Of a stretch of DNA of 64,000 nucleotides, positions 1 through 64,000 are shown piece by piece (the first letter of the stretch is position 1; every line of letters starts with the position of its first letter). A program made the position numbers and the translations under genes. This stretch comes from Parvularcula dongshanensis (GTDB lineage: Bacteria; Pseudomonadota; Alphaproteobacteria; Caulobacterales; Parvularculaceae): positions 124,001-188,000 of the forward strand of contig NZ_JACHOB010000005.1 in the NCBI RefSeq assembly GCF_014199615.1. The letters run 5' to 3'. The notes below the pieces were generated by a model. It was not told where the DNA came from and ran no database searches. It worked only from the letters and a program-made list of their open reading frames with translations.

Positions 1-110
1 CGGGATCGTCATCCGTGGTCGTCATCCGTCCGACTTCCGCTGTGCTGCCACCGAAGGCAAGGCTGATCAGGACGTTGACAAGCGAATCGCTTCTCGCGCT
101 TCATAAGGAC

Positions 111-590
111 ATGAACCAAGCCGCCCTCAAGCCCGTTCCGACTGACGACTTGCCCATCGACGCCAGCGCCGCTGCGACCGGACGTCCGGACACGACGCTC
201 GCGCTCACCCGCGGCGTCGCGCGGCTGATGACGCAGATGGGGCTTGCCGTGATCGCCGAGTTCAAGCTCCCGAACGGACGGCGGGCCGACCTCGCCGGGC
301 TGGGGCCGAAGGGCGAACTCGTCATCGTCGAGGTGAAGTCGTGCCGCGCGGACCTGGCCGTAGACACGAAGTGGCCCGAGTACCGGGACTACTGCGACCG
401 TTTCTACTTCGCCGTGAACGAGGTCTTCCCGCTCGAGATGGTCCCGGAAGACGAGGGCCTCATCGTCGCGGACGCGTTCGGCGGCGCGATCCTGCGCGAA
501 GGCGAACTGAGGAAGCTTTCGGGCGCTCGCCGCAAGGCGGTCACCTTGCGTTTCGCCCGTCAGGCGGCCTTCGGTTGCGGTGGTTTCTGA
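111..590 (+). CDS. mmcB: MmcB family DNA repair protein (putative nuclease)
   Basis: This 159-residue protein matches the alphaproteobacterial MmcB family, which in Caulobacter is an SOS/mitomycin C resistance factor with a PD-(D/E)XK nuclease fold. The core is visible: an acidic residue in AEFKLPNGRRADLAGL, then LVIVEVKSCRADLAVDTKWPEY, which carries the E-x-K pair, then the YCDRFYFAV strand. I chose the ATG at 111 because an AAGGA sits about five bases upstream. The frame stays open to position 15, but those codons look non-coding. A TTGACA lies at 75-80, but no good -10 follows at normal spacing. I did not find a GTTC-N7-GTTC LexA site, so SOS control is not shown here. The family call is fairly secure; the substrate is unknown. 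Confidence 0.85.
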   Translation: MNQAALKPVPTDDLPIDASAAATGRPDTTLALTRGVARLMTQMGLAVIAEFKLPNGRRADLAGLGPKGELVIVEVKSCRADLAVDTKWPEYRDYCDRFYFAVNEVFPLEMVPEDEGLIVADAFGGAILREGELRKLSGARRKAVTLRFARQAAFGCGGF

Positions 591-680
591 CAGGCGAAGG
601 CCGGGTGCGGCGGAATGCCCCCTCTCCCGCTTGTCACGCGTATCGCCTTGGAACGCTTTGGAAAGGGCGTAAGTGAAGCA

Positions 681-858
681 GTGGCGGCGTCCGTGGCGCT
701 CGTCCTGACGGACTGAGCGCGAGGTCTCTACTCTCTCCCCCGAAGGGGACCTTGGCGGACGCCGCCACCACCGGAACCGAAGTTCCTGAGTGGGAATGTG
801 GGCAGGTACACTCCCCCCGAAGCGCGGCGACATGAGGTTGGGCAGGTGCCGCCACGCG
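681..858 (-). ncRNA. candidate structured small RNA (novel)
   Basis: The gap between mmcB and the HAD gene holds no convincing reading frame but is packed with inverted repeats. Read on the minus strand they are, in order: a hairpin at 857-822 (11 pairs with G-U wobbles), a hairpin at 815-792, a C(UUCG)G hairpin at 786-773, and a 13-pair stem joining 768-756 to 693-681. That stem encloses a second UUCG hairpin (749-736) and a hairpin at 720-696. UUCG tetraloops in this sense favour the minus strand as the transcript. The first two loops both present ACCTGCCC. I see no match to the conserved cores of RNase P RNA, SRP RNA or tmRNA. There is no U-tract, so the 3' end is uncertain. Inference only; no family is recognised. 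Confidence 0.5.
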
Positions 859-868
859 CCACAATCCT

Positions 869-885
869 AGCACAAACCGTGCCAA
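869..885 (-). promoter_or_regulatory. candidate sigma-54 (-24/-12) promoter
   Basis: On the minus strand this reads TTGGCACGGTTTGTGCT. It matches the sigma-54 consensus TTGGCACG-N4-TTGCW at all but one defined position, with the essential GG and GC doublets at the correct spacing. Start of transcription would fall near 858, directly at the first hairpin of the RNA candidate. No sigma-54 activator gene is visible nearby. Confidence 0.5.
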
Positions 886-895
886 GTGAGGACGA

Positions 896-1618
896 TTATG
901 TGGCCGCTTCGCGGCGCGATAACAGGTTCGTGAACTCGTCGGTCAGCTGTTCGTGCGTGGCGAAGACACGTTCGGCCCCGGCATCGATTAACGCTTCGGC
1001 GTGGTCCGGCAAGCAGTGCCCGCCTCCCGTGAAGCCCCAGACCGTCGCTTCGGCCGCAACCCCCGCCGCCACGCCATGCGCGCTGTCTTCGATGACGAGG
1101 CAGCGTTCGGCCGCGACGCCGAGCCTCGTCGCGGCGAAGAGGAATATGTCCGGGGCGGGCTTTCCGTGGCTGACATGGTCCGCCGAGTAGACATGCTGAC
1201 CGAAGACGGGCCGCAGGCCGTATCGGTCGATCTTGTCGTCCAGAAACGCCTGTCCGGATGACGAGGCGACCGCGATCCGGACGCCGGGAAGCCCTTGCAC
1301 CATGCGCAGCAGGTCTTCGGTCCCCGTGACCAACGTCATCGTGTGCCGCTTCGCCCGCCGGGTTTCGATCAGCCCGTCGATGAGCTCCTCGAACTCGCGT
1401 TCGTCGGCATCGCGTCCGAGGATCTGCCCATAGGCCTCGCGCAGCCCCGCCGCGAAGCGGTCGTAGCGCATGCCGCTGAAGCGACGGATGAAGTCCTCGG
1501 TCGTCCAGGCGAAGCCGTGGCCGGACAGGTAGGCGGCCGCGTCCTCGAGTCCGACGACCTCGGAATCGACGAGAACGCCGTCGCAGTCGAAAAGGATCGC
1601 ATCGAAGGGAAAGCTCAT
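896..1618 (-). CDS. HAD-superfamily phosphatase/phosphomutase (subfamily IA)
   Basis: A 240-residue haloacid dehalogenase-like hydrolase of the beta-phosphoglucomutase/phosphoglycolate phosphatase type. Motif I is LFDCDGVLVDSE near the N-terminus, with the nucleophile and acid aspartates. A helical cap follows. Motif II is VASSSGQ, motif III is the lysine in HGKPAPDIF, and motif IV is CLVIEDSAHGV. The family removes or transfers phosphate on small sugar phosphates in the cytoplasm; the substrate cannot be read from sequence. It lies downstream of hppA on the same strand, and the two are separated by a strong hairpin that ends two bases before this ATG. No separate ribosome binding site lies between the hairpin and the start. 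Confidence 0.85.
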   Translation of the reverse strand: MSFPFDAILFDCDGVLVDSEVVGLEDAAAYLSGHGFAWTTEDFIRRFSGMRYDRFAAGLREAYGQILGRDADEREFEELIDGLIETRRAKRHTMTLVTGTEDLLRMVQGLPGVRIAVASSSGQAFLDDKIDRYGLRPVFGQHVYSADHVSHGKPAPDIFLFAATRLGVAAERCLVIEDSAHGVAAGVAAEATVWGFTGGGHCLPDHAEALIDAGAERVFATHEQLTDEFTNLLSRREAAT

Positions 1619-1620
1619 AC

Positions 1621-1643
1621 GGCGGGGGTTAGCAGCCCCCGCC
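1621..1643 (-). terminator. strong hairpin between hppA and the HAD gene
   Basis: An 8-base perfect inverted repeat, GGCGGGGG/CCCCCGCC with a 7-base loop, lies between the hppA stop and the HAD start. There is no U-tract, so it could be a weak terminator, an mRNA stabiliser for hppA, or a structure hiding the HAD ribosome binding site. Confidence 0.5.
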
Positions 1644-1660
1644 GCGTAAGGAAGCCTCGA

Positions 1661-3847
<2,187 letters not shown>

Positions 3848-3986
3848 TCTCGCTCCCTACGGCGCTTGTGCGCCTTTTCTTGAATCGAAGAGAGCGTCGC
3901 AGGGGGAAAAGCCGAAAGCAACTGAGCTGCGCTGTGGGACAGCTTGGGGACATGACAAGGTCAGGAAAGCCTGATCAAACGAAGAC

Positions 3987-5588
3987 ATGCGATTCATGCT
4001 GCGCGCCCTGCCCCCCGCCCTTCTCCTCTCTGCGGCCGCGCTGGCCCAGCAGACGCCCGACGCCCCACAGCTGTCGGCGATCGCGTCCGGCGAGGTGCCG
4101 AGCGCCGAGGCGACGCAGTTCTACCTGCGCCGCATCACCGAGCGCGACGGCACCACTCAGGCCGTCCTCGCGCTTAACCCCAACGCGCTTCAGGAGGCGC
4201 GGGCCGCGGACGAGGCGGAGGCGGAGGCGGAGGCGCGCGACGCGCCGCTTCACGGGGTTCCGATCCTGATCAAGGACAACATCGAGACCAAGGAACTGCC
4301 GACGACGGCGGGCTCCTACGCCCTTAAGGCCAACGCCGCCGGCAGGGACGCGCCCGCCGTCGCGAAGCTGCGGGCAGCGGGCGCCATCGTGCTGGGCAAG
4401 ACGAACCTGTCCGAGTGGGCGAACTTCCGGTCGAGCGATTCCGTCTCCGGCTGGTCCGGCATGGGCGGGCAGACGCGCAACCCCCATAGCCTCGACCGCA
4501 CGCCCTGCGGCAGCTCCTCGGGCTCGGGCGCGGCGGTCGCAGCGGGCTACGCCGCAGCCGCGCTCGGGACCGAGACCAATGGTTCGGTCATTTGCCCCGC
4601 GAACGCCAACGGCATCGTGGGCTTCAAGCCGACTGTCGGCCTCGTCAGCCGCAGCCGCGTCGTTCCGATCAGCCCGACGCAAGACACGATCGGTCCGATG
4701 ACCCGCAGCGTCGCGGACGCGGCGTTGCTCCTCGCGGTCATGGCGGGAAGCGATCCGGCCGATGCCGCCACGGCGGAGGCCGACGCGCACCTGCCCCCCG
4801 CGGACCTTCCCGCCGATGCCCTTCAGGGTCTGCGCGTCGGCGTCCTTCGGTTCGCCGAGGGGGACGACCCGCGCGTCTCGGCCCTCTTCGAGGACGCGCT
4901 CGGCGTGCTGCAGGCGCAAGGCGCCGAGCTGGTCGAGATCGCCGAGTGGACGCCGCCCGACACGCTCTGGGAAGACGAGTTCCTAGTACTGCAGGCCGAG
5001 TTCAAGACCGCCCTCGGCGACTACCTCGCGACGACGCCGGAAGCGGTGACCACGCGAACCCTCGCCGACCTCATTGCCTTCAACGCGACGAACGAGGCGC
5101 AGGAGCTTCCCCTCTTCGGTCAGGACATCTTCGAGACGTCCGAAGCGACCGGCGGCATGGAAGACGCCGCCTACAAGGAGGCCGTAGCCCGCATGCTGAC
5201 GGCCGTCAGGCAGAACGGGATCGAGAAGCTCCTCGCCGAGAACGAGGTCGACATCCTCGTGGCGCCGACGGGCGCACCCGCCTTCCTCATCGATCCCATC
5301 GCTGGCGACCAGTACGAAGGCGGCATCGGCGCGGGCTGGATGGCGGCGATGGCGGGCACGCCGCACCTGACGGTGCCGATGGGAACGGTGCAGGGGCTTC
5401 CCGTCGGTGTCTCCTTCTTAGGCGCGAAGTGGGACGACGGCCGCGTGCTTGCCGCGGGCGCGGACTACGAGGCCGCGAGCGGGAAGATGGTGGCGCCGAG
5501 CTTCCGCCGGAGCGCCTTCGAGTCGGACGCGCTGAAAGAGGCCCTTACCCGGGACACGGACCCGGCCGCAGCGCTCAGCTCGGACTGA
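3987..5588 (+). CDS. secreted amidase (amidase signature family)
   Basis: A 533-residue amidase signature enzyme with a Ser-cisSer-Lys triad. The lysine is K96 in ILIKDN, the cis-serine is about S177 in CGSSSGSG, and the nucleophile is S200 in TNGSVICPA. The first 20 residues (MRFMLRALPPALLLSAAALA) form a signal peptide, so the enzyme probably acts in the periplasm or outside. Family members cleave C-N amide bonds of small amides or C-terminally amidated peptides, and the secreted ones resemble peptide amidases; the substrate is unknown. The segment around residues 72-85 is unusually rich in Ala and Glu. It stands alone, diverging from hppA and converging on the flavoprotein gene with a 6-base gap. 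Confidence 0.88.
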   Translation: MRFMLRALPPALLLSAAALAQQTPDAPQLSAIASGEVPSAEATQFYLRRITERDGTTQAVLALNPNALQEARAADEAEAEAEARDAPLHGVPILIKDNIETKELPTTAGSYALKANAAGRDAPAVAKLRAAGAIVLGKTNLSEWANFRSSDSVSGWSGMGGQTRNPHSLDRTPCGSSSGSGAAVAAGYAAAALGTETNGSVICPANANGIVGFKPTVGLVSRSRVVPISPTQDTIGPMTRSVADAALLLAVMAGSDPADAATAEADAHLPPADLPADALQGLRVGVLRFAEGDDPRVSALFEDALGVLQAQGAELVEIAEWTPPDTLWEDEFLVLQAEFKTALGDYLATTPEAVTTRTLADLIAFNATNEAQELPLFGQDIFETSEATGGMEDAAYKEAVARMLTAVRQNGIEKLLAENEVDILVAPTGAPAFLIDPIAGDQYEGGIGAGWMAAMAGTPHLTVPMGTVQGLPVGVSFLGAKWDDGRVLAAGADYEAASGKMVAPSFRRSAFESDALKEALTRDTDPAAALSSD

Positions 5589-5594
5589 GGACGA

Positions 5595-6584
5595 TCACCG
5601 CAACTCGTCGATGAGCGCGGCACCCAGGCGGTGCCCGCTCACCCAAGCCGATTCCACCCGCGGCGCCACGTGCCAGTCCCCGCAGGTCGCGAGCCGAGCA
5701 TCGGCGTCGAGGGCGAAGCTTTCGGGCGCCGTCTCATCCACCTGCGCGTATCGCCAGCGGTGGGCGACCGCGTGGACCGGACGGCTCCGCGCCTCGATCA
5801 GATCGCAAAGCATATCGGTCAGTTTAGGGACGATGTCCTCCGGCGCCTCCTCGAGGTGCGCGCGTGACCAGTCGGTGCTCGCATGGACGACCCAGCGATG
5901 CGCGCCGCCGCGCCCCGGCTTGGACGGCTCGAAGGAGGCGAAGGCGATGTCGTGACCGGACAGAGAGGCGGCATCGAACGGAACCGGCTCCTCTCCCTCG
6001 AAGGCGGCCATCAGCGTCCAGGTCGGCGACGATCGCGCTCGCCTCGCCCCTCCCAGAAGGCTGGTCGGACGACCCGTTCCCGCCAAGAGCGCGGCGGTCT
6101 GCTCGGCCGGCGTCGCGAAGACGAGCCACTCGGCTTCCCAGGCGCTCTGTCCGTGTTCGCTATAGAGCTGCCACCTGTCTTCCCGCCCCCGAGGCGTCGC
6201 GATCCTCAGGCCGAAATGCGCACCGAGCGCTTCGGCCTCGGCCTTGACGAAGGCGTTCATACGCGGCGTACCGACGAAACGGTGGTCGCCGTCATAGGGC
6301 GACTCGTTACCGTTCTTTATCCGGACGAAACGGCCGTCCCAGCGGGAGACGTGCCCGGCGTCCCGCCACGCCGAGACGGCCCGCTCGAACCCCTCGTCGC
6401 GGACGGTAAAGAACTGCGCGCCATGGTCGAACGAGCCGAAGGGCGTGCGCCGGGTCGAACATCGTCCCCCCGGTCCCCTGCCCTTATCGTAAAGGGCCAC
6501 GTCGACACCGGCGTCCGACAGGACGCGGCCGCAGGCAAGACCTGCGACGCCGGCGCCGATGATGGCGACCCTCGACCGAATCAT
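5595..6584 (-). CDS. FAD/NAD(P)-binding oxidoreductase (renalase-like)
   Basis: A 329-residue flavoprotein. The N-terminus, VAIIGAGVAGLACGRVLSDAG, is a textbook GxGxxG dinucleotide-binding Rossmann motif. It is followed by YDKGRGPGGRCSTRR, the segment typical of the COG3380/renalase-like amine oxidoreductase group. The C-terminal part (CGDWHVAPRVESAWVSGHRLGAAL) fits the second FAD-contacting strand and helix of this fold. There is no signal peptide, so it is cytoplasmic. The reaction is unknown; human renalase oxidises isomeric dihydronicotinamides, but that function should not be transferred without tests. It is transcribed divergently from the PleD-like gene across a 235-base region containing inverted repeats. 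Confidence 0.82.
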   Translation of the reverse strand: MIRSRVAIIGAGVAGLACGRVLSDAGVDVALYDKGRGPGGRCSTRRTPFGSFDHGAQFFTVRDEGFERAVSAWRDAGHVSRWDGRFVRIKNGNESPYDGDHRFVGTPRMNAFVKAEAEALGAHFGLRIATPRGREDRWQLYSEHGQSAWEAEWLVFATPAEQTAALLAGTGRPTSLLGGARRARSSPTWTLMAAFEGEEPVPFDAASLSGHDIAFASFEPSKPGRGGAHRWVVHASTDWSRAHLEEAPEDIVPKLTDMLCDLIEARSRPVHAVAHRWRYAQVDETAPESFALDADARLATCGDWHVAPRVESAWVSGHRLGAALIDELR

Positions 6585-6669
6585 TCACCCAACCCTGCAC
6601 AACGTCCGATGCGAGGATGTAAGGGCGCGCCAGCCGAGGTCAAAAAGACCGCGATCGTGACGCATCCGT

Positions 6670-6690
6670 GCCGAACTCGGACAGTTCGGC
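6670..6690. promoter_or_regulatory. inverted repeat in divergent promoter region
   Basis: GCCGAACT and AGTTCGGC form perfect 8-base arms separated by 5 bases. The repeat lies between the divergent starts at 6584 and 6820. Its form suits a dimeric regulator, but no regulator is identified. Confidence 0.4.
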
Positions 6691-6761
6691 AGGCCGCCTC
6701 TTGTTGCGCCGCGGGCGGCCGACAGATAGGCTGTCATGAGGTTTCGCGAAGGAAGATGCGC

Positions 6762-6815
6762 ATGCGAACGCTGACCGGAATGGGCCTGACGACGACCCAC
6801 CGGCGGGTTCGCTGA
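6762..6815 (+). CDS. possible 17-residue upstream ORF
   Basis: A short frame (MRTLTGMGLTTTHRRVR) has AAGGAAG six bases before its ATG and ends five bases before the start of the PleD-like gene. It could be a leader that couples translation of that gene, or chance. An alternative ATG lies two codons upstream at 6756. There is no homology argument. Confidence 0.25.
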   Translation: MRTLTGMGLTTTHRRVR

Positions 6816-6819
6816 GACG

Positions 6820-8121
6820 ATGCCGCGCTTCGAACCGCCCTTCCGACGCATCCTCGACGTACGGCTCACCGAGAGCGGCGCAGAGCCCTCCTTGCGGGCC
6901 GCGCTGAACGAAGCGGGCTGCGCCGTGACGCCGTTCGGCATGACCAGTGCCAAGGCGGCGCTGCCCGATGCTTTCGTCGTCGACCTGCGCGGGGCGGAAC
7001 AACCGCTGGCGCTCATCAACAGGGCGCGGCAGTACGCCGGTGCCACCCCGGTCCTCATCGTGACCGGGCCGAACCCGAATCCGGACATCGCAAGCGCGAT
7101 CGCACGGCATGGACTGGTTCAAGTCACCAGCGACGTACGGCCCGTCGTCCGCGCGCTCGGTCGCGCCGTGCGCTCCGCCGATATGGCTCGTGAAGCGGGT
7201 CTGCGGATCGCCGGACTGACCGCGCTCGAACATCCCCTCGGCCAAGATCACGAGCCGTCCGCCGATCGCCGCGTGGCGCTACTCGCCTCTCCGGGACCGC
7301 TGGCGCTCGAGACGCTCTACGTCCTGCGTCCCGCCTTCGGTTGCGACGGCGTGCTGACGCGGGCGCAAGCGCTCCGCGCGCTCGAGGCGGGCGACGCGGG
7401 CGCGCTCGTCATCGTCGCAGGCCAGTTGCGCCGCGACTCGGCCGCCCTCATTCGGCTCGTCAGGCGCCAAAGCGTCCTGCGGGATGTCCCGATCCTGGTG
7501 GTCGAACGGCGCAGGACCGCGCGGCACGTCGCCTACTGGATGCGCAACGGTGCCGATGCCTGCCTCCTGCCCGAGGAAGGCGATCTCCTGGAGGCGTTGA
7601 TCGAAGGCGGCCTGCGGAGGCGCGCGATGAACCGTCGCCTGACGGGGCTCCTGGCGCGTACCGTCCTTTCCGATACCGGCGCCGAGTCGCGGATCGTCGG
7701 CTCCTGCCTCTTCGACGCCTGCCTGACCGAGCGCTGCCGCCGCGGCGCCGCCCCCTTTTCGATCGGCGCGATCCGCCTGACGCCGCCGCCGAACGTACCG
7801 GTCGAGATCGCCGAGCCGGCCCTCTCGGAGGCCGCGAGCTACCTCTCCTTCGGCGTCGGTCCCGAAGACCTCATGGCCCGCCCGGCACCGGACCTCTTCC
7901 TCTTCCAAGTCAGCGGCGCCGAGGCGCTCGGCGCCGAGCGCGCCATGCGCGAGCTCGCGACGCTGATCGGCGACCTCAAGTTCGGCGACGAGGACGCGTT
8001 CACCACCTTCGACACGAGGGCAACCGCCGTCGCCTGGCGCGCGACCGATCAGCCGGAGACCCTTATCGCCCGCGCGCTGCGGACGCTCGATGCGGCGGCG
8101 CGGGTCCGTCAGCCCGCCTAG
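6820..8121 (+). CDS. degenerate PleD-like protein (REC-REC-GGDEF remnant)
   Basis: A 433-residue protein whose architecture resembles PleD, but whose catalytic motifs are eroded. Residues about 10-110 look like a receiver, with a possible phospho-acceptor in FVVDLRG. Residues about 147-260 look like a second receiver, but the acceptor strand reads LVIVAGQL with no aspartate, and the C-terminal lysine is absent (CLLPEE). Residues about 275-430 follow the secondary-structure rhythm of a diguanylate cyclase. At the GGDEF position the sequence is RPAPDLFLF, and no RxxD inhibitory site is visible. It is therefore unlikely to make c-di-GMP, and may be a scaffold or a ligand-binding pseudoenzyme. 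It is a single gene; its TAG overlaps the mfd stop on the other strand. Confidence 0.6.
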   Translation: MPRFEPPFRRILDVRLTESGAEPSLRAALNEAGCAVTPFGMTSAKAALPDAFVVDLRGAEQPLALINRARQYAGATPVLIVTGPNPNPDIASAIARHGLVQVTSDVRPVVRALGRAVRSADMAREAGLRIAGLTALEHPLGQDHEPSADRRVALLASPGPLALETLYVLRPAFGCDGVLTRAQALRALEAGDAGALVIVAGQLRRDSAALIRLVRRQSVLRDVPILVVERRRTARHVAYWMRNGADACLLPEEGDLLEALIEGGLRRRAMNRRLTGLLARTVLSDTGAESRIVGSCLFDACLTERCRRGAAPFSIGAIRLTPPPNVPVEIAEPALSEAASYLSFGVGPEDLMARPAPDLFLFQVSGAEALGAERAMRELATLIGDLKFGDEDAFTTFDTRATAVAWRATDQPETLIARALRTLDAAARVRQPA

Positions 8122-11100
8122 GCACCGGCCTCCGCCACCTCGACCAGGATGTTCAGTACGCGTCGGCAGCCCTTCAGGCGCGCCTTCTCGTCCGGCCACT
8201 CCTGCTTGAAGACGAGCTTCTGATCGGGCCGCAGCTTCATGTCGTAGGGCGTGGTCGAGAGGTACTGAACGAGCCCCCCCGGATTGGGGAAGGTGTCGCG
8301 GAAGGTGACGACCGCGCCCTTCGCGCCCGCGTCGATCTTGGCCACGCAGGCCTTCCGGCAGAGCGCCTTGATGCCGACGATCTGCAACAGCTGTTCGGCT
8401 TCCTTCGGCAGCGGGCCGAACCGGTCGATGAGCTCCGCGCCGAAGGCCTCGATCTCGTCCTGGGCGGTCAGGTCCGACAAGCGACGATAGAGCGACATGC
8501 GTACGTCGAGGTCGGCGACGAAGGTTTCCGGGATCAGGACCGCCGTGCCGATGTTGATGGAGGGCGACCAGGTCTCCTCGGACGCCTCGCCCCCCTCCTT
8601 CATCTCGGCCACGGCCTCTTCGAGCATGTGCTGGTAGAGCTCGACGCCGACCTCCTTGACCGTGCCCGACTGCTCCTCGCCGAGAAGGTTGCCCGCCCCG
8701 CGGATGTCGAGGTCGTGGCTGGCGAGCGTGAAGCCGGCGCCCAGCGTGTCGAGCGACTGGAGGACCTTGAGGCGCCGCTGCGCGCCGTCGGTCATCTTCT
8801 TGCGCGGGCTCGTCGTCAGGTACGCGTAGGCGCGCTGCTTCGCCCGGCCGACGCGGCCCCTGATCTGATAGAGCTGGGCCAGGCCGAACATGTCCGCACG
8901 GTGAACGATCAGCGTGTTCGCCGTCGGCACGTCTATCCCGCTCTCGATGATGGTGGTCGCGAGCAGGACGTCGAACTTGCCGTCGTAGAAGGCGTTCATG
9001 ATGTCCTCTAGCTCGCCCGCGGCCATCTGTCCGTGCGCGACGCGGAACTTCACCTCCGGCACCTGCGCGGTCAGGAACTCGGCCACCCCGTCGAGGTCCG
9101 AGACGCGCGGGCAGACGTAGAAGCTCTGCCCGCCGCGATAGTGCTCGCGCAGCAGCGTCTCGCGCGCGACCACGGGGTCGAACGGCCCGATGGTCGTCCG
9201 CACGGCGAGGCGGTCGACGGGCGGCGTCGCGATCAGCGAGAGGTCGCGGATACCCGTCATCGACAGCTGCAGCGTCCGCGGGATCGGCGTCGCCGTCAGC
9301 GTCAGGACGTGCGTGTCGCCGCGATACTCCTTCAAACGCTCCTTGTGCTTCACGCCGAAGTGCTGCTCCTCGTCGATGATGAGAAGGCCGAGGTCGCGGA
9401 AGGAGACGGTCTTGGCGAGCAGCGCGTGCGTGCCGATGACGACGTCGACCGTACCCTCCTTCAAACCCTTGCGCGTCTCGGACGCCTCCTTGGACGAGAC
9501 GAACCGCGACAGCTGGCGGACGTTGAGCGGGAAGCCGCCGAAGCGCTCGGCGAAGTTGCGGTAGTGCTGACGGACGAGCAGCGTCGTCGGCGCGACCAGC
9601 GCGACCTGCCGCCCGTTCATCGCCGCGACGAACGCGGCGCGCAGCGCGACCTCGGTCTTGCCGAAGCCGACGTCGCCGCAGATGAGGCGGTCCATCGGGT
9701 GCCCTGCAGAGAGGTCGGAGAGCACGTCGTCGATGGCGTTGAGCTGGTCCTCCGTCTCCGCATACGGAAAGCGGGCGCAGAACTCGTCATAGGCGCCGGA
9801 CGGCGGGGACAGGATCTCCGCCTTCTTCGCGGCGCGCTTCGCGGCGATGCCGATCAGCTGATCGGCCATCATGCGAACGCGTTCACGCATCTTCTCCTTG
9901 CGCACCTGCCAGGACGCCCCGCCGAGCTTGTCGAGCGGGTGGTTCGGATCGTCGGAGCCGAAGCGGGAGAGCAGCTCGATGTTCTCGACCGGCAGGAACA
10001 ACCTGCCGCCGTGATATTCCAGGATCAGGCAGTCATGCGGCGCGCCCTGAACCTCCAGGGTCTTGAGGCCCGCATAGCGCGCGACGCCCTGCTGGATGTG
10101 AACGACGAGGTCGCCGACCGAGAGCGACGACGCTTCGGTCAGAAAGTTCTCCGCCCGCTTCGCCTTCGTCCGACGGACAAGCCTGTCGCCCAAAATGTCC
10201 TGCTCGGCGACGACGCAAAGCTTGTCGGTCTCGAAGCCCCGTTCGAGGCCGAGGACCATGACCGGCACGCGGTTCGGGTCGTCGACCTTCACCCCCGACC
10301 AGGACGGCGCCATCCAGAGGCCTGAGACGTCGTGATCGGCGAGGACGGACCGCATGCGTTCGGCGGACCCTTCGGTCCAGCCCGCGACCACGACCTTCTT
10401 CTCGCGGCGCTTCTCGGCGATGTGCTTTGCGACCGCGTCGAAGACGTTGAGGTTCGCCGCCCGCTCCGCCGCGAAGCTGCGCCCTTGCTTCGCGCCGAAG
10501 TCGAAGGCGCGCTGGTTCTCGGGCGGCGAGAAGGGCGTGAGCGGACGAAGCTTCGCCTCGGTCAGCTTGCCGGCGTACTCCTTCCGCGAAAGGTAGAGCG
10601 CATCGGGCGGCAGCGGGCGGTAGGGCACGACGTCCATCGCCCCCTTCCCTTCCTTCGCCTGCGCGTCCTCGGCCCGCGCGTCGTAGTAGTCCTTGATCTG
10701 CGCGAAGCGTTCCTCCGTCGCCTCGTCCGCGAGGTGATCGGTGAAGACGAGCGCGTCCTCGAGGTAGTCGAAGATCGTCCCGAGCCCTTCGTAGAAGAGC
10801 GGCAGCCAGTGCTCCATCCCCGCCTGGCGCCGCTGCGCCGTCACCGCCTCGTAGACCGGGTCGTCGCCCGGCGCGCCGAAGCGGGCGAGGTAGTTCGTGC
10901 GGAACCGGCTCGCCGTCTCGTCCGTCAGCAGCACCTCGGAGGCGGCGGCGAGGTCGATCGACGGCTTCTGCGCCGTCGTCATCTGCGTGACGGGATCGAA
11001 GCTGCGGATCGATTCGAGCGTGTCGCCGAAGAAGTCGAGCCGCAGCGGCTCGGGCGAGCCCGGCGGGAAGAGGTCGATCAGCCCGCCCCTGACGGCGAAG

Positions 11101-11609
11101 TCGCCGGGCTCGCGCACCGTCGAGGCGCGGGCGTAGCCGTTCGCGGCGAGGTAGGCGATCAGGTCGTCCGTCTCGACGCTCGCGCCGGGCTTGGCCGAGA
11201 ACGAGGCCGTACGGATCATCTCGCGCGCGGGCACGCGCTGCGTCGCCGCGTTGATCGTGGTGACGATGACCAGCCGCTCGCCCTTCTTCCGCCCTGCGAG
11301 GGCCGACAGCGCCGCCATGCGCTTCGCGACCACGTCCGGGCTCGGGCTCATCCGGTCGTAAGGAAGGCAGTCCCAGGCGGGCAGCTGCATCACCGGCACG
11401 TTCGGCGCGAAGAAGCGCGCCCCCGCCGTCATCGCCGCCGCCCGGCCTGCGTCCCGCGCGATGACGCAGGTGACTCCGGCATGGGCCTGCGCGGCCTCGG
11501 CGACGGCCAGCGCGTCCGCCCCCTCCGGCGCCCCGTAGACGGTGACCGCCTCGTCGGCGCTCCACGCGGTCTTGGCGGGGATGATCGGGGTCAGGGTCGA
11601 AACGGCCAT
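8118..11609 (-). CDS. mfd: transcription-repair coupling factor
   Basis: A 1163-residue Mfd, the DNA translocase that removes RNA polymerase stalled at lesions and recruits UvrA. The UvrB-like N-terminal part is followed by the RNA polymerase interaction domain around VGDLVVHIQQGVARYAGL. The superfamily 2 motor has Walker A GDVGFGKTEVAL, DEEQ in IIDEEQHFGV, motif III LTATPIPRTL, and motifs V/VI in IIESGIDVPTANT and QIRGRVGRAKQRAYAYL. The C-terminal TRCF domain ends the protein. The length is typical. The start codon has only a weak upstream GGACC. It lies downstream of tpiA on the same strand, with a 114-base gap. Confidence 0.97.
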   Translation of the reverse strand: MAVSTLTPIIPAKTAWSADEAVTVYGAPEGADALAVAEAAQAHAGVTCVIARDAGRAAAMTAGARFFAPNVPVMQLPAWDCLPYDRMSPSPDVVAKRMAALSALAGRKKGERLVIVTTINAATQRVPAREMIRTASFSAKPGASVETDDLIAYLAANGYARASTVREPGDFAVRGGLIDLFPPGSPEPLRLDFFGDTLESIRSFDPVTQMTTAQKPSIDLAAASEVLLTDETASRFRTNYLARFGAPGDDPVYEAVTAQRRQAGMEHWLPLFYEGLGTIFDYLEDALVFTDHLADEATEERFAQIKDYYDARAEDAQAKEGKGAMDVVPYRPLPPDALYLSRKEYAGKLTEAKLRPLTPFSPPENQRAFDFGAKQGRSFAAERAANLNVFDAVAKHIAEKRREKKVVVAGWTEGSAERMRSVLADHDVSGLWMAPSWSGVKVDDPNRVPVMVLGLERGFETDKLCVVAEQDILGDRLVRRTKAKRAENFLTEASSLSVGDLVVHIQQGVARYAGLKTLEVQGAPHDCLILEYHGGRLFLPVENIELLSRFGSDDPNHPLDKLGGASWQVRKEKMRERVRMMADQLIGIAAKRAAKKAEILSPPSGAYDEFCARFPYAETEDQLNAIDDVLSDLSAGHPMDRLICGDVGFGKTEVALRAAFVAAMNGRQVALVAPTTLLVRQHYRNFAERFGGFPLNVRQLSRFVSSKEASETRKGLKEGTVDVVIGTHALLAKTVSFRDLGLLIIDEEQHFGVKHKERLKEYRGDTHVLTLTATPIPRTLQLSMTGIRDLSLIATPPVDRLAVRTTIGPFDPVVARETLLREHYRGGQSFYVCPRVSDLDGVAEFLTAQVPEVKFRVAHGQMAAGELEDIMNAFYDGKFDVLLATTIIESGIDVPTANTLIVHRADMFGLAQLYQIRGRVGRAKQRAYAYLTTSPRKKMTDGAQRRLKVLQSLDTLGAGFTLASHDLDIRGAGNLLGEEQSGTVKEVGVELYQHMLEEAVAEMKEGGEASEETWSPSINIGTAVLIPETFVADLDVRMSLYRRLSDLTAQDEIEAFGAELIDRFGPLPKEAEQLLQIVGIKALCRKACVAKIDAGAKGAVVTFRDTFPNPGGLVQYLSTTPYDMKLRPDQKLVFKQEWPDEKARLKGCRRVLNILVEVAEAGA

Positions 11610-11723
11610 AGGTCCACGCGGAAAGAACGCGGCGGCCGAACGGTCGCCACGCGAGGAGAGAGAAGGCCGGAGTTAAGTGCCGCTGGCGTTCGAGGCAACG
11701 CGGTCGCGTCGCCGCATGCGAGG

Positions 11724-12464
11724 TCAGCCGTGATCGGTCCAGCGCGCCGAGATGATCTCGTGGAAGTCTTCCGCCTTCAGGCTCGCCCCGCCGATCAGCG
11801 CGCCGTCGACGTTCGGGATCGACAAGATGCCGCCCGCGTTCTTGCCCTTCACCGACCCGCCATAGAGGATCGGCGTGTCCGGCCCCACGGTCTTCCGGAT
11901 GCGCGCATGAATCGCCTCGATGTGCGAGGGCCGGGGCACGACGCCCGTCCCCACCGCCCAGATCGGCTCGTAGGCGGTGACGAAACGCCCGCCAGAGATT
12001 CCGATATTGGGCATAGCGACCTCGATTTGAGAGCCGACCACGGCTTCGGCCCGGCCCGCCTCGTGGTCCTCGGGCTTCTCACCGACGCAGATTATCGGCG
12101 TTAGCCCCGCCCGAAGCGCCGCTTCGGCCTTCGCACGGACGAGCGCACTGCGCTCACCATGGTCCTGACGCCGCTCGGAGTGGCCGACGATGCACCATTT
12201 GGCGCCCGCATCGGCCAGCATCTCCGCGCTCACCTCGCCCGTATGCGCGCCGGACGGGCGGATGTGACAGTTCTGGCCGCCGAGTTCGATTCCTGCGGCC
12301 GCCGCCTCCTCGACGAGGCAACCCAGCAGCGTCGCGGGGGGGCAGACGACGACGTCGGCGCGTTTCCGATCGTCCGGCGTAAGCAGTTCGCCCAACCGCG
12401 TGATCTCCTTCTCCGCTCCCCTGAGCCCGTTCATCTTCCAATTGCCGACGATCAGCCGTCTCAT
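11724..12464 (-). CDS. tpiA: triose-phosphate isomerase
   Basis: A 246-residue TIM-barrel enzyme interconverting dihydroxyacetone phosphate and glyceraldehyde 3-phosphate. The signature residues are all present: the lysine in VGNWKMNG, the histidine in CIVGHSERR, and the catalytic glutamate with loop 6 in AYEPIWAVGTG. The phosphate-gripping GGSVKG and GALIGGASL follow. I set the start at the ATG at 12464, which has an AGGGAGA ribosome binding site. The frame is open further upstream, but that part would overlap the divergent foldase gene and lacks family similarity. The two starts at 12464 and 12590 define a short divergent promoter region. Confidence 0.96.
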   Translation of the reverse strand: MRRLIVGNWKMNGLRGAEKEITRLGELLTPDDRKRADVVVCPPATLLGCLVEEAAAAGIELGGQNCHIRPSGAHTGEVSAEMLADAGAKWCIVGHSERRQDHGERSALVRAKAEAALRAGLTPIICVGEKPEDHEAGRAEAVVGSQIEVAMPNIGISGGRFVTAYEPIWAVGTGVVPRPSHIEAIHARIRKTVGPDTPILYGGSVKGKNAGGILSIPNVDGALIGGASLKAEDFHEIISARWTDHG

Positions 12465-12589
12465 CCACCATCTCCCTGCCCCGGCGTCGCTCGGCGGAGC
12501 GCTCGGGGCTCCCGCTCTTGCCAAGGACGGGCCGCTTAGCCAAACCCGACGCTCACCGTTCGGCTACGCGGCACGCCGCTCAAGGGGTC

Positions 12590-14467
12590 ATGCTCAGCAC
12601 CTTCCGCAACATGCTCAATGGGGTCGGCGCCTGGATCGTCGGCGGCCTCCTCGTCCTCGCCTTCGCCTTCTTCGGCGTACCGCGGCTCGACAACTTCCGG
12701 GCTCAGTCGGCGCTCAAGGTCGGCGACCGAAGCTTCAGCGCGCAGGCCGTGGACGCGGCGTTCCAGCGGCGCCTCTCGCGGGCGCAGGCCGAGGCGCAGG
12801 CGCAGGGCCAAACCGTGCCTTCGCGGCAGGACGCCATCGGCGCGGGTCTGCTCGACTCGACCTTGCAGGAGATGACGACCGCCGCCCTCATCACCGAGGA
12901 GGCCGACCGTCTCGGCCTGACCGCGACGGATGCGATGGTGCAACGGGCCGTGCGCGAGTCCGGCGCCTTCAACGACCCGGAGACCGGCGAGTTCTCGGCG
13001 CAGCGCTTGGCCCTCGCACTCAATCAGAGCGGAATCGCGCCGTCCGAGTTCCGTGACGATGTGCGCGAGGACATCATTCGCAGCCAGATCGCCGGCGCCA
13101 TCTCTGCGGCGGCGAGCGCGCCTGACGGCATGACCGGCTACCTCCTCTTGCGGCAAGCGGAAGAGCGGACGGTCCGAACCGCCGTCATCACGGCCGAGGC
13201 CCCGGCCGAGGCGGACGAGGCGGCGCTGCGCGCCTACTACGATGCGCATACCGCCAGCTATCAGCGGCCCGAATATCGGCGCTACCGCGCTCTGCTGATC
13301 GACGAAGCGAGCATCGCCGATCAGATCGAAGTGTCGGACGAGGACGTCCGCGCGCTCTACGAAGCTCGCCGCGAAGGTCTGGCCTCGCCGGAGACCCGCA
13401 CCTTCCGCCAAGCCCGTTTCCGCGATGAGGCGACGGCGGAGACGGCCGCCGAACGCATCCGGGGCGGAGAGGCGTTCGACACGGTCGCGGCCGAACTGGG
13501 CGTGACGGTCTCTCCGGCCGAGACCCGCCGGCGGGGCGAAGTCGTCGACGAGGCGGTCCGCGACGCCGTCTTCACGGCCGACGCGCCCGGCCTCGTCGGC
13601 CCCATCGATGGCGTGTTCGGGACCGTTCTCGCCGACCTCCAGGCCATCGAAGCGGGGTCGACGACGAGCTTCGAAGACAGCGAAGCCGAGCTGCGGCAAG
13701 AACTGCGCGACGAGGATTCCCGGCGCGCCTTCATCCAGGCCGTCGAAGACGTCGAGTCGGCCTTCGACGAGGGCGCGACCCTCGAAGAGGCGGCTTCCGC
13801 GGCCGGCTTGGCCGCACCTCGGACCTACGGGCCCGTCGATGCCGACCTCTTCACGCCCGAAGGGGCGATCGAGGACGCCCCCGGCGCCGTGCAGCGAACC
13901 GCCTTCACGATCGAGGAAGGCGAGCTTTCCGAAGCCATCGACCTCGATGAGGGCGGCTACGCCTTCGTCACCGTCGACGAGGTACAGCCCGAGGCGACCA
14001 GGCCCTTCGAGGAGGTGCGGGAGGAAGTCGCCGCCGATCAGCGCGAGGAAGCCGCCCGGACGGCGCTGCGCACCGCGGTCGAGGCGTTCCAAGCCCGCGT
14101 CGCTGGCGGAGAGGCGTTCGAGGACGCGGCCCAAGCGATCGGCTCGGACGTGCAGACCCGAAGCTTCTCCGTCGCGCGGCCCGACCCGTCGCTTCCTCCG
14201 GCCTTCCTGAGAGCGCTCTTCCTCGCCGACCTGGGCACGGTCGTCGCGGAGCCGACCGCGACGGGCGACAGCGCGGTCGTCGCGGTGGTGGACGAGGTGC
14301 GGTTCGGGGCCGACCCGACCGGTGGGGCCCTGCGCGACGCCGCGCGCGAACAACTCGGTCAGAGCCTCACGGAGGAGCTGATCGAAGCCTACCTAGAGGC
14401 GCTTCGCGACGAGTTCGGTGTGCGCCGCAACGACGCCGCACTCGCGGTCCAGTTCGGCGATGGATGA
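12590..14467 (+). CDS. ppiD: PpiD-like periplasmic foldase (SurA_N/parvulin-type)
   Basis: A 625-residue protein with a short cytoplasmic N-terminus, one membrane anchor (about residues 11-30, GAWIVGGLLVLAFAFFG) and a large periplasmic part. The arrangement is that of PpiD: SurA_N-type helices after the anchor, a parvulin-like region near the middle, and a C-terminal helical domain. The protein is strongly acidic and rich in Ala and Glu. Whether the rotamase is active cannot be judged by eye. The ATG at 12590 follows AAGGGG. Its last codons overlap the trpE start by 8 bases. Coupling of a ppiD-like gene to trpE is a common alphaproteobacterial arrangement. Confidence 0.85.
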   Translation: MLSTFRNMLNGVGAWIVGGLLVLAFAFFGVPRLDNFRAQSALKVGDRSFSAQAVDAAFQRRLSRAQAEAQAQGQTVPSRQDAIGAGLLDSTLQEMTTAALITEEADRLGLTATDAMVQRAVRESGAFNDPETGEFSAQRLALALNQSGIAPSEFRDDVREDIIRSQIAGAISAAASAPDGMTGYLLLRQAEERTVRTAVITAEAPAEADEAALRAYYDAHTASYQRPEYRRYRALLIDEASIADQIEVSDEDVRALYEARREGLASPETRTFRQARFRDEATAETAAERIRGGEAFDTVAAELGVTVSPAETRRRGEVVDEAVRDAVFTADAPGLVGPIDGVFGTVLADLQAIEAGSTTSFEDSEAELRQELRDEDSRRAFIQAVEDVESAFDEGATLEEAASAAGLAAPRTYGPVDADLFTPEGAIEDAPGAVQRTAFTIEEGELSEAIDLDEGGYAFVTVDEVQPEATRPFEEVREEVAADQREEAARTALRTAVEAFQARVAGGEAFEDAAQAIGSDVQTRSFSVARPDPSLPPAFLRALFLADLGTVVAEPTATGDSAVVAVVDEVRFGADPTGGALRDAAREQLGQSLTEELIEAYLEALRDEFGVRRNDAALAVQFGDG

Positions 14468-15974
14468 CGGCGTTCACGCCCCCGCGCCGGGCTTCTCGGC
14501 CTTCGCGGCGGCCTATGACGAAGGACGCCCGCAACTCGTCTATCGCCGGACGGCGGGCGATCTCGACACGCCGGTCTCGGCCTATCTAAAGCTGTCCGCG
14601 GGCCGGAAGGACACCTTCCTCCTCGAATCCGTCGAGGGCGGAGAAAACCTCGGTCGCTACTCCTTCATAGGCTTGCTGCCGGACCTCGTCTGGCAGGCTC
14701 ACGGAAACCAGGCAGCCATCAACCGGCGCCCGCAGCAGTCCCCGGACGCCTTCGAACCGGAGGCGCTCGGAACGCTCGCCTCCCTCGATAGGCTTCTGAC
14801 CGAGTCGCGGATCGACGTGCCCGCCGAACTCGCGTCACGCCTGCCGCCCATGGCGGCAGGGGTCTTCGGCTACTTCGGCTACGACTTCGTTCGCCTCGTC
14901 GAACGGCTCCCGAACAGGCCGCACGACGAACTCGGCCTGCCAGACGGCTACTTCGTCCGCCCGACCCTGCTCGCGATCTTCGACAACGTCCGCCACGAGG
15001 TCGTGCTGATCACGCCCGTGCGGCCCCGGCCCGGCCTCGGCGCGAAGCAGGCTTACGACGAGGCGTCGGACCTGCTTTCGAACGCCCTCGGCGTCCTCGC
15101 CGGGCCGGTGCCCGAACGCGCCGGGCCACCGGACGAGGTTCCTCGCTTCGCCTCGAACCTCACGGCGGCGGAGTACGCCGACATGGTCGCGCGGGCGAAG
15201 GAGTACATCCGGGCGGGCGACATCTTTCAGGTCGTGCTCAGCCAACGCTTCAGCGCCGCGCTGCCGGGCGACCCCTTCGCCGCCTACCGGGCGCTGCGCA
15301 GGCTGAACCCGTCTCCGTTCCTCTTCCATCTCGACTTCCGCCCGGCGACCCTCTTCGGCGCGAGCCCGGAGATCCTCGTCCGCGTACGCGACGGCGAGGT
15401 CACCATCCGCCCGATCGCCGGCACGCGGCCACGCGGAAAGACGCCGCAGGAGGACAAGGCGCTCGAAGCTGAACTGCTCGCGGACCCGAAGGAGCGGGCG
15501 GAGCACCTCATGCTCCTCGACCTCGGACGCAACGATGTCGGCCGCGCGGCGGAGATCGGCAGCGTGACGCCGACCGAGACCTTCACCATCGAGCGCTACA
15601 GCCACGTCATGCACATCGTATCGAACGTGACCGGCAAGCTGAGAGAAGACCTACGCCCGCTCGACGCCCTCGCCGCCGGCTTCCCCGCTGGCACGTTGAC
15701 CGGGGCGCCGAAGATTCGCGCCATGCAGATCATCGACGAGCTCGAGCCTGTCAGCCGCGGCCCCTATGGCGGCTGCATCGGCTACTTCGCCGCGGACGGC
15801 AGCGTCGACACCTGCATCGGCCTGAGGATGGCCATCGTGAAGGACGGCCAGGTACACGTCCAAGCGGGGGCCGGCATCGTCGCGGAGTCCGATCCCGCGT
15901 CCGAGCAGGCCGAATGCGAAGCCAAGGCGGGCGCCCTCATCGAAGCCGTCCGCCGCGCGGCAGCGGGCGGATGA
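14460..15974 (+). CDS. trpE: anthranilate synthase component I
   Basis: A 504-residue TrpE, which makes anthranilate from chorismate and glutamine-derived ammonia at the first step of tryptophan synthesis. The chorismate-binding signature is clear: DIFQVVLSQRF, RPIAGTRPRGKT, LLADPKERAEHLMLLDLGRND, GTLTGAPKIRAMQIIDELE, and GPYGGCIGYF through QAGAGIVAESDP. The N-terminal PVSAYLKL and LLESVEGGENLGRYSF contain the feedback-inhibition motif region. I chose the ATG at 14460, which overlaps the ppiD stop; an earlier in-frame start at 14418 would lie inside ppiD. trpG, trpD and trpC do not follow within the window; the next gene is recG. Confidence 0.95.
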   Translation: MDDGVHAPAPGFSAFAAAYDEGRPQLVYRRTAGDLDTPVSAYLKLSAGRKDTFLLESVEGGENLGRYSFIGLLPDLVWQAHGNQAAINRRPQQSPDAFEPEALGTLASLDRLLTESRIDVPAELASRLPPMAAGVFGYFGYDFVRLVERLPNRPHDELGLPDGYFVRPTLLAIFDNVRHEVVLITPVRPRPGLGAKQAYDEASDLLSNALGVLAGPVPERAGPPDEVPRFASNLTAAEYADMVARAKEYIRAGDIFQVVLSQRFSAALPGDPFAAYRALRRLNPSPFLFHLDFRPATLFGASPEILVRVRDGEVTIRPIAGTRPRGKTPQEDKALEAELLADPKERAEHLMLLDLGRNDVGRAAEIGSVTPTETFTIERYSHVMHIVSNVTGKLREDLRPLDALAAGFPAGTLTGAPKIRAMQIIDELEPVSRGPYGGCIGYFAADGSVDTCIGLRMAIVKDGQVHVQAGAGIVAESDPASEQAECEAKAGALIEAVRRAAAGG

Positions 15975-16112
15975 TCCGAGCAGGCGCAGCGAGGGTGTGA
16001 CGGGCTCGAGAGCGAGGGCCTGTTCTGAGCCGCTACGATTCGGGCCTGCCTCATAGGGAGAGGCGAAGCACGAAGACGTGCATTCCCCCCCGCACCACCA
16101 TAAACCGTCCCT

Positions 16113-18212
16113 GTGCGCCCCACCGTCCTCAACCCCCTCTTCGCGGACATCACCGCCCTGCCGAAGATCGGCCCGAAGCTCGCGGCCCTGATCGGCAAGG
16201 TCGCGGGCGCGCGCGTCGTGGACCTCCTCTTCACGCTGCCCGTCGGCCTCATCGACCGCTCCTACCGTCCGACCATCGCCATGGCGGAGGAGGACCGCCT
16301 CGCGACGATCGAGGTGACGGTGGACCGCCACGACCCCCCGCCGCAGGGCAAGCTCAACGTCCCCTGGCGGGTCCTCTGCTCGGACGAAACGGGCTTCCTC
16401 ACCCTCGTCTTCTTCCGCGCCAAGGGCGATTGGATCCGCGAGCAGCTGCCCGAGGGCGAGCGCCGCCTCGTCTCGGGCCGCGTCGAATCCTACGGCAGCC
16501 AGCGCCAGATGGCGCACCCCGACCTGATCCTCCCTGTGAACGGTGACGCCGAGCTGCCCCCCGCGGAACCCGTCTACCCGCTGACCGCCGGGCTCACCTC
16601 CAAGGTCATGCGCCGCGCGGCCAGCGCCGCGCTGGACCGTGCGCCGAAGCTCGATGAGTGGCAGCGCCCCGATGTCCTTCATGCCCGCGCCTGGCCGAGC
16701 TGGCACGAGGCGCTGACCCGCGTGCACAACCCCGAGGACAAGGGCGACCTCAACCCGCAGAGCGTCGCGCGCCAGCGCCTCGCCTATGACGAGCTCCTCT
16801 CGAACCAGCTCGCCCTCGCCCTCATCCGCCACCGCCGCACCGAGCGCCCAGGGCGCCGGACGACCGGCGACGGCCACCTGACGAACGACGTCCGCGCCGC
16901 CCTGCCCTTCGCCCTCACCGGCGCGCAGGAAGAAGCCCTCAAGGAAGTCCTCGCCGACATGGCCGCCCCCTCCCGCATGGTCCGCCTCGTCCAGGGGGAC
17001 GTCGGCTCCGGCAAGACCGTGGTCGCCTTGATGGCCATGCTGACCGCGGTCGAGGCGGGCGCCCAGGCCGCGATCATGGCGCCGACCGAGATCCTCGCGC
17101 GCCAGCACTTCGAGACGATCAAACCCTTGTGCGACGCCGCCGACGTCGCCTGCGAGCTCATCACCGGCCGTGACAGGGGCCAGGAGCGCGCGGCCAAACG
17201 CGCCGGCGTCGCCAAGGGCTACGTCAAGGTCGTGGTCGGCACGCACGCGCTGTTCTCGGACGACGTCGCCTTCGACGACCTCGCCCTCGTCGTCGTGGAC
17301 GAGCAGCATCGCTTCGGCGTGCACCAGCGCCTCGCGCTGCAGGAGAAGGGCCCGCGCGCCGACCTCCTCGTCATGACCGCGACGCCGATCCCCCGCACCC
17401 TCGCGCTCACCACTTATGGAGACATGGAGGTCTCGACGATCGGCGAGAAGCCGCCGGGGCGAAAGCCCGTCGACACCCGTGCCGTCCCCCTCGCCCGCCT
17501 GGATCAGGTCACCGAAGGCATCGGCCGCGCCATCTTGCGCGGGGAGCAAGCCTACTGGGTCTGCCCGCTCGTCGAGGCGAACGACATGCTCGACCAGACG
17601 GCGGCCGAGGAACGCTACGAGGCCCTCGCCGCCCGCTTTCCAGGGCAAGTCGGCCTCGTCCACGGCAAGATGAAGGGCCCGCAGAAGGACGCCGTGGTCG
17701 AGGCGTTCTATCGCGGCGAGATCAAGCTCCTCGTTGCGACGACCGTGATCGAGGTCGGCGTCAACGCGCCGGACGCCACCGTCATCGTCATCGAGCACGC
17801 TGAGCGCTTCGGCCTCGCACAGCTTCATCAGCTTAGGGGCCGCGTCGGCCGTGGCGACAAGCCCGCCACCTGCATCCTCCTCTACAAGGCGGGCGAAGGC
17901 GGAAAGCTCGGCGACACGGCGAAGGCCCGGCTGAACGTCCTCCGGGAGACCGAGGACGGCTTCGTCATCGCCGAGCAGGACCTCGCGCTGCGGGGCGCGG
18001 GCGACGCCCTCGGCACGGCCCAGTCGGGCTTCCCCCAGTTCCGCGTCGCCGACGTCGCCGACCATGCGGAGCTCCTTCAGGTCGCCCGCGACGACGCGCA
18101 GCTCGTCGTCCAGACCGACCCCGAGCTTCAGACCGAACGCGGCGAGGCGCTGCGGACGCTCCTCTACCTCTTCGGCCAGAACGACGCGGTGAAGCTGCTC
18201 CGGTCGGGGTGA
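16113..18212 (+). CDS. recG: ATP-dependent DNA helicase RecG
   Basis: A 699-residue RecG, which regresses stalled replication forks and processes branched DNA. The N-terminal wedge/OB region includes the IGPKLAALIGK helix-hairpin-helix-like segment. The motor has Walker A GDVGSGKTVVALM, a DEQH box in VVVDEQHRFGVHQR, motif III MTATPIPRTL, motif V ATTVIEVGVNAPDAT, and motif VI QLRGRVGRGD. Translation starts at GTG (16113) without a strong ribosome binding site. The 138 bases before it, after trpE, show no gene. It stands apart from mfd on the other strand but shares the RecG/Mfd translocation-domain family. Confidence 0.96.
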   Translation: MRPTVLNPLFADITALPKIGPKLAALIGKVAGARVVDLLFTLPVGLIDRSYRPTIAMAEEDRLATIEVTVDRHDPPPQGKLNVPWRVLCSDETGFLTLVFFRAKGDWIREQLPEGERRLVSGRVESYGSQRQMAHPDLILPVNGDAELPPAEPVYPLTAGLTSKVMRRAASAALDRAPKLDEWQRPDVLHARAWPSWHEALTRVHNPEDKGDLNPQSVARQRLAYDELLSNQLALALIRHRRTERPGRRTTGDGHLTNDVRAALPFALTGAQEEALKEVLADMAAPSRMVRLVQGDVGSGKTVVALMAMLTAVEAGAQAAIMAPTEILARQHFETIKPLCDAADVACELITGRDRGQERAAKRAGVAKGYVKVVVGTHALFSDDVAFDDLALVVVDEQHRFGVHQRLALQEKGPRADLLVMTATPIPRTLALTTYGDMEVSTIGEKPPGRKPVDTRAVPLARLDQVTEGIGRAILRGEQAYWVCPLVEANDMLDQTAAEERYEALAARFPGQVGLVHGKMKGPQKDAVVEAFYRGEIKLLVATTVIEVGVNAPDATVIVIEHAERFGLAQLHQLRGRVGRGDKPATCILLYKAGEGGKLGDTAKARLNVLRETEDGFVIAEQDLALRGAGDALGTAQSGFPQFRVADVADHAELLQVARDDAQLVVQTDPELQTERGEALRTLLYLFGQNDAVKLLRSG

Positions 18213-18314
18213 CGGGGCCGCAATCCTTTTCAAAGGCGGAACGCAGCCCGCTGCGCTTGCCGGGCCCTCCGGCGGTGCGCTCCACTCGCGACGTCGATTC
18301 GTAGGGGCGAAGGT

Positions 18315-19877
18315 ATGGTGTCCGGAAAGTTCAAAGCGTTCGTCCTCGCCGGGGCCGCCCTGCTGGGGGCGCTCGGAACCGCCGCCGCGCAGGACACGGT
18401 CCGCGTCGAGATCGACCCCTCGAGCGAAGGCCCTAAGATCAGCCGGCACATCTTCGGCCAGTTCGCCGAGCACTTGGGCACCGGCGTCTATGGCGGCGTC
18501 TGGGTCGGTCCCGATTCAGACATTCCCAACACGCGCGGCATCAGGAACGACGTCGCCGAGGCCCTTCGGGCCCTTCAGGTTCCCAACGTCCGCTGGCCGG
18601 GCGGGTGCTTCGCCGACGAGTATCACTGGCGCGACGGCATCGGCGAGCCTGCGGACCGCAAGAAGCGGCGAAACGCGAGCTGGGCGGGCCGGATCGAGGA
18701 CAACGCCTTCGGCACGCACGAATTCTTCGACTTCCTCGACCAGATCGGCGCGGAGGCCTTCATCTCCGCCAATATGGGGTCGGGCACCGTTCAGGAAGCC
18801 GCCGACTGGCTCGAATACCTGACCGCCGAAGGAACGAGCCTCGCCGAGGAGCGGGCGCGGAACGGCCACCCCGAGCCCTACGCCGTCGCCTTCTGGGGCC
18901 TCGGCAACGAGATGTGGGGGTGCGGCGGCCCCCTATCGGCGCAGGAGTACCTGTCGCGCATGAAGCGCTTCTCCAACTTCAGCACCAACTACAACGAAGC
19001 CGAGCCGGTCCGGCAGGTCGCGGTCGGTCCCGACGGCGGCGGCTTCGTCGACTACACCGAGACCGTCATGAGCGCTTGGGCGGAGCGGAGCTGGGCTTGG
19101 GACATCCAGGGGCTCTCCCTGCATCGCTACACGAGGGGCGAGTGGCCACCGAAAATCGCCGCGACCGGCTTCGGCGAGGACGAGTACGCCGCGGTGATCG
19201 AAGAGACCCTCGGCATGACGGCGTTCATCGAGACCAACGCCGAGATCATGGACCGCTACGATCCCGATGGGCAGGTCGGCATCATCGTCGACGAGTGGGG
19301 CACTTGGTACGAAGGCGACCTGGGCACGCTCTACCAGCAGAACACGCAGCGTGACGCGGTCCTGGCGGCGCTGAACCTCAACATCTTCGCCAAGCACGCC
19401 GAGCGGGTCAAAGGCGCCAACATCGCGCAGATGGTGAACGTGCTTCAGGCGATGATCCTGACCGACGAGGACCGCATGGTCCTAACGCCGACCTACCACG
19501 TCTTCCGCATGTACGTGCCCTTCCAGGACGCGACGCGCCTCGACGTCCGCTTCCGGCCGGGAAGCTACCGCGTCGGCGACGTCCGCCTACCCCGCGTCGA
19601 TGCGGTGGCGGCACGGGATGAGGACGGTAAGCTCTGGGTCGCCCTCGCCAACGTGGACGCGGCCCGTCCGGTGACGATGGAACTCGCTCTCGGTGAGGGA
19701 GCGATCGTGTCCGCCGCCGGTGAGACGTTGCGATCCTCCGCAATCGACGCGCACAACACGTTCGAGCAGCCCACTTCCGTCGTGCCGACCCCGGCGGAGG
19801 TCACCATCGTCGACGGAACGGCGCGAATCGAACTCGCGCCGCACGCCGTCGCGGTCGTCAGCGTTGCGACTGACTAA
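18315..19877 (+). CDS. secreted GH51 alpha-L-arabinofuranosidase
   Basis: A 520-residue glycoside hydrolase family 51 enzyme that releases terminal arabinofuranose from plant or algal polysaccharides. A signal peptide covers about residues 1-25 (AGAALLGALGTAAAQ), so it is exported. The family hallmarks are present: GQFAEHLG, RWPGGCFADEYHW, the acid/base E199 in GLGNEMWG, and the nucleophile E327 in IIVDEWGTWY. The C-terminal beta domain is complete (IELAPHAVAVVSV). Many GH51 enzymes are cytoplasmic, so export is notable. No other carbohydrate-use gene or transporter sits nearby. The XRE regulator converges on it with a 4-base overlap of stop codons. Confidence 0.93.
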   Translation: MVSGKFKAFVLAGAALLGALGTAAAQDTVRVEIDPSSEGPKISRHIFGQFAEHLGTGVYGGVWVGPDSDIPNTRGIRNDVAEALRALQVPNVRWPGGCFADEYHWRDGIGEPADRKKRRNASWAGRIEDNAFGTHEFFDFLDQIGAEAFISANMGSGTVQEAADWLEYLTAEGTSLAEERARNGHPEPYAVAFWGLGNEMWGCGGPLSAQEYLSRMKRFSNFSTNYNEAEPVRQVAVGPDGGGFVDYTETVMSAWAERSWAWDIQGLSLHRYTRGEWPPKIAATGFGEDEYAAVIEETLGMTAFIETNAEIMDRYDPDGQVGIIVDEWGTWYEGDLGTLYQQNTQRDAVLAALNLNIFAKHAERVKGANIAQMVNVLQAMILTDEDRMVLTPTYHVFRMYVPFQDATRLDVRFRPGSYRVGDVRLPRVDAVAARDEDGKLWVALANVDAARPVTMELALGEGAIVSAAGETLRSSAIDAHNTFEQPTSVVPTPAEVTIVDGTARIELAPHAVAVVSVATD

Positions 19878-20347
19878 CTTGAAGCGCCTCGGCTGCTCGC
19901 CGTCTCGGTTTCGGTTTTGAAGCGCGTGACCAGCTCCACGATCACGACCGTCAGGCCGTGCCCGGCGACCCCGACCCCGAACCATACCGTCGGATAGAAC
20001 ATCTCGAACCGGCCGTTGCCGTCGCCGAAGCTGATGGCGGCGAAGACGAACAGACAGAAGACGTAGCTCGCGAGCACGATCAGGAAGGAGAGGCGGAGCG
20101 CCGCCCTCGCCCTCTCCGGGTCGTTCCGAGCGACAGGCGCCGCGACGGGATCCATCGCGATCGAGCCGACTTCGGTGTCGAAGGCTGCGGCGATCGCCAT
20201 CATCGAAGCGCTCGACGCACGCTCGCCACTCTCGACGCGCTGCACGGTCCGAAGGCTGACGCCCGCCGCCTGGGCGAGGTGCTCCTGCGACCAGCAGCGC
20301 TCTTCGCGCAACTGCCGGACCTTCTCGGCATCGGGACTGACTTGCAT
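19874..20347 (-). CDS. XRE-family regulator with two membrane segments
   Basis: A 157-residue protein that combines DNA binding and membrane anchoring. Residues about 7-65 form an HTH_3/Cro-C1 domain: KVRQLREERCWSQEHLAQAAGVSLRTVQRVESG. Two hydrophobic segments follow, about residues 88-108 (SFLIVLASYVFCLFVFAAI) and 120-142 (YPTVWFGVGVAGHGLTVVIVEL), resembling the 2TM domain found in such regulators. It could report membrane state to a promoter. A GAGGAGAG ribosome binding site precedes the ATG. A perfect inverted repeat at 20404-20422 upstream is a candidate autoregulatory operator. Its target is unknown; the convergent arabinofuranosidase gene is not obviously controlled by it. Confidence 0.8.
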   Translation of the reverse strand: MQVSPDAEKVRQLREERCWSQEHLAQAAGVSLRTVQRVESGERASSASMMAIAAAFDTEVGSIAMDPVAAPVARNDPERARAALRLSFLIVLASYVFCLFVFAAISFGDGNGRFEMFYPTVWFGVGVAGHGLTVVIVELVTRFKTETETASSRGASS

Positions 20348-20403
20348 CTCGCTCTCCTCGAGTTGGTTGTATTCGTGCCCTGAAACTGAGCGCGAACCGG
20401 GCC

Positions 20404-20422
20404 GATTGCCAGGTCGGCAATC
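20404..20422. promoter_or_regulatory. inverted repeat upstream of the XRE gene
   Basis: GATTGCC and GGCAATC are perfect 7-base arms around 5 bases, 57-75 bases before the XRE start. This is the size and position expected of an operator for a Cro/C1-type dimer. Autoregulation is inferred, not shown. Confidence 0.45.
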
Positions 20423-21008
20423 AGACTGCGACCCGCCAGATAGCCGCCAGTGACCCGCCAGAAGGCGAAAGAAGGCACACCCTCAACAGGTTGCGGCCCG
20501 ACCGCTCCGTAGGGCGATTGCGCAAGGCGCGCCGCCCTGCGAACTTATCCCCGCCTCTTCGCGACGTGCCATGCTGCCCCCGTTCTCCCGGGCAGGCCGG
20601 GCGGTGTGCACGCTACTCATCGGTTCGGGGGACGGTGATCCTGAGGGGAGCGGACGTAGCGGTCCGTGCGGCAGGTGGCTGATCGGGGCCTGCCGTTCAT
20701 TCCCGAGGGACGAGGGATTGAAGCGCTATCGCGGACCAAGGCGCCGAAAGGTCGCCCCCTGCGAGGGCCCCTCGGCAAGATCGCCGCCGGACGTTCTCGT
20801 TCTGGGCTACAGTATCAATCCAACTTCCCGCTCAGCGCGGGGACGTCCGGACACCCGGCGACTTTGACACCGACGACAGGTCGGCGCTTCGGCGTGCCCG
20901 AAACCCACCGGCCCAGCGCCGCTGGCGCCCGGGGCCGAAGGCCCGTGCCGCCAGCCCAGCGCTCAAGTAGCGAGCGCGAGCGAGCGGTAGCGCCACGAAG
21001 GAGAGTCC
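20423..21008. other. long stretch without a recognisable gene
   Basis: About 590 bases between the XRE operator and the UPF0145 gene. Short frames exist, but their Arg/Pro/Ser-rich translations look like GC-rich noise. I note GACCCGCCAGA occurring twice within about 30 bases near 20430-20465, small hairpins at 20651-20666 and 20669-20695, and an AGCG-rich tract at 20969-20986. No tRNA, T-loop or known RNA core is visible. Confidence 0.4.
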
Positions 21009-21329
21009 TCAGGCCTTCTCGAGGCGCACCGCCGTCCCGAAGGCCAAGATCTCGGCCGCGCCCTGGCTGATGGTCGAGGTGGTGAAGCGTACGCCGACCA
21101 CCGCGTTCGCGCCCAGGCGCTCGGCGTGCGCGATCATTCGGTCCTGGGCCTGCTCGCGCGCCTCGGACATCATCTTGGTGTACTCGGTCACCTCGCCGCC
21201 GACGATGTTGCGGAGACCCGCGACGAAGTCGTTGCCGATGTGCTTGGCGCGGATGACGTTACCCCGGGCGAGGCCGCACGCCTCGGTGATCTTGTGGCCA
21301 GGAACGGTTTCCGTCGTGACGATCAGCAT
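21009..21329 (-). CDS. ybjQ: UPF0145 (YbjQ) family protein
   Basis: A 106-residue protein of the YbjQ/UPF0145 family, named putative heavy-metal-binding proteins. The typical features are present: MLIVTTETVPGHKI at the start, GLARGNVIRAKHIGNDF in the middle, and GANAVVGVRFTTSTI near the end. The family folds as a small pentamer-forming alpha/beta domain, and its biological role is not established. The ATG at 21329 has an AAGGAG site. Only 3 bases separate it from the stop of the upstream membrane miniprotein, so the two are co-transcribed and probably translationally coupled. Confidence 0.9.
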   Translation of the reverse strand: MLIVTTETVPGHKITEACGLARGNVIRAKHIGNDFVAGLRNIVGGEVTEYTKMMSEAREQAQDRMIAHAERLGANAVVGVRFTTSTISQGAAEILAFGTAVRLEKA

Positions 21330-21332
21330 GGC

Positions 21333-21542
21333 TTACTCCTTCACCTCGCGCTCGTAGTAGCGGTCTTCGGGGTTCCGCAGACGCTGCCGCAGGACCGCGC
21401 CGAACAGGAAGGCGAAGAAACCGAGGACGGCGAGACCGATGATGCCCCAAGGCCACGCGGCGATGAGACCGCCGACGATGAAGCCCGCATAGACGAGCGC
21501 CAGCACGCAGATGCCGGCGAGAGCGAGGTTACCGAGAGACAT
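21333..21542 (-). CDS. small two-helix membrane protein
   Basis: A 69-residue protein with two hydrophobic segments, about residues 4-28 and 30-51 (GIIGLAVLGFFAFLFGAVL), and a charged C-terminal tail (RQRLRNPEDRYYEREVKE) that should be cytoplasmic. A strong GGGAGGG site precedes the ATG. I do not recognise a named family. Its tight linkage to ybjQ suggests a functional pair, perhaps an anchor or partner for the soluble UPF0145 protein. The composition is typical of a real membrane miniprotein and not of a chance frame. Confidence 0.75.
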   Translation of the reverse strand: MSLGNLALAGICVLALVYAGFIVGGLIAAWPWGIIGLAVLGFFAFLFGAVLRQRLRNPEDRYYEREVKE

Positions 21543-21641
21543 GACGACCCTCCCTTTCGATGACTGTCAGGTAAGGTTCGGCAGCGAAACCTTCAAGCCG
21601 TACGGCTTGCCGGGTCGCAGTTGCGGGCGCATCATCCCAGC

Positions 21642-22571
21642 ATGACGACACGCCGCCGCGCCGATCCCCGGGCGGCCTTCGGGGCCGACTGGGACCGTCT
21701 GCGCCGCGTCTCGCCCTGGCGTGGCCTTTGGCTCGTCGGTCACGCCTGGGGCGTGATCGGCGTCTGCCTCGCCGCTTCGGTGCTTTTTCCGAACCCTCTC
21801 GTCTGGCTCGGCGCCGTCGTCGTCATCGGCGCGCGGCAGCTCGGCCTCGCCATTCTGATGCACGAGGCGGCGCACGGCCTTCTGCACCCGAACAAGGCGG
21901 TCAACGACGCGGTCGGACACTGGCTCTGCGCCGCCCCGGTCGGCAGCGCGCTCGGCGTCTATCGCCCCTACCACCTCAGCCATCACAAGCACACGCAGAC
22001 GACGGGCGACCCCGACCTCGCCCTCTCCGCCCCCTTCCCCGTCGCCCGCGCCAGCCTACGCCGCAAGATCGTCCGGGACCTGACCGGGCAGACCTTCCTC
22101 AAGCAGCGCTTGGGCCTCGCCGCGATGAAGCTGAAGGAGACGCGGCACGCGGCGGCGGTCGGCGGGTCGAGCTACCCCGTCTTGCCCTTCCTTGGGACCA
22201 ACGCCGTGCTCTTCGCTCTGCTACTCGTCACGGGCGCAGGTTGGGCCTTCCTCGTCTGGCTCGCGGCGATGGCGACCTGGTTCCCGCTAGCGACGCGCAT
22301 CCGCAACATCGCCGAGCATGCCTGCGTGGAGACGGACGTCGCCGACCCCTTCACCCATGCCCGGACGACGAGAGCCAACCGCCTGGAGCGTGCGCTGATC
22401 GCGCCCTACTGGGTGAACTTCCACGCCGAGCACCACCTCTTCATGTACGTGCCCTGCTACCGCCTGCCCGAGGCGCACCGCATCTTGCGGGACCGGGGCT
22501 TCGCCGAGGCGATGACCATCGCGCCGGGCTACCTCAGCGTGCTGAGGACGTGTACCGCGCCCGCTAGCTGA
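21642..22571 (+). CDS. membrane fatty acid desaturase family protein
   Basis: A 309-residue member of the membrane di-iron desaturase/hydroxylase family. The three histidine clusters are HEAAH (about residue 78), HLSHHKH (about residue 116) and HAEHH (about residue 265), and together they ligate the two irons. Hydrophobic segments around residues 32-66 and 188-220 give the expected membrane bundle. It probably inserts a double bond or hydroxyl into a lipid acyl chain; regiospecificity cannot be read. I chose the ATG at 21642; an upstream in-frame ATG at 21621 adds seven unlikely residues. No redox partner gene is adjacent. Its end overlaps the convergent TPM gene by 8 bases. Confidence 0.87.
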   Translation: MTTRRRADPRAAFGADWDRLRRVSPWRGLWLVGHAWGVIGVCLAASVLFPNPLVWLGAVVVIGARQLGLAILMHEAAHGLLHPNKAVNDAVGHWLCAAPVGSALGVYRPYHLSHHKHTQTTGDPDLALSAPFPVARASLRRKIVRDLTGQTFLKQRLGLAAMKLKETRHAAAVGGSSYPVLPFLGTNAVLFALLLVTGAGWAFLVWLAAMATWFPLATRIRNIAEHACVETDVADPFTHARTTRANRLERALIAPYWVNFHAEHHLFMYVPCYRLPEAHRILRDRGFAEAMTIAPGYLSVLRTCTAPAS

Positions 22572-23181
22572 CGATGACGTCCGGCAGTTCGTTGCCCGTG
22601 CCGGACCCCGGCGGGAAGTGCGGCGCGAGAAGATCTCCCGCCCTCGCCGCCGCTTCGGTCAGCCCCTCGATCGGCTGCTTCGCCTTCAGGCGCCGGGCGA
22701 GGTCGCCGGCGAGGCCTCGCCACTCGCCGCGGCCGATGACCTCCGAAGCCCGCGTGTCGCACAGCACCTCGACCGACCGCTCCGCCATCGCGGCGTAGAT
22801 CAAGACCGCCGCGCGCTCGCCGGTGTCGCGAAGGCCGTGCGCGAAGAACTCGGCCTCCGCCGCGGCCCGGACGTCTCTCGCCAGCCGCGCCTTGCCGACG
22901 AGGCGGCGCCCGACGCCGACGGCAGGCAGAACGACGCCGAGGATCGCGAAGAGTACGAGCTGGCAGAGCCAGATCATCAGGGCGGGAACGGAGGGGAAGG
23001 GAAGCAGCACCGCAGGCAAGGTCAGCGCGGCGATCCCTGCCGCCGTCATCTCGACCGTCCGGTAATCGGTCGCGTGCCGGACCACCATGACGACGATCTC
23101 CGCGCCTGTCCTGGTCTCGGCCTCCGCGACCGCGGCCTCGATCCGCTCGCGTTCTTCCTCTTCGAACAGATCCTCTACCAC
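22564..23181 (-). CDS. TPM-domain membrane protein (YgcG-related)
   Basis: A 205-residue protein with a TPM_phosphatase-like domain: ERIEAAVAEAETRTGAEIVVMVV near the N-terminus, two membrane segments about residues 48-90, and FAHGLRDTGERAAVLIYAAMAERSVEVLCD carrying the core of the domain. The family name comes from a weak phosphatase activity of a plant member and from the thylakoid protein TLP18.3; the bacterial role is unclear. It is the last gene of the DUF3833-lemA-TPM-TPM operon, with a 7-base overlap with the gene upstream. Its end overlaps the desaturase gene on the opposite strand. Confidence 0.8.
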   Translation of the reverse strand: MVEDLFEEEERERIEAAVAEAETRTGAEIVVMVVRHATDYRTVEMTAAGIAALTLPAVLLPFPSVPALMIWLCQLVLFAILGVVLPAVGVGRRLVGKARLARDVRAAAEAEFFAHGLRDTGERAAVLIYAAMAERSVEVLCDTRASEVIGRGEWRGLAGDLARRLKAKQPIEGLTEAAARAGDLLAPHFPPGSGTGNELPDVIVS

Positions 23182-23996
23182 GAGCCCGAGGCCCCCCCGC
23201 CGCCGAAACTGCCGCCCCCGCCGGAGAAGCCGCCACCGCTGAAGCCACCGCCCGAGAAGCCCCCGCCACTGCCGTAGCCGCCCCGCCCGATCTGGCTCGC
23301 GAATATCCAGCCGAGGGCGTCAGCGCCCGGATCGTAGCGACGACGACGCCGGTCCGAATCGAACAAGACCCGCCCCCGGCGTCGCGGCCACAAGGACAGA
23401 AGGACGAACAGGACGAAGATAAGGAGCGGCCAGGGGATGCCGCCCTCCCCATCCGCCATCGGCCGCTCGCCGGCCCGTTCGCGGCGGTCCTGCCACGACA
23501 CGGGGTCGCCCGACAGGACCGCGATCATGCCGACCACCCCTTCGGTCACGCCGCGGTCGTAGTCGCCTTCGCGGAAGGCCGGCAGGACGGCGCGTTGAAT
23601 GATCGTCGAAGACAGCGCGTCGGTCAGCGTGCCTTCGAGGCCATAGCCGACCTCGATCCGAACCTCCCGCTCGTTCGGCGCCACGAGCAGGATCGCGCCA
23701 TTATCGAGGCTGCGCTCGTCCAGGCCCTCCGCGACGCCGATCCCCCACTCGCGGCCGAGGCGGTAGCCGTACTCCGTGATCTCGAGGCCACCGAGGCTCG
23801 GCACGGTCGCGACGACGATCTGGTCGGCGGACTGGGACTCCCAGTCCTGCAGGCGGAGGGTCAGCGCCCGTTCGGTCTGCGGGCTGAGGACCTCCGCGGC
23901 GTCCACGACCCGGCCGGTCAGGGCGGGGAAGTCTTGCCCCCACGCCGCCGTGACGAGGGGGACGAGAGCAAGAACGGTTGGAACGGCCCGTCTCAT
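23175..23996 (-). CDS. YgcG-like TPM-domain protein with glycine-rich tail
   Basis: A 273-residue exported protein. Residues 1-20 or so form a signal peptide (VPTVLALVPLVTAAWGQ). A periplasmic TPM domain follows (GRVVDAAEVLSPQTERAL, DQIVVATVPSL, GILLVAPNEREVRIEVGYGLEG-like segment). One membrane helix (WPLLIFVLFVLLSLW) comes next, then a C-terminal tail of Gly/Ser repeats (GGGFSGGG repeated). This is the classic YgcG layout. The start at 23996 overlaps the lemA stop as ATGA. LemA and YgcG-like proteins co-occur widely and are thought to act together at the membrane, but their function is unknown. Confidence 0.87.
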   Translation of the reverse strand: MRRAVPTVLALVPLVTAAWGQDFPALTGRVVDAAEVLSPQTERALTLRLQDWESQSADQIVVATVPSLGGLEITEYGYRLGREWGIGVAEGLDERSLDNGAILLVAPNEREVRIEVGYGLEGTLTDALSSTIIQRAVLPAFREGDYDRGVTEGVVGMIAVLSGDPVSWQDRRERAGERPMADGEGGIPWPLLIFVLFVLLSLWPRRRGRVLFDSDRRRRRYDPGADALGWIFASQIGRGGYGSGGGFSGGGFSGGGFSGGGGSFGGGGASGSW

Positions 23997-24577
23997 TCGT
24001 CCCCGAACTGCACCTCTGGCGCGGTCTGCGCTTCGGGCACCGCTTCGAACGGCACGGCACGCTCGTACTGGCCGTTGAAGATGCTCGCGACCCACCGGTC
24101 GGGCAGCACCATGAACTCGCGATTGTAGTCCTGCACCGTGGCGATGTAGTCGCGCCGTGCGACCGCGATGCGGTTCTCGGTCCCTTCAAGCTGGGACTGC
24201 AGCGCCAGGAAGTTCTGGTTCGACTTGAGGTCGGGATAGGCCTCGACCGTGACCAGCAGCCGCGACAGCGCGCCGGAGAGCTGGTCCTGTGCGGCTTGGA
24301 ACTGCGCGACCTTGGCCGGGTCGGAGAGGTCGTCGGCGGAGAGCTGGATCGACGAGGCCCGCGACCGCGCTTCCGTCACTTCGGTCAGCACTTCACGCTC
24401 CTGGTTCGCGTAGCCCTCGACCGTGCGAACGAGGTTCGGGATCAGGTCCGAGCGGCGCTGATACTGGTTCTGTACCTCGGCCCAGGCCGCATCGACCGTG
24501 TTCTTCTTGTCCGGCACGTCGTTGATGCCGCAGCCGGTCAGCATCAGCAGCGCGGCGATGATGGCGAGCTTCCTCAC
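23993..24577 (-). CDS. lemA: LemA family lipoprotein
   Basis: A 194-residue LemA protein. The N-terminus, LAIIAALLMLTGCGIN, is a lipoprotein signal with a lipobox ending at C16. The mature part is the LemA four-helix domain: WAEVQNQYQRRSDLIPNLVRTVEGYANQE, the family signature, followed by helices around TVEAYPDLKSNQNF and RRDYIATVQDYNREF. LemA proteins are membrane-associated and of unknown biochemical role. It sits in the middle of a coupled operon: its ATG overlaps the stop of the DUF3833 gene, and its stop overlaps the start of the YgcG-like gene. Confidence 0.93.
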   Translation of the reverse strand: MRKLAIIAALLMLTGCGINDVPDKKNTVDAAWAEVQNQYQRRSDLIPNLVRTVEGYANQEREVLTEVTEARSRASSIQLSADDLSDPAKVAQFQAAQDQLSGALSRLLVTVEAYPDLKSNQNFLALQSQLEGTENRIAVARRDYIATVQDYNREFMVLPDRWVASIFNGQYERAVPFEAVPEAQTAPEVQFGDE

Positions 24578-25131
24578 GTCGGTCCTCCCTCGTCCTCAAA
24601 GCTATCACACGCCGCTTCGGCGTCCGGTTCCAGTGCGACGTGCGGTTCGATCCGCTCGGAAAGCCGCCGGACGGGGATGCCGAAGGCGGTGACGGTCGCG
24701 ACGTTCATGACGTTGCCGTCGTCGAGCAGGTGTAGATGCTGCGTCATCCGCCCGCCGGGAACATCCTCCATCGGATAGGTCAGGCGCAGCGTGCCCCCCG
24801 CGACGACCGCCTTCACCGGGCCCGAGGCCTCGGTCAGCGTTCCTTCGTAGGTCCGTTCACCCGAGGGCCGCATCGTCCAGCGCCGCTCCGTCACCTTTCC
24901 GCTGCCGAAGCGCACCGTCTGATCGAGGACGAAGCCATCTTCGCTCTCTCGGCCTCGGCTGGTCACCGTGAACGCATCGTCGAGCGCGCCGTTCCGAAAG
25001 GTCAGGACGCCGCGGCCGCACCCCACCCCGGCGAAGAGAACCTCCGGACGCACGGCCTCTTCGGGCGGCGCGTCCGGCAGGTGACCCGTACAAGCAGGGA
25101 TTACGAGAACGGCGAGGAGAGAAGCGCGCAT
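24574..25131 (-). CDS. DUF3833 family lipoprotein
   Basis: A protein of about 185 residues matching DUF3833. The N-terminus, RASLLAVLVIPACTG, looks like a lipoprotein signal. The mature domain contains FAGVGCGRGVLTFRNG, FVLDQTVRFGSGKVTERRW, GERTYEGTLTEASG, and LLDDGNVMNVATVTAFGIPVRRLSE, the beta-sheet pattern of this family. Function is unknown. The ATG at 25131 is preferred because it opens directly into the signal; an in-frame ATG at 25143 is possible. It leads the lemA-TPM-TPM operon, overlapping lemA by 4 bases. It diverges from the DUF983 gene. Confidence 0.78.
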   Translation of the reverse strand: MRASLLAVLVIPACTGHLPDAPPEEAVRPEVLFAGVGCGRGVLTFRNGALDDAFTVTSRGRESEDGFVLDQTVRFGSGKVTERRWTMRPSGERTYEGTLTEASGPVKAVVAGGTLRLTYPMEDVPGGRMTQHLHLLDDGNVMNVATVTAFGIPVRRLSERIEPHVALEPDAEAACDSFEDEGGPT

Positions 25132-25218
25132 CGCCCCGTCCATAGGCCGATGCCCCTTAGTCGCGCCACCAGGACGCACCGGCTTGCCGCCATGGCGCTC
25201 GCCGTCCATCTAGCCGCG

Positions 25219-25638
25219 ATGAGCAGCACCGCCCTTCAAGACGACGACCGCCGCCCCTTCTGGCGGTCGGTGTTGCGCGGCGCGCGCAATCGCTGCCCCC
25301 GCTGCGGCCAAGGCCGGGTTCTTCGGGACTATGTAAAGGTGCGCGACGCCTGCGCGGTCTGCGGGCAGGACTTCTCGGGACACGAGGCGGACGACGCGCC
25401 GCCCTACCTGACCATCTTCGTCGTCGGTCACCTGATCGCCGTCCCGGTGGTCGAGGTGAAGCGCCGGTTCGACCCGCCGCTCGGCGCGCAGGTCCTCGGG
25501 TGGTGCGCCCTTGCGATCGTGCTGACGATCCTTCTGCTGCCGGTCTGCAAGGGTGCGCTGATCGGCCTTCAATGGGCGAACCGGATGCACGGCTTCGCGC
25601 AGACGCCGGACGACCCCGAAGACGTTCTGCGCTCATGA
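25219..25638 (+). CDS. DUF983 zinc-ribbon membrane protein
   Basis: A 139-residue DUF983 protein. The N-terminal zinc ribbon is complete: CPRCGQG, then CAVCGQDF about 20 residues later, giving four cysteines. Two membrane segments follow (YLTIFVVGHLIAVPVVEV and LGWCALAIVLTILLLPVC). The family is typical of alphaproteobacteria and its role is unknown. Start choice is uncertain: ATG at 25219, 25192 or 25150 are all in frame, and none has a clear ribosome binding site. Its stop overlaps the start of the MFS gene (ATGA), so the two are coupled. Confidence 0.85.
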   Translation: MSSTALQDDDRRPFWRSVLRGARNRCPRCGQGRVLRDYVKVRDACAVCGQDFSGHEADDAPPYLTIFVVGHLIAVPVVEVKRRFDPPLGAQVLGWCALAIVLTILLLPVCKGALIGLQWANRMHGFAQTPDDPEDVLRS

Positions 25639-26804
25639 GCACGACGCAAGGGGCGGCGGCGGGAGACAGGGGAAGCACGCTCGGCCTCATCGCCGCCATC
25701 GCGGCTATCTCCGTCGCCGGGATCGGCTTCGGCCACTCGATCCCGCTCTTCTCGGTCCTGCTCGAGCGCTACGGCGCAAGCAGCTTCGCGAACGGTCTCA
25801 ACACTGCCGTCGGCGCGCTCGCCGTGCTCGTCTGTGCTCCAATCTACCCCCGTTTGATCGTCAAGGTCGGCATGCGGCGCTTCTTGGTGTCCAGCATCGT
25901 CCTCATGGTGGTCAGCTACGGCCTGATCTACGTCGCCGAGGAGGCGATCTGGCTCTGGTATCCGTTGCGCTTCGTCTTCTCGGTCGGCGCGTCGGGCCTC
26001 TTCGTCGGCTCGGAGATCTGGATCAACGCCGCAGCCGACCCCGCCCGCAGAGGGCGTGTCATCGGAGTCTACTCGACCTGCCTCGCCCTCGGTTTGGCGC
26101 TCGGTCCTCTGATGCTCAACGTCACCGGCTATGACGGCGCGGCCCCCTTCATCGCCGGTGCCCTCGTCTTCGCGCTGGCCGCCATTCCCATCGCGCTCGC
26201 GCCGCCGCCGAGCGTCGATCCCGATTCGGGTGCCGACCGTATCCTCCCGCTGCTGACGCGGGCGCCGGTCACCTTCGGCGCTTCGGCCATGTTCGGCGCG
26301 GTCGAAAGCGCGATGCTCGTCTTCCTCCCTCTTCTCGCGCTCGACGCGGCGTTCGGGGAGCGGGTGGCAGCCCAGACCGTGACGGCTTACTGCCTCGGCT
26401 CGCTGGCACTGCAGTATCTGGTCGGCCGGGCGGCGGACGTCGTCGGCATCATGAGTATGCTCTTCGCGATGGCGGCGGGCGCCGCCGTCAGCGCCGCGCT
26501 CCTGCCTCTGGCCAACGACCGTCTGCCGACGCTCTTCGCCTGCGCCTTCGCGCTTGGCGGTCTCATCAACGGCATCTCGACTTGCGGGCTCACGCTTCTC
26601 GGTGACCGGTTCTCAGGGAGCCGTCTGCCCGCGGCCGGGACAGCCTACGCCTTCGCCTGGGGCCTCGGCGCGGTCACGGGTCCGGCCGCGGCGGGCCTGA
26701 TGCGGGATGCCGGCGGACCGGACGCGATGATGGGCGGGATCGTCGTCGCGCTGGTGCTCTACGCCGTCGCGGCCCTCTTGCGGCGCGGAAGCGCGTTTCC
26801 GTAG
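25635..26804 (+). CDS. MFS transporter
   Basis: A 389-residue major facilitator with about 12 hydrophobic segments. The first helices (LGLIAAIAAISVAGIGFGHSIPLF) and the loop between helices 2 and 3 (PRLIVKVGMRRFLVSS) fit MFS motif A in a relaxed form. The central loop around PPPSVDPDSGADR separates the halves. It resembles the YcaD/MFS_1-like group of proteobacterial transporters with unknown substrate. It is translationally coupled to the DUF983 gene. Its last 46 bases overlap the convergent Fur-box gene on the other strand. Confidence 0.87.
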   Translation: MSTTQGAAAGDRGSTLGLIAAIAAISVAGIGFGHSIPLFSVLLERYGASSFANGLNTAVGALAVLVCAPIYPRLIVKVGMRRFLVSSIVLMVVSYGLIYVAEEAIWLWYPLRFVFSVGASGLFVGSEIWINAAADPARRGRVIGVYSTCLALGLALGPLMLNVTGYDGAAPFIAGALVFALAAIPIALAPPPSVDPDSGADRILPLLTRAPVTFGASAMFGAVESAMLVFLPLLALDAAFGERVAAQTVTAYCLGSLALQYLVGRAADVVGIMSMLFAMAAGAAVSAALLPLANDRLPTLFACAFALGGLINGISTCGLTLLGDRFSGSRLPAAGTAYAFAWGLGAVTGPAAAGLMRDAGGPDAMMGGIVVALVLYAVAALLRRGSAFP

Positions 26805-27160
26805 GCAGCACAGGCGGCGGGTGCGAGCGCGTCGAGTAGCGGCGCAACGCCGTCCCGCCGCACGACCCACGCAGCCGCGGACTCCGCCCCCGTCCAGTCG
26901 CGCTGGCCGAGCAGGCGCGCGATGCGTAGCACGGCGCGTTCGTCCGCGCTGGGTACGAGTCCTTCCCCGATGTGCAGGCGCCGCCGGGCATGACGGCTCA
27001 GCGCCTTCACGGTGCGGCCGTAAGCCCAAGCCGCGACGCGCCCTTCGGCCCGCCCGGGATAGTGCGCCAGCGTCTCCGAAGAGCGGGCGGCGTCGGGGCC
27101 CCCGGCCCAGTGGGCGCGGAGGTGATGCAAAGCGGCGAGGTCGTCCTGGGTGATTTGCAT
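26759..27160 (-). CDS. unknown protein, probably Fur-regulated
   Basis: A 133-residue soluble protein that I do not recognise. It begins MQITQDDLAALHHLRAHW, is rich in Ala and Arg, and seems helical throughout, with a conserved-looking HIGEGLVPSADERAVLRIARLL segment. There are two cysteines at most and no signal peptide. The case for a real gene rests on its promoter: a 5/6-match -10 overlapped by a Fur box ends seven bases before the ATG, with no ribosome binding site, so the mRNA is probably leaderless and iron-repressed. The 3' end overlaps the MFS gene by 46 bases. A role in iron limitation is inference from the site alone. Confidence 0.6.
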   Translation of the reverse strand: MQITQDDLAALHHLRAHWAGGPDAARSSETLAHYPGRAEGRVAAWAYGRTVKALSRHARRRLHIGEGLVPSADERAVLRIARLLGQRDWTGAESAAAWVVRRDGVAPLLDALAPAACAAYGNALPRRKRAATA

Positions 27161-27164
27161 ACTC

Positions 27165-27182
27165 GAATGATAATCATTCTCA
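27165..27182. promoter_or_regulatory. Fur box
   Basis: GAATGATAATCATTC is a palindrome with 7-base arms, and TGATAATCATTCTCA matches the 7-1-7 Fur consensus at 13 of 14 arm positions. It covers the -10 of the minus-strand promoter for the gene starting at 27160. It is the only such site I found in the window. Confidence 0.7.
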
Positions 27183-27194
27183 CTTCGAGCGCAA
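27167..27194 (-). promoter_or_regulatory. promoter of the Fur-box gene (leaderless)
   Basis: On the minus strand, TTGCGC and TATCAT are separated by 16 bases. The -10 ends six bases before the A of the ATG at 27160, so transcription should begin at or next to the start codon. Confidence 0.5.
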
Positions 27195-27230
27195 CACCTC
27201 CCCACGACCTGACGCGTGATTAACGCGCGC

Positions 27231-27260
27231 AAAAGAAAAGGCCGCCCCGGAGGACGGCCC
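27231..27260 (-). terminator. intrinsic terminator of the Cys-rich gene
   Basis: On the minus strand, GGCCGTCC and GGGCGGCC pair (one G-U) around a 4-base loop and are followed by TTTTCTTTT. It lies just past the stop of the gene at 27293-27466. Confidence 0.8.
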
Positions 27261-27292
27261 TTGGTCACCGTAAGAGTGGTCGCCTACGCGGC

Positions 27293-27466
27293 CTACGCGG
27301 CGCCGGCTTTCTCTTCCTTGGCGTGGTCCGCTTGGTACTCGCCGCACCAATCCATGGCGCTGACGGTTGGCCACTGTGCCTTCGCGTCGCTCTCGCTGGG
27401 CTGAGGCGCATAGCGGCGGCACTCAGAGTCGGTGTCGTAGTAGTGAGCGCAAGTTTTGCAGTGCAT
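27293..27466 (-). CDS. cysteine-rich miniprotein (57 residues)
   Basis: A short acidic protein starting MHCKTCAHYYDTDSECRRY, with four cysteines at about positions 3, 6, 16 and 41 (AMDWCGEY), which could bind one zinc or form a small iron-sulfur or disulfide knot. A strong GGAGG site precedes the ATG at 27466; upstream in-frame starts are less likely. It has its own intrinsic terminator, which supports it being an expressed gene. I recognise the pattern as one seen in small alphaproteobacterial proteins but cannot name a family or function. Confidence 0.75.
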   Translation of the reverse strand: MHCKTCAHYYDTDSECRRYAPQPSESDAKAQWPTVSAMDWCGEYQADHAKEEKAGAA

Positions 27467-27621
27467 CGCAGCCTCCATATTCCAATAACACACGTCGAAC
27501 ACGTCTATGGCGGATCGGTTCTGCGCCGTCCAGATTTTTTCGAAACTATGTTTGCTCGTTATTATGCAAATCGTTTGCAGATACTTTGAAAAGCATTCTC
27601 AAACGCAAGAGGCGTGAGGCG

Positions 27622-27649
27622 TTGACAGCCAAGGGCGCGCCACTATGTT
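27622..27649 (+). promoter_or_regulatory. rpmG promoter
   Basis: TTGACA and TATGTT are separated by 16 bases, 37 bases before the rpmG start. The region upstream (27520-27600) is notably AT-rich for this genome, as expected of a strong ribosomal-protein promoter. Confidence 0.65.
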
Positions 27650-27685
27650 CGCGCGTTCCGATCAACCCTCAAGAGGGAGGCCGTG

Positions 27686-27853
27686 ATGGCCAAGCCGACC
27701 ACCATCAAGATCCGCCTGAACTCGACGGCGGGCACGGGCTACTTCTACGTGACGAAGAAGAACACCCGGACGATGACCGAAAAGATGACCGTGCGGAAGT
27801 ACGACCCCATCGCGCGCGCGCATGTCGACTTCAAGGAAGGCAAGATCAAGTAA
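27686..27853 (+). CDS. rpmG: 50S ribosomal protein L33
   Basis: A 55-residue ribosomal protein L33. It starts [20 protein letters not shown] and continues with [20 protein letters not shown] and a lysine-rich end, close to the alphaproteobacterial consensus. There are no zinc-binding CxxC pairs, so it is the C-minus, zinc-independent form. A strong GAGGGAGG site precedes the ATG. It is a single-gene unit with its own promoter and intrinsic terminator. Confidence 0.97.
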
Positions 27854-27875
27854 GATCTCGCCTTTCCGATACGAG

Positions 27876-27903
27876 AAAGGGGCGCCCTCGGGCGCCCCTT
27901 TTC
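27876..27903 (+). terminator. rpmG intrinsic terminator
   Basis: AAAGGGGCGCC and GGCGCCCCTTT pair around CTCG and are followed by a short T run. A-rich and T-rich flanks also make it usable in the reverse direction, for the end of the flavodoxin-fold gene at 27926. Confidence 0.9.
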
Positions 27904-27925
27904 GCTTGTTCGGTGTTCTACTTGG

Positions 27926-28510
27926 TCAGTCCAGCTGACCCGATCCCCAGCGCATCGCCGCCTTGGCGATCCGCGCCCCGTACATCTTCGCCGTCTTGAT
28001 GTCGCCCTGGGGCGGGTTGTCGGGTCCCGGCGCGGCGTTGTCGGATTGGGCCATCGCGCCGATGTAGCCGCCGATCCGGTTCACGCCGTCCTTGTGACCG
28101 TTGGTCCAGTCTTCCTGCTGCGTCTCGTTCAGATAGCCGGTCGGCACCCAGATCATGCCGTGCTGGGCGGCTAGGATCGCGAACTGCTGCAAGGTCGCGA
28201 CCTTGTCCCCCGACATGCTGCCCGAGTTCGTGAAGCCCCCGGCGATCTTGTCCTTCCACTCTTGGCCGAACCAAGGTTTGGAGGTCGCGTCTATGAACGC
28301 CTTCATCGGTGCGGAGGGGCCGCCCATGTAGGTCGGCGCGCCGAAGACGATCGCGTCCACCTCCTTCAACTCGTCGAGCCTGGCCTGCCCTTCCTCGGCG
28401 GTGAGAAGGAGGACCTCGGCTCCCGCTCCGGCCGCGCCGTCGCGCACGGCCTCTGCCTGCAGCGCGGTGTGGCCGTAGCCCGAGTGATAAACGATTGCGA
28501 CCTTGGTCAT
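27926..28510 (-). CDS. flavodoxin-fold protein (WrbA/NAD(P)H:quinone reductase-like)
   Basis: A 194-residue FMN-binding protein. The phosphate-binding loop is IVYHSGYGHTALQAEAV at the N-terminus. The second FMN loop is FGAPTYMGGPSAPMKAFID, and the third region is TNSGSMSGDKVATLQQ. These match the WrbA/flavodoxin_5 group, which reduce quinones with two electrons and protect against oxidative stress. No signal peptide is present. The ATG at 28510 follows GGAGG; a start five codons upstream lies within the spacer. It is a single gene between two terminator-like structures. Confidence 0.88.
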   Translation of the reverse strand: MTKVAIVYHSGYGHTALQAEAVRDGAAGAGAEVLLLTAEEGQARLDELKEVDAIVFGAPTYMGGPSAPMKAFIDATSKPWFGQEWKDKIAGGFTNSGSMSGDKVATLQQFAILAAQHGMIWVPTGYLNETQQEDWTNGHKDGVNRIGGYIGAMAQSDNAAPGPDNPPQGDIKTAKMYGARIAKAAMRWGSGQLD

Positions 28511-28626
28511 GGAGCCTCCGCTCATGGTGTTGCGGAGCGATAGGTCGTGCGCCTCGCCGCGCGGGCAAGGACAGGCGCGGGCAAAGCTGCGTTGCGGCGC
28601 CGACCGAGGCGGCCTAGAGGCCGCCT

Positions 28627-29289
28627 ATGCAGACCGCCGTCATCGTCTTCCCCGCCTCGAACTGCGATCGCGACGCCAAGGTCGCCTTGCGCCAAGCCAC
28701 CGGCCGCGAGCCGCACATGGTCTGGCACGCCGACACAGAGCTGCCCGAGGCCGATCTGATCGTGGTGCCCGGCGGTTTCTCCTATGGGGACTACCTGCGC
28801 TCGGGCGCGATGGCGGCCCGCAGCCCCGTTCTCAGGGCCGTCGCGGACCGGGCCAGGGCCGGCACGCCGACCTTAGGCATCTGCAACGGCTTTCAGATCC
28901 TGACCGAGGCGGGCCTCCTGCCGGGCGCGCTTCTTCGGAACGCAGGCATCGACTTCGTCTGCGGCATGCGCACGCTCAAGGTCGAAAGCACGGACAGCCC
29001 CTTCACCAAGGCCTATGAGAGCGGTGCCTACGTCCGCTTCCCGGTCGCCCACCACGACGGCAACTACGAGGCCGACGAGGAGACGCTGGACAGGATCGAA
29101 GGCGAAGGCCGAGTCGCGTTCCGCTACGTCGGCAACGTCAACGGCTCGGCACGGAACATCGCCGGCATCCTGAACGAAGCGGGCAACGTCCTCGGCCTCA
29201 TGCCGCACCCGGAGCGCGTGATCTCCCCCCTCCTCGGCGGCGAGGACGGCGCGACCTTCTTCCGCCAGGCGCTCGAAGCGATCGGTTAG
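28627..29289 (+). CDS. purQ: phosphoribosylformylglycinamidine synthase, glutaminase subunit
   Basis: A 220-residue class I glutamine amidotransferase that feeds ammonia to PurL in purine synthesis. The oxyanion strand is [13 protein letters not shown], the catalytic cysteine lies in [20 protein letters not shown], and the His/Glu pair lies in GLMPHPERV. The N-terminus [12 protein letters not shown] is typical of PurQ. purL and purS, which often flank it, are not within the window. purF lies about 28 kb away. The length is normal. Confidence 0.96.
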
Positions 29290-29313
29290 AGGCAGCTCGG
29301 CGGGCGGGCCCGC

Positions 29314-31209
29314 TCAGCCGCCAACCTTTTCGAGCGCCGCACGTTTGCGTTCTTCCAACGCCTCGATCTCCGGCGACCGGTTCTCTTGCGACGGTTCCTC
29401 TTTCGGCTTCGTCCCAGTCCCGGGCGGGACGTAGGCGAGGACGCGGTCGCCGACGGTCAGTTCGAGGCGCTGCTCGGCGGACTGGAAGAGGAGCTGGTCG
29501 CGGCGAACGACCAGGACGATCATCGCCTCCGTCGGCAGGGCCGCGCGGTAGCGGTCGGGCGGGTAGGCCTCGGACAGGCGCGTGAACTGGAACGTCCAGC
29601 CGGAATAGTGCTTCTGCAGCAGGGTATCGAGGCTCGTCTTCTCGGAGATGAACGTCTTGCCCTGCAAGCTGTAGGAGATGCCTTTCCGGCTGTCCTCCGT
29701 ACCCTGCATCGAGAGCTGATAGGTGGTCGCTCGGTCCATCTCCGGGGCGAGGTCCGTGCAAACGAGCGCGTTGTGGGCCTCGTTCCCGCCGAGTGCCAGC
29801 AGGTAGCCGTAACGTACGAACTCGATGTGGTGCTCCGTCACCTCGGACAGGATCTCACCGTAGAAGGTGTCGATCCCGGCCTGCCGGGCGGGCCGCAGAG
29901 CGCGGTAGCTCGCGTCCGAGATCAGCACCGGCAGGTCGAGTTCCTTCAGCTTCTCGGCCAGCTTCACCGACCAGGGGCTTGAGCCGACGATGAGGACGCC
30001 GGGCGGCCTGGTCGACGCGAGGCCCAGGAGCTTGGCGAGCGGCGCGATGGTGAAGCCGTGGAGAAGGACCGTCGCGAAGACCATGGCGAAGGCGAGCGGG
30101 ACGAGCATCTCGCCGTCCGCGTCGCCGCGCTGCTCCATACCGGCCGCGAAGAGGCCCGAGACCGCGACGGCGACGATACCCCGCGGCGCGATCCAGCCGA
30201 CGAGTGCGCGCTCCTGCCAGGGAAGACCGGTCCCGATCGTAGCGATCCATACGGTGAGCGGACGCACGACGAACAGCATGGCGAGGACGAAGGCGCCCGC
30301 CCGCCAGTCGAGAAGCATCAGCGTCTCCGGCGTCAGGTTCGCCGTAAGAAGGACGAAGACGCCCGAGACGAAGAGCACGGCGATGTTTTCTTTGAAGTGC
30401 CGAAGCTGGTTGATGGACGGCATCTTGGCGTTGGCCATGGTGACACCCATCGCCGTGACCGAGATCAGGCCGCCCTCTTCCTGGAGCAGGTTCGCAAGCT
30501 CGAAGCAGAGCAGCACGGCCGCCAGCAGGACCGGCGGCTTGAGGTACTCCGGCACCCACCCCTTCCGGAACGCCCGCGCTATGCCGAGACCGAAGGCGAT
30601 CCCCTCGAGGAGGCAAAGAACCGACCCGATGAGAAGGCTCGCGGCGAGTTGCGCCGTCGTCAGGTCGTGCTCGCCCGTGTTCGGCGCGAAGAAGAACTCG
30701 TATGCGATGACGGCTGCCAGCGCGCCGATCGGGTCGTTGACGATCCCTTCCCACTTCAGCAACGCCGCGGGACGCGAGGAGAGCTTCGCCTGGCGGAGGA
30801 GCGGGATGATCACGGTCGGTCCGGTGACGACCATGATGCCGCCGAACAGAACGGAGGCGGACCAGCCGAGGCCGCCGATCACGTGAGCCGCGCCGGCCCC
30901 GAGGAGCCAGGCGATCGGAACGCCGGGAAAGACGAGCCTTCGCACGCCCTTGCCCAGGCCGCGCAGCTCGTCGAGCCGGAGTTGGAGCCCACCTTCGAAG
31001 AGGATGACCGCGACCGCGACCGCGATGATCGGCTGGTAGAAGTCGCCGAACGTCTCCTCCGGCCGCATGATGCCGAGGATGGGACCGAGGAAGAGGCCGG
31101 CGATCGCCATCAGCACGATGGCGGGCAGGTTGAACCGCCAGCCCAGCCACTGAGCGCCGATGCCGACGACGCCGATCAGCGTGATCGAGAAGACGAGGTG
31201 TTCTTGCAT
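29314..31209 (-). CDS. CPA1-type cation:proton antiporter with TrkA-C domain
   Basis: A 631-residue inner-membrane antiporter. Residues about 1-400 hold about 12 membrane helices with the Na_H_Exchanger core: GPTVIIPLLRQAKLSSRP and EGIVNDPIGALAAVIAYEF, containing the ND ion-binding pair. The cytoplasmic part starts around GVLIVGSSPWSVKLAEKLKELDLPVLISD, a Rossmann/TrkA-N-like segment, and ends with a TrkA-C-like domain (LFQSAEQRLELTVGDRVLAYVPPG). Such domains sense nucleotides or Na+/K+ status. It probably controls pH and Na+ or K+. It is a single gene converging on purQ. Confidence 0.9.
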   Translation of the reverse strand: MQEHLVFSITLIGVVGIGAQWLGWRFNLPAIVLMAIAGLFLGPILGIMRPEETFGDFYQPIIAVAVAVILFEGGLQLRLDELRGLGKGVRRLVFPGVPIAWLLGAGAAHVIGGLGWSASVLFGGIMVVTGPTVIIPLLRQAKLSSRPAALLKWEGIVNDPIGALAAVIAYEFFFAPNTGEHDLTTAQLAASLLIGSVLCLLEGIAFGLGIARAFRKGWVPEYLKPPVLLAAVLLCFELANLLQEEGGLISVTAMGVTMANAKMPSINQLRHFKENIAVLFVSGVFVLLTANLTPETLMLLDWRAGAFVLAMLFVVRPLTVWIATIGTGLPWQERALVGWIAPRGIVAVAVSGLFAAGMEQRGDADGEMLVPLAFAMVFATVLLHGFTIAPLAKLLGLASTRPPGVLIVGSSPWSVKLAEKLKELDLPVLISDASYRALRPARQAGIDTFYGEILSEVTEHHIEFVRYGYLLALGGNEAHNALVCTDLAPEMDRATTYQLSMQGTEDSRKGISYSLQGKTFISEKTSLDTLLQKHYSGWTFQFTRLSEAYPPDRYRAALPTEAMIVLVVRRDQLLFQSAEQRLELTVGDRVLAYVPPGTGTKPKEEPSQENRSPEIEALEERKRAALEKVGG

Positions 31210-31293
31210 TTGACGACCCGTCTTACCCGCGCCCTAGCTCGGCGCCCCGAGGCAACTTAGCGTGCAGGACCTGTTTTGCGAGCGCGAAGAGGC

Positions 31294-32070
31294 TCAACGG
31301 TGCTTGAAGGTGGGATCGCGCTTCTCGACGAAGGCCGCCATGCCTTCCTTTTGGTCTTCGGAGGCGAAGACGCCATGGAAGACGCGGCGCTCGAAGAGGA
31401 CCCCCTCGGCGAGGGAACTCTCGAAGGCGCGGTTCACGCACTCCTTCGCCATCATGGTGACGGGTCGAGAGTAGCTCGCGATCTTCCTCGCGGTCTTGAA
31501 GGCTTCGTCGAGAAGATCGCTCGCCGCGACGACGCGGGCCACCAGGCCGGCGCGCTCCGCCTCCTCGGCCTTCATCATGCGGCCGGTCAGGATCATCTCC
31601 ATCGCCTTCGACTTGCCGACGGCGCGAGTCAGGCGCTGCGTGCCGCCCGCGCCGGGAATCGCACCGATCGTGATCTCGGGCTGACCGAACTTCGCCGTGT
31701 CCGCCGCGATGATGAAGTCGCACATCATGGCGAGTTCGCAGCCGCCTCCGAGCGCGTAGCCAGCGACCGCGGCGATGATCGGCTTGCGGCAGCGCGCCGC
31801 CGCTTCCCAGTTCGCACTGATAAAGTTCTCGGAGAACGCCTCCATCGCGGTCTTGCCCTGCATCTCCTTGATGTCGGCGCCCGCAGCGAAGGCCTTCTCC
31901 GACCCTGTGAGGATCATGACGGCGATGCCGGGGTCGACGTCCGCCTTCTCGATCACATCGGAGAGTTCCTCCATCAGCCGCGTGTTCAGCGCGTTCATCG
32001 CCTCGGGGCGCGCTAGGGTGATCAGGAGGACCCGGTCCTCCGTCCGCGTCTTGATCGTGGTGTAAGCCAT
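31294..32070 (-). CDS. enoyl-CoA hydratase (crotonase family)
   Basis: A 258-residue crotonase that hydrates trans-2-enoyl-CoA in beta-oxidation. The oxyanion hole and CoA site are in [15 protein letters not shown] and [19 protein letters not shown]. The two catalytic glutamates are in GGGCELAM and [21 protein letters not shown]. The length and motifs fit short-chain enoyl-CoA hydratase (FadB1/PaaF/EchA type). The ATG at 32070 opens [19 protein letters not shown]; the frame extends upstream without coding character. It is a single gene; the chain-length preference is unknown. Confidence 0.92.
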
Positions 32071-32239
32071 GAGCGTCACTCCGCTTCGAACCGGGGGGTC
32101 TATGCGTCGCCTACCCGACGGGCAACCGTTCCTTTCGCACCTGCGAAGGCCGATGCGCCGAGCGGGGGTGACGGCAAAGAAGCGTTCGGTTAGAGGCGGC
32201 GACACGTTCCCGCCGCAGCGACATCGCCCCCGAGGATCC

Positions 32240-32323
32240 ATGCCCGTCAGCCTGATCGTCATCTTCCTCTTCGTGCTCGCCTTCGGCGCGCTCAACCGGC
32301 TGGAAAAGGGCCGCTGGGACTGA
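32240..32323 (+). CDS. 27-residue single-pass membrane miniprotein
   Basis: A tiny frame with a GAGGA site five bases before its ATG. It encodes a hydrophobic helix ([18 protein letters not shown]) and a short charged tail ending EKGRWD. The composition is that of a membrane miniprotein. Its stop codon lies inside the loop of a perfect 10-base hairpin. It precedes the antiporter gene by 25 bases. Function and family are unknown. Confidence 0.5.
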
Positions 32324-32332
32324 GCGGCCCTT
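32306..32332 (+). terminator. hairpin overlapping the miniprotein stop codon
   Basis: AAGGGCCGCT and AGCGGCCCTT are perfect arms around a 7-base loop. Only a short T pair follows, so it may terminate weakly or attenuate expression of the antiporter gene 17 bases downstream. Confidence 0.55.
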
Positions 32333-32348
32333 CCCGGGACCGCCGACC

Positions 32349-33305
32349 TTGCTGACAGAGACACTCCTTCTCCTCGCGGGTCTCGCTCTCCTGCTGGTCG
32401 CGGGTGACTTCCTCGTGCGCGGCGCGGTCGGGCTCGCGAAGCTTCTGAACGTTCCGCCGCTGCTCATCGGCCTGACCGTGGTCGCCTTCGGCACGTCGGC
32501 GCCGGAGCTCGTCGTCACGATCCAGGCGGTGCTGTCAGGCGACAACGGCATCGCGATGGGCAACATCGTCGGATCGAACATCGCGAACATCCTGCTCGTG
32601 CTGGGCCTGCCGGCGGTGATCTCCGCGATCAGCCTGAAGACGCCGCGGCTCGGACGGCACGCCGTCGTCATGCTGATCGCGACGGCGGCGTTCTGCGCCT
32701 TCGTCTATGCGCGCGGCGCTATCGATACGCTCGCGGGCGCCGTGCTGCTCTCGCTGATCGCCGCCTACCTCGTGCTGATCTGGCGCGAGGCGAAGGCAGG
32801 CGAGAATGCCGAGCTCGTCGCCGAGGTCGAGGAGTTCGGCCAAGCCGCGACAGCGAGGTGGAAGCCGCCGCTCTACCTCGTCGTCGGCCTCGTCGGCTTG
32901 CCCATCGGCGCGCAGCTCCTCGTCGAGAACGGGGCTGCTATCGCGGAGGCGCTCGGCGTTCGTGAAGAGGTCATCGGCCTTACGGTCGTCGCTTTCGGCA
33001 CGTCCCTGCCGGAACTCGCCACCGTCATCGCCGCCGCGATGAAACGAGAGGCGGATGTGGCCGTTGGCAACATCGTCGGCTCCAACATCTTCAACCTTCT
33101 CTTCGTGGGCGGCGTCGCCGGTCTCGTCGGGACGAGCGCCTTCTCGAGCGAAGCGCTGCGGTTCGACCTGCCGGTCATGGTGGGGGCCGCGCTGATCCTC
33201 TCGTTCCTGATCTTCCGCCGGTCGCGGATCGGTCGTCTGCTCGGCATCTTCTTCACGCTCGCCTACGTGGCGTACATCGCCGCGCTCGGGATGGGGGTCG
33301 CGTGA
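32349..33305 (+). CDS. Ca2+/Na+ antiporter, CaCA family (YrbG-like)
   Basis: A 318-residue inner-membrane exchanger with the two inverted alpha repeats of the family. The first is [15 protein letters not shown] followed by [16 protein letters not shown]. The second is [15 protein letters not shown] followed by [16 protein letters not shown]. The glutamates in the PEL motifs bind the ion. About ten helices are expected. Translation starts at TTG (32349), which I accept because the protein begins at the first helix as family members do. Its TGA overlaps the GTG of the pteridine reductase gene. Confidence 0.92.
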
Positions 33306-34036
33306 AGTCCGTCTTGATCACGGGCGGGGCCAAGCGCCTCGGCGAGGCCTTCGCCCGCGCGTTGGCGGAGGCGGGCTGGACCCCGGTGATCCACTACAAC
33401 GCCTCGAGGGAAGAAGCCGAAGCGCTCGCGTCGTCCCTAGGCGGACACGCCGTCGGTCGCGACCTGTCGGCTCTCGAGAACGTCGAGAGCTTGATCGACG
33501 CGGCGGCGACGGCGGCAGGCGGTCCTTTGAGCGGGCTCGTCAACTCTGCCTCGATCTTCGAGCACGACGACGCGGGCTCGGTCACGCCGCAGGCTCTGCT
33601 TCGGCACTTCGCGGTCAACACGGCGGCGCCCGTTCTTCTGTCCCGCCGCTTCGCGGCGCAGGCGCCCGCAGGAGCGGCGATCGTCAACGTGCTCGACCAG
33701 AAGCTCTGGAACCCCAACCCCGATCATCTGTCCTACACCCTCGCCAAGGCGGCGCTGCGCGAGGCGACCACGCTGTGCGCTCAGGCCTACGCGCCGACGG
33801 TCCGCGTGGTCGGCGTCGCGCCCGGCTACGCCCTGCCAGGCCCCGGCGAGGACGAGGCCGCGTTCGAGAAGAAGGCCGCGGCGCAGAACCCGCTGGGGCG
33901 GCGCCTCGAACCAAAGCACGTGGCGGACGCCGTGCGCTTCGCGCTCGAGAACCCGGCCGTGACGGGCACGGTCGTGCTCGCCGACAATGGCGAGCACCTC
34001 GTCCCCTCGGCTCGCGACGTGGCGTTCAAGCCATGA
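33302..34036 (+). CDS. folM: pteridine reductase-like SDR (FolM-like)
   Basis: A 244-residue short-chain dehydrogenase. The N-terminal GGAKRLGEAFARAL is the NADPH-binding TGxxxRxG-type loop of the FolM/PTR1 group. The active site reads D-x12-Y-x3-K (NVLDQKLW, then LSYTLAK). An aspartate replaces the usual SDR serine exactly 13 residues before the tyrosine, as in PTR1 and FolM. This predicts reduction of dihydropterins or dihydrofolate, such as dihydromonapterin. Start is GTG, coupled to the antiporter gene upstream, and the stop is coupled to the folB-like gene downstream. Confidence 0.85.
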   Translation: MKSVLITGGAKRLGEAFARALAEAGWTPVIHYNASREEAEALASSLGGHAVGRDLSALENVESLIDAAATAAGGPLSGLVNSASIFEHDDAGSVTPQALLRHFAVNTAAPVLLSRRFAAQAPAGAAIVNVLDQKLWNPNPDHLSYTLAKAALREATTLCAQAYAPTVRVVGVAPGYALPGPGEDEAAFEKKAAAQNPLGRRLEPKHVADAVRFALENPAVTGTVVLADNGEHLVPSARDVAFKP

Positions 34037-34422
34037 TGCAGCTGCCAGGCCTCGCCCCCGGTCACTACTTCGTCTTCCTCGAGGATCTCCGCCGGAAGGT
34101 CCGATTGGGCGTCCTCGCGCACGAGAAGGACCCGCAGCTCGTCAGCTTCGACCTGGCCATGGTGCTGCGGCGCGAGAATGCGGGCGACGGCATGGAGGAC
34201 GTGGTCGACTACAACCACCTGCGCGACGCCGTGCTGGCGCTCACCGCAGAGCGGCACTTCGGACTGCAGGAGACGCTGTGCGAGGCGATCCTGGACCGCC
34301 TCACCGCTTTGCCCGGCGTCTACGGCGCCGTGGTCGAGACGCGGAAGCTGTCAGTCTACGAGGACGCGAGCGCGGTCGGCTGCCGCATGACGCGCGTGGA
34401 CCCGAGCGTCCTCACGCGCTAG
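34033..34422 (+). CDS. folB: dihydroneopterin aldolase/epimerase (FolB/FolX family)
   Basis: A 129-residue protein of the FolB/FolX tunnelling fold. The recognisable residues are the glutamate after GVLAHEK, the tyrosine in VVDYNHLRDAV, and the lysine in TRKLSVYEDASAVG. FolB cleaves dihydroneopterin in folate synthesis, and FolX epimerises dihydroneopterin triphosphate to the monapterin form; I cannot separate the two by eye. Two tandem ATG codons (34033, 34036) overlap the stop of the reductase gene. No other folate gene is present here, so a cofactor pathway other than folate is possible. Confidence 0.85.
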   Translation: MMQLPGLAPGHYFVFLEDLRRKVRLGVLAHEKDPQLVSFDLAMVLRRENAGDGMEDVVDYNHLRDAVLALTAERHFGLQETLCEAILDRLTALPGVYGAVVETRKLSVYEDASAVGCRMTRVDPSVLTR

Positions 34423-34432
34423 CTGCGCCCGC

Positions 34433-34798
34433 GTGTACGAGCAGTCCTACAGCTTCGGCTTCGAAGCCGCCCATGAGCTGGCCGACAATGTCGGCCCCGG
34501 TCACGACTATGCGCATGTCCACGGCCACAGCTTCCGCGTGACGGTGACGTTACGCGCCGACGCGCCCGGACCGCAAGGATGGATCGAGGACTTCGCGGTC
34601 GTTCGCGCCGCCTGCGACGAGGTGCGCGGCGTGCTCGATCACCGTTTCCTCAACCGGGTCGAGGGACTCGAGCGGCCGACGCTCGAAGTCATCGCGCGAT
34701 GGATCTTCGACCGGCTGTCGCCGAGCCTGCCTGCGCTCGCCGGGGTAGAGGTCTCGCGGCCAAGCCTCTGCGAGGTCGTGCGCTACTGGGCGAGCTAG
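34433..34798 (+). CDS. PTPS/QueD-family protein lacking the catalytic cysteine
   Basis: A 121-residue member of the 6-pyruvoyl-tetrahydropterin synthase fold. The zinc ligands are intact: H14 in FEAAHEL, and H30 and H32 in HVHGH. The conserved LDHRFLN, with the Asp/His of the family, is also present. The catalytic cysteine four residues before HGH is tyrosine (Y26). The C-terminal glutamate that anchors the pterin appears replaced, since the strand reads VEVSRPS where an ET pair is usual. It is therefore unlikely to be a normal QueD. GTG start, 10 bases after the folB-like gene. It probably processes or binds a pterin made by its neighbours. Confidence 0.75.
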   Translation: MYEQSYSFGFEAAHELADNVGPGHDYAHVHGHSFRVTVTLRADAPGPQGWIEDFAVVRAACDEVRGVLDHRFLNRVEGLERPTLEVIARWIFDRLSPSLPALAGVEVSRPSLCEVVRYWAS

Positions 34799-35928
34799 AC
34801 CGGTTTGCGGTTGTAGACGCCCCCGGTCAGCGGGCGCGGGGCGCCGGTCGTCTTCTGGAAGCTGATCGGTAGCTTCTTCAAAGAGCGCACGGCGAGGTAG
34901 GCGAAGCACTCCGCCTCGACGTCGTCGCCGCGCCAGCCCGCCTCCTCTGCGGTCAGGACGTCCGCCGTCAGGCGGTCCTGCAGCTCCTGCATCAGAACGG
35001 GGTTGTGGCGCCCGCCGCCGCAGACGATCCATTCGCCGGGCGGGCTCGGCAGCAACGGTACGGAGCGGGCCACGCAGGCTGCGGTGAACGCGGTGAGGGT
35101 CGCAGCGCCATCCGGCACGCTCATGCCCTCGACGGGTTTGAGCTTGAAGTCGTAGCGATCGAGCGACTTCGGCGCCGGGCGGCGAAGGTAGGGGGCGAGC
35201 GACATCAGGCGGACGGTCTGCTCGTCCACCGTTCCGTCGGCGGCGAGGGCGCCGTCGCGGTCCATCGACTCGCCCGTTCGCATCTGCACCCACTCGTCGA
35301 CGAGGCCGTTGCCGGGCCCGCAGTCGAAGGCGACAAGGCCAGCCGACGCGCCGTTCGCCGGAACGAAGGTGATGTTGGCGACGCCGCCGAGGTTCAGGAC
35401 GCCGACGGCATGCGGCCTCTCCAGCTGCTTGACGAGGGCGGCGTGGTAGATGGGTGCGAGAGGCGCGCCCTCCCCGCCCGCGGCGATGTCCGCCTGCCGG
35501 AAGCCGTCGACCACGTCGATACGCAGTTCGTCGGCCAGCGTGCGGCCCGAGCCGATCTGCCAAGAGCGCCCGACCGAGACACCGTCGGATGGAGGGCGGT
35601 GAAGGATGGTCTGGCCATGGAAGCCGATAACATCGACGTCGTCGCGCGCGAGGTCCGCCTGATCGAGGAGTTCCCGCACGGCGTGGATGTGTGCGCTCGT
35701 CACCTCGTCCGCGGCGCGAGCGATGTCGGCGGCTTCGTTGCGGCCTTCGAGCGCGGCGCGGGTCGCCCGGCGGATCTCGGCCTTGGCGACGCGGCTGTAG
35801 GGGACGGAGATCGAGGGACCGGGCTCGAGGACCCACTCACCGTCGGTGCGCAGGACCGCGGCGTCGACCGCATCGAGTGAGGTGCCGGCCATCAGGCCGA
35901 TCGCGGTAAGGACCTTATCCGAAGCCAT
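34795..35928 (-). CDS. anmK: anhydro-N-acetylmuramic acid kinase
   Basis: A 377-residue AnmK, which opens and phosphorylates 1,6-anhydroMurNAc during peptidoglycan recycling. Motifs: GLMAGTSLDAVDAAV near the N-terminus, VDVIGFHGQTILHRP, ADIAAGGEGAPLAPIYHAAL, VLNLGGVANITF, FDCGPGNGLVDEW, and the C-terminal VCGGGRHNPVLM with the ASKHA nucleotide-binding strands. The ATG at 35928 opens MASDKVL; a longer frame upstream crosses the divergent promoter region. It diverges from tyrS, a pairing common in alphaproteobacteria. Confidence 0.95.
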   Translation of the reverse strand: MASDKVLTAIGLMAGTSLDAVDAAVLRTDGEWVLEPGPSISVPYSRVAKAEIRRATRAALEGRNEAADIARAADEVTSAHIHAVRELLDQADLARDDVDVIGFHGQTILHRPPSDGVSVGRSWQIGSGRTLADELRIDVVDGFRQADIAAGGEGAPLAPIYHAALVKQLERPHAVGVLNLGGVANITFVPANGASAGLVAFDCGPGNGLVDEWVQMRTGESMDRDGALAADGTVDEQTVRLMSLAPYLRRPAPKSLDRYDFKLKPVEGMSVPDGAATLTAFTAACVARSVPLLPSPPGEWIVCGGGRHNPVLMQELQDRLTADVLTAEEAGWRGDDVEAECFAYLAVRSLKKLPISFQKTTGAPRPLTGGVYNRKPV

Positions 35929-36010
35929 GCCCTGCTCTCGTGTGGACGGACCGAAGGACGCGTGACTAGAAGCCACGAGACTTACCGTGGCCTTAAGGAC
36001 GCTCAAGACG

Positions 36011-37267
36011 ATGCCGAGCTTTCAGTCCGACTTTCTGCGCGTGCTGGACGAGCGCGGATTCATCCATCAGGGAACGGACCTCGCCGGCCTCGACAAGGCG
36101 GCGAGCAAGGGCATCGTCACCGCCTATATCGGCTTCGACGCGACGGCGGACAGCCTACATGCGGGCAGCCTCGTCCAGATCATGCTCCTGTACTGGCTGC
36201 AGCAGACCGGCCATCGTCCCATCGCGCTGATGGGCGGCGGGACGACCAAGGTCGGCGACCCGTCCGGCAAGGACACGCAGCGCAAGATGCTGACCGATGC
36301 CGACATCGAGTCCAACCTCGCGGGCATCAGGCGGAACGTCGAGCCCTTCTTGACCTTCGGCGAGGGCGGCACCGATGCGTTGATGCTGAACAACGACGAC
36401 TGGCTGTCGGGCCTGTCCTACGTCCAGTTCCTGCGCGACTACGGCGTCCACTTCACCATCAACCGGATGCTGACCTTCGATTCGGTCCGCCTGAGGCTGG
36501 AGCGGGAACAGCCGCTGACATTCCTCGAGTTCAACTACATGCTGATGCAGGCCTACGACTTCCACGTCCTGCACCGCGACTATGGCTGCACGCTGCAGAT
36601 GGGCGGGTCGGACCAGTGGGGGAACATCGTCAACGGGACCGAGCTGATCCGGCGGATCGCGGGCGGTGACGAGACCGCGCGCGCCTTCGGCCTGACGACG
36701 CCACTCCTGACGACGGCGTCGGGCAAGAAGATGGGCAAGACCGAGAGCGGCGCCGTCTGGCTGTCCGCCGACAAGCTGCCCCCTTACGACTACTGGCAGT
36801 ACTGGCGGAATACGGAAGATGCGGATGTCGGCCGGATGCTGCGCCTCTTCACCGCCCTGCCCCTCGACGAGATCGCCCGCCTCGAAGCGCTGGAGGGCCG
36901 AGAGGTCAACGATGCCAAGGTCGTGCTCGCGACCGAGGCGACCGCGATGCTGCACGGCCGGGACGCGGCGGAACGCGCGAAGGCGACGGCGGCGGAGACC
37001 TTCGCGGGGGGCGCCGGCGGTGACCTTCCGACTTACGAGACGAACGCCGCGGCGTTGAACGAGGGGCTGCCGATCCTGGAACCCCTGCGCGCGCTCGGCC
37101 TCATCGCATCGAACGGCGAGGGGCGGCGCCACATCAAAGCGGGCGCCGTCCGCGTGAACGGCGAGCCGATCGCCGAGGAACGCAACCTCACGCACGCCGA
37201 CCTTCAGGAAGGCCAGGTTCGCCTCTCCGTCGGCAAGAAGAAGCACGGACTGGTACGATCCTCATGA
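36011..37267 (+). CDS. tyrS: tyrosyl-tRNA synthetase
   Basis: A 418-residue class I synthetase that charges tRNA-Tyr. The HIGH motif is HAGS in [13 protein letters not shown], and the KMSKS-like loop is KKMGKT. The tyrosine-binding YMLMQAYDF and GGSDQWGNI are present. A C-terminal S4-like RNA-binding domain ends the protein ([14 protein letters not shown]). The ATG at 36011 has AAGGA about 11 bases upstream; a GTG at 35987 is in frame but less likely. The stop overlaps the prmA start. Confidence 0.97.
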
Positions 37268-38169
37268 GCACGATCCGAATCACCTGGCGCGGCGACGCCG
37301 CCACCGTCCACGCCGCAGACAACGCGCTGTCCGAGGTGCTCGATCCGCCCGCCGACGCGGTCAGCCTCCTGAAGGAGGATTCTTCCGAGGCCGATTCGGA
37401 CACGCCCTGGACGCTGCACGCCTACTTCGAGCACGATCCAGACGCGGACGCCGTCACCGAGGCCTTCGCCGCCTTCGGCCTTAACATCGGCCCGGGCGAG
37501 CGGGAGGTGCTGGAAGACCGCGACTGGGTCGCCCACGCCCTCGAAGGCCTCGGCATCGTCGAGGCGGGGCCGTTCGTCGTCTACGGACGTCACGACGCCG
37601 ATAAGGCCGCGGCGTTGCCGGGTCACCACATCCAGATCGAGGCGAACCGCGCCTTCGGGACGGGACACCATCCGACGACGGCCGGTTGCCTCGAGATGCT
37701 CGCCGAGGTCGAAACCGCCGCTCCGTCACGCATCCTCGACCTCGGCACAGGCTCCGCCCTCCTTGCCATCGCCGCGCGCCGCCTCTGGCCGCATGCGACG
37801 GTGCTCGGCACCGACATCGACGAGCCGTCCGTCGCGATCGGCGAGGAGAACGCGGAGCTGAACGGGGCGCAGGGCATCACCTTCCGCGTCGCCGACGGCG
37901 TGGACGAGTCCGTGCGACGGGAAGGACCCTTCGATCTCGTCATGGCGAACATCCTCGCGGAACCGCTTGTCGACCTCGCGCCGGACGTCGCGGCAGTCAC
38001 CGCGCCCGGCGGCCGCATCCTCCTGGCGGGGCTTCTCGACCGCCAAGAGGCGGCGGTGATCGAAGCCTACGCGGCCGAAGGCTTCGCCGTTACCCTACGC
38101 GGCGGCAATGTTTGGCCGATTCTGTTGCTGGAACGGCACGCTGAGCGAGGAACTCTCTCACGGATGTGA
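37264..38169 (+). CDS. prmA: ribosomal protein L11 methyltransferase
   Basis: A 301-residue SAM-dependent methyltransferase that trimethylates L11. After an N-terminal substrate-recognition domain, the [19 protein letters not shown] segment is characteristic of PrmA. The SAM motifs are [30 protein letters not shown], and [20 protein letters not shown], with the NILA/NPL-type motif IV. The ATG overlaps the tyrS stop (ATGA), so translation is coupled. The length is close to the E. coli enzyme. Confidence 0.94.
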
Positions 38170-38212
38170 ACGGCCTTCGCAGTTGGGCTCGAACCCTGCT
38201 AGCCCCCTCCGG

Positions 38213-39373
38213 ATGCAGGTAATTTCGGACACTCAATCGCTTCGCGACCTCTGCGCCCGGCTCGCCACCCACGACTTCGTCACGGTGGACACCGAGTTCA
38301 TGCGAGAGAAGACCTACTACGCGAAGCTGTGCCTCATCCAGGCAGCCAGCACGGATGAGGCGGCGATCATCGATCCCCTCGCGGAGGGAATCGATCTTAG
38401 CCCGTTTCTCGACCTACTCGCCGATGAGAGCACCCTGAAGGTGTTCCACGCGGCGCGGCAGGATCTCGAGATCTTCTACAAGCTGATGGGCGAGGTCCCC
38501 GCACCGCTCTTCGATACCCAGGTCGCGGCGATGGCCTGCGGCTACGGCGACCAGATCGGCTACGAGCCGCTGGTCCGGCAGGTCACGAGCGGCCAGGTCG
38601 ATAAGGGCTCGCGCTTCACCGACTGGGCGCAGCGGCCCCTTTCCAGCAAGCAGCTCACCTACGCGCTCGGCGACGTGACGCATTTGGTCGACGTCTACTT
38701 GAAGCTGGCGCGGGTTCTCGACGAGTCCGGGCGCGGCCCGTGGGTCGCCGAAGAGATGGAAGCGCTCCGCGACGAGCAGCTCTACTTCACCGAGCCGGAC
38801 GAGGCTTGGCGCCGATTGAAGCTCCGTGGCGTCCGGCCCCGCGAGGTCGGTCCGCTGATGAAGCTCGCCGCATGGCGCGAAGCGGAAGCCCAGGAGAAAG
38901 ACCTTCCTCGGGCCCGGGTTCTCAAGGACGAAGTCTTGTTCGAGGTCGCGCGGGCGGCCCCCGAGGACGAGGCGGCGCTCGGCCGCCTGCGCTCGATCCC
39001 GCAAGGGTTCGAACGGTCGAACCAAGCGAAGGCGATCCTTCAGGCGGTGGCCGAAGGGAAGTCGCTCCCCCGCGACGAGCTTCCCGATCTGCGCGGTGAC
39101 GGGCCGCGTCAGCCTGCACCGGCGGACGTGGTCGATCTGCTTCGCGTGCTGCTGAAGAGACAATCAGAGAAGCACGGCGTCGCCCCAAGACTCCTCGCCT
39201 CCTCCGCCGACCTCGAGGCGATCGCGCTCGATGACGATGCGGACGTGCCTGCTCTGCGCGGCTGGCGGCGGCAGGTCTTTGGCGACCTCGCGCTGCGCCT
39301 GAAGTCGGGCGAGCTCGGCATGACGCTGAACGGAAAGCAGATCACGCTGATCGAGCGCCGGCCGGCTCGTTAG
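38213..39373 (+). CDS. rnd: ribonuclease D
   Basis: A 386-residue 3'-5' exoribonuclease of the DEDDy class, which trims tRNA precursors. Exo I is FVTVDTEFMREKTYYAKLCLIQ, Exo II is KVFHAARQDLEIFYKL, and Exo III is YALGDVTHLVDVYLKL. An HRDC domain follows around LPRARVLKDEVLFEVARAAP. The ATG at 38213 is preferred; the frame is open upstream into prmA but without similarity. The stop interlocks with the ppx/gppA stop on the other strand. Confidence 0.95.
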   Translation: MQVISDTQSLRDLCARLATHDFVTVDTEFMREKTYYAKLCLIQAASTDEAAIIDPLAEGIDLSPFLDLLADESTLKVFHAARQDLEIFYKLMGEVPAPLFDTQVAAMACGYGDQIGYEPLVRQVTSGQVDKGSRFTDWAQRPLSSKQLTYALGDVTHLVDVYLKLARVLDESGRGPWVAEEMEALRDEQLYFTEPDEAWRRLKLRGVRPREVGPLMKLAAWREAEAQEKDLPRARVLKDEVLFEVARAAPEDEAALGRLRSIPQGFERSNQAKAILQAVAEGKSLPRDELPDLRGDGPRQPAPADVVDLLRVLLKRQSEKHGVAPRLLASSADLEAIALDDDADVPALRGWRRQVFGDLALRLKSGELGMTLNGKQITLIERRPAR

Positions 39374-40881
39374 AGCCAGTCGGCGCCGCTCGATACCTTC
39401 GGCGCGAGTCCGAGCGAGCCCGCGAACTTCTCGAACCGGCGCCGCGGCGAGTCGCCGAGGTAGTCTCGGTCGCCACGTTCGAGTTCGAGCCTCAAAGTGT
39501 CCTGATCCGCCGACAGGCGTGCTCGCGGAAGGACCGTGCGACCGACCGGGTCGAAGTCCGAGGCGAAGCGAAGCCCAAGTCCGACTTGGCGTGTCCAACG
39601 CAGCGTGTCGTCGTCCAGGAGCTGGGTATGCAGGTGGGCGGGGAAGTCCGCTTCGGACGCCGTATGCCGTTGGAAGAGGATCGCGGCGAGCGCGACGCGG
39701 CCCGGATGGTCGACGCTGATGAAGGGCATGTTCAGTACGGAGACGGCCGCCTCGTTTCCCCGGCTGTCGGGGTGGAAGAGGCCTGCGACGTTGGTGAGCT
39801 TCGCAGCCGCCCGTCGCAACCGCGCCTGGCGCGATGTCTCGTTCGCAAAGGCGGGCGAGAGGAAATCGAAGATCGCCCGCCGGCGTTCCATGCCCCCAGG
39901 CGAGAGGCGCTCGGCGTAGTGCTGCGAGAGCGCGACGAGCGGATCCTCGGCGCGCTCTTCGGGTGAGAGTTCAGCGTAGAGCGACCCTTCCCGCACGCCG
40001 CAGGACGAGATCGCGACCCTTTTCGCTCCGGACTTCGAGACGATCTTGCGCAGGACCATGGCCGCGAAGGGCAGAGTGGGCGCCCGGCGCGACGGTACGC
40101 CCGGCGTCGAGGCCAAGCTCTCCACGCTCTGCTGTTCGACGAGGCGGCACAACTCGATGGCCCTTTCGGCCGGCAGCCAGAAGTGATCCAGGATCGAGAT
40201 GGGATGGCCGGTCTGCATGATTGCCAACCGACCGAGCGCCCGCCACGCCCCGCCGACGATGTAGAAGGTGGTCGGCTCGAGGCCCTTCAGCCAGGGCACG
40301 TCCGCAATGGCGGCGTTCACGGCCTTCTTCGCGTCGCGCAGATTGCCTTCGTACCGGCTCGCAAGACGAAGGCCACCGATCGGCAGGCTGACGAGGTCGG
40401 CGACGCCGTCGGGGGCGCCGCGGTCGAGATGCGACAGCTCCAGGCTCCCACCACCCATGTCCCCGGCGAGGCAGCCCCCTTCTTCTTCCATCACTTCGGG
40501 CGCGCCGGAAAGGATACCGAAGGCCGCCAGCTTCGCTTCCTCTTCCCCGGTCAAGAGCGTCGGTTCGAAGCCGATCCGGCGGATCTCGCTCAAGAAGTCG
40601 GGTCCGTTCGGCGCCTCGCGCGAAGCCGCCGTCGCGATCACCTTCAGGCTCGCCAGGTTCTCGTCCGCTAGGATCGACGCGAACCGGCGCAGGATCTTGA
40701 GAGCGTCGGCCATAGACGTTTCGCGCAAAGCTCCGCTGTCGGGCTCACGATCGCCCAGGCCGCAAAGCGACTTCTCGTTGAAGACAGCGATCGGCGCGCG
40801 GGCCGGTCCCTCGAAGATCACGAGACGGACGGAGTTCGAGCCGATGTCGATGACGGCACGGCGGGGGGAGACGATCTCCAC
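39370..40881 (-). CDS. ppx: exopolyphosphatase / guanosine pentaphosphatase family
   Basis: A 503-residue Ppx/GppA enzyme. The ASKHA phosphate-1 loop is AVIDIGSNSVRLVIFEG, adenosine/phosphate-2 lies in LAGDMGGGSLELSHL, and TATAASREAPNGPDFL-type segments match the family. The C-terminal HD-like domain is present. It degrades polyphosphate from the end, or (p)ppGpp, or both. Start is GTG at 40881, three bases after the ppk stop, so synthesis and breakdown of polyphosphate are encoded in one operon. I cannot tell Ppx from GppA by eye. Confidence 0.92.
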   Translation of the reverse strand: MEIVSPRRAVIDIGSNSVRLVIFEGPARAPIAVFNEKSLCGLGDREPDSGALRETSMADALKILRRFASILADENLASLKVIATAASREAPNGPDFLSEIRRIGFEPTLLTGEEEAKLAAFGILSGAPEVMEEEGGCLAGDMGGGSLELSHLDRGAPDGVADLVSLPIGGLRLASRYEGNLRDAKKAVNAAIADVPWLKGLEPTTFYIVGGAWRALGRLAIMQTGHPISILDHFWLPAERAIELCRLVEQQSVESLASTPGVPSRRAPTLPFAAMVLRKIVSKSGAKRVAISSCGVREGSLYAELSPEERAEDPLVALSQHYAERLSPGGMERRRAIFDFLSPAFANETSRQARLRRAAAKLTNVAGLFHPDSRGNEAAVSVLNMPFISVDHPGRVALAAILFQRHTASEADFPAHLHTQLLDDDTLRWTRQVGLGLRFASDFDPVGRTVLPRARLSADQDTLRLELERGDRDYLGDSPRRRFEKFAGSLGLAPKVSSGADWL

Positions 40882-40884
40882 CCG

Positions 40885-43089
40885 CTAATCCTCGACCGTC
40901 AGCAGGCGGGGGCCGAACTCGGCGAGGGCCGCGCCGCGGCCCGAAAGGCTGGGATTGGTCATGAAGTAGTCGTGCAGGTTGAAGGCGTCAGGCTCCCGCG
41001 CCGCCTCGTCGCGCCGCCAGGCGCCGTCCGCCCCGAGCCACCAGCTCTGCGCCTCGTCCTTGAGGTTCGCGACCATTATCTGATCGACGACCTGATTATG
41101 CGTCGTCGGGTTCTCGATAGGGCAGAGGACTTCCACCCGCCGGTCGAGGTTGCGCGGCATCCAGTCGGCCGAGGAGACGAACACCTTGGCGCGGTCCGAG
41201 GGCAGCTCGTAGCCGTTGCCGAAGCAGACGATGCGGGAGTGTTCGAGGTAGCGGCCGACGACGCTCTTCACCTCGATCGTTTCGGACAGCCCGGGCACGC
41301 CGGGCCGCAGGCAGCAAATGCCCCGAACCACGAGGAGGATCTTCACGCCCGCGCGGCTCGCCTCGTACAGCTTATCGATGAGCGTGCCGTCCACGAGCGA
41401 GTTCATCTTGGCCCAGATCGTCGCAGGTTCGCCCGCCCGGGCATGCTCGATCTCGCCGTCGATGAGGTCGATCAACGTGTCGCGAAGGGCGAGCGGCGCG
41501 ATGACCAGGCGTTCGAACTCCTGCGGCACGGCGTAGCCGGTCACGTAGTTGAAGATCCGCGCGACGTCGCGCGCAATCGCGTCGTCGCAGGTGAAGAGCG
41601 CAAGGTCCGTATACACCTTAGCGGTGAACTGGTGGTAGTTGCCCGTGCCGATGTGACAGTAGCTCCGGGTCCCCTCGCCTTCCTTGCGCACGACGAAGCT
41701 GAGCTTGGCATGGGTCTTATAGTCGACGAAGCCGTAGACGACGTTGACCCCTGCGCGCTCGAGCGCTCGAGCCCAGCCGATGTTCGCTTCTTCGTCGAAG
41801 CGCGCCTTGAGCTCGACGAGAGCGGTGACGTTCTTGCCGCTCTCCGCCGCCTGGATCAGCGCTTCGATGATGGGCGACTGCTTGGACGTTCGGTAGAGCG
41901 TCTGCTTGATCGCAAGGACGTCTGGGTCGCGCGCGGCCTGTTTGAGGAACTGTACGACGACATCGAAGTCCTCATACGGATGGTGAACCAGGATGTCCTT
42001 GGCGGCGATCGCCGCGAAGCAGTCGCCGCCATGCTCGCGAATGCGTTCGGGGAAGCGCGCTTCGAAGGGTTCGAAGACGAGGTCGGGGCGATCCTTCGGG
42101 ATCAGCTCCGAGGTCTGCGCCAGGCCTAGGAGGCCGTCGATCAGGACGACGTCCGAGGCGTGAACGCCGAGCTTCGAGGTGATCAACTCACGAAGGGCGA
42201 ATGGCGTGCCCGCGTCGATCTTGAGACGGATGACGTCGCCACGCCGGCGCCGCCGCAGCATGCGTTCGTAGGAACGCACGAGGTCTTCCGCCTCGTCGTC
42301 CACCTCGACGTCCGAATCCCGGATGACACGGAAAGCCCCCGCGGAGACCACGTCCCGCGAAGGGAAGACATGGTGCAAGAAGCGCATGATCACACGCTCC
42401 AGGCTGATGAAGCGGACCTGTCCGTTGGCATCGTCGCTCGGCAGGCGGACGAAGCGGCGGATCTTGTTCGGCACCGGCAACAAGGCGTCCAGATGTCCGT
42501 CCGGCCCGTCCAGGCTGAAGCAGAGGACGAAGCCCAGGTTCGGGATGAAGGGAAACGGGTGCGCCGGATCGAGCGCGAGCGGCGTGAGGACGGGGAAGAT
42601 CCCGGACAGGAACTCGGCTTCCAGCCAATCGACTTCCTCGTCGGTCAGCTCCTCCGCAGTCAGAACTTCGACCCCCGCCTTTCGCATCAGCGGAAGGAGA
42701 CCATTCCAGGCATGTTGCTGGCGGCTCATCAGGGCCGCCGCGCGATCGTTGATCGCAGCGAGCTGCTGCTTCGGTGTCAGGCCGTCCTGGCTACGCTTGT
42801 TCACGCCCTCTCTAAGCTGCCCGACGAGGCCCGCGACGCGGACCATGAAGAACTCGTCGAGGTTCGAGGCCGAGATGGACAAGAAGCGCAAGCGCTCGAG
42901 GAGCGGATGCCGCTCGTTGTCGGCCTCTTCGAGCACGCGCGTATTGAAGTCGAGCCAGCTCAGCTCGCGGTTGATGAACCGCTCGGGGCTGTCCGTGGTG
43001 ATGCCACGCTCACCCTCCGGTTCGCCTGCCTCGGGCCGGATGTCGGCGGAACCGTCCACGGCGTCCTCCCGTCTGCTCGGCGCGCTCAT
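40885..43089 (-). CDS. ppk: polyphosphate kinase 1
   Basis: A 734-residue PPK1 that polymerises ATP gamma-phosphate into polyphosphate. The N-terminal ERFINRELSWLDFNTRVL and ISASNLDEFFMVRVAGL are hallmarks. The autophosphorylated histidine is H460 in FVDYKTHAKLSFVV, followed by YCHIGTGNYH. The second catalytic region is in the C-terminal part (CPIENPTTHNQVVDQIM). Residues 1-35 form an acidic extension. The ATG overlaps the hdaA stop, so it is expressed with the replication regulator HdaA. Domain order and length are normal. Confidence 0.97.
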   Translation of the reverse strand: MSAPSRREDAVDGSADIRPEAGEPEGERGITTDSPERFINRELSWLDFNTRVLEEADNERHPLLERLRFLSISASNLDEFFMVRVAGLVGQLREGVNKRSQDGLTPKQQLAAINDRAAALMSRQQHAWNGLLPLMRKAGVEVLTAEELTDEEVDWLEAEFLSGIFPVLTPLALDPAHPFPFIPNLGFVLCFSLDGPDGHLDALLPVPNKIRRFVRLPSDDANGQVRFISLERVIMRFLHHVFPSRDVVSAGAFRVIRDSDVEVDDEAEDLVRSYERMLRRRRRGDVIRLKIDAGTPFALRELITSKLGVHASDVVLIDGLLGLAQTSELIPKDRPDLVFEPFEARFPERIREHGGDCFAAIAAKDILVHHPYEDFDVVVQFLKQAARDPDVLAIKQTLYRTSKQSPIIEALIQAAESGKNVTALVELKARFDEEANIGWARALERAGVNVVYGFVDYKTHAKLSFVVRKEGEGTRSYCHIGTGNYHQFTAKVYTDLALFTCDDAIARDVARIFNYVTGYAVPQEFERLVIAPLALRDTLIDLIDGEIEHARAGEPATIWAKMNSLVDGTLIDKLYEASRAGVKILLVVRGICCLRPGVPGLSETIEVKSVVGRYLEHSRIVCFGNGYELPSDRAKVFVSSADWMPRNLDRRVEVLCPIENPTTHNQVVDQIMVANLKDEAQSWWLGADGAWRRDEAAREPDAFNLHDYFMTNPSLSGRGAALAEFGPRLLTVED

Positions 43090-43796
43090 AGCGTGAAGCC
43101 GTCGGCTTCTGCCAGCGCGTCGCGCAACAAAGGACCCGGCCGCCTGTACCCCCGCGCCGCGACGCGTTCGACGAGGGCAGCGAAGCCTGCCACCGCAGCG
43201 AACTCTCGCCGGAGGGAAGAAGCCGCTTCGACGACGGTACCGAAGGGCATTTTGAGGCCGCGCGAGGCAAGGTCGGCGCCGAGCGCCTGCGCCAACATCG
43301 CCTCGTCCGGGATGCCGAGTTCGGCATGGGCGATGCTCTTCAAGCGGTTCTCGAGGTCCGGCAGCCTATCCTCCCCCTGCCCCGCCCAAGAGGTCAGCCG
43401 GCCTCGCCCCGCGATCAGCAGCGGCACCCTGCGGCCCGCCGCCGCTTCGATCAGGGCGAAGAGATCGAGCGGAGAGAGCTCCTGCACGTCGTCCAGGACG
43501 ACGGCGCCGTCACCGATGACCGCCTCGAAGTCCGCGCCCGGCCCGCGAACGGGCACGCCGAAAGCCTCGGCCTCGCGTTCCAGCAGCATCGTCTTCCCGG
43601 CACCCGGCGCACCGGTGACGGCGGCGACCACGCTGAGCGGCCTGCCCCCATGAGCTTGCAGCCCACTGCGCCAAGCCTTCAGCCTCCCGATCGCTTCCAG
43701 GTTCGCCGACCCCTCGATGAAGGGGAGCGGTCGGCGCCGGCGAGGCGGAAAGGGCAGCGGTGCCTGATGCGGCATCGGGTCGTTCGGGTCTGGCAT
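43086..43796 (-). CDS. hdaA: HdaA, DnaA-inactivating regulator
   Basis: A 236-residue DnaA-like AAA+ protein. The N-terminal HQAPLPF is a beta-clamp binding motif of the QxPLPF type that tethers Hda to the sliding clamp. Walker A is TGAPGAGKTMLLE, and Walker B is GAVVLDDVQELSP. The sensor region follows. With clamp-bound HdaA, DnaA-ATP is hydrolysed after initiation, limiting replication. The start is uncertain: ATG at 43796 has AGAGGA directly against it, while a TTG at 43805 overlaps the DUF2066 stop. It is coupled on both sides, to DUF2066 and ppk. Confidence 0.88.
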   Translation of the reverse strand: MPDPNDPMPHQAPLPFPPRRRRPLPFIEGSANLEAIGRLKAWRSGLQAHGGRPLSVVAAVTGAPGAGKTMLLEREAEAFGVPVRGPGADFEAVIGDGAVVLDDVQELSPLDLFALIEAAAGRRVPLLIAGRGRLTSWAGQGEDRLPDLENRLKSIAHAELGIPDEAMLAQALGADLASRGLKMPFGTVVEAASSLRREFAAVAGFAALVERVAARGYRRPGPLLRDALAEADGFTL

Positions 43797-43801
43797 TCCT
43801 C

Positions 43802-45373
43802 TCAATCACTACGCAGCAGGAGATCGTCGATTGAAAGCTCGTCCTCCTCTGTCTCCGTAGCTTCCTCCGGCTCGCCGTCCTGGAAGAAGCCGTCATCGCT
43901 CTCCTCCTCGTCCGAGCCTGGTTGCGGCGCCTGTTCGAGGAACGTGCCCCGCCCGGAGCCGTCCTCTTCGCCGCGGCGAGCCCTACCAACGTTCGGCTCG
44001 GCATCCGCGCGCTCCGGTGCGAACGGGTTCCGGAAGCCCCGTCGCTCGTTCGGGCTGCCAAGCTCCGGCTCGAGCGGCTCCTCGCTGGCCTGCAGGTCCT
44101 CGGCTCTTTCGGCCTCCGCGATGTTCCAGCCTGTCTCGCTCGGCCACACGGTCAGGTTCTCCTGCCGCATGGCGAGGATGAACTGCTGCTCGTCGCCGAT
44201 CGCAGTGACGTCGATGACCGCGTTCTCGTTGTTGAAGACGCCGGTCTCCATCTGCCTCACGAGCGAAGTCCCTTCGAGGGCCGCGCGGATCTCCGCCCAC
44301 TCTCCGAGGCCGCTGAACCAGGCCGTCAGCGGGAACTCCCGAGTGGCGGCATGGTCAACGAGCGTCCGGCTCTTCCAGTCGCTCGCATAGGCGGCCACCG
44401 TCCCTTCGACAGCCCGCTGCGCGAGGGCGGGGAAGTCGTCCCCCTTCCCGCGGAAGAACGCCTCGGCGAGGAAAGTGCCCGGTTCGTTGGCGCTGACGCG
44501 AACGGGCCCCGACGTGCCGAAGCCGCCCTGATCGTCGTAGAGTTCGGCAGCGGTGCCCGCATCGATGCGGCGGCGGTTCGATCCGCGGCCATCGAGGTAG
44601 GCGTCGATCAGCGTGACGGTCAGGCGAAACTGTCCGTCCTCCTCCGCGAGGTGACCGAGCGCGATCAACACTTGGGGCACCCGATAGCGTTCGGCGAGCG
44701 CAGCGAGGGGCTCCAGATTCAACCTTTGAGCCTCCAACGGCGTGATCGTGTCGACGTCGCGCGCATCGCCGCGCGGCAGGACGAGCGGGGTCAACTCGTT
44801 CTCGAGCGGGCGCGCAAGCCATGCGCGCGCCCACGGGTTCTTCGCCTCCCAAAGGTACAGACCCTTCTCGGTCTCGAGCAGCGGCAGGACGAGCGCCTTG
44901 CGGCTCTGCGCTTCGGAGTACGGCAGGTGGGCGCTCGACAGGAGGTTGCGCACGGCGTCCGGTTTGAACCGGTAAGTGATCGACGCACGGTAGGTCGTGC
45001 GGGAGGACTTCTCGTCGAAGACGGCGAAGCTCTGCTCGAGGGCGGGAAGCTGTGAGGCGTCGAGGGCGACGGGCTGCTTCACGTCCATGCTGAAGCTGCC
45101 GTCGTCCTGCATGACGGGCTCGGCGTCGCCCGCTGGCGGGGCCTCCGAGGCGGACAGCTGAGGCAGGTAGACCCAGTCCTCCTCGGCTGTCAGGCGGCGA
45201 AGCAGCAGGTCCATTGCGATCCGGCGCCCCTGCTCCTGTGCCTGCGCCTGCGCGGCGGCGCCGTCCTTCGCCTCGGCGTAAACGGGAACACGGGGGACGG
45301 TGAAGATCTCGGTCTGGGCAGCGGCGGGAGAGACACCGAGGACCAGAAACAAGGTGAGGATCGCGATGCGCAT
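43802..45373 (-). CDS. DUF2066 domain exported protein
   Basis: A 523-residue exported protein with a signal peptide in residues 1-19 (ILTLFLVLGVSPAAAQ). DUF2066 features follow: VPVYAEAKDGAAAQAQAQEQGRRIAM, FKPDAVRNLLSSAHLPYSE, then LVLPLLETEKGLYLWEAKNPW. The last 120 residues are strongly acidic and low-complexity (EEPLEPELGSPNER, SDEEESDDGFFQDGEPEE), likely disordered. The role is unknown, but the gene sits next to hdaA in many alphaproteobacteria, as here. Confidence 0.85.
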   Translation of the reverse strand: MRIAILTLFLVLGVSPAAAQTEIFTVPRVPVYAEAKDGAAAQAQAQEQGRRIAMDLLLRRLTAEEDWVYLPQLSASEAPPAGDAEPVMQDDGSFSMDVKQPVALDASQLPALEQSFAVFDEKSSRTTYRASITYRFKPDAVRNLLSSAHLPYSEAQSRKALVLPLLETEKGLYLWEAKNPWARAWLARPLENELTPLVLPRGDARDVDTITPLEAQRLNLEPLAALAERYRVPQVLIALGHLAEEDGQFRLTVTLIDAYLDGRGSNRRRIDAGTAAELYDDQGGFGTSGPVRVSANEPGTFLAEAFFRGKGDDFPALAQRAVEGTVAAYASDWKSRTLVDHAATREFPLTAWFSGLGEWAEIRAALEGTSLVRQMETGVFNNENAVIDVTAIGDEQQFILAMRQENLTVWPSETGWNIAEAERAEDLQASEEPLEPELGSPNERRGFRNPFAPERADAEPNVGRARRGEEDGSGRGTFLEQAPQPGSDEEESDDGFFQDGEPEEATETEEDELSIDDLLLRSD

Positions 45374-45400
45374 GACCTGCCCTTTCTCAGGGACGACGGC

Positions 45401-46057
45401 CTAGCAGGAGGCGCCGCCCCCGTGAACCGAGCATCGACCCGTGGCGATACGACGGCGGCGCCCTAACGCGGTGGCCGCGATGCCTGTGGCGAAGAGGACG
45501 CCAGCGGGCGGGACCGGTACGGCAGCATCGACGAGCGGCGGCGTTGCCGGACGGGGGCCGGCCTGCCCGCCCCCACCAACGCCGCCCAAGAAACCGCTTG
45601 GCGACGCGGCGGCGAAGACCGGGCTTACGGGCAGACCGAACGAGGTACTCGGTCCCGCTGCCTTCGCCGCCGTGCCCTGAACCGGTCCTGCGGAGAGTTC
45701 GAAGGCAGGCGCCTCGCCGGCCTCGAACGCCGCCGCCGTGGCGACGACCGTATCCCTGACCAAATCCGCGACGGAAGGTACCGCGTACGTCTCCCCGGCC
45801 ATGGCAGGAGCCTCCGAGGCGATGTTCGTCTCCTCGCCGTTCGACGTCGGAGAAACGACAGCCCTTTCGCTGGCGACCCTCGGCCGGAGACCTTCCCGGA
45901 CGGTCAGGCCAGCGAGAGGATCAGACGAGCCGTGCTGGCGCTCCGCATCGCTGGGCAGGCTACCGGTCATGCCGAAAAGGCGGCCTGAAAACGGCAGAAC
46001 GAGCAGCGATGTAGACAACACCACCAACGCGACTGCGATGAGGGTGAACCTGACCAA
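45401..46057 (-). CDS. PEP-CTERM-like exported protein
   Basis: A 218-residue low-complexity protein rich in Ala, Gly, Pro and Ser. It starts with a hydrophobic signal or anchor (LIAVALVVLSTSLLVLPF). Near the end is a tripartite element resembling an exosortase sorting signal: VPVPPAG, a hydrophobic stretch (VLFATGIAATALG), and RRRR. Unusually, 13 more residues follow (IATGRCSVHGGGASC), including two cysteines. Start is TTG (46057) with AGGAGAG five bases before it. A 7-2-7 palindrome lies 16 bases upstream. No exosortase gene is visible in the window. It is unrecognised beyond the signal. Confidence 0.6.
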   Translation of the reverse strand: MVRFTLIAVALVVLSTSLLVLPFSGRLFGMTGSLPSDAERQHGSSDPLAGLTVREGLRPRVASERAVVSPTSNGEETNIASEAPAMAGETYAVPSVADLVRDTVVATAAAFEAGEAPAFELSAGPVQGTAAKAAGPSTSFGLPVSPVFAAASPSGFLGGVGGGGQAGPRPATPPLVDAAVPVPPAGVLFATGIAATALGRRRRIATGRCSVHGGGASC

Positions 46058-46072
46058 TGCACTCTCCTAACC

Positions 46073-46088
46073 GAACGTTAAAACGTTC
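46073..46088. promoter_or_regulatory. palindrome upstream of the PEP-CTERM-like gene
   Basis: GAACGTT and AACGTTC are perfect arms separated by AA, 16-31 bases before the TTG start. This is a likely operator or promoter-overlapping site. A second perfect palindrome, ATTCGTTAACGAAT, lies at 46199-46212 in the same AT-rich region. Confidence 0.45.
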
Positions 46089-46285
46089 AACTGCAAAGGG
46101 AGCGCCGTCAACGCCGGTCACAACTTTCGGCGCTGTACTTGGTCTGTATTTTTCCCCAATCAGGTGTTTTGGTAAGGAATGTTAACAGCTATGCGTGCAT
46201 TCGTTAACGAATCCATTCCGTTATTCGGGAAGGATCGCGCCGCGCAACACGTCCCGGTTGCGCCGAGGGCGACTTCGACGGCACG

Positions 46286-46318
46286 GGCGTCCCGCAGCCT
46301 GTTCCATGGCGGGACGCC
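46286..46318 (-). terminator. hairpin after the DUF1622 gene
   Basis: GGCGTCCCGC and GCGGGACGCC pair perfectly around a 13-base loop, 20 bases beyond the DUF1622 stop. No T run follows, so it is a stem-loop 3' end or a weak terminator. Confidence 0.55.
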
Positions 46319-46337
46319 GTCGTCATCCGCGGCCTGC

Positions 46338-46808
46338 CTACTCCGCGCTAGGCGACATAGACTTGGCGGTTTCCGCCGCGCCGGGCCTGTCGGATTCCCG
46401 AAGCTCGGCCAGCTCCCTGCCCAGGAAGTAGCTGATCAGCGTGCGAACGCTCGCGACGATCGCGAGCGCGACCAGGTCCTGAAGCGTGCGGTTGACGATG
46501 GTGAACAGGATGTCCGCCACGATGAGAAACTCCAGCCCGGCGAGGATGTACGCGCCCAGCCGCAGGCGCGCGGCCTGGAGGGCGCGTGAAAGGTGCTCTC
46601 GCCGGCTGAGCCCCATCGTCACGACGATGAGGAGGAAGCGCGCCGCACCGATCAGCAGGATCACCGCCGCCACGAACTCGACGACGAAGGAGGCCTGCTC
46701 GATCAGCGTTTCCACCACGGCGCGAACACCCCCCGCCTCGGCTGCCTCGGCCGCACGTGCAGCCGTCGTGACATCGGCGCGCCCGCCGAGCTCCTGAAGC
46801 CAACTCAT
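46338..46808 (-). CDS. DUF1622 membrane protein
   Basis: A 156-residue membrane protein of the DUF1622 family. The pattern is a hydrophobic segment (VVEFVAAVILLIGAARFLLIVV), an arginine-rich turn (SRREHLSRALQAARLRLGAYI), GLEFLIVADILFTIV, then LVALAIVASVRTLISYFLGREL. The function is unknown. It begins at an ATG that overlaps the stop of the DUF885 lipoprotein gene, so the two are coupled. The first 35 residues differ from the family core and are Ala-rich. Confidence 0.85.
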   Translation of the reverse strand: MSWLQELGGRADVTTAARAAEAAEAGGVRAVVETLIEQASFVVEFVAAVILLIGAARFLLIVVTMGLSRREHLSRALQAARLRLGAYILAGLEFLIVADILFTIVNRTLQDLVALAIVASVRTLISYFLGRELAELRESDRPGAAETAKSMSPSAE

Positions 46809-48565
46809 CGGGCGCGCTGCTCCTCGATCCAAGCGGCGATCCGCGTTTCGAGGATAGAGAGCGGCACCGCGCCGTCCGCGAGAACGGCGTCGTGGAAGCG
46901 GCGGAGGTCGAAGTCCTCGCCGAGCGCTGCTTCCGCCCTGGCACGCAGTTCCTTCATCTTCATCTCACCGGTCTTGTAGGCAAGCGCCTGCCCCGGCCAA
47001 GTGATGTAGCGGTCGACCTCGGTCTCGATGTTGTTCATCGAGAGGCCCGAGTTCTCCGCCATGAAGTCGATCGCCTGCTGACGGGTCCAGCCCTTGGCAT
47101 GCATGCCGGTGTCGACGACGAGGCGGCAGGCGCGCCACATCTCGTAGGAGAGCTGGCCGAACTTGGTGTACGGCGTCTCGTAGAAGCCGACCTCTTCGCC
47201 GAGGCTCTCGGCGTAAAGACCCCATCCCTCGACGAAGGCGGTGAAGCCGCCGTAACGGCGGAAGGGCGGCATATCGAGCTCTTGGGCCAGGGCGATCTGC
47301 AGGTGGTGGCCAGGCACCGCCTCGTGCAGCGTCAACGCCTCGAGTTCGTGCAGGGGCCGCGTGTCGAGCTTGGTCAGGTTGACCCAGTAAGTGCCGGACC
47401 GGCTGCCGTCCCCTGCCGGCCGCGAGTAGTAGGCCGTCGTCGTCTTCTCGGCGATGTCCTCGGGGATCGGCTTGATGTCGTAGGGCATGCGCGGCAGCCG
47501 GGTGAACAGCTTGACGAGCTGTCCATCCATCTTCTTGGCGATGACGCTCGCCGCGGCGATGCGCTCCTCGGGCGACTTCGGATAGAAGCGCGGCTCGGTG
47601 CGCAAGTACGTCTGGAAGTCTGCGAGGCTGTCATAGCCCTCGGCCGCGGCGATCTCCTCCATCTGGGCGCGGATTCGGGCTACCTCGGCGAGGCCGGTCC
47701 GATGAACGGTCTCCGCGTCCGTATCGGTCGTGGTGAACATCCGCACCCGGTGTTCGTAGTACTCCTGGCCTTGCGGCAAGGAAGAGATGCCGACCTCTTC
47801 GCGGCAGTTCGGTTGATATTCCAGGTTATAGAAGGCTTCGAAGCGGCGGAGCGCGGGAACGGCGGCGGTTGCGACGATCTCAGCGGCTTCGCTCTTCATT
47901 GCGCCGAAGCGGGCCTCGGGGATCGCGGCGGGACGCTTCTCGAAGGGCGCCATGAAGATCGAGTCGGCCGGATCGTCCACGACGTGGACGTTTATCGAGT
48001 CCTCAAAGCCCGCCATCGGCTCGCAAGGCTGGGTCCAACCCGTCTCGATGCTTTCTTGAAGGGTTTGGGTCGCGGCGGCGAGGTAGTCGGGGGCGGCGCG
48101 CAGGCGGGCAAGATAGCTCTCGTAGTCCGCCACCGTGCGGAACGGTAGCCGGTCCGGCAGACCGGTCAGATCGAGGTGTGGCCCGCCCCGGTTCGTCAAC
48201 AGCATGGCGCGCGCCGGGTATCGCGCTTCCTCGACCTCACCTTCGAGGTCCAGGACGAGGAGATCCCGGTTGAGACGGTCTTCTTCGGCGAGGCCGTCAT
48301 CGGGGAGCGCACGAAGTCTCGCCAGCAGGTCGGTCCTGGCCCGGGCCCCCTGCTCTATCGCCGGCAAAGAAGGATCGCCGAGGCGGTCATCGTAGTCGCG
48401 CACGCCGAGCGTGGTGGCGAAGACCGGGTTCTCGGAAAGGACGAGCGCCCAATGCTCGTCCAGGAGCGCTTGTAGTGCGGCGCTGCCGTTTCGCGGTGCT
48501 GCCGCTTCGTCGTTGGTGGTCGCGCAGGCGCCGAGCGCCAGAAGTCCAAGGATTGCCCGCTTCAC
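46805..48565 (-). CDS. DUF885 lipoprotein, putative metallopeptidase
   Basis: A 586-residue DUF885 protein. The N-terminus, AILGLLALGACATT, is a lipoprotein signal ending at a cysteine, so the enzyme is anchored in the envelope. The zinc site candidate is LTLHEAVPGHHLQIALAQEL, an HExxxxHH-type motif conserved in the family, with downstream GWGLYAESLGEE supplying further acidic residues. The family includes peptidases with a gluzincin-like helix. Its substrate is unknown. Start is GTG. The gene is followed by the coupled DUF1622 gene. Confidence 0.87.
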   Translation of the reverse strand: MKRAILGLLALGACATTNDEAAAPRNGSAALQALLDEHWALVLSENPVFATTLGVRDYDDRLGDPSLPAIEQGARARTDLLARLRALPDDGLAEEDRLNRDLLVLDLEGEVEEARYPARAMLLTNRGGPHLDLTGLPDRLPFRTVADYESYLARLRAAPDYLAAATQTLQESIETGWTQPCEPMAGFEDSINVHVVDDPADSIFMAPFEKRPAAIPEARFGAMKSEAAEIVATAAVPALRRFEAFYNLEYQPNCREEVGISSLPQGQEYYEHRVRMFTTTDTDAETVHRTGLAEVARIRAQMEEIAAAEGYDSLADFQTYLRTEPRFYPKSPEERIAAASVIAKKMDGQLVKLFTRLPRMPYDIKPIPEDIAEKTTTAYYSRPAGDGSRSGTYWVNLTKLDTRPLHELEALTLHEAVPGHHLQIALAQELDMPPFRRYGGFTAFVEGWGLYAESLGEEVGFYETPYTKFGQLSYEMWRACRLVVDTGMHAKGWTRQQAIDFMAENSGLSMNNIETEVDRYITWPGQALAYKTGEMKMKELRARAEAALGEDFDLRRFHDAVLADGAVPLSILETRIAAWIEEQRAR

Positions 48566-48633
48566 TCTCGTCGCCCCGCTACTACCGTCCGAGGCAGGCT
48601 AGCGGCGGGCGGCTGGTGTTGCGAGCGGCGGGG

Positions 48634-48924
48634 TCAGACAGTGGCGAGGACGGCCTTGCGCGAACGCACCCACTCGCGGGCCTGGCGCTGCGCCTCAGCG
48701 ACTTCGCGGTGGTTCATCTCGAGCGTCAGCTGCTGACGATAGACGCGAGCCTGATCGTTGCCTTCGAGCGCGGCGAGGTTGAACCACTTGTGCGCCGTAA
48801 CGAGGCAGGGCGAGGCGCCTTCGAGCGGCGTCGAGGCTTCGAGGCCGCGGCGGTACATCTCTTCAGAGGTGAGAACCATCTTCTCGGCCTCGGCGAGGAC
48901 GGTGTGGTCGAGGGACACGGACAT
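48634..48924 (-). CDS. small Sel1-repeat-like protein
   Basis: A 96-residue protein with one Sel1/TPR-like unit: EMYRRGLEASTPLEG, then LVTAHKWFNLAALEGNDQARVYRQQL, and a C-terminal helix EVAEAQRQAREWVRS. This short single-repeat form is common in alphaproteobacteria and has no assigned role. There is no signal peptide. AAGGAA lies 9-14 bases before the ATG. The 165 bases upstream carry an AT-rich palindrome at 49011-49029. Confidence 0.82.
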   Translation of the reverse strand: MSVSLDHTVLAEAEKMVLTSEEMYRRGLEASTPLEGASPCLVTAHKWFNLAALEGNDQARVYRQQLTLEMNHREVAEAQRQAREWVRSRKAVLATV

Positions 48925-49010
48925 CGTTCACATTCCTTACTGTTCTGGTTACAGGCGGCGCCTGTGCGATTAACCTTGAGACGATGATGACCACGCGCTC
49001 ATGAACATGA

Positions 49011-49029
49011 AGTAAAACGGACTTTTACT
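49011..49029. promoter_or_regulatory. AT-rich inverted repeat upstream of the Sel1-like gene
   Basis: AGTAAAA and TTTTACT are perfect arms around 5 bases. The repeat lies 87-105 bases before the Sel1-like start and 61 bases past the end of the glycosyltransferase gene. It may be an operator or part of that gene's 3' end. Confidence 0.35.
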
Positions 49030-49089
49030 GTTCAGTGACCTCTCGTTTTCCTTGTTTTAACCTGTGGAAACCGGTTCGGTAAGGTTCGG

Positions 49090-50562
49090 TTAAGGACGCC
49101 CGGGCGTGCAAAACTGTGTGTAGAGCCGTCCGGTAAGTGGCGTGACGCCCCATCGCGTACGGCGCCAACCGTCCGGTTTCAAAGGGTGTCGCCAAGGCGC
49201 ATCGACGTAGATCGTATGCGGATCGTCATAGGCGAAGGCGAAGACGTCCTCTAGCGGCACGCCGCCGACCGTGTCCTCGGACCACACGTAGTAGCAAGGG
49301 CGCGACAGTTCGTCGGTCGGGTTGATGAACGGCAGAAGGTTGAGGCTCCGCACCTTCGCGTCGGGAAAGGCGGCGACGAGGTTACCGGCCGTGTTCTCCT
49401 CGCGTGAGAGGTAGACGCTGCCGGAAGGCGTCGCTTCGGCCAGCTTCGCCTCCAACGCCTCGTAAGGCGTGAACCGGCGGCAGTCCTCGCAGAAGGGCGG
49501 CCCCGGGAAGGCGAACTCGGCTAGGCGGATCGCGAGAACGAGGACAGTGAAGCCTGCCGAGGCCGTAAGGTATGGGCTCAGGCGACGGGGAGCCTTCAAG
49601 AGGCGGACCGTCCAGGCGAGGTAGGCGGGCAGAAGGGCCGGAATGACGTAGCGCTCGGAAACGCTGCCGACGCCGAAGGCGACGCCGAGGCCGATGAGTC
49701 CAATCGCGATCAGGGAGGTGCGGACGAGGATCCGGCTCTCGAACGTCGCTTCGGCATGCCCGCGCCGCCAGAACGGAACGGCGATGAGCGCCCAGGGCAG
49801 AAAGAAGCTCACGCAGGCGATGACGAGCTGCTCGGCCCCTTCCCCCAACCGTTCAAGCCGCGTGCCCGCAAGGCCGAGCGAGCCCTCGAGCGTGGCACTG
49901 TAGGCGGTGCCGCGCTCGAGCAGCCAAAGCGCGTGAGGGAGGAGGAAGGGCATCGCCGCCAGCGGGACGAGCAGGACGGCAGGCTTCAGGAGCCGGCCTC
50001 TCGCCTCGGGCAGCGTCAAGCCGGCGACGAGGAAGGGCACGGCGAAGAGGATGTAGTTGTACTTGGTCATCAAGCCGACGCCCAGCGCCGCGCCGAAGAC
50101 CGCAAAGTCGGAAGCCCTGCCCCGCCGCGCGAGGACGAGACCCGACCACATTCCTCCGCATACGGCCGTGAGGAGCAGGGCGGAATGGGTGAAGGCCTGA
50201 TGGTAGTTCCAGCCGACCTGATAGAGGAGCACCATGCCCATTGCCGCCCCGAACGAGACCTCTCGCGAGGCGAAGCGGCGCGCGGCGAGGTAGAGGAAGC
50301 CGGCCGCCGCCGCGAGCGCGGCGTACTTCAGGACGAGGAAGGAATAGATGCCGCCCCCGGCCAGCGGGTGCAGGAGCTTGATCAGCCATTCGAAGAGCGG
50401 CGGGTTGTCGGCCTGATAGCCCCACTGCCAGACCTGCGTGAACAGATTCGTCTTGGCGTCGTCCATATCGAGGCGCGTGCCGGAGAGAAGACGCACGATC
50501 GCGTTGAGAACGCCGTAGAGCGCCGAGACGAGAAGGGTGAGCCCGAGACCGGCCCGCTTCAC
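49090..50562 (-). CDS. GT39-type membrane glycosyltransferase
   Basis: A 490-residue polytopic protein of the ArnT/PMT-like (GT39/GT83, PF13231) class. These enzymes move a sugar from a polyprenyl-phosphate donor to a lipid or protein in the periplasm. The catalytic first loop shows the expected acidic residue after helix 1 (SGTRLDMDDAKTN), followed by QADNPPLFEWL. About 10-12 hydrophobic segments follow, with a periplasmic C-terminal domain that contains a CEDCRRF pair of cysteines. The acceptor is unknown. The start overlaps the stop of the M48 protease gene. Confidence 0.82.
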   Translation of the reverse strand: MKRAGLGLTLLVSALYGVLNAIVRLLSGTRLDMDDAKTNLFTQVWQWGYQADNPPLFEWLIKLLHPLAGGGIYSFLVLKYAALAAAAGFLYLAARRFASREVSFGAAMGMVLLYQVGWNYHQAFTHSALLLTAVCGGMWSGLVLARRGRASDFAVFGAALGVGLMTKYNYILFAVPFLVAGLTLPEARGRLLKPAVLLVPLAAMPFLLPHALWLLERGTAYSATLEGSLGLAGTRLERLGEGAEQLVIACVSFFLPWALIAVPFWRRGHAEATFESRILVRTSLIAIGLIGLGVAFGVGSVSERYVIPALLPAYLAWTVRLLKAPRRLSPYLTASAGFTVLVLAIRLAEFAFPGPPFCEDCRRFTPYEALEAKLAEATPSGSVYLSREENTAGNLVAAFPDAKVRSLNLLPFINPTDELSRPCYYVWSEDTVGGVPLEDVFAFAYDDPHTIYVDAPWRHPLKPDGWRRTRWGVTPLTGRLYTQFCTPGRP

Positions 50563-51629
50563 CTCTTGAGCTCCGGCACGAGCGGATCACCCGCCGCGCG
50601 CTTCTCCTCGATCTCTTCTATCGTGGCACGCAGGCGGGCCAGGCGTTCGGGCACGAGCGGATGGGTCGAGCGTATGGTAAGGCTCTTCGGCGCTTCCGTG
50701 CCGAAAAGCTCGAAGGCGGCGGCCGCCGCTTCGAGATCGCCGCCCGCCCGGGCGTGCATGTACAGCCCGACATAGTCCGCCTCCGCCTCGAAGTCCTCCG
50801 TCCACGGCACGACGAGGCGCAGAGCGCGGCCTGCGTAGGATCGGTCCGGCTCGGCCCCGACGAGGCCGAGCGCGCGATCGATCAAGCCGCCCAGCGTGTA
50901 AAGGGCCGGGGCGAGCACCGCGCCGCCAGTGACGACCGAGTTGCGGATGTACGCGGCCTTATGCCCGAGCGCGACGTGAGCGAGTTCGTGCGCGATGACC
51001 GAGCGGAGCGCCTCGTCACCCAGCGACCGTACGAGGCCGGTGTAGATGGTGACGCCGTCGATGGCGTGAGCATTCAGTTCCTGACTGGTACCGATCTTCA
51101 CTGGTACGTCGCAGGCTTCGGTTCCGCCGAACGTATAGGTCCGCCCGTCGGCCACGATCGTCGCCTCGCCTCGCTCTTTGAGGGCGGAAGAGATCAACTT
51201 CGCCGCTTCTTCGGGATCACCCACCGGCTCCCCTTCGACAGCGTCGATCATCATGCCCGAGACGAGGGCGGCTGCCTCCGCCGGACTTCCGGCGTTGACG
51301 TGGACGAGGCGCAGGCCCTCCTCGACGCCCATGACCGCGAGCGCCGCCTCTTCCATCCCGCCGGCCATCTCTGCGAGCAGCTTTCGGTCCGCGAGGACGA
51401 GCCCCGCTCTCACGCTCGCATCGGGGCACAAGGCGGCGTTCGCGGTTAGGACCGGCCAAGCGAGGTCGTAGACGCGCGCGCGACGGGCGAGCGCGAGGTC
51501 GTAGGCTTCGCGCGTCACTCGCGCGGCTTCGCTCTGCGTCAGCTCTTCGTCGAGGCCCGGCACGGCGTAGCGCGGCGTCGCGCACGCGAACAGAAACAGA
51601 ACAAAAAGGATGCGCAAGCCCCGACCCAT
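50559..51629 (-). CDS. M48 family metallopeptidase with PDZ-like domain
   Basis: A 356-residue envelope protease. The N-terminus, LRILFVLFLFACATP, is a lipoprotein signal. Residues about 105-150 form a PDZ-like domain (LVHVNAGSPAEAAALVSGMMIDAVEGEPV). The zinc motif HEXXH is in SVIAHELAHVALGHKA, and the third ligand glutamate is in EDFEAEADYVGLYMHARAG. This is a BepA/LoiP-like layout, which suggests a role in outer-membrane protein quality control. The order of PDZ before the protease domain is less usual. It is coupled to the glycosyltransferase gene downstream. Confidence 0.88.
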   Translation of the reverse strand: MGRGLRILFVLFLFACATPRYAVPGLDEELTQSEAARVTREAYDLALARRARVYDLAWPVLTANAALCPDASVRAGLVLADRKLLAEMAGGMEEAALAVMGVEEGLRLVHVNAGSPAEAAALVSGMMIDAVEGEPVGDPEEAAKLISSALKERGEATIVADGRTYTFGGTEACDVPVKIGTSQELNAHAIDGVTIYTGLVRSLGDEALRSVIAHELAHVALGHKAAYIRNSVVTGGAVLAPALYTLGGLIDRALGLVGAEPDRSYAGRALRLVVPWTEDFEAEADYVGLYMHARAGGDLEAAAAAFELFGTEAPKSLTIRSTHPLVPERLARLRATIEEIEEKRAAGDPLVPELKR

Positions 51630-51671
51630 CGCTACATGCTAAGGCCCGACAGCGATTCCTGGAACCCGCGC

Positions 51672-53027
51672 ATGGCCCGACCCAGCGAAACCTACGTCTG
51701 CCAGTCCTGCGGCGCCGTCTACTCGAAGTGGATGGGACGCTGCGAGGCGTGCGGCCAGTGGAACACGATCGAGTTGGAGCAGGACAGCGCGCCGCCCGGC
51801 CCCGCGAAGGGAGCGGCGAAGGGCGGCAAGTCGTTGCGCCTGGACGGCCTCGACGGCGAGACGCCGGCGGAGAAGCGCCTCGCCACCGGAAACGGCGAGT
51901 TCGACCGCGCGGTCGGCGGTGGGCTCGTTCCGGGCTCCGCGCTCCTCGTCGGCGGCGATCCGGGCGTCGGCAAGTCCACTCTCCTCCTCCAGGTCACGGC
52001 TGGCCTCGCTCGGGGCGGGGTCAGGACGGCCTACATCTCGGGCGAAGAAGCGACGGCGCAGATTCGGATGCGGGCGAAGCGGCTCGGCCTGCAGAAGTCG
52101 CCGGTCGGGCTCGCCGCGGGGACGAGCCTCCGGGACATCCTCGCGACCCTGAAGGCGGAGAAGCCGCAGGTCGTGGTGATCGACTCCATCCAGACGCTCT
52201 GGACCGACACCATCCCCGCCGCACCCGGCACGGTCACGCAGGTCCGGGCCTGCGCGCAGGAACTCGTTCGCTTCGCGAAGAACGTGAACTGCGTGCTGAT
52301 CCTCGTCGGGCACGTGACCAAAGACGGGCAGATCGCGGGGCCACGGGTGGTCGAACACCTCGTCGACGCCGTCCTCTACTTCGAGAGCGAGGCTGGGCGG
52401 TCGTTCCGGATCTTGCGCGCGGTCAAGAACCGCTTCGGTGCGGCGCACGAGATCGGCGTCTTCGAGATGACGAGCGACGGCTTGCGGGAGGTGACGAACC
52501 CTTCCGAACTGTTCCTGTCCGAAACCGAAGCGGACGTCTCCGGCTCGGCCGTCTTCGCCGGCATCGAGGGTACGCGCCCCGTCTTGTGCGAGGTGCAGGC
52601 CCTCGTAAGCCCTTCGACGCTCGGGGCACCGCGCCGTGCGGTCGTCGGCTGGGACTCGGCGCGCTTAAGCCAGCTTCTCGCCGTCCTCGACGCGCGCTGC
52701 GGGTTGGATTTCGGACGGCACGACGTCTTCTTGAACGTCGCAGGCGGCCTCAAGATCACCGAGCCCGCCGCCGACCTCGCGGCGGCGTCCGCCCTGGTCT
52801 CCTCTCTCTTCGACGCCCCCCTGCCCCAGAAGACCGTGGTCTTCGGCGAGGTCGGGCTATCGGGAGCCGTTCGGCCCGTCCCGCAGATGGAGGCCCGCGC
52901 CGCGGAGGCCCGCAAGCTCGGCTTCAAGGGTCTGATGGCGCCGCGCGGGGTCGAGGGCGGCAAGCTCGGCGTCGCGAACTTCGAGACGCTGGCGGACGCC
53001 GTCGTATGGCTCAAGCGAATGGCCTGA
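51672..53027 (+). CDS. radA: DNA repair protein RadA
   Basis: A 451-residue RadA (Sms), a RecA-like motor that extends recombination branches. The N-terminal zinc finger is CQSCGAVYSKWMGRCEACGQW. Walker A is GDPGVGKSTLLLQ, Walker B is in VVVIDSIQTLW, and the RadA-specific KNRFG is in VKNRFGAAHE. A Lon-like C-terminal domain follows (AGGLKITEPAADLAAASALVSS). The ATG at 51672 starts MARPSETYVC; an upstream ATG at 51636 adds twelve unsupported residues. In many relatives cvpA and purF follow directly; here a sensor pair intervenes. Confidence 0.96.
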   Translation: MARPSETYVCQSCGAVYSKWMGRCEACGQWNTIELEQDSAPPGPAKGAAKGGKSLRLDGLDGETPAEKRLATGNGEFDRAVGGGLVPGSALLVGGDPGVGKSTLLLQVTAGLARGGVRTAYISGEEATAQIRMRAKRLGLQKSPVGLAAGTSLRDILATLKAEKPQVVVIDSIQTLWTDTIPAAPGTVTQVRACAQELVRFAKNVNCVLILVGHVTKDGQIAGPRVVEHLVDAVLYFESEAGRSFRILRAVKNRFGAAHEIGVFEMTSDGLREVTNPSELFLSETEADVSGSAVFAGIEGTRPVLCEVQALVSPSTLGAPRRAVVGWDSARLSQLLAVLDARCGLDFGRHDVFLNVAGGLKITEPAADLAAASALVSSLFDAPLPQKTVVFGEVGLSGAVRPVPQMEARAAEARKLGFKGLMAPRGVEGGKLGVANFETLADAVVWLKRMA

Positions 53028-53086
53028 TGTCACTGCCGATCTAGTTGGTTCAGGGATCCTTGCCCCTCTTTCGCCGTATTTGAGTA

Positions 53087-53101
53087 TTTGCCGAGGGCAA
53101 A
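53087..53101. promoter_or_regulatory. inverted repeat upstream of the sensor pair
   Basis: TTTGCC and GGCAAA are perfect arms around GAG, 66-80 bases before the binding-protein start, in a locally AT-richer region. It is a candidate operator for the two-gene module. Confidence 0.4.
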
Positions 53102-53166
53102 CTTAACTAATCTGCGCTACCCGCAACCTCCGAGGCAGAACAAGAAGACGATCCGCGGAGGGGCAG

Positions 53167-54369
53167 ATGGGCCGGGGTAGATTGGTACGGTCTGACGGGA
53201 AGGTAGACCGTAGACGAGCAGCGGAGACCGTCCGCACTTCGATCGCGGCGAGCCTTGTTTGCTTCCGTCCGGGTCGCAAAGCGGTCACCGGGCTCCTCGC
53301 CGTCGCAGCCGCCCTCATGGCGCCTGCCGCGGCGCAGGATCGCCCGGTCGTCGCTCTGTTCGTCGTCGAGAACGTGCCCGGCGATCCGTGGGCGCACGGC
53401 CTGGGCCGCATCGGCGATTCCGTGTCTGCGGAGCTCGGCCTCGACTTCGAACTCGTCCTCTCGGGACGCGGCCGCCACGAAGCCAGCCAGTCGATGCATG
53501 ACCGCCTTCAGTCCGCAGCACGTTTGGATTATGCCATCGTCGTCAACGACAGAGGCGTCGCGGCCCCTGCCCTCGAAGAGTTCGACGAGGCCGGTGTTAA
53601 GACGGTTCTCTTCAATGCACCGCTGACGAAGGAAGAAGAGGCAGCGCTCGGCGCGCCGGGCACGAAGTTGCCGACCTGGATCGCGGAAATCATACCCGAC
53701 GACGAACGGGCGGGCTACGACCTCGCCAAGCTACTGATCTCGCAAGCCCGGGCTAAAAAGCCCGAAGGCGAGCTTCGTGTTGCGGGTTTTGCAGGCTCCT
53801 ATCTCAGTACGGTCTCCAACGCCCGAACGGCCGGATTGCAGCGCGCGGTCGCGGAGAGCCCAGACGTAGAGCTGGTTCAGATCGTCGCTGCCCGTTGGCT
53901 GCCAGAGGTCGCAGCGGAGAAGTTCTCGCTGCTGACCGACCGCTACGGGCGGATCGACATCGTCTGGGCCGCCAATGACGGAATGGCCCTAGGCGTCCGG
54001 CACGCCGCATCGGCTGCGAAGCAGAACGTGCTGATCGGCGGGATCAATTGGAGCGACGACGCCCAGGAAGCGATCCGACGCGGTGAGCTTGCCGTCGCGA
54101 TGGGCGGTCACGAGTACGACCTCGCCTACGCGCTCGGTTTGATCGCAGAAGACGCGCGGGGAGTCCAATCGACGGCCACGCGATCACGCACGGTACTGGT
54201 ACCGATGACTGCCGAGACGATCGACGATCTGACGCTCTTCATGGACGAGGCGTTGAGCGACCAAAACCGAGCGGCCTTGACGCAGGCCACCATGGCGGAA
54301 GTGCAAGCGTCGAACGACGTGCCCTTCTCGATCGGACGCCTTCAGAAACGGATGGAGATCGCACCGTGA
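53167..54369 (+). CDS. periplasmic binding protein (LuxP/RbsB-like), sensor partner
   Basis: A 400-residue type I periplasmic binding protein. A long, arginine-rich N-region precedes the export signal (AVTGLLAVAAALMAPAAAQ, cleavage near residue 56). The start is firm because GGAGGGG lies just before the ATG. The bilobed fold shows as VVALFVVENVPGDPWAHGLGRIGDSV in lobe 1 and RVAGFAGSYLSTVSNARTAGLQRAV in the second lobe, with DIVWAANDGMALGVRHA, the sugar-binding group signature, and GGINWSDDAQEAI. No ABC permease or ATPase is nearby. The gene is coupled by GTGA to a hybrid kinase, so it probably senses a ligand and does not import one. Ligand unknown. Confidence 0.8.
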   Translation: MGRGRLVRSDGKVDRRRAAETVRTSIAASLVCFRPGRKAVTGLLAVAAALMAPAAAQDRPVVALFVVENVPGDPWAHGLGRIGDSVSAELGLDFELVLSGRGRHEASQSMHDRLQSAARLDYAIVVNDRGVAAPALEEFDEAGVKTVLFNAPLTKEEEAALGAPGTKLPTWIAEIIPDDERAGYDLAKLLISQARAKKPEGELRVAGFAGSYLSTVSNARTAGLQRAVAESPDVELVQIVAARWLPEVAAEKFSLLTDRYGRIDIVWAANDGMALGVRHAASAAKQNVLIGGINWSDDAQEAIRRGELAVAMGGHEYDLAYALGLIAEDARGVQSTATRSRTVLVPMTAETIDDLTLFMDEALSDQNRAALTQATMAEVQASNDVPFSIGRLQKRMEIAP

Positions 54370-56654
54370 CGGGCTTTCTCGACCGTTACCAATCGAAGCT
54401 TGGCATCCGCGTCGTAGTCCCCTCTCTGTTAGCGATCGCGTTGATCGTCGGCATCACCGCGATCGTCAACATTCAAGTGCGCCAGCGGGCGCTTACCACG
54501 CAATTCGCGGGCGACCGGACGTTCCTGACGCAGACGACCGCGCACTCCGCTTCGGTGCCCCTTTACGAGTTCGACGTCGATATCCTCGAAGGCTCGGTCC
54601 AGGCCCTTCTCAACCACCCCGCCGTCGAGGGGGTGAGGATCGCCGACTTCACCGGGAAGCCGATCATCCGGCACGGAACGATCGACGATGCCGCAGGGCA
54701 CTACGTCGAGACCGCCGACATCCTGGCGCCGGACGGTGCAGTCATCGGCCAGTTGACCGTGACCTTCACCGACGGCGCGATCAGGCAAGAGCTGTCGGAC
54801 GCAGCACGGACCTTCGCCGTCGAGATCGTGGTTCTCCTTTGCCTCTTGTCGGCCGTCGTCGTCTGGGCCGTCCGTTCGATCGTCGGACCGGTCAGAGAGT
54901 TGGAGAAAGCCGTGCGCTCGCACGACGGCCGGCAATGGTCGATCGACGTTCCCGGCATCGCACGGAAGGACGAGTTCGGGTCCCTCGCTCGCAGCTTCGC
55001 GGGCATGGCCGACCAGCTTCGTGGCCTCGTCACGGCGCTCGAGGCCCGTGTGGAGGAGCGAACTCGCGACCTGACCGAGGCGACGCAGAAGGCCGAGGCG
55101 GCAAGCCGCGCCAAGTCCGAGTTCCTGGCGACGATGAGCCATGAGATCCGCACACCAATGAACGGTGTCCTGGGCATGTCTGAGATGTTGCTCGAAACGC
55201 CGCTCGACGAGCGTCAGCGACTGTTCGGCGAGACTATCCGTTCCTCCGGCCTCGCTCTTCTGGACGTCATCAACGACATACTGGATTTCTCAAAGGTCGA
55301 GTCGGGCAAGCTCGAGGTCGAGGCCGCTCCGTTCGATTTGCAAGAAGCCGTCGAGGACGTGGCCACGCTGCTGAGCGTGCCGGCGCGGGAGAAAGGGATC
55401 GACCTTCTGGTGCGTTGCGCGCCCGACCTGCCGCAGCGCGTCGTCGGCGACGCCGGGCGGGTTCGGCAGATCGTCACCAACCTCCTCGGCAACGCGATCA
55501 AGTTCACCGAGTCCGGACACGTCCTGGTCGAAGTTTCGAGCGTCGTCGACGAGGAAACGGCGAATTGTGTCGTCGAGGTCGTCGACACCGGGATCGGCAT
55601 TCCAGAAGATCAGCAGCGGCGCATCTTCGAGGCCTTCACTCAGGCCGAACAGTCGACGACGCGCAAGTTCGGCGGCACCGGGCTCGGGCTCAGCATCACG
55701 CGCAAGCTCGTCGAGCTGATGGGCGGCACCGTGGGCGTGACTTCGAATCTGAATGTCGGTTCGCGCTTCCGCGTCGTACTGCCGCTGCCGGTGGCGCCTG
55801 CCGATGCGCACACGACGTCGAACGAGGCCTTCCTCGAAGGCCTCGACGTCGCGCTCCTCACCAATTCTCCTGAACGTCGCGAGATCCTAGCAGAGCGCTT
55901 GAGTAGTTGGGGCGCTCGCGTCGAGCAGTACTCGGAGCAGCCCGACGGGAGCGTCGATGCCGACCTTCTCGTTCTATGGGCCGACGGGCAAGAGAGCGGT
56001 TTGCGTCAACTTAAGGCGGTCAGAGCGGCCCAAGGCGATCGCTCGACCCGCGTTCTCATCCTCACGACCGATGGGGGCGCGGGCTCTGCCCCGCTTCGCG
56101 AAGCGGGGGCGTCGAGTGTGCTGTTCCGGCCGGTGCGGACCAAGACGCTACGCCAAGAGTTGCAGCGGCTCCTGAAGAGTGCCCCGGCCGGGGCGCCCCG
56201 GCCGGTGTCGGCTGACGCCGCGCCCGACACTGTAGCCGTACCGTGCAAACACGCCCGTGTGCTCGTCGCAGAAGATAACGAGGTGAACCGTCTCGTCCTC
56301 GCCAGCCTCATCGATCGCGAGCGCTACGACCTGGTCTTCGCGGAGAATGGGCAGATCGCCTTCGAGACGTTCAAGATGGACCGGTTCGACGCCGTTCTGA
56401 TGGACATATCGATGCCGATCATGGACGGCTACCAGGCGACCGCCAGCATACGACGCTTCGAGCGGGACAACGGCCTGTCACGAACGCCGGTCATCTGCCT
56501 GACGGCGCACGCCATGGCCGACCAGAAGGACGCCTGCCTGCGTGCGGAGATGGACGACTACCTCTCAAAGCCGATCAGGCGGCAAGACCTGCTCGCTCTG
56601 CTGGAGATGTGGACGGGAGAGAAGGACGAGGAGCGAACGGCGCTGAGCGCTTGA
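54366..56654 (+). CDS. hybrid sensor histidine kinase
   Basis: A 762-residue membrane kinase. TM1 is about residues 14-36, a periplasmic loop spans about 37-148, TM2 about 150-172, HAMP 170-222, and a coiled linker follows. HisKA has H259 in [13 protein letters not shown]. The ATPase has the N box [10 protein letters not shown]1 DTGIGIP and G2 GTGLGLSI. Residues about 490-605 form a receiver without a clear acceptor aspartate. The second receiver (630-750) has D680 in [12 protein letters not shown] and K735. There is no HPt domain, so the relay must use one elsewhere. GTG start, coupled to the binding-protein gene. The layout resembles LuxQ with LuxP. Confidence 0.92.
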
Positions 56655-56658
56655 AGCC

Positions 56659-57234
56659 GTGATGGTCTTGGCGGTGATGACCCCGCCGATCGGCTCTGCT
56701 AGCCCCGAGCTTCGGGAACGGAACGCCGCCTTGACGCTCTACGACCTCTTCATCCTCGGCGTCCTCGTCATGTCGATCGGCTTCGGCTGGATCCGCGGCG
56801 TGCTGCGCGAAGGCGTGACGCTGATCGCGATCGCGGGCGGGGCCCTTCTCGTCTGGGCCTTCGCCACGCGGAGCGTTCGCATCCTCGGGGGAAGCCTACC
56901 GGTGTCGGTCGTCGTGATCCTCGTCCTCTTCACCCTGGGATTCCTGACCGTTACCCTCGCGCTGGAGATCATCCTGCGGCGCTTCGGCTCGGTCCATCCG
57001 AGCGGTATGGATCGGTTGACGGGCGCCGTCTTCGGCGCGCTTCGCGGCTGGTTTCTCGTCGGGCTGACGACGCTAGGCGTCCTCGCCTATTACGACCGGA
57101 ACGACCTGCCCGCCTTCCTTTCCGAGGCGGCCTTCGGCGACCTCGCCACGTCGACCGCGGACACGCTAGGCGCGCTTGGGATTGACGGGCGCGCACCCGA
57201 GGCCGAATCGGAGGATGAACTCACACCCCTCTGA
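56659..57234 (+). CDS. cvpA: CvpA family membrane protein
   Basis: A protein of up to 191 residues with four hydrophobic segments. The family start pattern, TLYDLFILGVLVMSIGFGWIRGVLREG, is clear, as is FGALRGWFLVGL later. CvpA is linked to envelope and biofilm phenotypes; its mechanism is unclear. The true start is uncertain: GTG at 56659 gives 24 extra residues, ATG at 56680 gives 17, and TTG at 56731 would match the family N-terminus best. It lies four bases after the kinase gene and upstream of purF, the usual order. Confidence 0.85.
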   Translation: MMVLAVMTPPIGSASPELRERNAALTLYDLFILGVLVMSIGFGWIRGVLREGVTLIAIAGGALLVWAFATRSVRILGGSLPVSVVVILVLFTLGFLTVTLALEIILRRFGSVHPSGMDRLTGAVFGALRGWFLVGLTTLGVLAYYDRNDLPAFLSEAAFGDLATSTADTLGALGIDGRAPEAESEDELTPL

Positions 57235-57319
57235 ATGGTCCTCCGGGAGGTTTCGGAATGATAATGCGTGCTTCGCCGTTCGCGTCCATACCTCACGCCC
57301 CCAGCACGGAGCTCTGCCC

Positions 57320-58882
57320 ATGACAGCGCGAACCGCGACGCCCCGGACCGACATGGCCCGCCCCCGCCCGTCCGAGGCAGCCGCCCGTTTCCTGCGGCGC
57401 GAGGCCCGCGCGGCCGCTAGGCAGTTCGCCGTTCCCCGGGCGCTGAACGAGGAGTGCGGGGTCTTCGGCATCATCGGCGCACCGGACGACGACGCGGGGG
57501 TGAAGGTCGCGCTCGGTCTGCACGCGCTCCAGCACCGCGGGCAAGAAGCGTGCGGCATCACGACCTATGACGGCGAGCGCTTCTACTCCGACAAGAAGCT
57601 GGGACTCGTCGCTCACGGCTTCACCGACGCTTCGACCTTGGACAAGCTTCGGGGTTCGGCCGGGATCGGGCACACGCGCTACTCGACGACTGGCGGGTCG
57701 GAGATGCGCAACGTCCAGCCACTCTACGCCGACCTGGACCGGGGCGGCTTGGCGGTCGCGCATAACGGCAATCTGACCAACGCCCATACGCTTCGAGCCG
57801 ACCTCATTCGCAAGGGCTCGATCTTCCACACGACCTCCGACTCCGAGCTCTTCGTGCAGCTCGCCGCGCTGTCACGCGGGATGTCGATGGTCGACAAGGT
57901 CACCGACAGCTTGCATTCGGTCGAAGGCGCGTATGCGCTGACGGTTCTCACCCAAGATGCCCTCCTCGGCGTGCGCGACCCCAAGGGCATTCGTCCCCTC
58001 GTGCTCGGCAAGCTCGGCGACGCGCCGGTCCTCGCTTCGGAGTCTTGTGCGTTCGACCTGATCGGCGCCGAGTTCGTTCGTGACGTCGAGCCGGGGGAGA
58101 TGGTCATCTGCCGAGCCGACGGCACGGTCGAAAGCCGCCACATCTTCGCTCAGCGGCGGGCCCGCCCCTGCATTTTCGAGCTGATCTACTTCGCGCGGCC
58201 GAACAGCTTCATCGACGGCGAGAGCGTTTACGACCTTCGCAAACGCCTCGGACGGAAGCTCGCCGAGGAGAGCCCCAGCGGAGCGGATCTCGTCGCGCCG
58301 ATCCCGGACTCCGGCGTGCCCGCAGCGATCGGCTACGCGCAACGTTCCGGGCTTCCCTACGAGATGGCGTTGATCCGCAGCCACTACTCCGGCCGGACCT
58401 TCATCGAGCCGTCGCAGCAGATCCGGGAAGCCGGAGTGGCGCGCAAGCACTCCGCCAACACCGGTGTCGTGGCCGGCAAGCGCGTCGTCCTGATCGACGA
58501 CAGCCTCGTGCGCGGTACCACCAGCCGGAAGATCACCTCGATGCTCCGCGAGGCGGGCGCACGCGAGGTGCACTTCCGCATCGCATGCCCGCCCATCGTC
58601 TACCCCGACTTCTACGGCATCGACACGCCCAGCCAGCAAGAACTGATGGCCGCGAACCATTCGATCGACGAGATGTGCGAGATGATCGGCGCGGACAGCC
58701 TCGCCTTCTTGTCGCTCGACGGGCTGTACACCGCGCTCGGCAAGGGACCGCGCTCCTCGCAGGAGCCCGCCTTCACCGATCACTGCTTCACCGGCGACTA
58801 CCCGACGGCCCTGACCGATCAGGATGCGCTCTCGCGTTCCGCCAAGATCGAGCAGCTGAGCCTTCTTCGCGAGACGAGTTGA
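57320..58882 (+). CDS. purF: amidophosphoribosyltransferase
   Basis: A 520-residue PurF catalysing the first step of purine synthesis. A 45-residue N-terminal extension precedes the nucleophile C46 in NEECGVFGI, which must be exposed by propeptide removal. The glutaminase site continues with LHALQHRGQEACGI and GHTRYSTTG. The PRPP loop is VVLIDDSLVRGTTSRKI. Cysteines in RARPCIFELIYF and IACPPIVYP match Fe-S ligand positions of the Bacillus type, but the C-terminal CxxC pair appears reduced to one cysteine (TDHCFTGDYPT). The ATG at 57320 follows GGAG. Confidence 0.95.
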   Translation: MTARTATPRTDMARPRPSEAAARFLRREARAAARQFAVPRALNEECGVFGIIGAPDDDAGVKVALGLHALQHRGQEACGITTYDGERFYSDKKLGLVAHGFTDASTLDKLRGSAGIGHTRYSTTGGSEMRNVQPLYADLDRGGLAVAHNGNLTNAHTLRADLIRKGSIFHTTSDSELFVQLAALSRGMSMVDKVTDSLHSVEGAYALTVLTQDALLGVRDPKGIRPLVLGKLGDAPVLASESCAFDLIGAEFVRDVEPGEMVICRADGTVESRHIFAQRRARPCIFELIYFARPNSFIDGESVYDLRKRLGRKLAEESPSGADLVAPIPDSGVPAAIGYAQRSGLPYEMALIRSHYSGRTFIEPSQQIREAGVARKHSANTGVVAGKRVVLIDDSLVRGTTSRKITSMLREAGAREVHFRIACPPIVYPDFYGIDTPSQQELMAANHSIDEMCEMIGADSLAFLSLDGLYTALGKGPRSSQEPAFTDHCFTGDYPTALTDQDALSRSAKIEQLSLLRETS

Positions 58883-58933
58883 TCGCGGGTCCGTCGGGCG
58901 GAGCGGACTGGTCCGTTCCGCCCGGTGGCGGAG

Positions 58934-60053
58934 CTACTCCTCCGCGCTCTTCTCGCCGCCGACTCGCTGCGCGAGCGCGGCTGCCATGAAGGGGTCGAGA
59001 TCGCCGTCGAGGACGTTGTCCGGACTCGGACTCTCGACGCCCGTCCTGAGGTCCTTGACCATCTGGTAGGGCTGCAGGACGTAAGATCGGATCTGGTGGC
59101 CCCAGCCGATGTCGGTCTTGCTGGCCGCCTCGGCGTTCGCCGCCTCCTCGCGCCGCTGCAGTTCCTGCTCGTAGAGCCGCGCGCGGAGCATGTTCCAGGC
59201 GGTCGCGCGGTTCTTGTGCTGCGAGCGTTCGGACTGGCACTGAACGACGATGCCGGTCGGGATGTGGGTGATCCTGACGGCGCTGTCGGTCGTGTTGACG
59301 TGCTGTCCGCCAGCGCCGGACGCGCGGTAGGTGTCGATGCGGCAGTCGCTCTCGTTCACCTCGACCTCGATCGCGTCGTCGACCACCGGGTAGACCCAGA
59401 CGCTGGCGAAGCTCGTGTGGCGCTTGGCGTTCGAATCGAACGGGCTGATCCGGACGAGGCGGTGAACCCCGCTCTCGGTCTTGAGCCAGCCATAGGCGTT
59501 CTCGCCTTTGACGAGGACGGTCGCGGATTTGATGCCCGCCTCCTCGCCCGCGGACTCCTCGATGACCTCGGCCTTGTAGCCGTGCTGCTGCGCCCAGCGG
59601 ACGTACATCCGCAGGAGCATCCCGGCCCAGTCGTTCGACTCCGTGCCGCCGGCGCCCGAGTTGACCTGTAGGTAGGTATCATTGGCGTCGGCCTCGCCGG
59701 AGAGGAGCGCTTCAAGCTCCGCTGCCTGCGCACGGATGCGCAGGTCGGTCAGCGAAGCCTGGATCTCGTCGAGCGCACCGCCGTCGCCCTCCGCGTCGGC
59801 CATCTCGGCGAGCTCGAGGTTGTCCGACAGCTCGGTGTCGATGCCGGTGAGCGCGGTGATCGCGTTCTCGAGCTTGGTCCGCTCGCGCATCAGCTTTTGC
59901 GCTTCATCGGGGTCGTCCCAGAGCGAGGGGTCCTCTGCGAGGTCGTTCAGCTCGGCGAGGCGGGTGTTGGCGACGTCCCAGTCAAAGACGCCTCCTCAGC
60001 AGGGACAGCGATTGCCTCACCTGCTCAGCTTCGTGGTTGATCTCGGCGCGCAA
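58934..60053 (-). CDS. prfB: peptide chain release factor 2 with programmed +1 frameshift
   Basis: RF2 of 372 residues, made from two frames. The zero frame starts at TTG (60053-60051), with GGAGGA upstream, and encodes [19 protein letters not shown] and RRRL before TGA at 59984-59982. The site reads AGGAGGCGTCTTTGAC: an internal Shine-Dalgarno-like element, a CTT slippery codon, and the TGA stop that RF2 itself recognises. After the shift, translation continues at 59983 with [19 protein letters not shown]. The body has the GGQ motif in [12 protein letters not shown] and the SPF stop-recognition loop in [11 protein letters not shown]. This is classical autoregulation and not a broken gene. 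Confidence 0.95.
59981..59996 (-). promoter_or_regulatory. RF2 recoding site
   Basis: AGGAGGCGTCTTTGAC on the minus strand. The AGGAGG stimulator pairs with 16S rRNA three bases from the CTT-T shift site, as in E. coli prfB. Low RF2 lengthens the pause at TGA and raises the shift rate. Confidence 0.95.
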
Positions 60054-60123
60054 GACGCGTCCTCCGTCTGTCTAAGAAGGCGTGAGGTAGAAGGCCGACG
60101 GCGACGCCGCAAGCCGTTCGGCA

Positions 60124-60480
60124 TCAACCGTTCGGTTGGCGGAGAACCTCGGCGAGGGCGTCCTGCGGCACGGGTTTGGGCAGCACGGTGACGCCGAGAC
60201 TGTCGAGCCGCGCGTTCCGTTCGTCGTAACCGCTGGCGACCACGGCTCGGCCGCCCCGGCCGACCCAGTCCTGAACCAAAGGTACGCTACTGATACCGTC
60301 GAGGTTGAGGTCGAAGACGACGAGATCGTAGGTCCCGTCCGTGAGCTTCGCACGCGCGGTGTCGAAGTCGCCCGCGATCTCGACGCTACGGGCACCGACA
60401 TCGTAGAGGGCATCTTCGAGCCCCATGGCGATCAGCATGTCGTCCTCGATCACGAGGATCGATGGTCCCTCCCCCGGCAT
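60124..60480 (-). CDS. single-domain response regulator
   Basis: A 118-residue receiver with no output domain. The acidic pocket is VIEDDMLIAMG, the acceptor is D57 in VVFDLNLDG, the switch serine is in VVASGYD, and the lysine is K102 in LPKPVP, so it should be phosphorylatable. The sequence resembles the FdhD/CpdR-like stand-alone receivers common in alphaproteobacteria. It begins two bases after the mrcA stop and precedes prfB by 70 bases. Its kinase and partner are unknown. The hybrid kinase about 4 kb away lacks an HPt, so a direct link is not implied. Confidence 0.88.
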   Translation of the reverse strand: MPGEGPSILVIEDDMLIAMGLEDALYDVGARSVEIAGDFDTARAKLTDGTYDLVVFDLNLDGISSVPLVQDWVGRGGRAVVASGYDERNARLDSLGVTVLPKPVPQDALAEVLRQPNG

Positions 60481-60482
60481 GA

Positions 60483-63122
60483 TCAGTATATTCCCCCAAG
60501 ATCGTCGGTAATGCTCTCGTCGCCGCGGCCCTGATCGGCGAGGCTCGCCCCGCTGTCGAAGCGCCGGTCACCATATATATCGTCCTCGGCCTTGAAGGCT
60601 TCAAGGATGACGTTCGTTTCGCCCGGTTGCGCCGGACGGCCGGTCCGGGCGTTCACCCGAACGAGCCGAATGCCCGACGGGGCGCGGAAGGGCACGACCG
60701 TCTCTCCCTCGAGCGCGTCGGCCATGAAGCGTCCGAAGATCGGCGCGGAGACGATGCCGCCGCCCTCGCCCTCGCCCATCGTCGCGGGCGTGTCGAAGCC
60801 GACATAGATACCCACGGCCAGGTCGGGGCTGAACCCGACGAACCACGCATCGCGGTAGTCGTCGGTCGTCCCCGTCTTGCCGGCGAGCGGCACGTTGCGG
60901 TCGACATAGTTGTTCACCCGAGTGCCGGTGCCGCGGTCGATGACGCCCTCCATGATGGATACCATCTGATAGGCCGTACGCGGATCGATCACCTGCTTGC
61001 GGTCGTCCGCCAGAAGGGGTTCCGGCTGATCGTCCCACTCCTCGACGTTGCACGCTTCGCAGTGGCGCTCGTCGCGAGCGTAGACGGTGTGACCGTAACG
61101 GTCCTGGACCCGGTCGATCAAAACCGGATCGATTGCCTTCCCGCCGTTGACGAACTGCGCGTAGGCCGTCGTCAAGCGCATCAGCGTCGTCTCACCGGCG
61201 CCGAGCGAGATCGCGAGCTCGCGCGGCAGCTGATCGGAGACGCCGAAGCGTTCGGCGACGTCGATGATGCGGCCGATGCCGAGATCTTGCGCCAAGCGGG
61301 CCGTCATCGTGTTGCGCGACTTCTCGATGCCGAGCCGCAGGGTCGACTCGCCGTAGAAGCGGCCGGCCACGTAGTTGCCCGGCTTCCACCACTCGCCATT
61401 GAGACCCGGCGCCACGAAGGGCGCGTCCAGGACGATCGAGGACGGCGTGTAGCCCGCTTCGAGGGCGGCAGCGTAGACGAAGGGCTTGAAGGTCGAGCCG
61501 GGCTGGCGCCAAGCCTGGGTCGCCCGGTTGAACTCGGAAAGGCCGAAGCTGTAGCCACCGACCATGGCGAGGACGCGCCCCGTGTGCGGATCGATGGCGA
61601 CGATGCCGCCGTTCACGCCGGGCACCTGCCGCAGGGAGAGCGTCACCTTGCCCGCCGTCTCCGTCGGCAGGACGTAGACCACGTCGCCTTCGGATAGAAC
61701 GTCCGTCACCGCCGTCAGCATGGGGCCGCGTGCGTTCGGCCCGGCATACTCCCGCGCCCAATGATCGCCCTCGTCCGGGCAACTCTCGCAGCGAGTAAGA
61801 TCCGAGAGCGGAAGCGTGCCGGTACGGCCGTCCGGCAACCCTATCCGAGCGGCATCGCGGCCGGCTTCGAGCACCACACCCACTTCCCACGGCGCGAGGT
61901 CGTCCGAGGCCTTCCAGTTCTCGTAGAGGTCCGAACGCGCTTCGTTCAGAGCCTGTTGCCAGACGAAGGGTGGTTGTTCCTCGCCGGTCTGCTCGGCGTG
62001 CTCTCCGAGGTTCGCAGGCAGATCGATCGTTGTCAGCGGCCCCCGCCAACCGTGGCGCCGGTCATAGTCCTCGAGCCCCGCACGCAGCGCGCGTTGCGCG
62101 GCGTCCTGAAGGCGCGGATCCAAGGTCGCGCGGATCGACAGCCCCTCGTCGTAGAGCGCTTCGACGCCATAACGGCTTGCGATCCGCCGCCGCACATCCT
62201 CCGCGAAGTACTCGGAGTCCGACGACCGCGCCCCTAGGGGCGGCGAGATATGCGCACCGAGCGGTGCCGCCTGGTACTCCTCGACTTCCGCCTCGCTGAG
62301 GTAGCCGTTCTCACCCATCTGTCCGAGGATCCAGTTGCGCCTCGCGATCGCGCGGTCCGCCTGCCGGACCGGATGGTAGTTCGACGGCGCCTTCGGCAGC
62401 GTTGCGAGGTAGGCCGCCTCGGCGGGATTCAGCTCGTCGAGCGGCTTGTCGAAGTAGTTCAGCGCCCCTGCCGCGACGCCGTAAGAGCGGTTCCCGAGGT
62501 AGATCTCGTTCAAGTAAAGTTCGAGGATCTGGTCCTTGGTGAAGGCCCGCTCCATGCGCCGCGCGATCAGTGCCTCTTTGACCTTCCGCTCGATTTTGCG
62601 GTCGGAGGTCAGAAGGAAGACCTTTGCGACCTGCTGCGTGATGGTCGATGCGCCGACGACCCTTTGCCCCTGAATGACCCGCGGCAGGTTCGACTTGACG
62701 AAGGCGAGCGGGTCGATGCCGGAATGTTCGTAGAAGTTCTTGTCCTCGGCCGACATGAAAGCCTGCTTCACCACGTCCGGGATCGCCTCGGCAGGCACGA
62801 AGAGGCGCCGCTCCCGTGCGAACTCGGCGACGAGGCTACCGTCGCCTCCGTGTACGCGCGTGGTCACGGCGGGTTCGTAGTCGGCGAGGACTTCGTAGTC
62901 CGGCACGTCGAGCTTGCTGATGTAGGACCAGGCGTAGAACCCGGCGCCGACCGCAGCGATCACGCCGAGGATGCACAAGACGCCGAAGATGCGCAGCGCC
63001 AGCCGCAGCTTGCTCTTCTTCTTGCGCGGCGCGCGCTGCGGTTCGTCGTAGAGGGGCTCTGCCGCGAAGAGGTCTTCTTCGGGCTCGTCATACGCCCTTC
63101 GGCGCGAATCAGTGATCGTCAT
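60483..63122 (-). CDS. mrcA: penicillin-binding protein 1A
   Basis: An 879-residue bifunctional class A PBP. A charged cytoplasmic tail is followed by one membrane anchor (about residues 42-66). The GT51 glycosyltransferase has E126 in SAEDKNFYEHSGIDP and the GASTITQQVAK motif. The transpeptidase has S543 in PGSTFKPF, SRN at 602-604 and KTGTT at 749-753. Between the domains lies an OB-like insert. Two CxxC pairs, C445/C448 (RCESC) and C688/C691 (HCEAC), are notable in a periplasmic protein. It polymerises and crosslinks peptidoglycan. amiC lies just upstream. Confidence 0.96.
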   Translation of the reverse strand: MTITDSRRRAYDEPEEDLFAAEPLYDEPQRAPRKKKSKLRLALRIFGVLCILGVIAAVGAGFYAWSYISKLDVPDYEVLADYEPAVTTRVHGGDGSLVAEFARERRLFVPAEAIPDVVKQAFMSAEDKNFYEHSGIDPLAFVKSNLPRVIQGQRVVGASTITQQVAKVFLLTSDRKIERKVKEALIARRMERAFTKDQILELYLNEIYLGNRSYGVAAGALNYFDKPLDELNPAEAAYLATLPKAPSNYHPVRQADRAIARRNWILGQMGENGYLSEAEVEEYQAAPLGAHISPPLGARSSDSEYFAEDVRRRIASRYGVEALYDEGLSIRATLDPRLQDAAQRALRAGLEDYDRRHGWRGPLTTIDLPANLGEHAEQTGEEQPPFVWQQALNEARSDLYENWKASDDLAPWEVGVVLEAGRDAARIGLPDGRTGTLPLSDLTRCESCPDEGDHWAREYAGPNARGPMLTAVTDVLSEGDVVYVLPTETAGKVTLSLRQVPGVNGGIVAIDPHTGRVLAMVGGYSFGLSEFNRATQAWRQPGSTFKPFVYAAALEAGYTPSSIVLDAPFVAPGLNGEWWKPGNYVAGRFYGESTLRLGIEKSRNTMTARLAQDLGIGRIIDVAERFGVSDQLPRELAISLGAGETTLMRLTTAYAQFVNGGKAIDPVLIDRVQDRYGHTVYARDERHCEACNVEEWDDQPEPLLADDRKQVIDPRTAYQMVSIMEGVIDRGTGTRVNNYVDRNVPLAGKTGTTDDYRDAWFVGFSPDLAVGIYVGFDTPATMGEGEGGGIVSAPIFGRFMADALEGETVVPFRAPSGIRLVRVNARTGRPAQPGETNVILEAFKAEDDIYGDRRFDSGASLADQGRGDESITDDLGGIY

Positions 63123-63228
63123 GCTCCGCCCCTGCGTGTGCGATTACTCTTGCCCGGATGCCCCCGAGCGACAACCAAGCTTTCGGTTAGGAATGCTGGT
63201 CCGGAAAGATGGCGAGAGGACGGCCCCC

Positions 63229-64000
63229 TCACCCCCCCGAGACGGCGCTGATGGCCTGCGCCGCCATCCGTTCGCCGAAGTAGTCGTCGATACCGTCCGC
63301 CACAGCGCCCATCGCCATCCGTCGCCAGCGCGGCGAGCGAAGGTTTCCTTCGTCTTCGGGGTTCGAGATGAATGCCATCTCAACGAGGACCGCCGGCACG
63401 TCCGCGGCAAGGAGCACCTTCAGGCTCGCCTTGCGATGAGTGTTGTTGATCATCGGGACGGAGCCCGAGAGCGAGGACACGAGTGCTCCTGCGAGGCGTC
63501 CCGACTCGTTCTGGGTCGCTTCGTTGGCGAGGTCGAAGAGGATCGCCCCGACGTCGCGCTCGTCCTCGGCTAGCGACACGTCGTAGAGAGAGAAGTTTCC
63601 CGCGTCCTTCGCCTCCGCTGCGAAGCGAGCGGAACGCTTCTCGGAGAGGGTGTAGACGGACGCACCGCGCAAGGAGTGATCTTCGTGCGCGTCCGCATGC
63701 AGCGACAAGAAGAGTTCCGCACCGGAGCGCCGCGCCATCTCGATCCGCTGCTCGTGCTCGACGTAGGAGTCGTCCTCCCGGGTCAGGATCACCTCGTAGC
63801 CGCGGGCCGTCAGGATGGTGCGCAGGGTCTTCGCAGCTTCCAGCGTCGCCATCTCCTCGGCGTATCCCGAAGGCCCTGCTGCGCCAGGGTCGAAGCCGCC
63901 GTGGCCAGGGTCGATCACGACGAGCTTGGCGGTGCGGCGGAGCGGGGCGTCCGTCTCGGCGACGGCCGCCGGCGTCTCCTCGCTCGCCGGCTTGATGCTG
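63229..64000 (-). CDS. amiC: N-acetylmuramoyl-L-alanine amidase, 5' truncated by window edge
   Basis: The C-terminal 256 residues of an AmiC-type Amidase_3 enzyme that splits daughter cells by cutting the peptide from MurNAc. Zinc ligands are H in LVVIDPGHGGFDPG, E in GYAEEMATL, and H in FLSLHADAH. The catalytic glutamate is in VLVEMAFISNPEDE. The frame is open to the window end (residues SIKPASEETPAAVAETDAP precede the catalytic domain), so the start and any AMIN or signal region lie outside. A GTG at 63918 is internal and not the start. The gene lies 106 bases upstream of mrcA on the same strand. Confidence 0.94.
   Translation of the reverse strand, partial: SIKPASEETPAAVAETDAPLRRTAKLVVIDPGHGGFDPGAAGPSGYAEEMATLEAAKTLRTILTARGYEVILTREDDSYVEHEQRIEMARRSGAELFLSLHADAHEDHSLRGASVYTLSEKRSARFAAEAKDAGNFSLYDVSLAEDERDVGAILFDLANEATQNESGRLAGALVSSLSGSVPMINNTHRKASLKVLLAADVPAVLVEMAFISNPEDEGNLRSPRWRRMAMGAVADGIDDYFGERMAAQAISAVSGG

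Follow-up and report, generated by a model that had tools for sequence, protein, structure and literature searches.

Does the gap between two convergent genes of Parvularcula dongshanensis encode a regulatory RNA, and if so, how might it be expressed and act? Within the 64,000 nucleotides of DNA analysed here (the window), this gap occupies positions 591-895, between mmcB (PF06319; 105..590, plus strand) and the gene for a HAD-family hydrolase (896..1618, minus strand), behind which stands a proton pyrophosphatase gene (HppA). A sequence-only reading had placed here a multi-hairpin RNA facing a sigma-54-like promoter. Of the two genes, mmcB is the convergent neighbour of this RNA, and the HAD gene lies directly upstream on its strand. 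The answer favoured here, with moderate confidence, is that the gap carries a genus-restricted and probably trans-acting small RNA (sRNA) of ~180-205 nt on the minus strand, which would pair with mRNAs through two of its loops.

Fold, covariation and strand

All parts of the candidate RNA (678-885) are read on the minus strand. Its first hairpin (C; 822..857) has arms at 857-848 and 831-822 and a loop at 847-832 containing ACCTGCCCAAC, and its second (B; 792..815) has arms at 815-808 and 799-792 and the loop ACCTGCCC at 807-800; both are supported by folding and by covariation. Folding further gives a small hairpin, GGAAC(UUCG)GUUCC (773..786), and a closing arm (A; 678..771), whose stem (771-756 with 693-678) encloses a CCCC(UUCG)GGGG hairpin (~749-736) and an inner hairpin (~720-696). 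The loop sequence which the sequence-only reading had found repeated is ACCTGCCC, present at 847-840 in the first hairpin and at 807-800 in the second; the window has five further copies, against a total of 1.6 expected. The two C(UUCG)G-capped hairpins it had assigned to one strand are likewise present (caps at 782-777 and 745-740), and the 13-base stem said to tie the 3' half together appears as 13 pairs in the fold of 681-885 and as 16, G-U pairs included, in the fold of 678-858. The fold energy of 678-858 on the minus strand is -102.7 kcal/mol (z -5.1), and none of 200 shuffles was as low; for 681-885, z is -3.96 on minus versus -2.9 on plus. At the position of the small UUCG hairpin, the folds of G002, G004 and G008 have hairpins of other sequence, as judged by eye.

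This form of the RNA, termed class I, is found in six of the ten Parvularcula genomes (G000, G002, G004, G006, G007 and G008), with G006 included by eye alone on the basis of UGCCC in two loops. A covariance model of the two hairpins, R1, was built from a seed of four of these (G000, G002, G007 and G008), the alignment being padded by hand to the structure. All six aligned species keep UGCCC unchanged in both loops, and the loop and linker lengths in the seed vary by non-multiples of three. On the minus strand, 98.4% of the 64 cells of the four-species seed alignment are paired, with 8 of the 16 pairs changed on both sides. For the same alignment reversed to the plus strand, 87.5% of cells are paired, a gap that arises because G-U pairs exist on the minus strand only, and by these pair counts a plus-strand RNA is disfavoured for the two hairpins. 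In the five-species model alignment, which was fitted to the modelled structure, 98.8% of 80 cells are paired and 15 cells are changed on both sides (values as high occurred in none of 500 shuffles), with 8 pairs changed on both sides (1 of 500 shuffles). Changes on both sides affect six of the eight modelled pairs in hairpin C and two of eight in hairpin B. A covariance check in relatives had been called for by the sequence-only reading, and its outcome is that the stems covary, the loop word is kept, and the minus strand is favoured for the two hairpins.

Fold energies of the whole locus, computed on extracts limited to 300 bases, are lower on the minus strand in all six class I species. Taken by themselves, the two hairpins fold with lower energy as minus than as plus in G000, G002 and G004; in G006, G007 and G008 plus has a slight advantage. 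Their z-score is lower on minus in five of the six class I species, the exception being G007. Arm A folds with far lower energy on minus in G004 (-44.5 vs -36.2) and G008 (-57.5 vs -33.3); the margin for minus is slight in G006, G007 and G015, and G000, G002 and G033 show a slight margin for plus. By z-score, plus is the better strand for the arm in G002, G004, G015 and G033, and in the window species the arm is almost symmetric between strands. The evidence supports a minus-strand reading of the two hairpins; the arm A data do not settle the strand. Downstream of mmcB in G015 and G033 (L043 and L044) there is an arm-A-like stem without the two hairpins, with CUCUCUCCCCCGAA as its plus-strand loop and, by eye, a promoter-like pair on plus (TTGCCA-18-TATTAT/TATGAT). 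This stem may belong to a separate RNA on the plus strand.

Two forms at one site in Parvularcula

At E < 1e-4, R1 matches 5 of 62 family genomes, all of them Parvularcula and all at the syntenic site, including G004, which lies outside the seed (E 4.9e-5). No match beyond those five Parvularcula was found among the 62 family genomes at E < 0.1. G006 is not reported by R1 in the 62 family or 299 order genomes, and scores 6.1 bits with filters off. Under the stricter filters of the larger searches, which may miss weak relatives, the 299 order genomes gave the five Parvularcula and three matches inside open reading frames at E <= 0.05, and the 385 class genomes gave only the window's own genome at E <= 0.01. 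R1 matches in G030, G036, G157, G161 and G177 were rejected, as they lie inside open reading frames, and those in G021, G029 and G054 were discounted (E > 0.6). A pattern scan returned 31 genome-contig and 10 viral matches, two of which are Parvularcula with a full R1 match (Parvularcula oceani JLT2013 and an uncultured Parvularcula MAG). Three of the other 39 were checked (L119, with 32.2 bits, L128 and L133) and rejected for lying inside open reading frames, and the rest were taken as chance. Plasmids yielded four short Streptomyces matches of ~28 bases each, the phage search yielded no match, and a generic single-hairpin model was dropped for its poor alignment.

The four remaining Parvularcula genomes (G001, G003, G005 and G009) carry a second form, class II, at the same place and on the same strand. 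The mmcB and HAD genes are adjacent and convergent in all ten genomes; the locus extracts for G006 and G003 overrun, and the end of mmcB was not located in them. The HAD hydrolase match of G003 (L076) has one in-frame TGA. In the class II RNA, one hairpin has the loop CCCCCACCCA and, beyond a middle stretch, a terminal one has the loop CCCCCA; by eye a U-rich tail comes next, clearest in G009. Its likeness to class I is limited to place, strand and C-rich loops, with no clear common sequence. A second model, R2, with 5 of 17 seed pairs changed on both sides, matches all four class II genomes and gave one further weak match (G287, E 0.02) in the 299 order genomes. In the family and order searches, at their thresholds, neither R1 nor R2 reports both forms in one genome; a smaller search with R1 did pick up the class II RNA of G003 (22.4 bits, E 0.008). 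In the HAD and MmcB protein trees a single branch separates class I from class II (support 90/86 and 100/99); three outside rows are left uncounted, and many forks are weak. Neither form was found with confidence outside Parvularcula, and the RNA is genus-restricted so far.

The class II locus is matched by the model of CcsR1 (RF02791) in all four genomes, with E-values of 4.8e-6 to 0.003, all below the cut-off, and the G009 RNA aligns over the full CcsR1 length (31.9 bits vs a cut-off of 65.3; E 2.6e-6). These weak scores mean little, because weak matches also occur elsewhere, in one control genome and in 13 of 41 family genomes (two of them of almost equal strength). G009 also gives weak matches to unrelated families, tfoR among them, and GC-rich hairpins explain part of the CcsR1 likeness. 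The gathering score of 65.3 was reached in none of the 41 family genomes, the window's own included; G008, outside the 41, gave 12.4 bits (E 2.1) for its two class I hairpins. The window RNA shares a C-rich-loop hairpin with CcsR1 but gives no CcsR1 match. CcsR1 is reported to be often associated with a short DUF1127 gene (PMC10253847), whereas the immediate neighbours of the window RNA are mmcB and the HAD gene; no DUF1127 gene is present among the three nearest genes scanned (mmcB, HAD hydrolase and HppA).

Promoter candidates and rival readings

The consensus of sigma-54 promoters is YTGGCACGRNNNTTGCW. The -24/-12 element TTGGCACGGTTTGTGCT (869..885, minus strand) departs from it by one mismatch, as had been claimed, with its GG and GC doublets 10 bases apart, and this near-consensus match is peculiar to the window species. 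Its predicted start, 858, lies 12 bases on from the GC, at the base of the first hairpin. Such sites are rare (0.09 expected in the window; one is present in 9 of 100 window shuffles), none of 500 single-base shuffles was as good, and rpoN is present in all 21 genomes searched, the window's own included. The placement is suggestive but constitutes no test, because the element was noticed by its position. Transcription started at 858 by RpoN and an enhancer-binding protein, of which NtrC and FlbD are examples, would be compatible with mRNA pairing; we regard it as a minority possibility, since in the 80 bases before the hairpin the element is absent from all nine other Parvularcula species (best matches with 4-6 mismatches, reached by 7-94% of shuffles), and the genome has 8 sites with <=1 mismatch versus 19 for a reversed control pattern, hence no enrichment. 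With the element in one of ten species, sigma-54 was rejected as a conserved feature of the RNA, and it may be a species-specific promoter in the window's species. Of the earlier proposal of one sigma-54-driven regulatory RNA, the structured minus-strand RNA was borne out by covariation and synteny, and the sigma-54 control was not. Three one-mismatch sigma-54-like sites elsewhere in this genome (L163, L164 and L169) lie within ~100 bases upstream of possible start codons, and two of them precede genes that by eye appear acyltransferase-like and glycosyltransferase-like.

Other signals at the RNA ends are sparse. TAGGAT (864..869, minus strand), a possible -10 hexamer with no recognisable -35, ends 6 bases before the first hairpin and scores 7 of 12, as do 21% of shuffles or better. 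Searches of 500-1000 found neither a sigma-70-type promoter nor a minus-strand intrinsic terminator, and the class I species have no promoter in common. This last point is in keeping with the hairpins being processed from the 3' untranslated region of the HAD hydrolase transcript, as is the position of the first hairpin, which follows the stop codon of the HAD gene by 29-83 bases, on its strand, in all ten species (both RNA forms counted). On the other side, by eye, a CTTTAC word resembling a -35 precedes a -10-like word by 17-18 bases in three of the four class II RNAs, although with scores of 7 or 8 of 12 that are reached by 13-74% of shuffles. We consider such an origin somewhat doubtful; a stable piece of this kind may still act as an sRNA. 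The confidences placed in the best explanation and in the sigma-54 and 3' untranslated readings overlap, because promoter and origin are separate from mode of action.

Two other readings concern whether the loops pair with mRNAs at all. The repeated loops may instead bind a protein, as in titrating RNAs of the CsrB/RsmY kind, and one word, no plain anti-Shine-Dalgarno sequence, that recurs in two loops while the stems vary would suit such a role. There is no candidate protein, however, and the C-rich-loop RNAs GsrN and NfeR1 are reported or predicted to pair with mRNAs (NfeR1: PMC10746234), so that titration appears unlikely. Still less probable is a mere end structure of DNA or mRNA, functionless in itself, which the convergent intergenic site and the near symmetry of arm A in the window species would allow; it accords poorly with a loop word that is invariant while the stems covary, with G-U pairs on one strand.

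Known RNA designs and a proposed mode of action

No Rfam family reached its gathering score anywhere in the window or in 12 related loci, in agreement with the earlier remark that no known RNA core was matched. BjrC80 (RF02354) gives a weak full-length alignment on the same strand and stretch (674-864, 15.7 bits), but with an E-value of 1.3 against a gathering score of 80 and no listing for G002, G008 or G009. BjrC80, Glycine, HOTTIP_3, tfoR and other permissive Rfam matches were attributed to chance or to GC-rich hairpins.

The RNAs ar14 and NfeR1 (SmelA075, SmelA099) are linked to the name 'cuckoo RNA'. As described, ar14 RNAs have several hairpins (three in one account, PMC10746234) with one identical C-rich loop word, CCUCCUCCC, on stems that differ freely (PMC10746234, PMC3927594). 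The window RNA similarly shows the same loop word in two hairpins whose stems diverge; it differs in the word itself, (A)CCUGCCCA (loops ACCUGCCC) rather than the anti-Shine-Dalgarno CCUCCUCCC, in having two such hairpins rather than three or four, in its long 3' arm, and in matching no such Rfam family. The likeness to alphaproteobacterial C-rich-loop sRNAs noted in the sequence-only reading therefore extends to the design and not to the known anti-Shine-Dalgarno word. For GsrN of Caulobacter and the ar8/Sis RNAs, a C-rich loop or strand is described as pairing with mRNA leaders or another RNA (PMC5869019, PMC12559287); theirs, in contrast, is one described pairing stretch, of other sequence and at another locus. 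Overall, the window has a real structured RNA element, probably an sRNA of the known repeated-loop design (ar14/CcsR-like) with a new loop word. A literature search for Parvularcula and sRNA found no paper, and one for mmcB and small RNA returned only items judged unrelated from the listing, with nothing on the window RNA.

In the preferred reading, we infer that the element is transcribed as one RNA, which would start near 858 and end near 678 or slightly beyond on the minus strand. The two hairpins would present the single-stranded word (A)CCUGCCCA, which, by analogy with the repeated-loop RNAs of the ar14 group, would base-pair with GGGCAGG(U) in G-rich stretches of mRNAs, probably close to their ribosome binding sites. 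Such pairing would lower the translation or stability of the mRNA, and the long 3' arm would protect the RNA end. An exploratory target search of 53 mechanically called reading frames in the window gave one frame outside the RNA locus with a perfect loop complement at its start (GGGCAGGTCATG), a DUF2066 gene (43802-45373, minus strand). The sequence GGGCAGGTC, complementary to the RNA loops, directly precedes its ATG, and its pairing energy is the best outside the locus (-21.2 kcal/mol; next frame -20.2). With ortholog starts unsettled, the G002 ortholog keeps a shortened site, GGGCAG, and the other class I orthologs by eye have no site; in the class II genome G009, GGGCAGG lies ~45 bases before the ortholog start. 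DUF2066 is a lead only as a candidate target, the site being not conserved enough.

If expressed, this would be an RNA covered by no Rfam family, with a 'constant loop, free stem' design and a word that is not anti-Shine-Dalgarno. We tentatively suggest, as a possibility below even chances, that one sRNA gene swapped its targeting word within the genus, between CUGCCC/UGCCC (six species, one by eye) and CCCCC (four). If so, the repeated-loop scaffold and the locus would have been kept through a change of seed and hence of regulon. With both forms at a single site, the genus would lend itself to a natural comparison of how the seed of an sRNA and its targets change in step.
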